Source of the DNA: an uncultured Verrucomicrobia subdivision 3 bacterium
GTDB lineage: Bacteria; Verrucomicrobiota; Verrucomicrobiia; Limisphaerales; UBA11358
Direction: 5' to 3'
DNA: 36,042 nucleotides
Assembly: GCA_903875465.1 (NCBI GenBank)
Contig: CAIQWB010000080.1
Coordinates: 1 to 36,042 of the forward strand
Shown: positions 1 to 36,042 of the stretch, one piece after another
Numbering within the stretch: the first letter of the stretch is position 1
Layout of the letters: the number at the start of each line of letters is the position of its first letter
The notes under the pieces: model-generated
What the model saw: only the letters and a program-made list of their open reading frames with translations
Database searches by the model: none
What the model was told of the DNA's origin: nothing
Program-made: the position numbers and the translations under genes

Positions 1-50
1 GGATTCGGTTGGTTTGATGGTTGGTTGGAATAGTTTCAAGTTCGCACTGA

Positions 51-88
51 ACGGCACCCGCACAAGCGGGTGCCGTTTGTGCTTTTGG
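51..88 (+). terminator. Hairpin terminator of an upstream gene
   Basis: A perfect 11-bp stem (51-61 pairing with 66-76) closes on a four-base ACAA loop and is followed by a T-rich stretch that includes TTTT. It probably ends a plus-strand gene lying before the window. No open gene belonging to it is visible here. Confidence 0.7.
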
Positions 89-112
89 CCGAATGGGCGC
101 TCATTCCGTCTA

Positions 113-279
113 AACCCGAACTCCGAAATTAAAACGGCCGGTCTGCATCAATCTTTTGGGCATAAACGCTTTGGAAAAAACTCACCAGACCACTGCGGGT
201 ATGCCGGCGATTTTTCCAAAGTGTTTCTGCTCCAACATCTTGTACGCATCCCAGCCATTTTACTTTCGGAGTTCGGGCT
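113..279. repeat. MITE-like element, copy A (internally deleted)
   Basis: The left end reads AACCCGAACTCCGAAATT and the right end carries its near-perfect inverted complement (CTTTCGGAGTTCGGGCT). A second inverted pair lies inside: AAACGCTTTGGAAAA near 165-180 and TTTTCCAAAGTGTTT near 213-227. Compared with the 229-bp copies at 15736 and 32689 this one lacks about 62 bp, namely the segment between the inner GGAAAA and CTCACCAG. Flanks read CTAA on both sides, but the exact element boundary, and so the target duplication, is ambiguous. It encodes nothing recognisable. Confidence 0.85.
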
Positions 280-488
280 AAACCCTGAAGCAGGCCAAAA
301 ACCAGCGTTTCGGCGACATGCTTCCGGTTTGCGGTTCCTGCCCCAGTTGAACGCCGGAGAGGCAGGGGGGAGGCGAGCACTCCAAAAATGGCACCGGCGG
401 TAATGGTTTCTCCCACCCGGTGGCTGGATTTTTGGCCGGGTGCTCATTTTACATTCGACACCCGGCATTTGGCCGCCAAGATGGGCCA
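280..488. other. Intergenic stretch before the CDF gene
   Basis: This GC-rich stretch lies between MITE copy A and the GTG chosen for the transporter. The transporter frame stays open back to a GTG at 420, but the residues from 420 to 488 do not resemble the family. I see no convincing gene, promoter box or strong Shine-Dalgarno. Confidence 0.4.
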
Positions 489-1403
489 GTGACCATTAAC
501 CGGCTGCAACGCGGTCTGCGGGCCACCTTTTTAGGGATGGCGGTTAATATCACGTTTGCGGTGGTAAAACTCTTCGCGGGCGTGGTGGGGCATTCCCATG
601 CCTTGATCGCGGACGCGGTGGAATCGTTTGCTGATATTTTTAGTTCGTTGATTGTCTGGCGCGGACTGGTGGTGGCGGCCGCCCCCCCGGATGAGGATCA
701 CCCTTACGGCCATGGTAAAGCTGAACCCATTGCCGCAGCCATTGTTTCGGCCATGCTTTTGGGCGCGGCCCTTTGGATTGCCATCCAAGCTTTTATGGAA
801 CTGCGCGGACCGCATCTGGCACCGGCGCCATTCACCCTCCTCGTGCTGCTCGTGGTCATTACCGTTAAGGAGCTGTTGTACCGTTTTGTGGCACGGGAGG
901 GCTCGGCAGTGAATAGTTCCACCATGAAGGCGGATGCCTGGCATCATCGCAGCGACGCGATTACCTCGGTGGCGGCTGGCATTGGCATCAGCGTGGCCTT
1001 GCTGGGCGGACCCGGTTTTGAGGCCGCCGATGATGTGGCGGCGATTGCCGCCGCAGCCGTGATTGCCTGGAATGGCTGGAATCTCCTGCGCCCGGCCTTA
1101 AATGAACTCATGGACACGGCCCCCAGCCGCGAAATTATTGACCAAATCCGCCTGATTGCCCGGCAGACCGAGGGAGTGGACGATGTGGAAAAGTGCATTG
1201 TCCGGAAGGTGGGCTACCAATATTTCGTGGATATGCATGTGGAAGTGGATCCCCTGATGACAGTCCAACATTCGCATGAGATTGCCCACGCGGTGAAAAA
1301 TCGGATTCGGGGCGAACTGCCCGCAGTTTGTGATGTACTGATCCATATCGAGCCGAGTCCGCTGGCCACGGGTGAGACACCGGCTACTTTCCCGGAAGAC
1401 TGA
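489..1403 (+). CDS. Cation diffusion facilitator (CDF) family transporter
   Basis: The 304-residue protein is an inner-membrane divalent metal/proton antiporter of the FieF/ZitB class. Six hydrophobic segments precede a cytoplasmic ferredoxin-like C-terminal domain that contains VDMHVEVDP, the usual dimer and metal-sensing part. The family signature ADAxxSxxD lies in TM2, giving E45 and D49; TM5 supplies H152 and D156 (HHRSD). With the GTG at 489 as start these positions match FieF D45/D49/H153/D157 to within one residue, which is why I prefer it to the GTG at 420. The first TM2 ligand is Glu instead of Asp. The HxxxD in TM5 suggests zinc or a similar ion, but the substrate is inferred. The gene stands alone, and no terminator is evident after it. 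Confidence 0.93.
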   Translation: MTINRLQRGLRATFLGMAVNITFAVVKLFAGVVGHSHALIADAVESFADIFSSLIVWRGLVVAAAPPDEDHPYGHGKAEPIAAAIVSAMLLGAALWIAIQAFMELRGPHLAPAPFTLLVLLVVITVKELLYRFVAREGSAVNSSTMKADAWHHRSDAITSVAAGIGISVALLGGPGFEAADDVAAIAAAAVIAWNGWNLLRPALNELMDTAPSREIIDQIRLIARQTEGVDDVEKCIVRKVGYQYFVDMHVEVDPLMTVQHSHEIAHAVKNRIRGELPAVCDVLIHIEPSPLATGETPATFPED

Positions 1404-1640
1404 TTTAGTAGCATTAGCGAAGTGGAAGCGCGGAACTGACAACTGCGGCCGGTTCAAACTGCCTCGGCGCAGTGCGTTTAGGTTGCTCAAGCCATCCGGC
1501 CAACCAGGCAAAAGTAATTGTGTCCTTTCCCTAAAAATCTCCGTCTATCTGAGGGAGGCTGTGCAAGATTTACCCGTCTGCCCCGTATGATCCATGGCAA
1601 CCGCCGATCGCGGCCGGGCTTTTGGCCCGCAACCTTAATC

Positions 1641-2387
1641 ATGGAAATGCGCATGCAAACATCAAACAAAACTCAAATATCTGGCCGGGGATTCACGCTC
1701 ATTGAACTGCTCGTGGTCGTGGCCATTATTGCCATCTTGGCCGCGATGCTGCTGCCCGCTTTGAGCAAGGCCAAGCAAAGCGGTTATCGAGCCGCCGACC
1801 TTAATAATTTAAAACAATTGGGGGTGACTCTCAACTTGGTCTCGTCCGACAATGATGATCACCTGCCATGGGCCAACTGGCTTTCCGGAGAGGAAGCCAA
1901 TCCCGCCCCCGAAGGCTGGCTGTACACCCGGAACTTGCAGGCTAGTGGTCAGGCCCAATTTCCGCAGAAAACGGGCAGTTTCTGGTCCGTGCTCAACAAT
2001 CCGAAACTGTTTTTGTGCCCCAGCGACGATACCAATGCCCCCTTGTTCAAGTTGCGGCCCCAACAGCTTTCCAGTTATGTCATCAATGGCGCCATTTGTG
2101 AATATGGCCAGTCGGTCGATCATCAGCCCAAGCTGGCACAAATGAACCCGGCAGGCGTGGCCTTCTGGGAATGTAACAACACCACCGTGCAGGATAACGA
2201 GGAAAACTTCAACGATGGATCGAGCAGTCCGGATGAAAACACCAGCGGTCGGCATGGCAAAGTGGCCGTCCTCGGGGCCTTTGATGGTTCGGCCCAGTTG
2301 ATGCAACTCACTGTTTGGTCGGATAAATGGCATTCGGCCAACGCCAATGAATTGTGGTGCTATCCCGGCAGCGCCAACGGTCGTTGA
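1641..2387 (+). CDS. Pseudopilin-type protein (prepilin N-terminal cleavage/methylation domain)
   Basis: The 248-residue protein begins with a short polar leader ending in Gly, then [20 protein letters not shown], a textbook class III signal cleaved by prepilin peptidase between Gly and Phe with Glu at mature position 5. The remainder is a globular, Asn/Asp-rich periplasmic domain ([27 protein letters not shown]) of the type expanded in Verrucomicrobia and Planctomycetes and annotated as type II secretion G-like. The frame is open upstream to 1518, but the leader is normal in length only from 1641; ATGs at 1647 and 1653 are equally possible. It ends 3 nt before the next pseudopilin gene. The exact role is unknown. 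Assembly into a secretion pseudopilus is inferred from the family. Confidence 0.85.
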
Positions 2388-2390
2388 TTT

Positions 2391-3104
2391 ATGAAATCTC
2401 CTGCATTTTCGAGGTCCAGCCGGGCATTCACACTCATCGAATTACTGGTGGTCATTGCCATCATCGCCATTCTCGCGGCGATGCTGCTGCCGGCTTTGAG
2501 CGCGGCCAAGCAGCGCGCCTGGACGATCAGTTGCAATTCCAACCTGCACCAAATTGGCCTGGGCATGCGCATGTTTGCGGATGATAACAATGAACGTTAT
2601 CCCGAGTCAGGTGGTTACATTAAGTGGAATCAAGTGGACCCCCTGCCGGGAGGCTCCGGGCTCACGAGTTGGATGCAGCAGCTGATCAGTTATACCGTCA
2701 CGACCAATGTTTATCGGTGTCCGGGCAACGTGCAGTTGCCAGTGCTGGAGCAGGGGCCATTCAATTATTTTAACGGATGCAACGCGGCATATGGCGAGAC
2801 GCACAATAATACCGCCGTGAAAGCCACCAAAATCATGTTTTCCTCGGCCTTTGTGCTGGGCGGGGATACGGCAGGGATTTCCGGCGGGGCGCTGAATTTT
2901 TATGCCGATGATGCGGACAAGGATGATTACACCCAGAATTGCGTGGGGGGCGCGGCGGATCCCGGCATCACCGAACTCTGGCAAATTCACACCAAAGGTC
3001 AGAATGTGATGTTTGCGGATGGCCATTCCAAATGGTACAAGACCTATAACGCAGCGGAAATGACGTTCGCTTATACGACAATGACGAATTGGATCAATTA
3101 TTGA
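2391..3104 (+). CDS. Second pseudopilin-type protein
   Basis: The 237-residue protein has a leader of 12 residues, then [20 protein letters not shown]. The residue before the predicted cut is Ala (SRAFTLIE) rather than the usual Gly, a substitution some prepilin peptidases tolerate. The globular part contains [23 protein letters not shown] and near the end [18 protein letters not shown], the His-x9-Asp-Gly region characteristic of this family in Verrucomicrobia, Lentisphaerae and Planctomycetes. It follows the first pseudopilin by 3 nt, so the two are very likely co-transcribed, and an exported glycosidase lies about 120 nt downstream. Function beyond a likely envelope or pseudopilus role is unknown. 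Confidence 0.87.
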
Positions 3105-3224
3105 TTTAATATTGCCGTCGGTTGGTTGGTGGCATCCGCACGGATTTGGTTTTTGGCCCAAGGTGCAGTGGTGCTGGACATTGGCCGTGGGTACGGCAGG
3201 ATAAGCCGAGTCTCCGAGCATTCC

Positions 3225-5693
3225 ATGATTCAATACGCGATCTCACGGTTCATTCTGGCACTGGCTATCCTATGGGGGGCGCCATTGCGGGCAGTTGAAG
3301 CAACCATTCAAGTTCATTTTGGCCAAATCGTGCATCCGGTTTCCCCTTATCTCACCGGGGCTTGCCTGGAGGATGTGAATCATGAGGTCTATGGCGGGAT
3401 CGACAGCCAGATGATTTTCGGGGAGAGTTTTCAAGAACCGTCCCCGCCAGTGCCGCTCCGGAATTTTTCGGTTTTTGGCGGCAATTGGACCCCGGCGGGA
3501 CCCGAGGTGCAGGTCACCGGGGGGGACGGTCCCAAGCTGATTCGTGATGGGCCGGTGCTGATTGATGGCGCGGCCAGTGTGGAGGTTTGCTTTGCTGATC
3601 CAGGGGCGGGCAATGCGGGTTTGATGGTCAAGGTGAGCCAGGCCGGGCCGGGCCGGGACGAGTTTAACGGGTACGAAGTGGCGCTCGAACCCTCCGGCCA
3701 TTTGGTGCTGGGCAGGCACCGGCAGAATTGGGAGCCCTTGCGCCGGGTGGATTGCGCAGTGCCGGCAAACCAATGGATACATCTCTCAGTGCAATGCCGG
3801 TCGAATTCGCTGGTGGTGCAGGTGAACGATCAGCGACTTCTCACTTATCTGGACGAGGAGCATCCTTTGGCTCCGGGCACCATTGGCTTGCGGGCCTGGC
3901 AACGTGGTGCCCGTTTCCGCAACTTATGGGTGGAGGAGGCGGGGAAAATTCGTCGTTTGACCTTTGACCCGGTAGCCGAGCAGGGTGGGGTGAGTGGCCA
4001 ATGGCGGGCGGTGCATCGCGGTGGGGCGACCGGTGGCTATGCCCTCGACACGCAACATCCATGGGTGGGAAACCAGAGCCAGCGCATTACTTTTTTGAGT
4101 GGCACAGGCAGCCTCGGCATTGAGAATCAGGGGTTGAACCGGCGTGGGCTTGGTTTGCAGGCAGGCAAACCTTATGAGGGTTGGGTTTGGGTGCGCAGTG
4201 AAAATGCTGTTGAATTATCCGTGGCCCTTACCAGCCGGGACGGGGCCAGGACCTACGCGGAAATGCCTTTGGCGGTGCGTGGCCCTGGCTGGCAGCGGCT
4301 GAATTTCCAATTAACGCCAACCGACACCGATCCCGCTGCCCGATTTGAGATGGCATTGCGCCAGCCCGGATCGGTCGACTTGGGTTATGCCTTGCTCCAA
4401 CCGGGCGACTGGGGCCGTTTCCACGGCCTGCCAGTTCGGCGCGATGTCGGTGAGGGTTTGGTGAACCAGGGGATTACCGTTTTGCGCTATGGTGGTTGCA
4501 TGGCCAATGCCGGGGGTTATCGCTGGAAAAACATGCTGGGACCGCGCGATCGGCGGTCGCCCTATGCCGGTTGGTGGTATCCCCAATCGTCCAATGGCTG
4601 GGGCATAATGGATTTTTTGAACTTTTGCGAAGCCGCTGGCTTTCTGGCCATACCCGATGTCAATATGAGTGAGACACCGGCAGACCTCGCTGACTTGGTG
4701 GCCTATGCCAATGGCCCGGCGGATAGCGAATGGGGTCGACGCCGGGTGGCCAATGGGCATCCGGCGCCGTACCATTTGGGCTGGCTCGAACTGGGCAACG
4801 AAGAGAAACTCAACGAGGCTTACTGGCAAAAATTCCAGCCACTGGCCGAGACGATCTGGGCCAAAGATCCCGCGATCATCCTGGTGGTCGGTGATTTTGC
4901 GTATCACCAGCCCTTTCAAAATCCGTTTGCTCTTGCCGGGGCCGATGGGGGCATCACCAGCCTGGCGGTGCAGCAGAAGATCCTGCGCCTGGCAAAGGCG
5001 CATCACCGCGAGGTTTGGTTTGATATTCATGTGAACACCGACGGACCCCGGCCAGAATGGGGCGGAGCTATTTCCTACATCAACGCGCTGGACCGTCTGG
5101 CCGAGGGAGCCCGGCATCGAGTGGTGATATTTGAATTAAATGCGGGGAACCATACCCAAAGCCGGGCCCTGGCCAACGCCCTGGCGATCAATGCGCTGGA
5201 ACGCGATGGCCGGGTGCCGGTCGTAACCTCGGCCAATGCGCTGCAACCCGATGGGCAGAACGACAATGGGTGGGATCAGGGGTTGCAGTTCCTCAATTCG
5301 GCTCAGACTTGGTTGCAGCCGCCGGGATATATCACTCAAATGATCGCCCGCCATTTTCAGCCGCTTCTCGTAAAAACCGAACTAAAGCCGGCGAAAGACG
5401 CTTTGGATGTCACAGCCAAGCGCAGTGCGGATGGTCATCAGTTGGTGTTGCAAGTGGTTAATGAGGGCGATCAGCCCAAAAGTGCGGTGCTGAGTTTGGA
5501 TGGTTTTACCCCGCGTCACTCCATCGCGAGAGTGGAGGAACTGGCGGCCGAGCTCGGGGCGGTTAATACGGCGGATGCGCCGGAACGCGTTCATCCGCAG
5601 ATTTTCAACTGGGCGCATTCGGCAAAGGCCGCCCCGGGCCCGATGCGCTACCAGTTTCTGCCCCACTCTTTTACGGTGCTGGAGTTTGAATAA
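3225..5693 (+). CDS. Exported GH51-like alpha-L-arabinofuranosidase with inserted LamG-like domain
   Basis: The 822-residue protein starts with a Sec signal (ISRFILALAILWGAPLRAVEA). The N-terminal module resembles family 51 arabinofuranosidases (VSPYLTGACLEDVNHEVYGGIDSQM). It is followed by a concanavalin/laminin-G-like segment (about 115-240: FNGYEVALEPSGHLVLGRH, WIHLSVQCRSNSLVVQVND), then a carbohydrate-binding-like beta sandwich, then the TIM barrel. Barrel signatures include VLRYGGCMANAGGYRWKNMLGP, ANGHPAPYHLGWLELGNEE with E526 as likely acid/base, and VVIFELNAGNH with E637 as likely nucleophile. The expected reaction is release of arabinofuranose from plant-type polysaccharides outside the cytoplasm. 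The ATG at 3225 is chosen because it places the signal peptide at the N-terminus; the upstream in-frame ATG adds 33 unrelated residues. Substrate specificity is inferred. Confidence 0.8.
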   Translation: MIQYAISRFILALAILWGAPLRAVEATIQVHFGQIVHPVSPYLTGACLEDVNHEVYGGIDSQMIFGESFQEPSPPVPLRNFSVFGGNWTPAGPEVQVTGGDGPKLIRDGPVLIDGAASVEVCFADPGAGNAGLMVKVSQAGPGRDEFNGYEVALEPSGHLVLGRHRQNWEPLRRVDCAVPANQWIHLSVQCRSNSLVVQVNDQRLLTYLDEEHPLAPGTIGLRAWQRGARFRNLWVEEAGKIRRLTFDPVAEQGGVSGQWRAVHRGGATGGYALDTQHPWVGNQSQRITFLSGTGSLGIENQGLNRRGLGLQAGKPYEGWVWVRSENAVELSVALTSRDGARTYAEMPLAVRGPGWQRLNFQLTPTDTDPAARFEMALRQPGSVDLGYALLQPGDWGRFHGLPVRRDVGEGLVNQGITVLRYGGCMANAGGYRWKNMLGPRDRRSPYAGWWYPQSSNGWGIMDFLNFCEAAGFLAIPDVNMSETPADLADLVAYANGPADSEWGRRRVANGHPAPYHLGWLELGNEEKLNEAYWQKFQPLAETIWAKDPAIILVVGDFAYHQPFQNPFALAGADGGITSLAVQQKILRLAKAHHREVWFDIHVNTDGPRPEWGGAISYINALDRLAEGARHRVVIFELNAGNHTQSRALANALAINALERDGRVPVVTSANALQPDGQNDNGWDQGLQFLNSAQTWLQPPGYITQMIARHFQPLLVKTELKPAKDALDVTAKRSADGHQLVLQVVNEGDQPKSAVLSLDGFTPRHSIARVEELAAELGAVNTADAPERVHPQIFNWAHSAKAAPGPMRYQFLPHSFTVLEFE

Positions 5694-5731
5694 AACCAGG
5701 TGGATTACCGTTACCGGTAACCAAACCAAGT

Positions 5732-6832
5732 TTAAGCCGTGGCGCAGGATTGCTCCCCGCAACCACAGCCGGCCCCCGCTTCAACCTGGTCGCTGAAGTC
5801 ATGGCTGTCCCAACTGGGATCGAGGCCCAAGTCCTTGAGCATTTGCAGGTCTTTTTCCACGGGCTGATTCAGCGTGGTCAGGTAGTTGCCCACCATGAGG
5901 GCACTGGCGCCGGCCATAAACACCATGCTTTGGGACTCGCGCAGGTTGATGGTGCGTCCCCCGGCAATCATGATTTCCTGGCGGGGCAGGATCAGCCGGA
6001 AGCAGGCGATAGTCTTGAGAATTTCCATGACGGGCAGGGGCTCATTCTTTTCAAACGGCGTGCCTTTAATGGGATTGAGGATGTTAATGGGGACCACGTT
6101 GGCCCCGATCTCGCGCAGGGAGAACGCGAGGTCGCAGCGGTCTTCCCGGGTTTCGCCCATGCCAATGATGCCGCCGGAACAAATTTTCAAGCCGGCTTTT
6201 TTCAAATAGCCGATGGTTTGCACGCGGTCCTCGTAAGTGTGGGTGGTGCAGGTGTTTGGGAAAAAGCGGCGGGAACTTTCCAGGTTGTGCCCGTAGCATT
6301 CCAAACCGGCAGCTTTCAGGCGATCCGCCACCTTTTGGCTTTTAATGATACCCAGCGAGGCATCCGGGCGGGTTTTGCCGCCGGCCTTCAGTTCGGCGAT
6401 GCGGTCGCAGACCTCATCGAGCATCGGGCCTTCGTTGAGCCCTTTCCAAGCGGCGACCAGGCCCACGGCAGTCACTTGATTTAAATTCGCTTCGTTGGCG
6501 GCGGCGGCCACGGGTTCAGGATCTACAAAACCGTATTTCGGCGACCCAGTCTGGTAATGGGAAGACTGCGCACAAAAGCTGCAATTCTCCGAGCAGGCGC
6601 CGGCCTTGGCGTTCACGATGGAGCAGAGGTGGATTTTATTGCCCTTGAAATGTTCGCGCACGCGGTTGGCCCAGGCCATCAGGTCAAAAATGTCCGCCGT
6701 GGCTTCCAGTTCAAACAGCCAGGCCGCGTCGGCACGGGTGATTTTTCCGCCGTTCAACACGCTCTGCCCAAGGGCAGCGATCCGCTCATGTGTGGTTGCG
6801 TCAACCAAGGTTGCCTTCATGGTTGACAGCAT
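5732..6832 (-). CDS. bioB: Biotin synthase
   Basis: This radical-SAM enzyme inserts sulfur into dethiobiotin to form biotin. The cluster motif CSENCSFC (C80, C84, C87) binds the [4Fe-4S] cluster, and family signatures follow: YGHNLESS, TTHTYEDRVQTI, CSGGIIGMGET, NILNPIKGTPFE and AGGRTINLRESQ, the last including the Arg that ligates the [2Fe-2S] cluster. The length of 366 residues fits the family. The tail is Cys-rich (GAGCGCGEQSC). The frame opens from a GTG at 6889 that overlaps the glmS stop by 4 nt; I use the ATG at 6832, and the ATG at 6820 is another option. No other bio genes are nearby. It is the last gene of the phosphatase-glmS-bioB run. Confidence 0.96.
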   Translation of the reverse strand: MLSTMKATLVDATTHERIAALGQSVLNGGKITRADAAWLFELEATADIFDLMAWANRVREHFKGNKIHLCSIVNAKAGACSENCSFCAQSSHYQTGSPKYGFVDPEPVAAAANEANLNQVTAVGLVAAWKGLNEGPMLDEVCDRIAELKAGGKTRPDASLGIIKSQKVADRLKAAGLECYGHNLESSRRFFPNTCTTHTYEDRVQTIGYLKKAGLKICSGGIIGMGETREDRCDLAFSLREIGANVVPINILNPIKGTPFEKNEPLPVMEILKTIACFRLILPRQEIMIAGGRTINLRESQSMVFMAGASALMVGNYLTTLNQPVEKDLQMLKDLGLDPSWDSHDFSDQVEAGAGCGCGEQSCATA

Positions 6833-6885
6833 AGGGGCTTCCCCGAATTCTGCAAGCCGCTTTCCTGCCACTTTCCCACCGAGAG

Positions 6886-8736
6886 TCACTCCACGGTCAC
6901 ACTCTTGGCCAGATTGCGCGGTTTATCCACATCGCACCCCCGGGCGAGGGCGATATAGTAGGCAAACAACTGCAAAGGAAGCGTGGCCAGAATGGGATAC
7001 AGGGCCTCCAGGGTTTTGGGGAGGTAAATCACGTCATCCGCCACCCGCTGAATGCCCGTGTCGCCGGCAGTGGCGAGGGCGATGACCGGGCCTTTACGAG
7101 CGCGGATCATCGCCAGATTCGCCAGGGTCTTCTCATACATGGCATCCTGGGGTACTAGAAACACCGTGGGGGTTTCCGGGTCAATCAAGGCGATGGGACC
7201 ATGTTTCATTTCTGCGGCAGAATAGCCTTCGGCGTGGATGTAGGAAATCTCCTTGAGCTTGAGGGCGCCTTCCAAGGCGACGGGGAAGGTGTAGCCCCGG
7301 CCCAAAAAGAAAAAGTCCTTCGCCCCGGCGTATTTTTCCGCGAGCTTTTGCACCAGCCCGGTTTGTTCGAGTATCTTTTCGAGTTGTTTGGGGAGTGCGT
7401 TCAGGGCGTGCAGTACTTCCAGGGCGCGCTTGGCGGCAAGCATGCGCAGGCGGCCCAAATGCACGGCGAGCAGGACGAGCACCGTGAGGGTGGAGACAAA
7501 CGCCTTGGTGGAAGCCACGCCGATTTCCGGGCCGGCGTGCATGTAAATGCCGCCATCGGCCTCGCGGGCAATGGTGCTGCCGACCACGTTGACGATGGCC
7601 AGCGCCCGGTGGCCGCGGCGTTTGGCTTCCCGCAGGGCCGCCAGGGTGTCGGCGGTTTCGCCGGACTGGGACAACACCAGTAGGATGGTGTTTTTTTCCA
7701 GCGGACAATTGCGGTAACAAAATTCATGAGCATACTCCACTTCCACCGGAATTTGCGCGAATTCCTCGATCAAATATTCCCCCACCAAAGCGGCGTGCCA
7801 GCTCGTCCCGCTGGCGGCAATAATGATGCGGTCCACACCGCGCAATTCCGCCGCTGTCATATTCAGGCCGCCGAATTTGGCTGTGGCGGCCGCAAAATCC
7901 AGGCGCCCGCGAAGGGCATTGAGCACGGTTTGGGGTTGCTCGTTAATTTCCTTGAGCATGAAATGCGCGTGGCGGCCCCGCTGGGCGTCCGCGGCGTCAA
8001 ACTCCAGTTGGCTGATCTGCACGCTGGCCGTTTCCGGGCCGAGGTTCTCCACTTCGAAGCCGCTGGCCGTGATCGTGGTCACATCGTAATCGTTCAGGTA
8101 CACCACTTTTTGGGTGTGGGGCACAATCGCGTTGGCGTCACTCGTCAAAAAGTTTTCGTGCTCGCCAATCCCGATGATTAAGGGTGAGCCCCGGCGGGCC
8201 CCCACCATTACCCCGGGGTGGTCGGCACTGATCACGGCGATGCCATAGGTGCCGATGACGTCGCCCACGGCAGCGCACACTGCCCGGGTGAGCGATGGGG
8301 CATCGCTGGATGGCTTTTGCCTGAGGTAATCTCCAATCAATTGCGCCAGTACTTCCGTATCAGTGTCGGATTTGAAAGTGTAACCGGCGCGGGTTAGCTT
8401 TTGCTTGAGGGCATCATAATTTTCAATTACCCCGTTGTGAACCACGGCAAGGCGGCCAGTTTCGTCGAGGTGCGGGTGCGAATTCTTATCCGCCGGCACC
8501 CCGTGCGTGGCCCAGCGGGTGTGGCCGATGCCGGTTTGGCCGGTCACCGGTTGTTCCCGCAACAATGGTGCCAGGCCTTCGTCAATTTTCCCGAGCTTTT
8601 TCCGCAGGCTGAGCGCCCCCGCATCCGTGACCGCCACCCCGGCGCTGTCGTAACCGCGATATTCCAGCCGCCGCAGCCCTTCCAAGAGTATGGGCGTGGC
8701 GTTTTTTTTACCGATGTATCCAATAATGCCGCACAT
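6886..8736 (-). CDS. glmS: Glutamine-fructose-6-phosphate aminotransferase (isomerizing)
   Basis: GlmS makes glucosamine-6-phosphate from fructose-6-phosphate and glutamine, the first step to UDP-GlcNAc for peptidoglycan and LPS. The start at 8736 gives MCGIIGYIG, so Cys2 is the N-terminal nucleophile of the glutaminase domain after Met removal. Further signatures are RRLEYRGYDSAGVAV, GHTRWATHG, two SIS domains (IIAASGTSWHA; FFLGRGYTFPVALEGALKLKEISYIHAEGY) and the C-terminal KPRNLAKSVTVE. The length of 616 residues is normal. The ORF extends 20 codons further upstream, but only this ATG exposes Cys2. No glmS-ribozyme-like structure is evident in the short 29-nt upstream gap, and the AT-rich TTAAATTTAAA there offers no Shine-Dalgarno. 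Confidence 0.98.
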   Translation of the reverse strand: MCGIIGYIGKKNATPILLEGLRRLEYRGYDSAGVAVTDAGALSLRKKLGKIDEGLAPLLREQPVTGQTGIGHTRWATHGVPADKNSHPHLDETGRLAVVHNGVIENYDALKQKLTRAGYTFKSDTDTEVLAQLIGDYLRQKPSSDAPSLTRAVCAAVGDVIGTYGIAVISADHPGVMVGARRGSPLIIGIGEHENFLTSDANAIVPHTQKVVYLNDYDVTTITASGFEVENLGPETASVQISQLEFDAADAQRGRHAHFMLKEINEQPQTVLNALRGRLDFAAATAKFGGLNMTAAELRGVDRIIIAASGTSWHAALVGEYLIEEFAQIPVEVEYAHEFCYRNCPLEKNTILLVLSQSGETADTLAALREAKRRGHRALAIVNVVGSTIAREADGGIYMHAGPEIGVASTKAFVSTLTVLVLLAVHLGRLRMLAAKRALEVLHALNALPKQLEKILEQTGLVQKLAEKYAGAKDFFFLGRGYTFPVALEGALKLKEISYIHAEGYSAAEMKHGPIALIDPETPTVFLVPQDAMYEKTLANLAMIRARKGPVIALATAGDTGIQRVADDVIYLPKTLEALYPILATLPLQLFAYYIALARGCDVDKPRNLAKSVTVE

Positions 8737-8765
8737 TTTAAATTTAATTGATCCGGTCCGATTGA

Positions 8766-9320
8766 TTACTGGGCAGCCGATGAGGTTAGGATCCACCTTG
8801 TTGCGGCGGTCAGATCATCAAAAACCATCGCCCGGATGAGTTTGTCGGCCTCCGCCAAAGTTAAAGCGGCACCGTAACCACTCCGGAGCAAAATGCTTTT
8901 TTTTACGCCGGCATTCCAGCCGCATTCCAGGTCGATTAGTTTGTCCCCAATCATAAAACTTTCCGCCAGTTCAATTTGCAACTCATCACGGGCGTCGAAG
9001 AGGAACTGCGGCGAGGGTTTGCGCCCCCGGCTGGGCTGGTCGGGGGCTTCGGGAGCCAGATAAATTCGCTCAAAGCGGACCCCGTCCCGGGCCAGTGCCG
9101 CGCAGAGGTGCGCGTTGACCGCTTCGGCGTCCGCTAGGGTAAAGTAGCCGCGGCCGATGCCGGACTGGTTGGTGACCATGAATAGTAAATAGCCGGCCTC
9201 TGCCAGGGCACGCAGGGCCGGGCCGGTGCCCGGCAGGATTTCCACGTCTGCCACGCGGTGCAAATAATGCTTCTCGGCAATCAAAGTGCCATCCCGGTCC
9301 AAAAATACAGCGCGATGCAT
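8766..9320 (-). CDS. HAD-family phosphatase, GmhB/histidinol-phosphatase type
   Basis: The 184-residue HAD III-A phosphatase opens with FLDRDGTL (D8 nucleophile, D10 acid/base), has motif II FMVTNQSGIGRGYF, motif III Lys in RKPSP and motif IV MIGDKLIDLECG. The overall pattern fits D-glycero-D-manno-heptose-1,7-bisphosphate 7-phosphatase (GmhB), used in LPS inner-core synthesis. However, the loop that in E. coli GmhB carries a Cys/His zinc site is here LAPEAPDQPSRGRKPSP with no Cys, so the zinc site is absent. Specificity for heptose, histidinol phosphate or another sugar phosphate cannot be settled from sequence alone. The ATG at 9320 puts the catalytic motif at the usual position; the frame is open to 9374. 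It precedes glmS by 29 nt. Confidence 0.85.
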   Translation of the reverse strand: MHRAVFLDRDGTLIAEKHYLHRVADVEILPGTGPALRALAEAGYLLFMVTNQSGIGRGYFTLADAEAVNAHLCAALARDGVRFERIYLAPEAPDQPSRGRKPSPQFLFDARDELQIELAESFMIGDKLIDLECGWNAGVKKSILLRSGYGAALTLAEADKLIRAMVFDDLTAATRWILTSSAAQ

Positions 9321-9453
9321 GGGGCGGAGTGTGGTGGGAATAGGGCAAGAATGGAATTGAATTTTCCGGGCCATCCGTCAAAACTAAGGCACTTTAAATC
9401 CCTCGCATGGTTTGCGAGCCAAAACATACAGCCAACCAAAACGTTTATATCAC

Positions 9454-10740
9454 ATGAGCAAAGGCAGATTGGGAATCCTGGTCGGCGGTGGCCCCGCCCC
9501 CGGCTTGAATGGCGTGATCGCCGCCGCGACGATTGAAGGCATCAATCAAGGCTACGAAGTCATCGGGTTCCGGGACGGGTTTAAATGGCTGGCGGCGGGC
9601 GACACCAGCCAGATCCGTCCCCTGGCCATTCGCGATGTGAAAGACATTCACCTGCGCGGCGGCTCGATCCTGGGCACCGCCCGTACGAACCCGACCAAGT
9701 CGGAGGAACAGATGAAGAATCTGTTCATGGTGCTGGAAAAGCTTGGCATCACGGCGCTCGTGACCATTGGCGGCGATGACACGGCTTTTTCCGCCAGTGT
9801 GGTGGCCAAGCGCAGCCTGGGCAAAATCAAGGTGGCGCATGTCCCCAAGACGATCGACAACGATTTGCCACTGCCGGGCTCCACGCCGACATTCGGTTAT
9901 GAAACCGCCCGCCATTATGGCGTATTTTTGGTGCGGAACCTCATGGAGGACGCCCGCACCACCTCCCGCTGGTATTTGATTGTGAGCATGGGGCGGGCGG
10001 CGGGGCATCTGGCCCTGGGCATTGCCAAGGCGGCGGCGGCCACGCTGGCCATTATTTCGGAAGAATTCCGCGGCCGGGTGGTCACGGTCGATGAAGTGTG
10101 CGACATCATCATTGGCTCGATCATCAAGCGCCGCGCCGAGGGCGGTCATTATGGCATTGCCGTGCTGGCGGAGGGCTTGATTGAATCCATGGGCGAGCGA
10201 GGCTTGCTCCAGGCCCTGCCCGAGGGCCAGTTGGAACGCTTTGGCAAGGTTGTGCGCGATGACCACGGCCATTTGCGTCTGGGCGAAATTGAATTTGGCC
10301 GGCTCATGAAGGAACTACTCACGCAGCGCCTGGAAAAGCTCGGTATCAAGATGGCGTTCATCGACAAGGATCTCGGCTACGAGCTCCGCTGTGCCGACCC
10401 CATTCCATTCGATGCCGAATACACGCGCGATCTGGGTTATGCCGCGGTGAAGTTCATTCTCTCGCCTGAATCTGAGAAATACGGGGCGATCATCAGCTTT
10501 GTGGATGGCAAAATGAATCCGCTGCCTTTCGACAACATGCTGGACCCCAAGACTGGCCGCATGCAAAACCGCAAGGTGAACGTGGATGGCGAGGCCTACG
10601 AATGCGCCTGCGCATACATGATCCGCCTCGAACGCGAGGATTTCGAGGACCCGAAGCAGCTCGCCAAGCTGGCGGCGGTGGTCCACCAGACACCCGATCA
10701 ATTCCTGGCCCGGTTTGGTTACCTCGTTGGTTTAAAGTAA
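9454..10740 (+). CDS. pfp: Pyrophosphate-dependent 6-phosphofructokinase
   Basis: The 428-residue protein interconverts fructose-6-phosphate and fructose-1,6-bisphosphate in the cytoplasm. Motifs are GGGPAPGLNGVI at 11-22, TIGGDDT at 104-110, PKTIDNDLPLPGSTPTFGYETAR from 131 and SMGRAAGHLALG at 178-189. The Asp in GGDD and the Lys in PKTIDND are the two residues that distinguish PPi-using enzymes from ATP-using ones (GGDG and PGTIDND), so the phosphoryl donor is most likely pyrophosphate and the reaction reversible. The ATG at 9454 lacks an obvious Shine-Dalgarno. The gene is divergent from the phosphatase-glmS-bioB unit, sharing a 133-bp intergenic region, and ends at a strong hairpin terminator. 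Confidence 0.93.
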   Translation: MSKGRLGILVGGGPAPGLNGVIAAATIEGINQGYEVIGFRDGFKWLAAGDTSQIRPLAIRDVKDIHLRGGSILGTARTNPTKSEEQMKNLFMVLEKLGITALVTIGGDDTAFSASVVAKRSLGKIKVAHVPKTIDNDLPLPGSTPTFGYETARHYGVFLVRNLMEDARTTSRWYLIVSMGRAAGHLALGIAKAAAATLAIISEEFRGRVVTVDEVCDIIIGSIIKRRAEGGHYGIAVLAEGLIESMGERGLLQALPEGQLERFGKVVRDDHGHLRLGEIEFGRLMKELLTQRLEKLGIKMAFIDKDLGYELRCADPIPFDAEYTRDLGYAAVKFILSPESEKYGAIISFVDGKMNPLPFDNMLDPKTGRMQNRKVNVDGEAYECACAYMIRLEREDFEDPKQLAKLAAVVHQTPDQFLARFGYLVGLK

Positions 10741-10758
10741 GCTTTTTTGAAAGCGTGC

Positions 10759-10796
10759 AACGGCGGCGGACGCGTTTCGCCGCCGTTTTGCGTTTT
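10759..10796 (+). terminator. Rho-independent terminator after the phosphofructokinase gene
   Basis: A perfect 10-bp GC-rich stem (10759-10768 with 10778-10787) surrounds a 9-nt loop and is followed by TTTT, GCG, TTTT. It separates the phosphofructokinase gene from the polyketide synthase operon, so that operon needs its own promoter in the roughly 40 nt after the stem or internal read-through. Confidence 0.85.
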
Positions 10797-10837
10797 ACCG
10801 GTGGCGCGGCGCGGGAACGTGCATTAGAGTCCCCGGG

Positions 10838-11899
10838 ATGTTTTTTATTGGAATCGGCACGACCACGCCGCCGCAAGGTTACACGCAGTCCGCCTGCTGG
10901 GAGGCTCTCAAGGAATCCGGGGTGCTGCCGCAGCTGGAGCCGCGGTCCCAAGCCATCCTCCGCAAAGTGCTTGGCGCGGATAATGGCATTGCGACCCGGC
11001 ATCTGGCGTTGGACACCCTGGCCGAGGTGTTTGCCCAAAACCCCGATGCCTTGCAAGCGCGGTTTGCCCGGCATGCCCCCGAGCTGGCGACGGCTGCCGC
11101 CCGTAAAGCCCTGGCCGATGCGGGCTTTCTGGCGGAGGAGATGGACGCGGTGATCATTAGTACTTGCACCGGGTATTTGTGTCCCGGGCTGACCAGTTAT
11201 GTGAGTGAACAACTCGGGCTGCGGCCTGACGTTTTTGCGCTGGACCTGGTGGGGCAGGGTTGCGGGGCCGCGCTGCCCAATTTGCGCACGGCTGAGTCCA
11301 TTCTCACCGCCGGGCGCGCCCACAAAGTCTTGTCCATTTGCGTGGAGGTTTGCAGTGCCGCGTTTTATCTCGATAACGATCCGGGAGTCTTGATCAGCGC
11401 CTGTCTCTTTGGCGACGGCGCGGGGGCAGCCGTATTGTCCAGCACGCCGCTGGCTGGCCGCCGTGTGGTGCACTGGCAGGCGGCTATTTCCTCCCACGCG
11501 CCGGAGCAACGGGAGTTTCTGCGCTTTCGCCACCAAAACGGCATGCTCTGCAATGTGCTTCGCCCCGAGGTGCCCCAGATGGCGGGGTTGGCGGCCGAAC
11601 GGTTGTTGGCGCAGTTTCTGGCGGCCAGTGGCCGGGCGCGCACGGAGATTAACGGCTGGGTGCTCCATACCGGTGGCCGGGATGTGCTCCTCGCCTTGTG
11701 CGCCCACCTTGGCCTCACGCCCACGGATGTTCGGCACAGCACGTCGGTCTTGCGGGAATATGGCAACTTGAGCAGTCCCACGGTTTATTTCGTGCTGCAA
11801 CGCGCCTTGCAGGAACCGGTGCCCGATGGCAGCTGGTGGATGTGTGCTTTTGGCGCGGGTTTTAGTTGTCACGGCGCCCTGCTGGAAGTGAAATCCTAA
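10838..11899 (+). CDS. Type III polyketide synthase (chalcone/stilbene synthase family)
   Basis: The 353-residue protein is a homodimeric thiolase-fold enzyme expected to condense malonyl-CoA units onto an acyl-CoA starter and cyclise the product without an acyl carrier protein. The complete catalytic triad is visible: C142 in DLVGQGCGAALPNL, H277 in GWVLHTGGRDVL and N310 in LREYGNLSSPTVYF. CLFGDGAGAAVL near 189-200 and the C-terminal GAGFSCHGALLE are also family hallmarks. It heads an operon with a methyltransferase (7-nt gap) and a flavoprotein (6-nt gap). The starter and product are unknown. By analogy with srsA of Streptomyces or alkylresorcinol/alkylpyrone synthases, a phenolic lipid is a reasonable inference. 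No clear Shine-Dalgarno precedes the ATG. Confidence 0.92.
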   Translation: MFFIGIGTTTPPQGYTQSACWEALKESGVLPQLEPRSQAILRKVLGADNGIATRHLALDTLAEVFAQNPDALQARFARHAPELATAAARKALADAGFLAEEMDAVIISTCTGYLCPGLTSYVSEQLGLRPDVFALDLVGQGCGAALPNLRTAESILTAGRAHKVLSICVEVCSAAFYLDNDPGVLISACLFGDGAGAAVLSSTPLAGRRVVHWQAAISSHAPEQREFLRFRHQNGMLCNVLRPEVPQMAGLAAERLLAQFLAASGRARTEINGWVLHTGGRDVLLALCAHLGLTPTDVRHSTSVLREYGNLSSPTVYFVLQRALQEPVPDGSWWMCAFGAGFSCHGALLEVKS

Positions 11900-11906
11900 A
11901 CTGCTC

Positions 11907-12593
11907 ATGGCCCGCCTGGTTGAACCTGAATTACTGGATACGCTGCCGCCGGAGGATCCGCGCGCGATTGGCTCCCGCCGGGATTTGCGCCGGGTCAATG
12001 CCTGGATGGGCAACCATCGCATTATGCGGCGGGCCCTGCAGCAACACCTGCCGGCGCAACCGTCGGGTCGGCTGCTGGAAATCGGGGCGGGGGATGGGGA
12101 GTTCTTTCGGCAACTGGCCTGTATTTGGACGGCACCCTGGCGCCAGCCCCGGGCGACCTTGCTGGATATGCAGAATATTGTGACCCCGGCCACGCTGGCG
12201 GCCTGCGCCCGGCTGGGCTGGGAGGTGGACACCGTGGTGGCGGATGTGTTTGCCGTCCCGCCAGTGGCGGAGCCGCCGGCTGCCGTGGTGGCGAACCTCT
12301 TCCTGCACCACTTTGAGGATGCGGCCCTGACGCGGTTGCTGGTGAAAATTGCCGGGCAGACGAGTTTATTTATCGCGGTGGAGCCGCATCGCTTTTCCCA
12401 ACCCTGGGTGTGCGGGCAATTGTTGCGCTTGATTGGCTGCAATTCGGTGACGGTGCATGATGGCACGGTCAGTGTGCGCGCTGGCTTTTGCGGTCGCGAA
12501 TTGTCCGCCCTGTGGCCGGATGCTGCCGGTTGGGAATTGACGGAGCGGCGCAGTGGCGGTTTCAGTCATTTATTCATTGCCCGGCGGCGGTAG
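11907..12593 (+). CDS. Class I SAM-dependent methyltransferase of the polyketide operon
   Basis: The 228-residue soluble protein has a Rossmann methyltransferase motif I, LLEIGAGDGEF (56-66), an acidic motif II region (ATLLDMQN) and VVANLFLHHFEDAAL as the motif IV/post-motif region, followed by VEPHRF. The layout resembles UbiE-like or small-molecule O/C-methyltransferases. It starts 7 nt after the type III PKS stop and ends 6 nt before the oxidoreductase, so it is surely co-transcribed and probably acts on the PKS product. The srsB methyltransferase of Streptomyces plays the corresponding role (established). The position and atom methylated here are unknown. Confidence 0.87.
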   Translation: MARLVEPELLDTLPPEDPRAIGSRRDLRRVNAWMGNHRIMRRALQQHLPAQPSGRLLEIGAGDGEFFRQLACIWTAPWRQPRATLLDMQNIVTPATLAACARLGWEVDTVVADVFAVPPVAEPPAAVVANLFLHHFEDAALTRLLVKIAGQTSLFIAVEPHRFSQPWVCGQLLRLIGCNSVTVHDGTVSVRAGFCGRELSALWPDAAGWELTERRSGGFSHLFIARRR

Positions 12594-12599
12594 AGTGAC

Positions 12600-13634
12600 A
12601 TGCGTCAACCCCTCACCATCCTTGGCGGCGGCCTTGCGGGTTTGGCGCTGGGTATTGGCCTGCGCCAGCAAAACGTGCCGGTGACGATTCATGAGGCGGG
12701 GCAGTATCCGCGCCACCGGGTTTGCGGCGAATTTGTGAGTGGCCGGGGCCAGCAGTTTTTGGAGCGACTGGGCCTGGGGCAGGCGCTGGCGAATGCGGGT
12801 GCGGTGCCGGCACGGACCATCGTTTTAGGCTCCACACGGTACATTTCAAACGCCCAACCATTGCCGGTGCCCGCGCTCTGCTTGTCCCGGTGGCAAATGG
12901 ATGCCCGGCTGGCTGATGAGTTCCGTCGGCTGGGAGGCGATTTGCAGGCAGGGCGGCGGTTGGATCCCAGTCAAGTTGGGGAAGGGTGGGTGCGCGCGAG
13001 CGGCCGGCGACCGGCGGCCACTGCGGGCCTGCGCTGGTTCGGGCTGAAAATCCATGCCCGCAAGGTGCCGCTCACGGCCGATCTGGAAATGCATTTTTCG
13101 CCCATGGGCTATGTGGGCTTGTGCCGGATTGAAAACGACGAGGTCAACGTCTGTGGGCTGTTCCGCCGGGAGACGGCGGAGGCCACTGGTCCCACGGACG
13201 CCCGGCAATTACTATTGGGCCTGCCCGGTTCTCCGCTGCACCAACGGCTGGCCCGCGCCACGTTTGATGACCAGTCCTTTTGCGCGGTGGCCGGACTATC
13301 CCTGCAACCGGTGCGGGCGGCGGTACGGCCGGAAGTCTGTATTGGCGATGCGGTTACCATGATCCCGCCGGTCACGGGCAACGGCATGTCGATGGCTTTT
13401 GAGTCTGCCGAACTGGCAGTGGCGCCGCTGGTGGCCTGGAGCCAGGGTGAATGCTCCTGGCCGGAGGCGCGGCGTGAAATCGCCCGCCGCTGCGACCAGC
13501 AATTTGCCCGGCGACTTTTTTGGGCCCGGCAATTGCAAACCGTGCTGCTCACCGTGCCCTTGCAAAGTCCGCTCATGGCCCTGGCCGGCCAGGCCCCGTG
13601 GTTCCTGCGGATGGCATTTGCCCGCACGCGTTGA
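12600..13634 (+). CDS. FAD-dependent oxidoreductase of the polyketide operon
   Basis: The 344-residue flavoprotein begins with the dinucleotide-binding motif LTILGGGLAGLALG (GGGLAG at 9-14), followed by RVCGEFVS (41-47), a sequence typical of the geranylgeranyl-reductase/halogenase/UbiH-like branch, and a second FAD-contacting motif VCIGDAVTMIPPVTGNGMSMAFESA (247-270). These features fit either a phenol monooxygenase or a double-bond reductase. In a type III PKS context a hydroxylase that turns a methylated resorcinol-type product into a quinone, as srsC does, is plausible but inferred; saturation of an isoprenoid or alkyl chain is the alternative. It is followed 18 nt later by thiE. Confidence 0.87.
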   Translation: MRQPLTILGGGLAGLALGIGLRQQNVPVTIHEAGQYPRHRVCGEFVSGRGQQFLERLGLGQALANAGAVPARTIVLGSTRYISNAQPLPVPALCLSRWQMDARLADEFRRLGGDLQAGRRLDPSQVGEGWVRASGRRPAATAGLRWFGLKIHARKVPLTADLEMHFSPMGYVGLCRIENDEVNVCGLFRRETAEATGPTDARQLLLGLPGSPLHQRLARATFDDQSFCAVAGLSLQPVRAAVRPEVCIGDAVTMIPPVTGNGMSMAFESAELAVAPLVAWSQGECSWPEARREIARRCDQQFARRLFWARQLQTVLLTVPLQSPLMALAGQAPWFLRMAFARTR

Positions 13635-13652
13635 ATCATTATCATACCGGCC

Positions 13653-14297
13653 ATGAAATCGCTGGCGGACTGCCGCCTCTACACATTTGTCGACACCGCC
13701 TACCTCGCGGGCCGCGACCCCGCGCTCATCGCCCGGCAACTCTGCGATGGCGGCTCGGACCTGATTCAGTTGCGCGCCAAAAACGCCCCGCTGGACGAAG
13801 TTCGCCGGCTGGCCGAGGCCATTCTGCCGGTCACACAAGACGCGGGCGTGCGCCTGGTGATCAACGATCATCTGGCTCTGGCCCGGGAACTGGGCGCGGA
13901 ACTGTGCCACCTGGGCCAGGAAGATTTTTTCGACGCCGGTCACCAGCACGTTGATGAATTGCGGGAGTCGGGCAGCCGTTTGCAATTTGGGCTCTCCACC
14001 CATGCCCCGGCGCAAGCAGCACGGGCGCTGGCCGCGGGGGCGGACTACATTGCCATTGGCCCGGTCTATGCCACGGGTACCAAACCCACCGCCCGGCCGG
14101 TGACCCTGGACTACGTCCGCTGGGCGGCCGCACAGGTGAGCATTCCGTGGTTTGCCATTGGCGGCATCAACCTGACGAATCTGGACGATGTCCTCGCCGC
14201 CGGTGCGCAGCGCATTTGTGTGGTGTCGGCCATTCTGAATGCCCCTGACGTGGCGGCCGCCTGCCGGGAGTTTGCCTGCCGCCTGCCGCCTGCCTGA
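13653..14297 (+). CDS. thiE: Thiamine-phosphate synthase
   Basis: The 214-residue TIM-barrel enzyme joins HMP-pyrophosphate and the thiazole phosphate to form thiamine phosphate. Family signatures are LIQLRAKNA (usually QLR.K), LVINDHLALA, AELCHLGQED, FGLSTHA, YIAIGPVYATGTKP and WFAIGGINLTNLDDVLAAGAQRICVVSAIL. The length is normal. It sits 18 nt after the polyketide operon flavoprotein and could be read from the same transcript, but no biochemical link to the polyketide is apparent. No other thi genes or TPP riboswitch are seen nearby. Confidence 0.95.
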   Translation: MKSLADCRLYTFVDTAYLAGRDPALIARQLCDGGSDLIQLRAKNAPLDEVRRLAEAILPVTQDAGVRLVINDHLALARELGAELCHLGQEDFFDAGHQHVDELRESGSRLQFGLSTHAPAQAARALAAGADYIAIGPVYATGTKPTARPVTLDYVRWAAAQVSIPWFAIGGINLTNLDDVLAAGAQRICVVSAILNAPDVAAACREFACRLPPA

Positions 14298-14299
14298 AG

Positions 14300-14315
14300 G
14301 GCGGGATTGCCCGCC
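14300..14315 (+). terminator. GC hairpin after thiE, weak terminator candidate
   Basis: A perfect 6-bp stem GGCGGG/CCCGCC with an ATTG loop starts 3 nt after the thiE stop. No T-run follows, so factor-independent termination is doubtful. Confidence 0.3.
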
Positions 14316-14407
14316 TGGCCAGAGGGTGAAATGCGGGGGAAAGGCAAAACTGTTAAATAGCGGAAAAGATCATAAAATTCAGGCAAATTGGGGCTTTTTC
14401 TGCCAGC

Positions 14408-14647
14408 CGGGCCGGCGGAACGAAGGGTAATTCGCGGTCGGTTCACCAGGAGCACCACGCGGGCGTAAGCCACATTATCCGCCGGTGGTAGTACCTTGAT
14501 GACATCGCCCGGCTGGGCTTTAGCCAGCGCCTCCTCCAAGCGGGCGAACGCCTGGCCGGGACCCACGGTCAAATCGCCTGCCAAGATCCGCCCGGTGCCA
14601 GCGGCCCAGAAGGCGGCCATGACAGTGCAGGCGACAACGAGTTTCAT
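14408..14647 (-). pseudogene. 5' remnant of an exported beta-helix protein gene
   Basis: An ATG at 14647 begins a good signal peptide (MKLVVACTVMAAFWAAGTGRILAG) followed by DLTVGPGQAFARLEEALAKAQPGDVIKVLPPADNVAYARVVLLVNRPRITLRSAGP. This is the typical N-terminus of right-handed parallel beta-helix proteins (pectate-lyase-like/DUF1565 type), which normally run for several hundred residues. After about 80 residues the resemblance stops in a low-GC patch, and the open frame continues only as antisense of thiE. I therefore read it as a truncated relic. MITE fragment B lies just upstream of its start, which hints that rearrangement around repeats caused the loss. Confidence 0.6.
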
Positions 14648-14720
14648 GCGGTGAATATGCCCGCCGTCCCGGGCAGGGGCTTTTGTTTTGGTTTTACAAC
14701 CTGTTGAACGAAAGTTAGTT

Positions 14721-14761
14721 AACACCGAACTCCCAGCCATTTTAATTTCGGAGTTCGGGTT
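14721..14761. repeat. MITE-like element, copy B (41-bp tip-to-tip relic)
   Basis: The left tip ACCGAACTCC is joined directly to the right end CCAGCCATTTTAATTTCGG plus AGTTCGGGTT. Only the terminal inverted repeats of the 229-bp element remain, and TTAA occurs at both flanks. It looks like an internal deletion between the two ends, or a minimal hairpin left behind. Confidence 0.75.
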
Positions 14762-14947
14762 AACCTCAAATTTGATTTTTGCACTTAATTGCTGGCCATC
14801 AATGGCTTGTTACGCCAAAACAAAAGATCATGCCGTCCCGGGGTACCGCCAAGGGTTTTGTCAGAGAGGGAGCGCCCACTTGGGGAAAATTCGCATATGG
14901 GTGAGTTTTGATATAAGCTTAACTGTGTTCCATGCCGCTAAACATTT
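14762..14947. other. Upstream region of the VIT-family gene
   Basis: This AT-richer 186-bp stretch contains no convincing gene. It includes TTGATTTTTGCACTT and ATATAAGCTTAAC near 14911-14923, which might contain promoter elements for the transporter, but I cannot identify a confident -35/-10 pair. Confidence 0.35.
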
Positions 14948-15637
14948 ATGAAACCTTCTGAAAACCACCGCACTCACCGCATTGGCTGGCTCCGGGCCGC
15001 GGTCTTGGGCGCGAATGACGGGATTGTTTCGACCGCGAGCTTGATTGTGGGCGTGGCTGCCTCGGAGGCCAGTCGCAACAGTGTGCTGGTCGCCGGATTG
15101 GCCGGTCTGGTTGCGGGGGCGATGGCCATGGCGGCTGGTGAATACGTTTCGGTGAGTTCCCAGTCCGACACCGAAAATGCGGATTTGGAGCGGGAGCGCG
15201 AGGAACTGGCCACGGACGTGGATTTTGAAACGGCTGAACTTGCCGCGATCTACGTCCAGCGCGGCTTGGATGCCGAGCTGGCCAAACAGGTCGCCGCGCA
15301 ATTAATGGCCCACGACGCCCTGGGCGCACATGCGCGCGACGAACTGGGCATTTCCGATACCTTGAGCGCCCGACCGGTCCAGGCGGCCCTGGCCTCTGCG
15401 TGCATGTTCACCATGGGGGCCGTCCTGCCATTATTGCTCGTTTTGGTGGTGCCAGCCGCCTGGCTCGTCGGGGTGGTTTCCGGGAGTTCCCTCCTTTTTC
15501 TGGCGGTTTTGGGGGCGCTGGCGGCGCGCGCCGGGGGATCGCCCGTTTGGAAATCAGTTGCGCGCGTCACCTTCTGGGGCGCGCTCGCCATGGCCTTGAC
15601 GGCGGGGGTTGGCGCATTGTTTGGGGCGAGAGTTTGA
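14948..15637 (+). CDS. VIT1/CCC1-family iron/manganese transporter
   Basis: The 229-residue membrane protein begins with WLRAAVLGANDGIVSTASLIVGV, the diagnostic TM1 of the VIT/CCC1/nodulin-21 family, then LVAGAMAMAAGEYVSVSSQSDTE (TM2 and the start of the cytoplasmic metal-binding helices). A charged cytosolic segment rich in Glu follows (DLEREREELATDVDFETAEL), then three further hydrophobic segments near the C-terminus. Family members move Fe2+ or Mn2+ out of the cytosol. The length is normal. It is monocistronic on the visible evidence. The ion transported is inferred. Confidence 0.93.
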   Translation: MKPSENHRTHRIGWLRAAVLGANDGIVSTASLIVGVAASEASRNSVLVAGLAGLVAGAMAMAAGEYVSVSSQSDTENADLEREREELATDVDFETAELAAIYVQRGLDAELAKQVAAQLMAHDALGAHARDELGISDTLSARPVQAALASACMFTMGAVLPLLLVLVVPAAWLVGVVSGSSLLFLAVLGALAARAGGSPVWKSVARVTFWGALAMALTAGVGALFGARV

Positions 15638-15735
15638 AATGATTTTTCATTGCCGGGCGCACCAAGACTCGCCCGCGGGCCACCCGTGCCCGGGCAGGGA
15701 TGCCTGGATTACTGCTTTTGCGGCAAATTTAATTC
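15638..15735. other. Short intergenic region before MITE copy C
   Basis: A GC-rich imperfect stem (GGGC CACCCGT GCCC) near 15676-15691 could slow transcription after the transporter gene, but there is no following T-run. Nothing else is supported. Confidence 0.25.
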
Positions 15736-16244
15736 AACCCGAACTCCGAAATTAAAACGGCCGGTCGGCATCCATCGCTTGGGCTTAAACGCTTGGGAAC
15801 ATTGGCTTCCCAAGCCGCGGCCAAGCAGTTGCCCATTTAAGGATGCGCGCTGCTCGCCGAGGCAGTCTCACCAGACCACTGCGGGTAGGCCGGCGATTTT
15901 TCCAAAGTGTTTCTGCTCCAACATCTGGACACATCCCAGCCGGTTCCTCGCTGTTTTCGGTGGCAGGTGAATCGAGCTGACAAATTGAGCGGTTGGGGAA
16001 TTGCTGCTGCAATCCCAACGGGATTGCGCCCGTTGGCCGGCACAGCCCCAGGGCACAACCCCGTTGGGGTTGAATAAAAATGCGTCAGCCTCCCCAGGGT
16101 AGTCCCGCTGCCGGGACAACCCTGGCCTGGCGGACGGAATCCCGTGGGGATTCGGCAATCCAGCAGCCAACGGCCCAAGCCAACCCGAACTCCACCGAAA
16201 ACAGCGAGGAACCTCCCAGCCATTTTAATTTCGGAGTTCGGGCT
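15736..16244. repeat. MITE-like element, copy C, interrupted by a nested element
   Basis: The left terminal repeat AACCCGAACTCCGAAATT starts at 15736 and the matching inverted right repeat ends at 16244. The interior matches the copy at 32689 except that a 272-bp element sits between the two halves of its CCCAGCC region. Removing 272 bp plus one 8-bp duplication leaves 229 bp, exactly the length of the intact copy. The interior contains a GGCTTCCCAAGCC palindrome-like core. The right end abuts the PsiE-like gene. Confidence 0.9.
15942..16213. mobile_element. Nested non-autonomous element with perfect 22-bp terminal inverted repeats
   Basis: The ends at 15942-15963 and 16192-16213 are perfect inverted copies over 22 bp (GGTTCCTCGC... 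and ...GCGAGGAACC). The element is flanked by an identical 8-bp direct repeat TCCCAGCC at 15934-15941 and 16214-16221, the signature of a transposition event. It is 272 bp long and has no transposase. Its interior holds several stem-loops: CAATCCC/GGGATTG near 16010, CAACCCC/GGGGTTG near 16057, a compound stem around CAGGGTAGTCCCG and CGGGACAACCCTG near 16095-16125, and GAATCCC/GGATTC near 16137. An 8-bp duplication is typical of several transposase families, so the mobilising enzyme cannot be named. Confidence 0.9.
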
Positions 16245-16251
16245 GAATGCA

Positions 16252-16668
16252 TTGGAACGGATCATCAATCTGACACTGCTGGTCCGGTTGATGCTCATCC
16301 TGCTGGTGGCCACCGTGGATTTCGGCTCGACCATCCTCCGCGACCTGCTGGCACCACCCCTGTTCAAAATCCAGGTGGAGCCATTACTCGAATTGTCTGG
16401 CTCCTTCCTGCTGGTGCTGATCGGCTTGGAATTGCTCGATACCATCAAGAGCTATCTCACCACCAAAAAGGTCCATGTCGAAGGGGTGCGGTTAGTGAGC
16501 ATTATTGCGGTGGCCCGCAAGGTGGTCATTCTGGAACCCAAGGAGTTGGACAGTCTGAAGTTAATGGGGATGGCCGCCAGCATCGCCGCGCTTACCATCG
16601 GCTATTACTTCGGGAAGCTGGCCGCCGCCAAAGACCACCAGGCGGAGCTGCCAACGCCCAAAGAATGA
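16252..16668 (+). CDS. PsiE-like phosphate-starvation-inducible membrane protein
   Basis: From the TTG at 16252 the protein has 138 residues (LERIINLTLLVRLMLILLVATVDFGS...) with three to four hydrophobic helices and the family pattern LLELSGSFLLVLIGLELLDTIKSYL, VHVEGVRLVSIIAVARKVVILEPKEL and a final helix MGMAASIAALTIGYYFGKL. It is a predicted inner-membrane protein; the family's function is not well defined. The frame remains open upstream through the right end of MITE copy C and into the nested element as far as an ATG at 16144, which would add 36 unrelated residues (...LPAILISEFGLNA). Thus the native start may have been replaced or lost when the element inserted. The true initiation codon is uncertain. 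Confidence 0.75.
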   Translation: MERIINLTLLVRLMLILLVATVDFGSTILRDLLAPPLFKIQVEPLLELSGSFLLVLIGLELLDTIKSYLTTKKVHVEGVRLVSIIAVARKVVILEPKELDSLKLMGMAASIAALTIGYYFGKLAAAKDHQAELPTPKE

Positions 16669-16721
16669 AACTGGTGGGGGTCCAACGGGGTGGGCGCTGG
16701 ACCGGCAGCAGCCAGGGAGTT

Positions 16722-16778
16722 GACAGGGTAGGGCAACACCCCATGGCCCCAATCCCATGCTGGCAGCTAAAATAGCAC
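16722..16778 (+). promoter_or_regulatory. Shared upstream motif, copy 1 (before MacA-like gene)
   Basis: The region contains CAACACCCCATGGC, then CCCATGCTGGCAGCTAAA, and closely matches the one at 20207-20258. A TTGACA box lies at its left edge (16720-16725). The conserved ATG opens only a ten-codon frame here. The motif is about 100 nt before the MacA-like start; its function is unknown. Confidence 0.45.
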
Positions 16779-16877
16779 CGTGAAACACGCCACCATTGAA
16801 GGGCTGCCAGCGGGGCAAGTTGAATTTAAACAGCACTTGCGACTGCGGGCGGCGGAACAACCGGCCAGGGTTTAACC

Positions 16878-18170
16878 ATGAAGCCAACCGTCAATTCCGC
16901 ACCGGTGGACCTTGCCACTGCCATTCAAGGCGGAGGGGCCGGCCGGCATTTCCAACGAAACCTCATCGGCCTGTTCCTGCTACTGGCGCTGGGTGGCGGA
17001 GGCTGGTTTTGGTGGCATCGAGTGCAGCAGGCCGAGCATCAGGTGCCTCCTTTCGTCACGCAAATTCTCCAGCGCGGGGATATCAGCCTCACCATTACGG
17101 CGACGGGAAATCTGGCCCCCACCACGGAGGTGACGGTGGGCAGCGAGCTGTCCGGCACCACGCTGGAGGTTTATGTGGATTTCAATGACCGTTTGAAAAA
17201 GGGCACGCCGCTCGCGAAGCTCGACACCAGCAAACTGTCCCAGCAAACAGAGATCAGCCGCGCCACACTCAAAGCCGCCCAGGCGGGGGTCGCCCAGGCC
17301 GAGGCCACGGTGAAGGAAAGTTCCGCCGCGCTCAACCGGCAGCGGGAACTGACCCAGGCCAAATTAGTTTCGACCGCCGACTATGAAACCACCCTCGCCA
17401 CGGCGGGCCGGGCGGACGCCGATTTGTTGAGCGCCCAAGCGGTGGTCGGCGAAGCCGAGGCCCAGGTGCGCATCAATGAATACGATTTGTCCAAGGCCAT
17501 CATCACATCGCCCATCGACGGCATAGTGCTTACGCGCAGCATCGAACCCGGCCAGACCGTGGCCGCGAGCTTCACCGCGCCGCAGTTGTTCATCATCGCG
17601 GAAAAACTGGAGCGTATGAAACTCAATGTGGCGATTGCGGAGGCGGACATTGGCCGGGTCGCGGCGGGGCAGAAATCGCGCTTCACAGTGGATGCCTGGC
17701 CGGACCGGGCCTACACCGCCAGCGTCTCCAAAGTTTCCTACGGGTCGGCGGTGACGGATAATGTGGTCACGTATCTGGCCGAGCTGGAAGTCAGCAATGA
17801 CGATCTTAGTCTGCGTCCCGGCATGACGGCCACGGCGGATATCCGGGTGGCGGAAAGCACCAATGTCTTTCTCGTGCCCTCGGCCGCCCTCCGCTTTAAT
17901 CCGGCCAGCGCCACGACCGCGCCCGCCGCGGCAAAAAAATCATTTGTGCAAAGCTTGATTCCCATGCCGACCCGGAACAGCAAGCGTCCGCCGGTTTCTG
18001 ATGTCCCGATAAAATCCACCGGGGCCCGCATCTGGGTGTTGCGCGATGGCCAGCCCGAGGCCATGACCGTGCAACCTGGCCTGAGCGATGGACGCAACAC
18101 CGAAATTTCCGGTCCGGGACTGACCGAGGGCTTGGTTATCATCCTGCGGGCGAATGCGCCGACCCCATGA
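16878..18170 (+). CDS. MacA/HlyD-type periplasmic adaptor of an ABC exporter
   Basis: The 430-residue membrane-fusion protein has one N-terminal membrane anchor (LIGLFLLLALGGGGWFWW), a barrel-sandwich start (GDISLTITATGNLAPTTEVTVGSELSG), a helical hairpin (about 115-205, Ala/Glu-rich), the returning lipoyl half (AIITSPIDGIVLTRSIEPGQTV) and a beta-barrel domain (RFTVDAWPDRAYTASVSKV). It should bridge the inner-membrane ABC transporter and an outer-membrane TolC-like channel, which is not encoded in this window. Its stop overlaps the ATPase start (ATGA). An unusual Ala/Pro-rich linker (SATTAPAAAKKSFVQSLIPMPTRNSKRPP) interrupts the last domain. Substrates are unknown; peptides, macrolides or toxins are usual for the family. 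Confidence 0.92.
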   Translation: MKPTVNSAPVDLATAIQGGGAGRHFQRNLIGLFLLLALGGGGWFWWHRVQQAEHQVPPFVTQILQRGDISLTITATGNLAPTTEVTVGSELSGTTLEVYVDFNDRLKKGTPLAKLDTSKLSQQTEISRATLKAAQAGVAQAEATVKESSAALNRQRELTQAKLVSTADYETTLATAGRADADLLSAQAVVGEAEAQVRINEYDLSKAIITSPIDGIVLTRSIEPGQTVAASFTAPQLFIIAEKLERMKLNVAIAEADIGRVAAGQKSRFTVDAWPDRAYTASVSKVSYGSAVTDNVVTYLAELEVSNDDLSLRPGMTATADIRVAESTNVFLVPSAALRFNPASATTAPAAAKKSFVQSLIPMPTRNSKRPPVSDVPIKSTGARIWVLRDGQPEAMTVQPGLSDGRNTEISGPGLTEGLVIILRANAPTP

Positions 18171-18871
18171 ATCAGCCCGCTGCATCCCCGCTCATTGAAC
18201 TGCGCGGCCTGACCAAGACGTACGGCGTGGGCGACGCGGCGTTCCAAGCCTTGAAGGGCATTGACCTCACCATTCAGGCCGGGGAATTTGTGGCCATCAT
18301 GGGGCCCAGCGGCTCGGGAAAATCCACCTTGATGAATGTGCTCGGCTGTCTGGACACCCCCACGGCGGGCAGTTATCACTATCAGGGCATCGCCGTGGAA
18401 GCGCTGAATACCAATGAGCGCTCCTTGCTCCGGCGTTACGCGCTGGGCTTTGTGTTCCAAGGTTTCAACCTGCTCGCCCGGACCAGTTCGCTGGACAATG
18501 TGGAGTTGCCGTTGCTCTATCGCGGCGTTTCGCGCCAGGACCGCCTGGCGAAGGCCGTGGCGGCCCTGACTTCCGTTGGCTTGCCCACCAAATTGCGCAG
18601 CACCCCCGCCGAACTTTCCGGCGGCCAGCAACAACGCGTTGCAATTGCCCGGGCGAATGTCACCGAACCCAGCACGCTGTTTGCGGACGAACCCACGGGC
18701 AACCTCGATTCCGTCACCACCGGCGACGTCATGGAGTTGTTGACCCGCCTCAATCTGGATCGCGGTATCACCGTGCTGGTGGTCACCCACGATGACCACG
18801 TCGCCACCTTTGCCCGCCGCACCGTGTTGATCAAGGATGGCCTCATTGAATCGGATGTCGTGCGGCCCTGA
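18167..18871 (+). CDS. ABC transporter ATP-binding protein, MacB/LolD type
   Basis: The 234-residue ATPase carries Walker A GPSGSGKST (46-54), Q-loop in FVFQGFNLLARTS, signature LSGGQQQRVAIARA, Walker B TLFADEPTGNLD and H-loop VVTHDDH. The DEPTGNLD and NLLARTS stretches place it in the MacB/LolD/FtsE branch of type VII ABC systems, which power mechanotransmission rather than transmembrane channel transport. It overlaps the adaptor by 4 nt and precedes the permease by 12 nt. In E. coli MacB the ATPase and permease are fused; here they are separate genes. Confidence 0.96.
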   Translation: MNQPAASPLIELRGLTKTYGVGDAAFQALKGIDLTIQAGEFVAIMGPSGSGKSTLMNVLGCLDTPTAGSYHYQGIAVEALNTNERSLLRRYALGFVFQGFNLLARTSSLDNVELPLLYRGVSRQDRLAKAVAALTSVGLPTKLRSTPAELSGGQQQRVAIARANVTEPSTLFADEPTGNLDSVTTGDVMELLTRLNLDRGITVLVVTHDDHVATFARRTVLIKDGLIESDVVRP

Positions 18872-18883
18872 CCCCCTGAGATC

Positions 18884-20098
18884 ATGATCTGGAATGCCCT
18901 TGCCATCGCCCTCCGGGAAATCGGGCGCAATTTGACGCGCGCCTTTCTCACCGTGCTCGGCATCTTCATCGGCGTCGCCGCCATCATTACCATGGTCACC
19001 CTTGGCCAGGGCGCCACCCTCGCGGTGAAAGCGCAAATTTCCAACCTGGGCAACAATCTGCTAACCTTGCGTCCCGGTGCGGGCTTTGGTTCGCGCACGG
19101 CCTCGGCCGGGGTGCCGCACTTCACCGAGAAAGATGCCACGATCATCAGCGAGCAGATTGCCGGCATCGCCGCCGCTGCCCCCGTGCGCACGGCGTCCCT
19201 CAGCACCATCTATCTCCAAAATGCCCGGCTTTCCGCCATCACGGGGACCACGCCGGTTTATTTCCAGATCAACAAATGGAATCTCGCCGAGGGCCGCTTT
19301 TTTTCCGAGGTCGACTTGCGTTCGGGCGCGGCCGTGTGTGTGATTGGCAACACGGTGCGCACGGAATTATTCGGCAGCGATAATCCGGTGGGAGTCAAAA
19401 TTCGCATCGGCAAGGCCGCCTGCGAAGTGATCGGTTTACTGGTCCCGAAAGGGCAGGCCGGCATGGGGGATCAGGACGACACCATCATCATGCCCCTCTC
19501 CGCCCTCCAGCGCCGGTTGATTGGTAAAAATTCGGAGCATGACATCAACCAAATTTCCATTTCCGCGCAAGATGGCGTGGATGGCACCGCCCTCATTACT
19601 GAAATCACCTCCCTCATGCGCCAGCGCCGCAATTTGCAGCCGAATCAGGATAATAACTTTAACATTTTTGACACCCGGCAAATTGCCGAAACGCTGGGCG
19701 CGACCACGCAGTTAATGACCATGCTGCTGGCGGCCGTGGCCGGGGTGTCCCTGCTGGTCGGTGGCATCGGCATCATGAATATCATGCTGGTGTCCGTGAC
19801 CGAGCGCACCCGCGAGATCGGCATCCGCCTGGCCATTGGCGCGACCGCCCGCGAGGTGCTGTTGCAATTTCTTGTTGAGGCCGTGACGCTCTCTTGTGTC
19901 GGCGGTCTCGCCGGCATCGTGCTCGCCTTCGGTCTTTGCGCCGGGCTGGCCAAAATCATCCAGGTGCCCTTCAACTTCAATTTGCAGATTAATGTGATTG
20001 CCTTTTTGTTCTCCGCCGCCGTGGGCGTGTTATTTGGCTACACCCCCGCCCGGCGCGCCGCCCGGTTGAATCCCATTGATGCGCTGCGTCATGAATAA
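18884..20098 (+). CDS. MacB-type ABC permease
   Basis: The 404-residue protein has the MacB/FtsX topology: TM1 near residues 18-40 (RAFLTVLGIFIGVAAIITMVTLGQGA), a large periplasmic domain, then three TM helices from about 270 with the FtsX signature GGIGIMNIMLVSVTERTREIGIRLAIGATAREVLLQFLVEA, ending AARLNPIDALRHE. It pairs with the ATPase and adaptor immediately upstream to form an energy-driven export system. Length and domain order are standard. After the gene a GGGTTAACCCC palindrome and a short CCAGG/CCTGG stem occur but no T-run. Confidence 0.95.
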   Translation: MIWNALAIALREIGRNLTRAFLTVLGIFIGVAAIITMVTLGQGATLAVKAQISNLGNNLLTLRPGAGFGSRTASAGVPHFTEKDATIISEQIAGIAAAAPVRTASLSTIYLQNARLSAITGTTPVYFQINKWNLAEGRFFSEVDLRSGAAVCVIGNTVRTELFGSDNPVGVKIRIGKAACEVIGLLVPKGQAGMGDQDDTIIMPLSALQRRLIGKNSEHDINQISISAQDGVDGTALITEITSLMRQRRNLQPNQDNNFNIFDTRQIAETLGATTQLMTMLLAAVAGVSLLVGGIGIMNIMLVSVTERTREIGIRLAIGATAREVLLQFLVEAVTLSCVGGLAGIVLAFGLCAGLAKIIQVPFNFNLQINVIAFLFSAAVGVLFGYTPARRAARLNPIDALRHE

Positions 20099-20206
20099 AG
20101 GGTTAACCCCACCAGGTAGTTGTCCTGGCAGCAAAAGCGAACAGCCCATTTATAAATTCCCGGCTCCGGGCGCTTCCTTTGTTTGACTAATAACATTTCT
20201 TCGCGA

Positions 20207-20258
20207 GACAGGATAACACCCTATGGCTCTAAAGTCATGGTGCCAGCTAAAGTTCACC
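20207..20258 (+). promoter_or_regulatory. Shared upstream motif, copy 2 (before coiled-coil gene)
   Basis: The core GGATAACACCCTATGGC is followed by TCATGGTGCCAGCTAAA, the longest match to copy 1. TGGC and GCCA could pair around the middle of the motif. Its ATG at 20223 is in frame with the downstream gene, so a longer N-terminus cannot be excluded. Confidence 0.5.
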
Positions 20259-20288
20259 GATGAATTTCCACACCACGAACCAACAAAC

Positions 20289-21002
20289 ATGAATACCGAA
20301 GAGGCAAACCATATTTTAACCCGTCTGGAAATTGGATCGCGCATTGACGCCGAGCATTTGAAGGAATTGGCGGAGGGTCTATTCGTGTCGTTACAGGCTG
20401 GACGGGATTTGGGGGCCAGGCAAGAGCTGCTGGAAGCATCGTACAAGAGCTGGCAACGGAATTGGGACAAGATCGAAAAGATCTTGAGCCGAACCAGGGT
20501 GCTCATGAATGAAATGACCGGCGGACTTGAAAGCCACGAAGCGGACCACCTCAAACGGGCGACGGCGGCTTGGGAGGCGATTCAGTGTGAGGGCGACCAG
20601 TTGCAGGAGACTTTGGAACCCATTCGGGTGCAAGCCAGTGGGCTGAAGGCACTGGATCGAAAACAGTGGAACTTACTCGCCCACACTTTGGAAGCAGAAT
20701 TGGAAGCCATGCATTTTTGTGCGCAAGCTTTGCGAATCAAACTAGAGTTGCAAAAAAGTAATGGCAATGAAACGGCAGAGCGCCTGGTTCGGCACATCGT
20801 CTCCAAACTGCCGAAGCTAAACCAGCCGGACGGATTAGAGGATGCACTATATGATCACGAATTCCGCACAGCGATCACCGAACTGCAACGGGAACAACAT
20901 GAATTCTTGAGCTGCATGGATGTGGTCAACGGACTTTTGCTTTGGTCACAAACCCCAGATGAACGAATGCGTATGAACCGTTCGCTCAGTATTGGTATTT
21001 AA
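20289..21002 (+). CDS. Hypothetical helical protein
   Basis: I do not recognise this 237-residue protein. It is almost entirely alpha-helical by composition, rich in Glu, Leu, Gln and Arg, with heptad-like stretches (WDKIEKILSRTRVLMNEM; LEAELEAMHFCAQALRIKLELQ) and no signal peptide or membrane segment, so a cytoplasmic coiled-coil or helical bundle is likely. The ATG at 20289 follows the shared upstream motif by about 30 nt; an in-frame ATG at 20223 lies within that motif and would add 22 residues. It is a single gene between the exporter and the rubrerythrin, and the shared motif upstream of each suggests related control. Confidence 0.7.
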   Translation: MNTEEANHILTRLEIGSRIDAEHLKELAEGLFVSLQAGRDLGARQELLEASYKSWQRNWDKIEKILSRTRVLMNEMTGGLESHEADHLKRATAAWEAIQCEGDQLQETLEPIRVQASGLKALDRKQWNLLAHTLEAELEAMHFCAQALRIKLELQKSNGNETAERLVRHIVSKLPKLNQPDGLEDALYDHEFRTAITELQREQHEFLSCMDVVNGLLLWSQTPDERMRMNRSLSIGI

Positions 21003-21049
21003 AAAAGAACGGTTATCGCAGTGTTTACCGTCGTTCCCATTCAGTGATT

Positions 21050-21072
21050 TAGGGTAACACCCCATAGCCATC
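21050..21072 (+). promoter_or_regulatory. Shared upstream motif, copy 3 (before rubrerythrin gene)
   Basis: AGGGTAACACCCCATAGCC matches the core of copies 1 and 2 but not their second half. The ATG position is ATA here, which argues against a leader peptide. It lies about 40 nt before the rubrerythrin start. Confidence 0.45.
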
Positions 21073-21112
21073 GGCGAGGCACTCACCTATATATTGGCCT
21101 GCTATTAGCCTT

Positions 21113-21724
21113 ATGAAAACACTCCCCACCCTCCTGGCAATCGTCGGTTTGTGCGCGTTCAGCAGCACCATGCAAGCCGCCGAGCCTCCCGTCAATACTA
21201 TCGTCAACCTCAATGCAGCGCATAATGGCGAAGCGAATGCCAACCAGCGCTACAGCCGCTTTGCCAAAAAGGCCGAGGCGGAAGGCTTCGCGCAGGTTGC
21301 GAAATTGTTTCGGGCCGCGGCGGCTTCGGAAGCGATTCATCGTGAGCTACACAAGGCGGCGATCTTAACCCTGGGCGGAAAAGTGGACGAGGTTGTTTTG
21401 GATGAAGTCAATCCAGGTTCCACAGCGGAGAATCTGGCCACGGCGGTCAAAGGTGAAGCATACGAAAGGGATAGCATGTATCCAGCCTTCTTAAAGCAAG
21501 CCAAGGCCGATCATGCCAAGGCCGCAGTTCGGAGTTTCACTTATGCTCTCAATGCCGAAGCTGCGCACCTCAAACTTTATACCGGTGCCTTGGCAAATTT
21601 AGGCCATAACCCAACCACTGACTATTTTGTCAATTCGATCTGCGGCTTCACGGTGACCGCACTGCCTGCCAAGGAATGTCCAAGTTGTCACAACCCCCGT
21701 GATACTTTTATCCAAATAAACTGA
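21113..21724 (+). CDS. Exported rubrerythrin-like diiron protein with altered rubredoxin site
   Basis: The 203-residue protein starts with a signal peptide (LPTLLAIVGLCAFSSTMQAAEP), unusual for rubrerythrins, which normally are cytoplasmic peroxide reductases. The four-helix diiron domain retains carboxylate/His ligands: E40, E73xxH76, E115/E118 and E149xxH152. The C-terminal rubredoxin-like part reads YFVNSICGFTVTALPAKECPSCHNP. Where rubredoxins have CxxCG the sequence here is NSICG, so the first iron-ligating Cys is Asn174, leaving C177, C189 and C192. Either the site binds a metal differently or it is inactive. Peroxide protection or metal handling in the periplasm is inferred. Confidence 0.88.
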   Translation: MKTLPTLLAIVGLCAFSSTMQAAEPPVNTIVNLNAAHNGEANANQRYSRFAKKAEAEGFAQVAKLFRAAAASEAIHRELHKAAILTLGGKVDEVVLDEVNPGSTAENLATAVKGEAYERDSMYPAFLKQAKADHAKAAVRSFTYALNAEAAHLKLYTGALANLGHNPTTDYFVNSICGFTVTALPAKECPSCHNPRDTFIQIN

Positions 21725-21737
21725 CGATGCCATTTCA

Positions 21738-21753
21738 TGCCTGAACGCAGGCA
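21738..21753 (+). terminator. Short hairpin after the rubrerythrin gene
   Basis: A perfect 6-bp stem TGCCTG/CAGGCA with an AACG tetraloop begins 14 nt after the stop codon. The following sequence has no T-run, so this is only a weak terminator candidate. Confidence 0.3.
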
Positions 21754-21869
21754 GCGCTACTCGAGGCAGGGGATTTTGCGCCATTTGAATCCGGGGGCTG
21801 AAGCCACGCGGTTGCCATTGGAAAGCAGCGTCGCTTCATGCAGAGAAATAACAACGGCATTGGCCATCC

Positions 21870-22088
21870 TCACTCATTGATCCCATGATGATCATAGCCG
21901 TGAATGTTTTTAAGCGTTTCGGTCAGCGAGCTGGCCCGCCACCGAATGAGTTTGCGCTGCGCATTCAGCGAGCATGTCGTGACGGTCGCCAGCGGACGTT
22001 GACTTTGGAGTAAGTGCCGGGTGTACACCATGGCCACCGGCAGGGTGAGCAGCGAGGTTTGCAGCGCGTGAAAGTTTTGCGGAGTCAT
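21870..22088 (-). CDS. Hypothetical 72-residue protein
   Basis: The ORF faces the opposite way to its neighbours and lies in an otherwise empty gap. Its codons are strongly GC-ending (long runs such as CTG CTC ACC CTG CCG GTG GCC ATG GTG), as expected of a real gene in this genome. The product (MTPQNFHALQTSLLTLPVAM...HGYDHHGINE) has a moderately hydrophobic N-terminal third and a basic middle. I recognise no family. AGGA occurs about 20 nt before the ATG, too far for a normal Shine-Dalgarno. It may also be a fragment. Confidence 0.45.
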   Translation of the reverse strand: MTPQNFHALQTSLLTLPVAMVYTRHLLQSQRPLATVTTCSLNAQRKLIRWRASSLTETLKNIHGYDHHGINE

Positions 22089-22165
22089 AAAACGATAATG
22101 GGTTCATTCCTAACCAATGGTTTGGACAGCCACCCGGCAGCCGTGTTCGATTTATTTTAACGAAG

Positions 22166-22190
22166 GTGGGAAAACACCCTATTGTTCCTG
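22166..22190 (+). promoter_or_regulatory. Shared upstream motif, copy 4 (before P-type ATPase)
   Basis: GGGAAAACACCCTATTGTTCC aligns with the AACACCC(C/T)AT core of the other three copies but diverges elsewhere. It lies about 75 nt before the ATPase start and is the weakest member. Confidence 0.3.
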
Positions 22191-22264
22191 CCTGGCCGGC
22201 CGGTTCAACTTTGGGTTGGAAATTGCACGCCAGCGACCCAATCCAATTTACAAACCCAATATCC

Positions 22265-24211
22265 ATGCCCAACCCTTCTGAAAAAATCGCCACGCCCGCC
22301 CCCAGCCCGGGTGGGCCAAGCCAACCCGGTGCGGCATCCCCCGCGCGGGCCTGGTATTCGCCGGTAACTCTGTGGCAGCGCAAATCCACGGTCATTGCCG
22401 CTTTTGCCATCCTGGCCATTTTGGCGCATTTGGGGCTTCGGTTCGGGCTCCACCGCCCGCCGGCGACCACCCAGATTCCCTTGCTCGCGGCGCTGGTATT
22501 GGGGGGGCTGCCCCTGCTTTATGAATTAGGGGGCAAACTTTGGAAACGGCAATTTGGCTCTGACTTGCTGGGTGGCATTTCCATCATCACTTCGCTGCTC
22601 CTCGGCGAATACCTGGCGGGCGCCATCATCGTCCTGATGCTGTCCGGCGGCGAAGCCTTGGAGAGTTACGCCTTGCGCAATGCCTCGTCCGTGCTCGCCG
22701 CCCTCGCCAAACGGATGCCTTCCGTGGCCCACCGCAAAACCTCCCTGAAAACCGAGGACGTCGCGCTCGCGGACATCGCCGTGGGGGATACCCTTGTCGT
22801 TTTTCCCCACGAGATTTGCCCGGCGGATGGCGTGGTTATCGAGGGGCATGGGGCCATGGATGAGTCCTATCTCACCGGCGAACCCTTCCAAATTACCAAG
22901 ACCTCCGGTTCCAACGTCATTTCCGGCGCGATCAATGGCGAATCGGTCCTGACGGTGCGCACCACCCAGCGCGCGGCCGACTCGCGTTACGCCAAAATCA
23001 TGGAAGTCATGCGCGAATCCGAGACCAAACGCCCGCAGTTGCAGCGTTTGGGCGACCGCCTCGGTGCCATTTACACTCCCGTGGCGCTCACCGTGGCCCT
23101 GCTGGCCTGGGCACTGAGTGGTGAATCCGTGCGTTTTCTCGCTGTTCTCGTAATTGCCACCCCTTGTCCGCTGCTCCTGGCCATCCCCATTGCCATCATT
23201 GGTTCGATTTCTCTCTGCGCCCGGCGCGCCATCATTGTTAAAAGTCCCGTGGTGCTGGAACAAATTGCCACGTGCCGGACCGCCATTTTCGACAAAACGG
23301 GCACCCTGACCTATGGCGAACCCACGCTGACGGAACAATTGCTGGCGCCCGGCTTTGCCCAACCCGAAGTCCTGACCCTGGTGGCCAGTCTGGAGCGGTA
23401 CTCCAAACATCCGCTGGCGCGGGCTATTCTCGCGGCCGCCCAAGCCGGTGGGTTGACCCTGCCCGCCGCCACGGAAGTCAGCGAAAAGCCCGGAGAGGGC
23501 TTGCGCGGGACCATCGCTGGCCACCAAGTCCAAATCACCAGCCGCAACAAACTCCTCAGCCAGCACCTTCCGGGGGCCGAACACCTGCCGCCCCTCGCGG
23601 GCGGACTGGAATGCGTCGTGGTCATCGATGGCCATTTTGCCGCTGCCTTGCGCTTTCGCGATGCGCCCCGAGCGGAGAGCCGTCCCTTCATCCATCATTT
23701 GGGCCCCCGGCACCAATTCACCCACGTGATGCTGGTTTCGGGCGACCGTGAATCGGAGGTCAAATACCTGGCCGAGCAGGTGGGCATCACCGAAATTTAC
23801 GCCCAGAAAAGCCCCGAGGAAAAACTCGCGATCGTCCGGGCAGAAACGGCGAAGGCCAAAACCCTCTACGTCGGCGACGGCATCAACGACGCCCCGGCCA
23901 TGCTGGCGGCCACCGTGGGCATGGCCATCGGCCAGAACAGTGACGTGACGGCCGAAGCCGCGGGAGTGGTCATCATGGACAATTCCCTGGAGAAAGTGGA
24001 TGAGTTCATGCACATCAGCCGCCGGATGCGGGTCATTGCCCTGCAAAGCGCCATTGGGGGCATGGTCCTTAGTGTCATCGGCATGGCCTTTGCGGCCACC
24101 GGCCATTTGAATCCCGTCACCGGGGCCATCGCCCAGGAAGTTATCGACGTCCTGGCGGTGCTGAACGCCCTGCGGGCGGCCTTTCCCCCCAAAATCCTGC
24201 ATGATATGTAA
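22265..24211 (+). CDS. P1B-type metal-transporting ATPase with TPCP motif
   Basis: The 648-residue pump has the actuator loop DESYLTGEP, the TM metal motif T299-P-C-P302 followed by [11 protein letters not shown], the phosphorylation site D343KTGT, the SKHPLARAI histidine-proline motif of heavy-metal ATPases and the hinge GDGINDAP (537-544). It lacks an N-terminal HMA or Cys-rich metal-binding domain and starts instead with a Pro/Ala-rich tail. A Cys-Pro-Cys motif, typical of Cu+ and Zn2+ pumps, is replaced by Thr-Pro-Cys, known from less common subgroups (P1B-5-like, Ni/Fe/Co). No hemerythrin domain follows. The metal is therefore uncertain. The ATG at 22265 is chosen because the 33 residues upstream look non-coding. 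Confidence 0.9.
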
Positions 24212-24348
24212 TTGGCTGGCAACATGTGGATTGGGGGGGTTGAAAGGAAAGGTTGCTCCGGGGATGGGCGGTGGGGCCGGGAGCTTTCCGGCGGGCCGCT
24301 CATAAATCCCATTGATTTCGCGCGGAACGTCTTTATGCTCGCCCCACA
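24212..24348. other. Intergenic region before the NAGS gene
   Basis: The 137 bp include a G-rich tract (TTGGGGGGGTTGAAAGG near 24230-24246) and GGGCGGTGGGGCCGGGAG. I see no hairpin terminator with a T-run and no confident promoter. No Shine-Dalgarno precedes the GTG start. Confidence 0.3.
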
Positions 24349-25632
24349 GTGAAACCGACCGACCTGCGGGGCATCCTGCAATACATACCGCGTTATCGCG
24401 AGAAAACCTTTATTCTCGCGATCGACGGCGCCGTCGTCACCGACGAAAATTTTCCCAACCTGCTGCTGGACATCGCCGTGCTGCGCTCGCTGAATATTCG
24501 CGTGGTGCTGGTGCACGGGGCCTCGGCGCAGATCAAATCCCTGGCGACAGAGCAAAAGATTCCGGCGACGGATTTTGACGGCACGGGCATCACCGATGAG
24601 GCCACATTGAAGCTGGCGCTGACGGCGGCCAACCGGTTGACCCACGAAATCATCGAGGGACTGTCCACGAATGACCTGCGGGCCGCCTCGACCAATGCCA
24701 TCATTGCCCATCCCGTGGGGATTTTGCAGGGGGTGGATCATCAGTTTACCGGCAAGGTGGAGCGGGTGGATGTGGAGTTTCTCCAAAAGCTGATGGATAA
24801 CGGCATTGTGCCGGTGCTGCCGCCCCTGGGTTTTGACGGGGATGGCCGGACCTACCGGGTGAATTCCGATGGCGTGGCGGTGGCGGTGGCCGAGGCGCTC
24901 AAGGCCACCAAACTGATGTTCATCACCTCGCAGGATGGCATCCGGGTGCGGGATGCGGTGATCCGCCAAATGCCGCTGACGGACTTGGAATCCGTGCTGG
25001 CGATGCAAAAGGCGGATGTGCATCCCGATTTATTGTCCAAAGCCGTGCATGCGGTGGCGGCCTGCAAGGCGGGCGTGCCGCGGGTGCATGTGATCAACGG
25101 GTGCGTGGACGAGGGTTTGCTGGCGGAAGTGTTTACCAATGAAGGCATTGGAACGCTGATCTACGCGAACGAATTCCAGCAAATCCGGCGCGCGCTGAAA
25201 AAGGACATCCGGAGTATTCTTAATCTGACGAAGAGCAGCATGGCCAGCGAGGAACTGATGAAGCGTTCCCGGCCGACCATTGAGAAGCAGCTTTCCGATT
25301 ATTATATCTTCGAAATCGACAAAAATCCGGTGGCCTGTGTGGCGCTCCACATATATCCGGAGCAAAAGCAGGGGGAACTGGCCTTTTTGTATGTCAGTGC
25401 CTCCCATGAAAACCAGGGAATTGGCCGGAAGTTGATTCAATTTGTGGAAAACAAGGCGCGCGAGCTGGGCCTGGGCGAATTAATCACACTTTCCACGCAG
25501 GCGTTCACTTATTTTCAGTCCAAAGGCGGTTTTACCGAGGGGACGCCGGACAATTTGCCGCCCGTCCGCCGGGAAAAATATGAGCAAAGCGGGCGTAAAT
25601 CCAAAGTTTTGGTGAAAGCGCTGGTCAAATGA
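24349..25632 (+). CDS. argA: Amino-acid N-acetyltransferase (N-acetylglutamate synthase)
   Basis: The 427-residue enzyme makes N-acetylglutamate from glutamate and acetyl-CoA, the first step of arginine synthesis. The N-terminal amino-acid-kinase-like domain carries TFILAIDGAVVTD, VVLVHGASAQIK, GRTYRVNSDGVAVAVAEAL and VHVINGCVDEGLLAEVFTNEGIGT; the C-terminal GNAT domain has LAFLYVSASHENQGIGRKLIQFVE with the acetyl-CoA loop. This two-domain form is the E. coli ArgA architecture. The start codon is GTG. No other arg genes are in the window. The next gene begins 9 nt after it, so a shared transcript with the lipoprotein and SCO genes is likely. Confidence 0.94.
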   Translation: MKPTDLRGILQYIPRYREKTFILAIDGAVVTDENFPNLLLDIAVLRSLNIRVVLVHGASAQIKSLATEQKIPATDFDGTGITDEATLKLALTAANRLTHEIIEGLSTNDLRAASTNAIIAHPVGILQGVDHQFTGKVERVDVEFLQKLMDNGIVPVLPPLGFDGDGRTYRVNSDGVAVAVAEALKATKLMFITSQDGIRVRDAVIRQMPLTDLESVLAMQKADVHPDLLSKAVHAVAACKAGVPRVHVINGCVDEGLLAEVFTNEGIGTLIYANEFQQIRRALKKDIRSILNLTKSSMASEELMKRSRPTIEKQLSDYYIFEIDKNPVACVALHIYPEQKQGELAFLYVSASHENQGIGRKLIQFVENKARELGLGELITLSTQAFTYFQSKGGFTEGTPDNLPPVRREKYEQSGRKSKVLVKALVK

Positions 25633-25641
25633 ATTGACCGG

Positions 25642-26271
25642 ATGCACAAAAGATTCATATTTGTGTGGGCGATGTGGTTGATGCTGGCAGCCACTGGTTG
25701 TGTCAGCCATCGCTATCTGAATCCGATGAAACCAACAATTCCATTTCCGGAGCGACTGCCCGCCGCCTGCTTGAAGGCCTGCGACCGGCTGAAGCTGACC
25801 CCGACGCCGCAGGTTTTCGTGATTCAAATATCCACGCAAACGTCCGCGCTCTATGTGGATGGCCAGTATGACAGCCAGTATCGCTGTTCCACGTCGCGCT
25901 ACGGCATTGGCCAGACGGAGGGTTCCAATTGCACGCCGCTGGGACTGCATCGCATTGCCGAGAAAATCGGCGCGGGCGAGCGGCCCGGCACGGTTTTCAA
26001 ATCCCGGGAGGTGGTGGGCCATACTTCCGAGCCCCGGTATGCGGATGGCAAAATCACCACGCGCATCCTGTGGCTGGATGGGTTGGACCCGGGGTTTAAC
26101 CGGGGTGGCACGGTGGACAGCCACTCGCGCTACATCTATATCCATGGCACCGGGAATCAAGCCAGCATCGGCAAACCGGCCAGTTGCGGCTGCACGCATT
26201 TAGCCGACCCGGACTTGATCAAACTGTTTGATTTAATGCCTTCGGGGACGATGGTTTGGATTGAGCGTTAA
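25642..26271 (+). CDS. L,D-transpeptidase-like (YkuD) lipoprotein with variant active site
   Basis: The 209-residue protein has a lipoprotein signal ending LMLAATGC (lipidated Cys20), then a YkuD catalytic fold: VFVIQISTQTSALYVDG, TPLGLHRIAEKIG, YIYIHGTGN (H168, G169) and SCGCTHL with C184 as expected nucleophile. In canonical L,D-transpeptidases the last motif is SHGC followed by Ile-Arg; here the His is replaced by Cys182 and the Arg by His. The fold should act on peptidoglycan or anchor proteins in the periplasm, but catalysis with this altered motif is uncertain. The stop codon overlaps the start of the SCO gene by one base. Confidence 0.85.
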   Translation: MHKRFIFVWAMWLMLAATGCVSHRYLNPMKPTIPFPERLPAACLKACDRLKLTPTPQVFVIQISTQTSALYVDGQYDSQYRCSTSRYGIGQTEGSNCTPLGLHRIAEKIGAGERPGTVFKSREVVGHTSEPRYADGKITTRILWLDGLDPGFNRGGTVDSHSRYIYIHGTGNQASIGKPASCGCTHLADPDLIKLFDLMPSGTMVWIER

Positions 26272-26921
26272 TGACCGAAACCAAGCATGACGAACCCGGG
26301 GGTGAGGGGAGACTGTTTATCGGCCTGGTGGTGGTGCTGGCGCTGCTGGCGGCGGTGGGAGGGTGGCTGGTGATTGCCAAGTCGGGGCTGCACCGGAAAT
26401 CCCCAGGCATCCCGCCGGACCGACCGCGCACGCTGGTGAGCTTTGTGCTGACCAATCAAACTGGGCGGGTGGTGACCGAGGCGGAGCTGGCGAAGAAATA
26501 TTTGGTGGTGGATTTTCTGCTGACGAGTTGCTCGCTGACGTGCCGGGAGGTGAACCGGCACATGGCGCAAATCCAGCAACTCACCCGGGATCAGCCGGAC
26601 GTGCGCCTGGTTTCCGTGACGGTGGACCCGCGTGAGGACACGGTGGCGGTGCTGGCGGAATATGGGCGAAACCTGGGGGCGGATCCCGCGCGCTGGGGCC
26701 TGCTGACGGGGGATAAAACCATTCTGTACCGGCTCATCGCCACCAGCTTTCTCAACCAGGATTTGGATGATCCTTTCAGTTACATGCCCGGCAATTTTTC
26801 CCACACCGACCGGATGGCCGTGGTGGATTCCCAAGGCCGGGTGCGGGTTTATTTTGATGGCTTGAGTGATGAGGTGGCGACCAATGTGGTGGCGGCCATC
26901 GCCGGGCTGCGCAAAGAATGA
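26271..26921 (+). CDS. SCO1/SenC-family protein
   Basis: The 216-residue protein has one N-terminal membrane anchor (LFIGLVVVLALLAAVGGWLV) and a thioredoxin-like SCO domain. The copper ligands are all present: C87 and C91 in TSCSLTC and H178 in NFSHTDRMAVVD. Conserved SVTVDPREDT and YMPGNFSHT also fit. SCO proteins deliver copper to the CuA centre of cytochrome oxidase or act as periplasmic thiol reductases. No oxidase genes are in this window. Its stop overlaps the next start (ATGA), so it is coupled to the CusF-SCO fusion. Confidence 0.94.
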   Translation: MTETKHDEPGGEGRLFIGLVVVLALLAAVGGWLVIAKSGLHRKSPGIPPDRPRTLVSFVLTNQTGRVVTEAELAKKYLVVDFLLTSCSLTCREVNRHMAQIQQLTRDQPDVRLVSVTVDPREDTVAVLAEYGRNLGADPARWGLLTGDKTILYRLIATSFLNQDLDDPFSYMPGNFSHTDRMAVVDSQGRVRVYFDGLSDEVATNVVAAIAGLRKE

Positions 26922-27790
26922 CTATGAAATTGTTTGGGTGGTTCCTTGGCCTCGTGCTACTGGGTGCTGGGTGCAAACCCGCTGCCAGTGATCATGCGGG
27001 ATCAACCTTCGCCACCCACGCCGTTCATGGCATTATTCAAACAATCGCCACGGACCGGCGCGAGGTCCGCATCGCCCATGACGCCATTCCCGGTTACATG
27101 ATGGCGATGACAATGAACTTCCCGGTGCAGAATAGCAATGCGCTGGCGGGGTTGGCCGCAGGCGACATCGTGAATTTTGAACTGGTGGTGGGCACCAATG
27201 ATGACTGGGCCCAAAATTTCCAGCGGGTGGGGCAGACCAAGGTCACCCTAGCTCCCACGCCGGGTGCGGTGGGGGATGAACTGAAAGTGGGCGACCTCAT
27301 GCCGGACGTGGCGTTCACCACGGAAACGGGCGCACTTGAGCACCTGGCGGATTTCCGGGGGGCGGCGGTGGCCTTCACTTTTTTCTTCACGCGGTGTCCA
27401 CTGCCGGATTATTGCCCGCGCATGAATCATAATTTTGCCAATGCGCGCGACCTCCTGATGGCGGCGACGAATGCCCCGGCCCACTGGCAGTTTCTTTCCC
27501 TGTCCTTTGATCCCGACACGGACACCCCGGCGATCCTGGCCAATTATGCGGGAATTTATCGGGGGGAAACCACCAATCACTGGTTGTTTGCGGCGGTCGC
27601 CAACAGCCAGCTCACGGCCCTTGCCCCACGGCTTGACCTGATGATCATGCGCCAGAATGGCAGCATTTCCCACAATTTGCGCACGGTGGTGCTGGACCCG
27701 CAAGGCCGCATCCAACACTTATTCGATGGCAATGACTGGACCCCGCAAGCACTGGCGGACGCGCTGATGACGGTGGCGCGCCAGCCTTAA
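26918..27790 (+). CDS. CusF-like/SCO fusion lipoprotein
   Basis: The 290-residue lipoprotein (LLGAGC, Cys19) fuses two copper modules. Residues about 33-112 form a CusF-like copper-binding barrel: HAVHGIIQTIATDRREVRIAHDAIPGYMMAMTMNF, with H54, M64 and M66 as probable ligands. Residues about 120-290 form a SCO domain with TRCPLPDYCPRMN (C160 and C166, a CxxxxxC spacing instead of CxxxC) and SHNLRTVVLD (H252). The order suggests a one-chain chaperone that captures Cu and hands it over. The preceding simple SCO gene overlaps by 4 nt. It ends the operon that starts with argA. The copper role is inferred from domains. Confidence 0.9.
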   Translation: MTMKLFGWFLGLVLLGAGCKPAASDHAGSTFATHAVHGIIQTIATDRREVRIAHDAIPGYMMAMTMNFPVQNSNALAGLAAGDIVNFELVVGTNDDWAQNFQRVGQTKVTLAPTPGAVGDELKVGDLMPDVAFTTETGALEHLADFRGAAVAFTFFFTRCPLPDYCPRMNHNFANARDLLMAATNAPAHWQFLSLSFDPDTDTPAILANYAGIYRGETTNHWLFAAVANSQLTALAPRLDLMIMRQNGSISHNLRTVVLDPQGRIQHLFDGNDWTPQALADALMTVARQP

Positions 27791-27862
27791 AAGCCAGCTG
27801 AAGAAACTCACTCGGCCCCGATTCGGATAGCGCCGCCGGTGGTTGGTTGACCATGGCACGAA

Positions 27863-30517
27863 CTAGTTCGTGGTGTTGTAAAACCGCCGCGCATAACGCC
27901 ACGCGTTGGTGTCGGTGAATGTCCAGGTGCCATTCACGCTGCTCGTCACCACGCCGATGTTCGTCCATGTTTGCAGATCGGCGGATGCCCGGAGGGTGAA
28001 GGCCGTGAGCGGAATCGCGCCGCTGCCGGTGAGGGTCCATGAGTTGGTCACGTCATTTTGCAGGGCGAGCTTTGGACCAGTCACGATGCCGTCGCGCACC
28101 AGGGTGACGTCGTTGCCGGTGCCGGCCGCGTAGTGGATGCGAAAATCCTGCGCGCCGACGGTGACGATGGAGTTTTCCGGCAGGCCGGCAAACGTGCCGC
28201 CGACTGCATCCGTGCCATCGTTGTCAATCAGCGTGAACTTTGTGCCGGCGGGAACGATGGGCATGGCGGTGATCTGCAAACTGGCGTTCGCGAGCGTCAC
28301 TGCGCCGGTAACGGACAGCGTGTCGTAACTCCCGCCTGGCACCGGGCCGTTGCCAGCAAACGCGAGGGTGACGTTGGAATTCAAATTCAGCCCACTGGCA
28401 AAATTTATCCGGGCGGCGCTGTTCAGGCCGGGCGAAATCGTACCGCCGGTGACATTATTAGGATTGAACGTTCCCGCGCCCTCCAGTGTGCCGCCCGCCA
28501 GGATAAAACTTCCGCCCAACGTGCCGCCATTGAGCCGCAGCGTCCCGGCGTAGTTGGTGGCGGTGGGCGGCAGTAAAAGAGTTCCGGAATTTGCCTGCAC
28601 CACGCCATTCGGCTGGTTCGCAAACCGGATGGCCGCGCAATCGGAGGTGCCCGCACCGGACAGCTTTTGAAACATGCCGAAATTGGTAACCACACTCAGC
28701 CCCACGCCACCATAGTTAAGCCCGCAATCACCGGCAAACTGCCAAAGGCCATAATTAACAATTGTGGTAACGCCACAACTCACGAACGCATTATTCAGGG
28801 TAACGGTGCCGAGATTGGTCAGCACCAACGGGCTCAGATAACCGGAAAAGCTGGAGGCAAACAGGAGCTGGCCATTGGTCTGCACGGTGAGTTGTCCGGT
28901 CAGATTGCCGCCATTCGCGATGAGGGACCCGCCGCTGACCACATTGGTGCCCGCAAGGGTGGCGCCATCCAGGGTTAGGTTGGTGATGGCACCGTCATTT
29001 TGGAAACTATTTTTCCCGGTAATATTCACGGTGCCGTTCGCCAATAACAGCTTCGGAATAATGTTCGTTTGCAAATTAATGGTGGCCCCATTTTGTCGCA
29101 CCACGCCTGTGCCGGACACGATTCCGCCCGCGTCCGACCAAGCGCCGCCGGTGAATTCGATGACCCCACTGGCGTTGAAAGTTCCGCCCAGCTGGCCATT
29201 CGTTGCCAGGTTGAACCGGAGGGTGCCGGCCATGGCATCCACCAAGCCCGACGACAGGTTGACAAAATTCAAACCAACGGTGGCGGCACCGGTGCCAGCG
29301 GACTTGCGCAGCACCCCGGCGTTGATCCAGTTCGGGACATTGCCGCCGCCATAACTCAAGGGGTAATCCCCCGTGATATTCCACACCCCCGCGTTGGACA
29401 CCGTCAGGTTGGCGACACTGACGAAATCGCCATGATTTATGGTTCCCAAGTTGATGAGGGAGAGGCCGGAGAGATCTTTGGAAAGCGGATTGTTCGGGAA
29501 GTTGACAATGCCAGCAGGGGTGACCAAGAGCTGATCTTGAAGGTGGCCACCATTCAACCACAGCGTCCCCGAAACCGTGTTGCTGCCGCGCAAGGTGGCC
29601 CCGTTGAGGGTGAGGTTGGTGATGCTCCCCTGCGCCTGGAAGTTGGTGCCGCCGGTGAGCCAAATTTCGCCGCCGAGCAAGGCCAAATTGCCGGGAACGT
29701 TGGTGCGCAGATTTAACGTGTTTCCCAGAAAATTGAAGGCACCCGGCCCGGTAAAGGCCGCACCGGCGTCTGACCAGATGCCCGCCTTAAACTGCAAACT
29801 TGCCCCGCCGGCCGCATGGTAAGTGCCGGCAAAGAAATTGGTGCCATTGGCTTTCAGGTTTAAGGTGCCGCCTTGCACATCCACGGTGCCACCGGTCAGA
29901 TTTATGAAATTAAAATCATACAAGCCGGTGGTGGCGGGGCCGCTTTTCAGCAACACCCCATTATTGACACAAATCGGGGCCGGGCCGCCGAGGGAAGCCA
30001 TGCTCCCCGAGCTGGCAACCTGCCAGAGGCCATTATTCACAATCACGGCGGGGTTGCCACCGAGGGTGAGGTCGCCATTGTTCCAGAGCAACGTCCCATT
30101 ATTGGTAATGGTTATCGGATACAGGGTGCAATAGTTCGCAGGGGAACAAATCATTTTGCCGCCATTATAAGTGGTCACGGATCCGGCGAGGGAACTATTA
30201 CTGAGCACCAAGCTGGCATTGGTTCCAATCAGGATTAGCGGGCAAGTCAACGTGGCATTTTTATCCACAATCAGCGTGCCGTAATTAATATTGATATTAG
30301 CCACGTTGACGTCGTTGGTTATGTAAATCGTGACATTGGTGTGCGCATAACCATCAATGGTAACAAAATCCCCAGTGGTGGGAAAACGGTTGGTCGACCA
30401 GTTGATCGGGTCATTCCAGGCGCCATCGCCCGGGTTCCACCAGCTGATGGGGCCCGCCAGCAAGCCATGAGCCGACAGGAATATGCACGCCAAAACCATT
30501 AGTTGCCGTTTAATCAT
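27863..30517 (-). CDS. Large secreted beta-rich repeat protein
   Basis: The 884-residue protein has a signal peptide (MIKRQLMVLACIFLSAHGLLAG) followed by WWNPGDGAWNDPINWSTNRFPTTGDFVTI, a motif that opens many autotransporter-like passenger proteins. The rest is Gly/Asn/Thr-rich with at least three long tandem modules of roughly 170-190 residues; equivalent points are NNGLWQVAS...GGTVDVQGGTLNL, NAGVWNITG...GLVDAMAGTLRF and NYGLWQFAG...GVVQANSGTLLL. Near the end lies GTISPGLNSAARI...GSYDTLSVTGAVTLANASLQI, then a C-terminal region (FTLRASADLQTWTNIG...RYARRFYN) common in Verrucomicrobia exoproteins. A right-handed beta-helix adhesin or structural surface protein is likely; no enzyme motif is seen. 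It follows the next gene on the same strand by 52 nt. Confidence 0.8.
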   Translation of the reverse strand: MIKRQLMVLACIFLSAHGLLAGPISWWNPGDGAWNDPINWSTNRFPTTGDFVTIDGYAHTNVTIYITNDVNVANININYGTLIVDKNATLTCPLILIGTNASLVLSNSSLAGSVTTYNGGKMICSPANYCTLYPITITNNGTLLWNNGDLTLGGNPAVIVNNGLWQVASSGSMASLGGPAPICVNNGVLLKSGPATTGLYDFNFINLTGGTVDVQGGTLNLKANGTNFFAGTYHAAGGASLQFKAGIWSDAGAAFTGPGAFNFLGNTLNLRTNVPGNLALLGGEIWLTGGTNFQAQGSITNLTLNGATLRGSNTVSGTLWLNGGHLQDQLLVTPAGIVNFPNNPLSKDLSGLSLINLGTINHGDFVSVANLTVSNAGVWNITGDYPLSYGGGNVPNWINAGVLRKSAGTGAATVGLNFVNLSSGLVDAMAGTLRFNLATNGQLGGTFNASGVIEFTGGAWSDAGGIVSGTGVVRQNGATINLQTNIIPKLLLANGTVNITGKNSFQNDGAITNLTLDGATLAGTNVVSGGSLIANGGNLTGQLTVQTNGQLLFASSFSGYLSPLVLTNLGTVTLNNAFVSCGVTTIVNYGLWQFAGDCGLNYGGVGLSVVTNFGMFQKLSGAGTSDCAAIRFANQPNGVVQANSGTLLLPPTATNYAGTLRLNGGTLGGSFILAGGTLEGAGTFNPNNVTGGTISPGLNSAARINFASGLNLNSNVTLAFAGNGPVPGGSYDTLSVTGAVTLANASLQITAMPIVPAGTKFTLIDNDGTDAVGGTFAGLPENSIVTVGAQDFRIHYAAGTGNDVTLVRDGIVTGPKLALQNDVTNSWTLTGSGAIPLTAFTLRASADLQTWTNIGVVTSSVNGTWTFTDTNAWRYARRFYNTTN

Positions 30518-30569
30518 GACTCAATCCTTCCCCACGAACGGCAAACGCTCAATAAGCCGAATGGCTTAT

Positions 30570-32564
30570 TCAGGGCTTGAAGAGGCGGAAAAACTGCCGG
30601 TCACCCAGCGGGATCGTCGCCCTCTGGGTGTTGGTAAAATACAATGGCGCCTGCGGTGCCAGGGTCCACGGGCCAGTGGGATCGGGGGCGGATTCGAGAT
30701 ACAACGTATCCAACGCCAGCGGCCAGGTGACGGTGGCGCTGGCGGCACCGGCGGACTGGACGGTCAAAATGGGGGCGGCGGGCAGGATGGAAATCCGCTG
30801 CGGCTGCGCCCAGATGGTGTTTTCCAATTTATCACCGACGAAGGCGTTAAAAAAATAATCACCCGGGGGCAGGTTCGTGAACGTGCAGGCGTAGGGCGGC
30901 GTCACGGAGACTTTGGAAAATTGCGCCAGATTGAGCACATTCGTTCCGGAATAAAAGGTAACCTGTCGAAGGCCGAGTGGTGCGGTGACGCTGGCGGTCA
31001 GGGTGAGGTTCGTCGGGCCAACGGCCCAGCCCGACGGAATGGAGCTGGTGAGCAAAATCGTCGGCAGCGCATTGGTCGGGGGATTAATGGCGAAAACGAC
31101 CGACGCGGGCGCGGAGGTGACAATGCCGTCGTCCACCGCAAAGAGAAATTTATCGGTGCCACCGGTGTTGGTGGGCGGCGTGTAGGTCAAATCCGGCGGG
31201 CTGCCGCTCAAGGTGCCGAGGCTGGGCAAGGTGAGGAGGGTGAAATTCAGCGGGTCGCCGTTGGCATCGGAACCGGCCAGCCGGAAGCTGGTGGAGGTGT
31301 TGCGCGGGCAATTAACTTTTTGCGGCAGCGCCACCGGAGGAAGGTTGGTAACGGGGGGCGGGGTGGAATCAAAACTCCAGACCCGGCCGAAGCCGACCAA
31401 GATTTGATTGCCGACGGCGGTGAGGCAATTGCCGGGCGCCTGGGCATTGCCGACATTGGTGGCAACGACGGGCAGGTTCGCATTGAACTGGAGCCAGTTT
31501 TTCCCATTGAAGGAGCGATAGACGCCGCCGAGTTGGTTGCTGCCCTGGTTCATGAAACAAAAGGTCACGCCCGACGGCGGCGTGATGACGTGGACTGGCC
31601 CGAGGTTGGGCGGGAAGCCGGTCGCGGCGTTGAACCAGGTGCCGTTGGCTGGATGATAGCCGATGAGCGTCACCGCGCTCCAATTCGTCACGCCGGGAAA
31701 GTTCGACATTTCCGGATTCGCGAGCAAAAAATTGCCATAATGGTCGAGGCCGGCGGGCAGGGCGTTGCCGATGCGGCCGAGCGGGTTGGTGGAACTGGCA
31801 TTGGTATAATTCGGATCAAGGCTCGACCAGTTTGTGCCATTATTTGTGGAATGAAGATAGCCTCCGGTTTCCGTGCCGATGACGACTTCGCCGTTCCAAC
31901 CAACGACGAGGCCGAACATTTTTCCGAACGACGTTAGGTTGGTCGTGAGCGGCAGGGGGAAGTAATTCACCGGGACCCGCGCGTTGATATCGAAGGCCTG
32001 GTAACTATGACCGTCGTCCGTGCTGCGGTAGGCGTAACTGGCGTAACCGGAACAGGTCCAGACCGAGCCGTCGGGGGCGTTGCAAAAATTTCCCGCGCTC
32101 GCCGTGTACGGATAACTTTTGCCGGCGACGGCTGCGGGGTGCCAGAGCTGGTTGGTTTCATCCCACCAATAAAAAACGGGCAGCGAATTGTTGAACGACG
32201 CGGGTGGCGGGTTGATGCCGGTGGCGGTGACGTTGACTGGCGCACCGGAAATCAGCAGCGTGCCGTGGGGAGCAACGTGGAGGTTCCACACGGCGAAACC
32301 GTTGGAATTGATGGTTGGATCCCAGGCCGGAAAACCGGTCATCGGCAGCGCAGAAAAGTTCTGATCCGCCAGGCTGGCCCGGAAAACGCCGTCCAGCACC
32401 GATGAATAAAAGAGATTCGTACCATCCGTTGCAAAACGATTGGCAGCGCTGCCATATTGCAACGGCGGGAGATCGCCCCAGTAATTCCAGCCATCGGCGC
32501 GGGCGGACACGGCCAGGCTGCAAAGGCCGAGCCAGGCCGCGCACTTGGCGATCAGGTTGAACAT
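30570..32564 (-). CDS. Secreted beta-propeller (Asp-box) protein with Ig-like domains
   Basis: The 664-residue protein has a signal peptide (MFNLIAKCAAWLGLCSLAVSARA). The N-terminal 400 residues form a sialidase-like or photosystem-stability-like propeller with Asp-box repeats (RSTDDGHSYQAF, HSTNNGTNWSSL, YRSFNGKNWLQF). A cadherin-like Big_9-type domain follows (PPVALPQKVNCPRNTSTSFRLAGSDANGDPLNFTLL...DKFLFAVDDG), then an Ig-like domain (VTFYSGTNVLNLAQFSKVSVTPPYACTFTNLPPGDY) and a tail ending FFRLFKP, the common C-terminus of exported Verrucomicrobia proteins. No complete sialidase catalytic set was recognised, so enzymatic function is unproven. The ATG at 32564 gives the signal peptide; the open frame runs further back into MITE copy D. 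Confidence 0.82.
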   Translation of the reverse strand: MFNLIAKCAAWLGLCSLAVSARADGWNYWGDLPPLQYGSAANRFATDGTNLFYSSVLDGVFRASLADQNFSALPMTGFPAWDPTINSNGFAVWNLHVAPHGTLLISGAPVNVTATGINPPPASFNNSLPVFYWWDETNQLWHPAAVAGKSYPYTASAGNFCNAPDGSVWTCSGYASYAYRSTDDGHSYQAFDINARVPVNYFPLPLTTNLTSFGKMFGLVVGWNGEVVIGTETGGYLHSTNNGTNWSSLDPNYTNASSTNPLGRIGNALPAGLDHYGNFLLANPEMSNFPGVTNWSAVTLIGYHPANGTWFNAATGFPPNLGPVHVITPPSGVTFCFMNQGSNQLGGVYRSFNGKNWLQFNANLPVVATNVGNAQAPGNCLTAVGNQILVGFGRVWSFDSTPPPVTNLPPVALPQKVNCPRNTSTSFRLAGSDANGDPLNFTLLTLPSLGTLSGSPPDLTYTPPTNTGGTDKFLFAVDDGIVTSAPASVVFAINPPTNALPTILLTSSIPSGWAVGPTNLTLTASVTAPLGLRQVTFYSGTNVLNLAQFSKVSVTPPYACTFTNLPPGDYFFNAFVGDKLENTIWAQPQRISILPAAPILTVQSAGAASATVTWPLALDTLYLESAPDPTGPWTLAPQAPLYFTNTQRATIPLGDRQFFRLFKP

Positions 32565-32688
32565 GCGAAATAATTTAATCTGGCAGGCTGCCAACTCAAC
32601 AATTTTCCCGCTGGCACTCGCGCTGGTTTTACCCATTCTGCCGGTTTCACCCGGGGGAACCCAGCGAATGCCTGCCCCGTGCGGTTTT

Positions 32689-32917
32689 AACCCGAACTCC
32701 GAAATTACAACGGCCGGTCGGCAGCCATCGCTTGGGCATAAACGCTTGGGAACATTGGCTTCCCAAGCCGCTGCCAAGCAGTTGCCCATTTAAGGGTGTG
32801 CGCGGCGCGCAGAGGCAGTCTCACCAGACCACTGCGGGTAGGCCGGCGATTTTTCCAAAGTGTTTCTGCTCCAACAGCTTGAAGCATCCCAGCCATTTTC
32901 ATTTCGGAGTTCGGGTT
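32689..32917. repeat. MITE-like element, copy D (full-length, 229 bp)
   Basis: The left terminal repeat AACCCGAACTCCGAAATT at 32689 and the inverted right repeat ending at 32917 bound an intact copy with all interior segments: GGCTTCCCAAGCC, GCAGTTGCCCATTTAA, CAGACCACTGCGGGTAGG and TTTTCCAAAGTGTTT. TTAA borders both sides. It sits in the divergent region between the Asp-box protein gene and the histidine kinase gene, so promoters of both may lie in or beside it. Confidence 0.9.
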
Positions 32918-33105
32918 TAAATTTCTGCGGGACCAACAGGTTTCCGGCCCTGGGTTTGGGGTTCTGGCGAAAATTACCAGCGGGAGCAGGGGGCTGGCAA
33001 TACGCCGGCCGGCGTATTGGCCGCCCGCCCGGAATCCCGGATACTCGAGCAACGAAAATGAGTGCCATGACAAAGATATTGCGGAATGTCAGGCAGCATT
33101 GTGCA

Positions 33106-34842
33106 ATGAATCGAATGACTGACATGCTGAAGCCACGCGCCCGCGGGTGGTGGTCCGCCACTTTGGTGTTGGTCGTGGCCTTGCTGGCGACCTTTTATGT
33201 TGCGTGGTGTGATCGTGAGCTTGCGCGGCAGGCCCAAGTGATCCGCTGGCAGGAATCTTTGAACCAGCTTGTGCCCCTCCTTACACCGGCGCTCAGCCAG
33301 CCTTTCGAGCGCCTGTTTGACCAAGCGCGGACGGCGCTGCGCCGGGAACGATTTTCCGAAACCGGCTGGCAGGATTTCCTGGCCGCCGCCGAGTGGCAGG
33401 AACGTTTTCCGGCCTTGGCCGAGGTCGGTTATGCCGAGTATCTGGGTGACCATTGCCGCGTAACATTTGCAGCCGCCCGCAATGCTTCCCCCCATGTTCC
33501 GGGATTCGACCTGACCAGCGACCCGGCCATTCGTGACGCGGTGGAAAAATCCGCCGCCGCCGGTTTTGGCCACGCTTCCCGGAGCATTTTGCTGGGCACC
33601 AACCATGTCATCATTGGCCTGCAAAACATGCTGATCCAGGATGCGCGGCCGGCCGAGCCTGCAGCCAATCGTGCGAACCTGCGCGGCTTCCTGTTTTTTG
33701 CCCTGGATCAGCCGGCTTTTTTTAACTCCCTAAGGCCGCAGTTCAAGCACATGCCGGTGGACTTGCAATTATTGCGGAAAGAGGATCCCGAACCGGCTCG
33801 CTCAGACACCCGGCGGGTCATTCATCTGGTGGCCAATACCGGGGAATGGCGTTTTCTGGTTGCCAGGGCCGCCGCGCCGGCCTCGTCCGTGTTTGGTCCT
33901 TGGGGCGTGCTGGTTGGAGGAGTGGTCTTGAGCCTGTTATTGTCCCGGTTGGTTGCCAGCCAAACCCGGCTGCGTCTGGCCGCCGAACAGGCGCGCGAGG
34001 AGGTGCTGGTGCGCGAGGCCGAAATCACCCGGTTCAATCATGAATTGGAGCAAAAAATCCGGGAGCGCACCGCCGAGTTGCATCAAGCCCTGGCGCAAGA
34101 GCGTGAACTAAACCGCTTGAAAAGTAATTTTGTGGCCATGGTCAATCATGAGATCCGCACGCCCCTGGCACTGATCCTGGGCTCCGCCGAAATCCTGTCC
34201 CGTTACCTCGACCGCTTGAATCCGATGGATCGGGCCGATCATCTTCAGACTATCACCCAATCCGTTGACCGGATGACGGGCCTCCTGGAGGATGTGCTGC
34301 TGTTCAGCAAAGCCGAGGCGGGCCGGATTGAATTCCACCCTGAGCCCATGGACCTGCGCGAATTTTGCACCGGGCTGGTGGATGAGATGCGCTCCGCCAC
34401 CCACCGCCGCTGCCTCCTCGAATTGACCATTGAAGAGGTTAGTCCGGCGCGGGCCGACAAGGTCTTGCTGCGGCATATTTTGTCCAATTTGATCGCCAAT
34501 GCCGTGAAATACTCGCCGGCCGGTGGAACGGTCCAAATTATGGTCCGGCAGGCGGCGGGCGATGCGATCTTTACCGTGAGCGACCACGGCGTGGGGATTC
34601 CGGAAGCCGACCAAAAACGGCTCTTTAATCCGTTCTTTCGCGGGAAAAATGTGGGCACCTTGCCGGGGACTGGCCTGGGTCTGGTGATTGTGAAGCATTG
34701 CACCCTTCATCATGGCGGCGAACTGCAACTGGAGAGCCAGGAGGGCCGCGGCACCACCGTGACCATCCGACTGCCGTTATATTCGCCCGCCCATACTGAA
34801 TTTATTCAACGTATTGCTCGTGAACCCACCGCCCATGAATAA
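33106..34842 (+). CDS. Membrane sensor histidine kinase
   Basis: The 578-residue kinase (from the ATG at 33106; ATGs at 33058 and 33115 are alternatives) has a first TM segment (ATLVLVVALLATFYVAW), a periplasmic sensor of about 220 residues with a CHASE-like arrangement (FPALAEVGYAEYL, GFDLTSDPAIRDAVEKSAAAGFGHASRSI), a second TM (FGPWGVLVGGVVLSLLLSRLV), a coiled-coil linker and the catalytic core. H348 in MVNHEIRTPLALIL is the phosphorylation site; N-box HILSNLIANAVKYSP, G1 VSDHGVGIP, F-box LFNPFFRG and G2 GTGLGLVIVK are all intact. It overlaps the response regulator start by 8 nt, so the two form a cognate pair. The ligand is unknown. Confidence 0.93.
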   Translation: MNRMTDMLKPRARGWWSATLVLVVALLATFYVAWCDRELARQAQVIRWQESLNQLVPLLTPALSQPFERLFDQARTALRRERFSETGWQDFLAAAEWQERFPALAEVGYAEYLGDHCRVTFAAARNASPHVPGFDLTSDPAIRDAVEKSAAAGFGHASRSILLGTNHVIIGLQNMLIQDARPAEPAANRANLRGFLFFALDQPAFFNSLRPQFKHMPVDLQLLRKEDPEPARSDTRRVIHLVANTGEWRFLVARAAAPASSVFGPWGVLVGGVVLSLLLSRLVASQTRLRLAAEQAREEVLVREAEITRFNHELEQKIRERTAELHQALAQERELNRLKSNFVAMVNHEIRTPLALILGSAEILSRYLDRLNPMDRADHLQTITQSVDRMTGLLEDVLLFSKAEAGRIEFHPEPMDLREFCTGLVDEMRSATHRRCLLELTIEEVSPARADKVLLRHILSNLIANAVKYSPAGGTVQIMVRQAAGDAIFTVSDHGVGIPEADQKRLFNPFFRGKNVGTLPGTGLGLVIVKHCTLHHGGELQLESQEGRGTTVTIRLPLYSPAHTEFIQRIAREPTAHE

Positions 34843-35470
34843 AATCCTGATCATTGAAGATGAGCCCGCCATGCGCAAAAACCTCCGCGCCATCCTGGAA
34901 CTGGAACACTTCCAACCGCTGGTGGCCCCCGACGGCCAGACCGGGTTGGCGCTGGCACGCGAACATCTGCCCGACCTGATCCTCTGCGATGTCTTGATGC
35001 CGGAGATGGATGGCCATGCCGTGCTGGCCGCCCTGCGGTCCGAAGCCCGGACCGCGCACCTGCCGTTTATTTTTCTGACGGCCAAAGGGGAACATGCGGA
35101 TGTGCGCGAGGGCATGAGTTTGGGAGCGGATGACTATCTTGTCAAACCCGTCCATGTGGATGACTTGCTAGAGGCCATCGCTGCCCGCCTTGAACGCGCC
35201 CGCCAGCAAATTGAACCCGTCCGGTTTGCGCCGGACTTTAGTTCGGCGGTCCCGCTGGAGAAACTGGGATTATCCGCCCGGGAGGCGGAAATCCTGCTCT
35301 GGATCACGCAAGGGAAGACCAATTACGAGGCGGCCATCATCCTCGGCATCAGCGCGGCCACGGTTAAAAAGCATCTGGAGCACATCTATGCCAAGCTCGG
35401 CGTGGAAGGGCGCAATCCCGCCGCCCGGCAGGCGCTGGAAGCCCTGAGCCGGCCGGGAGCCAAAGCTTGA
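34835..35470 (+). CDS. Response regulator, REC-LuxR type
   Basis: The 211-residue regulator has a receiver domain with acidic pocket (IIEDE), phospho-acceptor D52 in LILCDVLMPEMDG, the FLTAKGE switch Thr and KP Lys in YLVKPVHVDD. A LuxR/GerE helix-turn-helix occupies residues about 148-200: LSAREAEILLWITQGKTNYEAAIILGISAATVKKHLEHIYAKLGVEGR. It should be activated by the upstream kinase and bind DNA as a dimer. The ATG at 34835 starts exactly at MNKILIIEDE; an in-frame ATG 21 nt earlier is less likely. Targets are unknown. Confidence 0.95.
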   Translation: MNKILIIEDEPAMRKNLRAILELEHFQPLVAPDGQTGLALAREHLPDLILCDVLMPEMDGHAVLAALRSEARTAHLPFIFLTAKGEHADVREGMSLGADDYLVKPVHVDDLLEAIAARLERARQQIEPVRFAPDFSSAVPLEKLGLSAREAEILLWITQGKTNYEAAIILGISAATVKKHLEHIYAKLGVEGRNPAARQALEALSRPGAKA

Positions 35471-35651
35471 CCCGCACGGCAAGGTCACTAACAACTGTTA
35501 TGCTGGAGACGAATGGCGATGCCACCGGCGACCAGGCTTATAATTGGTTATGGGTGGCACGGACTTGCCGGTTAACCGGCAGTTCCTTTCCCTGATTTTG
35601 CAGAATGATCCGCTGTTTTTACAATTCAGCCGGCCGGACCGGCCGCAGTGC
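35471..35651. other. Intergenic region with a perfect 16-bp palindrome
   Basis: The 181 bp separate the response regulator from the converging thioredoxin-like fragment. TGCCGGTTAACCGGCA at 35566-35581 is a perfect palindrome, and GGCCGGACCGGCC near 35632-35644 forms a second inverted repeat. No T-run follows either, so they could be operator-like sites or weak terminators. No gene is seen. Confidence 0.4.
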
Positions 35652-35901
35652 TTACGGTTTCGGCAGCGCGGTGACGTTTACCCGCTGAAAAAAGTCGTGG
35701 ATGCCCTGGTCACCCAGATGGCGCGCGTCGGCCAGTTCGCCGGCGTGCGTGGCATAGAGCACGGTATTGCTGGCCGAAAGAATCGCCAAGGCCGGGATGC
35801 CTTTGGCCAAGGGAACGCCGTACACGCTGGCCAGATCGCCATTCTCGGCAAACGTGCCCCGCTGCTCGCCGCGCCCGCCCACATTGACCTTCACGAGCTT
35901 A
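35652..35901 (-). pseudogene. C-terminal fragment of a thioredoxin-like protein, truncated by MITE copy E
   Basis: Reading from the element boundary, the frame gives KLVKVNVGGRGEQRGTFAENGDLASVYGVPLAKGIPALAILSASNTVLYATHAGELADARHLGDQGIHDFFQRVNV. This matches the second half of the thioredoxin fold: beta-strand, helix, YGVPLAKGIPALAIL with the cis-Pro region and the final strand-helix. The first half, including any CxxC active site, is missing, and homology stops exactly at the terminal repeat of the MITE starting at 35902. The upstream half may lie beyond the element outside this window, in which case the gene is interrupted rather than deleted. Confidence 0.7.
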
Positions 35902-36042
35902 AACCCGAACTCCGAAATTAAAACGGCCGGTCTGCATCAATCTCTTGGGCATAAACGCTTTGGAAAATTGGCTTCCCAAGCCACTGCCAAGCAGTTGCCC
36001 ATTTAAGGATGCGCGCTTCGCGCAGAGGCAGTCTCACCAGAC
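35902..36042. repeat. MITE-like element, copy E (continues past the window end)
   Basis: The left terminal repeat AACCCGAACTCCGAAATT begins at 35902 and the interior matches copies C and D through GGCAGTCTCACCAGAC at the last base. About 90 bp, including the right terminal repeat, would lie beyond the window. The element abuts the cut end of the thioredoxin-like gene. Confidence 0.88.

Follow-up and report, generated by a model that had tools for sequence, protein, structure and literature searches.

The DNA analyzed here (the window) comprises positions 1-36042 of contig C80, which belongs to an assembly of 5.3 Mb in 153 contigs. A VIT-family gene (14948-15634) lies upstream of the locus of interest, and a PsiE-family gene (16144-16668; PF06146, E 5.8e-24 for 16252-16665) lies downstream, followed by HlyD-, ABC-, and MacB-type genes. 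The locus itself is a copy (copy C) of a dispersed 225-bp repeat, designated family 1, which is split by a second element of 272 bp (Table 1). No more than approximately 25 bp separate the start of the PsiE-family gene from the right end of family 1; the frame of this gene stays open upstream through family 1 and into the inserted element, up to the GTG at 16144, and the nearest start beyond the repeat is the TTG at 16252. The insertion may affect the start or the expression of this psiE-like gene. A simple scan of 15600-16400 for promoters and terminators returned none of either.

Table 1. Features of the nested locus and of the unbroken comparison copy in the window.
Feature	Positions	Strand	Basis or remark
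Family 1 host copy (225-bp repeat, TIR CCCGAACTCCGAAATTAAAA), split by the MITE	15738..16242	+	
Second recurrent insertion position, CGGCGATT	15891..15898	+	empty in the window copy, occupied in others
Proposed target motif CAAG-N3-TTG, here as the variant CCAG-N3-TTG	15919..15928	-	candidate; 5 bp outside the duplication
Target-site duplication TCCCAGCC, left copy	15934..15941	+	
Nested element, assigned as a 272-bp ISL3-type MITE	15942..16213	+	perfect TIRs, matching TIRs on the 1,328-bp IS, RNA fold
Left terminal inverted repeat, 22 bp	15942..15963	+	
Single 29-nt repeat, place of the internal deletion	16010..16038	+	alignments; the 351-bp copy has two imperfect repeats, starts 79 bp apart
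Right terminal inverted repeat, 22 bp	16192..16213	-	
Target-site duplication TCCCAGCC, right copy	16214..16221	+	
Copy D, unbroken family 1, 225 bp	32691..32915	+	empty-site comparison

The two 22-bp ends of the nested element, which had been described as perfectly inverted, are 100% complementary in an inverted-repeat scan, and identical octamers bracket the 272 bp just as proposed. A perfect inverted pair of at least 14 bp within 300 bp was found in none of 20 shuffled windows. Measured from CCCGAAC to GTTCGGG, copy C is 505 bp long; subtraction of the element and one octamer (280 bp) leaves 225 bp, which is the length of copy D and of 25 of 30 unbroken family 1 copies, copy D being among the 25. 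The restored length of 229 bp given in the original prediction is the same result with wider boundaries. When the flanks are joined with one octamer kept, the resulting 225 bp align to the family 1 consensus with a score of 217 out of 225. The proposed order of events, with family 1 in place and the second element transposed into it later, thus holds at the window locus; copies of the 272-bp block without terminal repeats at other locations, by which the proposal could have been overturned, are not the pattern seen. A search for an empty orthologous locus by way of the downstream PsiE-family gene gave no homologue of that gene in any of the 58 other genomes searched (E ≤ 1e-10).

Family 1 is an abundant component of this genome. 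Its ends gave 229 matches, corresponding to about 115 copies; at 225-235 bp each, these make up about 0.5% of the genome. Further pieces in the window are a copy with an interior deletion (115-277), an end fragment (14731-14759), and a copy cut by the window end (35904-36042). The repeat is flanked by 5-bp duplications of the TTNAA type, which are identical in all five positions in 19 of 30 copies. An IS1380-type origin of family 1 was considered and found no support, the corresponding transposase domain (PF13701) giving no match at E ≤ 1e-5 in the own genome, which is 96% complete; the control search with PF13701 gave matches in 1 of 14 genomes. In another genome of the same genus (G033), many sequences related to the 3' half of family 1 are present (at least 13 matches at E ≤ 1e-8, from 13 of 124 candidates scored), and the end of the nested element was not found there at ≤3 mismatches.

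For the nested element, the check suggested had been to look for a full-length relative whose ends of this type enclose a transposase; such a relative is present in the same genome. The 22-bp end has 65 genome matches at ≤3 mismatches, compared to none for the reversed pattern. One pair of these ends encloses an insertion sequence (IS) of 1,328 bp (C1:36484-37811) with a reading frame of 421 amino acids; its left TIR is identical to the MITE end over 22 bp, its right TIR shows two mismatches, and TTATTAAG flanks it on both sides as an 8-bp duplication. The TIRs of this IS measure 25 nt, are 88% complementary, and start with GGTTCC. The 421-amino acid protein is assigned as an ISL3 transposase by its matches to Pfam PF01610 (E 5.4e-59) and NCBIfam NF033550 (268.3 bits; cut-off 180). 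Members of the ISL3 family are about 1.3-1.5 kb long and carry TIRs of about 15-40 bp that begin with GG, a description that the partner IS fits. Since its ends match those of an IS carrying an ISL3 transposase, the 272-bp block is classified, on the basis of its sequence, as an ISL3-type MITE; at 272 bp it is shorter than 500 bp, does not contain a transposase gene, and belongs to a family of tens of copies. A relative MITE copy matches the 1,328-bp IS over 26 bp of the end only, so that the MITEs share ends but not body with the IS found and this copy is not a simple deletion derivative of it.

In the own genome, a single complete ISL3 transposase gene of this kind was detected; the other four matches at E ≤ 1e-5 represent C-terminal fragments. 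With the own genome included, the transposase was matched at E ≤ 1e-60 in 11 of the 59 genomes searched and the 22-bp end at ≤3 mismatches in 20 of them. Related IS loci in titled database genomes number 22, of which 15 are titled Verrucomicrobia, Verrucomicrobiia, Opitutaceae, or Limisphaerales; by title, the remaining seven are from a "bacterium" (five), Lentisphaerae (one), and Proteobacteria (one).

The two-ended MITE copies other than that of the window amount to 12, seven of them measuring 338-351 bp and five 121-291 bp. Compared to the 351-bp copy, in which a 29-nt repeat occurs twice in imperfect form, the window MITE is shorter by 79 bp, which is the start-to-start distance of the two repeats; it is read from these alignments as an internally deleted subform of a parent of about 349 bp. 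The deletion junction of the 272-bp form is common to three copies (window, C114, and C115) with different flanks, from which it follows that the short form itself has moved. Evidence on the age of the nested insertion, which the original prediction called "probably recent", points both ways: neither the ends nor the duplication have decayed and the closest partial copies reach 98% identity over 184 bp (C114) and 99% over 140 bp (C24), but the window MITE shares 86-94% identity with the 12 further two-ended copies. Folded as RNA, the 272-bp element has a free energy of -154.1 kcal/mol versus a shuffle mean of -105.5 (z -9.08).

An 8-bp target-site duplication is well supported for these elements and far from universal. 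In the own genome, with the IS included, 14 two-ended elements are flanked by octamers that agree in 8/8 positions in five cases, in 7/8 in four, and in 3/8 or less in four, with one element unreadable at a contig end. Among related full-length IS in titled database genomes, 12 are readable; four show 8/8 (L174, L175, L178, and L179) and the other eight 4/8 or less. The 13 readable two-ended elements in other comparison genomes are distributed over 8/8 (two), 6/8 (two), and ≤4/8 (nine). Where it is missing, the duplication would have been lost through decay or rearrangement. An element of another genus (L149; G038:C210:10400-10950) has similar ends, with flanking direct repeats of about 28 nt in place of the 8-bp duplication.

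Beyond the single nested copy originally described, the nesting recurs at two positions of the host repeat and reveals an unusual target bias. Of the 65 ends, 64 have a flank of at least 30 nt and were retained; the remaining end, whose flank measures 4 nt, was left out. Weak internal look-alikes (L049:753 and L050:726) were removed before counting, and C138:6481, a likely chance match, was kept among the ends outside family 1. Of these 64 ends, 37 are inside family 1 and 27 elsewhere; because family 1 makes up about 0.5% of the genome, chance alone would be predicted to place fewer than one end in it. The window position (TCCCAGCC/GGCTGGGA and close variants) accounts for 28 of the 37, one of these being shifted or carrying a small deletion; eight, two of them diverged, are at the second position (CGGCGATT and variants), and the last adjoins a truncated family 1 copy. 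Counted from one side per site, there are at least 17 elements at the first position and at least four at the second. Both orientations are represented at the first position, with the left end of the MITE facing GGCTGGGA 13 times and TCCCAGCC three times; the window MITE is in the rarer orientation. One orientation comprises four left-end subtypes and the opposite one two; in addition, a 96-bp remnant of an IS right end (95% identical; C78, L032:566-661) occupies the first position of a further family 1 copy.

Taken together, these data very probably describe an ISL3-mobilized MITE inserted in a 225-bp repeat, which its family has repeatedly entered at two positions. The 272-bp MITE would be a non-coding element whose ends are recognized by an ISL3-family transposase supplied from another locus of the genome; this enzyme would have inserted it into a pre-existing copy of the abundant repeat, and fill-in of the staggered cut would have given rise to the 8-bp duplication. 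The MITE family would have entered the two fixed positions of the host many times, the repeat happening to satisfy the target preference of the transposase, and its about 115 copies would thereby provide a genome-wide landing pad. Mobilization in trans is inferred, a single complete transposase gene of this kind having been found, and the many elements that have no 8-bp duplication weigh against the reading. It is likely that the target preference of the transposase would be the cause of the hot spots.

The recurrence could alternatively derive from a single nested insertion, after which the composite of family 1 and MITE was amplified by transposition of family 1. Family 1 looks mobile itself, as indicated by its TTNAA-type 5-bp duplications, and many composites share the same 8-bp site; a single event, however, does not account for both orientations, several subtypes, the IS remnant at the same site, or the second site, nor do the hosts form a single clade. 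A tree calculated from 45 sequences of family 1 shows the 15 occupied hosts scattered among the 30 empty ones; its support is low, and the empty copies are the best matches to copy D and thus bias the comparison. The eight hosts of one orientation (b) have a mean identity of 0.892 among themselves and of 0.912 to empty copies, and the three of the other (a) values of 0.931 and 0.926, respectively; the 30 empty copies average 0.934. Composite amplification is disfavored by the host tree and by the orientation and subtype counts, and is altogether unlikely as the general explanation, except perhaps for the window and the half copy in C115. These two agree in orientation and left-end subtype, their MITEs are 100% identical over 67 comparable bp, and the tree groups their hosts as sisters (support 0.73); they may therefore be copies of one composite. 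Repeated independent insertion is favored over the copying of one composite by the two orientations, the subtypes, the second site, and the scattered hosts, and most of the recurrent elements would be independent insertions.

Homologous recombination or gene conversion between dispersed family 1 copies, following a few founding insertions, would automatically lead to a fixed position, and is favored by the about 115 copies, of which the 30 empty ones examined average 93% identity. Conversion alone, though, can create neither a second site nor different subtypes, for which several founders are needed; to obtain the opposite orientation, either an additional founder or inversion of the segment between the ends would be required, and some of the same subtypes also occur in unrelated DNA. 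As an account of the whole pattern it is therefore a minor possibility, less improbable than the amplification of one composite; within one orientation and subtype class, gene conversion may add copies. That the 272-bp block is no transposon at all, but a structured RNA or attachment-type sequence residing in the repeat by chance, would be in keeping with its very stable fold (z -9.08). Such an origin is extremely improbable, as removal of the block restores the host length precisely, its ends are shared with the IS, many copies exist elsewhere, some with duplications of their own, and L001 has no Rfam match at the gathering threshold.

With regard to what the transposase would recognize under repeated independent insertion, a candidate motif is CAAG-N3-TTG, which is enriched at insertion sites. 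In the counts for this motif, flanks of less than 30 or 40 nt were left out and ends sharing the same 25-nt flank were counted once. CTTG is found exactly 13 nt from the element (i.e., 5 nt outside the duplication) at seven of 27 ends outside family 1; in 2000 flank shuffles, no 4-mer at any distance reached seven, the highest value being five. Among relatives, which were fetched after the motif had been noted, CTTG is present at 3/83 ends, a count reached in one of 2000 shuffles, and CTTA or CTTG at 6/83 ends, reached in none of 2000; depending on the TIR look-alike filter, the relatives contribute 82 or 83 ends, with CTTG at three in both cases and CTTA or CTTG at five or six. TTNNCAANNACTTGC, which was drawn from insertion sites, matches the genome six times and its reversed control once; among the six, three coincide with insertion sites in identical register, and one more (C132) looks unoccupied. 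Read on the other strand, the motif is CAAG-N3-TTG; the family 1 consensus carries it in matching register at the first position and has the looser form AAAG-N3-TTC at the second.

The evidence on this motif is mixed. CTTG is missing at the expected distance from 20 of the 27 ends outside family 1, where one of the two ends per site would carry it, and from 80 of the 83 ends in relatives. Another perfect CAAG-N3-TTG in family 1 is used by none of the insertions seen, and CTTG occurs in five of 11 occupied family 1 copies versus 22 of 30 empty ones, which is opposite to simple expectation. As a cause of the hot spots, the motif is a candidate only; that the ISL3 transposase reads CAAG-N3-TTG 5 bp outside the duplication, and that family 1 serves as a landing pad by carrying it, is a tentative and somewhat doubtful proposal. 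If true, the recognition motif of this ISL3 transposase would lie beyond the site that is duplicated.

A conserved stretch was observed in L191, L193, L195, and L196 (C132:78434-78448), i.e., at three occupied sites and a seemingly unoccupied one. It starts with TTGACGG or TTGCCGG and has a TTTTCAATNACTTGC-like end, which in L191 is TTTACAAGTACTTGC; the distance from its start to ACTTGC is about 47 nt. As a common feature of insertion sites, tRNA genes were sought in 18 loci and found in none. A search of five loci against Rfam at the gathering threshold returned only a TPP riboswitch (RF00059, 57 bits; L195:125-253, minus strand), which is near the C108 insertion site and away from the site itself.

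Comparable systems are known from other bacteria. In Microcystis aeruginosa PCC 7806, a MITE of 187 bp has been attributed to ISL3 transposases (PMC11448079). According to the parts of that report consulted, it resembles the present element in being non-coding, in its 8-bp duplications, in its stem-loop fold, and in ends that match full-length ISL3 elements of the same genome, and it is present in about thirty copies. Its TIR is imperfect and 9 nt long (GGCTCTTCG), in contrast to the perfect 22-nt TIR found here, and those parts describe no repeated nesting of the MITE at fixed sites within another repeat (PMC11448079). Insertion sequences such as ISPsy8, ISPa11, ISPpu9, ISPpu10, ISRm22, and ISRm19 insert into repetitive extragenic palindromes (PMC1525189), where, from the consulted sections of that paper, a mobile element likewise enters a dispersed repeat repeatedly and thereby creates a hot spot; here, however, the target is a 225-bp MITE-like repeat and the attacker an ISL3-type MITE, which uses two positions and both orientations. 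A bacterial MITE as target of another mobile element is also represented by QMITE2 of Coxiella burnetii, which is the target of IS1111 (reviewed in PMC10969869); as far as the portions of the review consulted go, a REP-like palindrome is recognized in that MITE and two IS1111 copies are involved (PMC10969869), whereas in the present case there are at least about 21 elements (17 at the first site and four at the second), nearly all of them MITEs. In the literature on ISL3 MITEs, ISL3 targets, and nested MITEs, as covered by titles and abstract openings with few subscription journals, neither such recurrent nesting nor a motif outside the ISL3 duplication was among the matches listed.

At this one locus, the order of two repeat families is given together with the enzyme family behind the nested element. 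The at least about 21 insertions into near-identical targets constitute a natural set from which ISL3 target choice can be studied at the sequence level. Many composites lie at contig ends of the fragmented assembly, and copy number and linkage of the MITEs are probably underestimated where contig ends fall there. Part of the assembly breaks of this genome is thereby explained, since many contig ends are located in or near these elements, examples being those of C14, C19, C24, C62, C67, C77, C104, C137, and C138.
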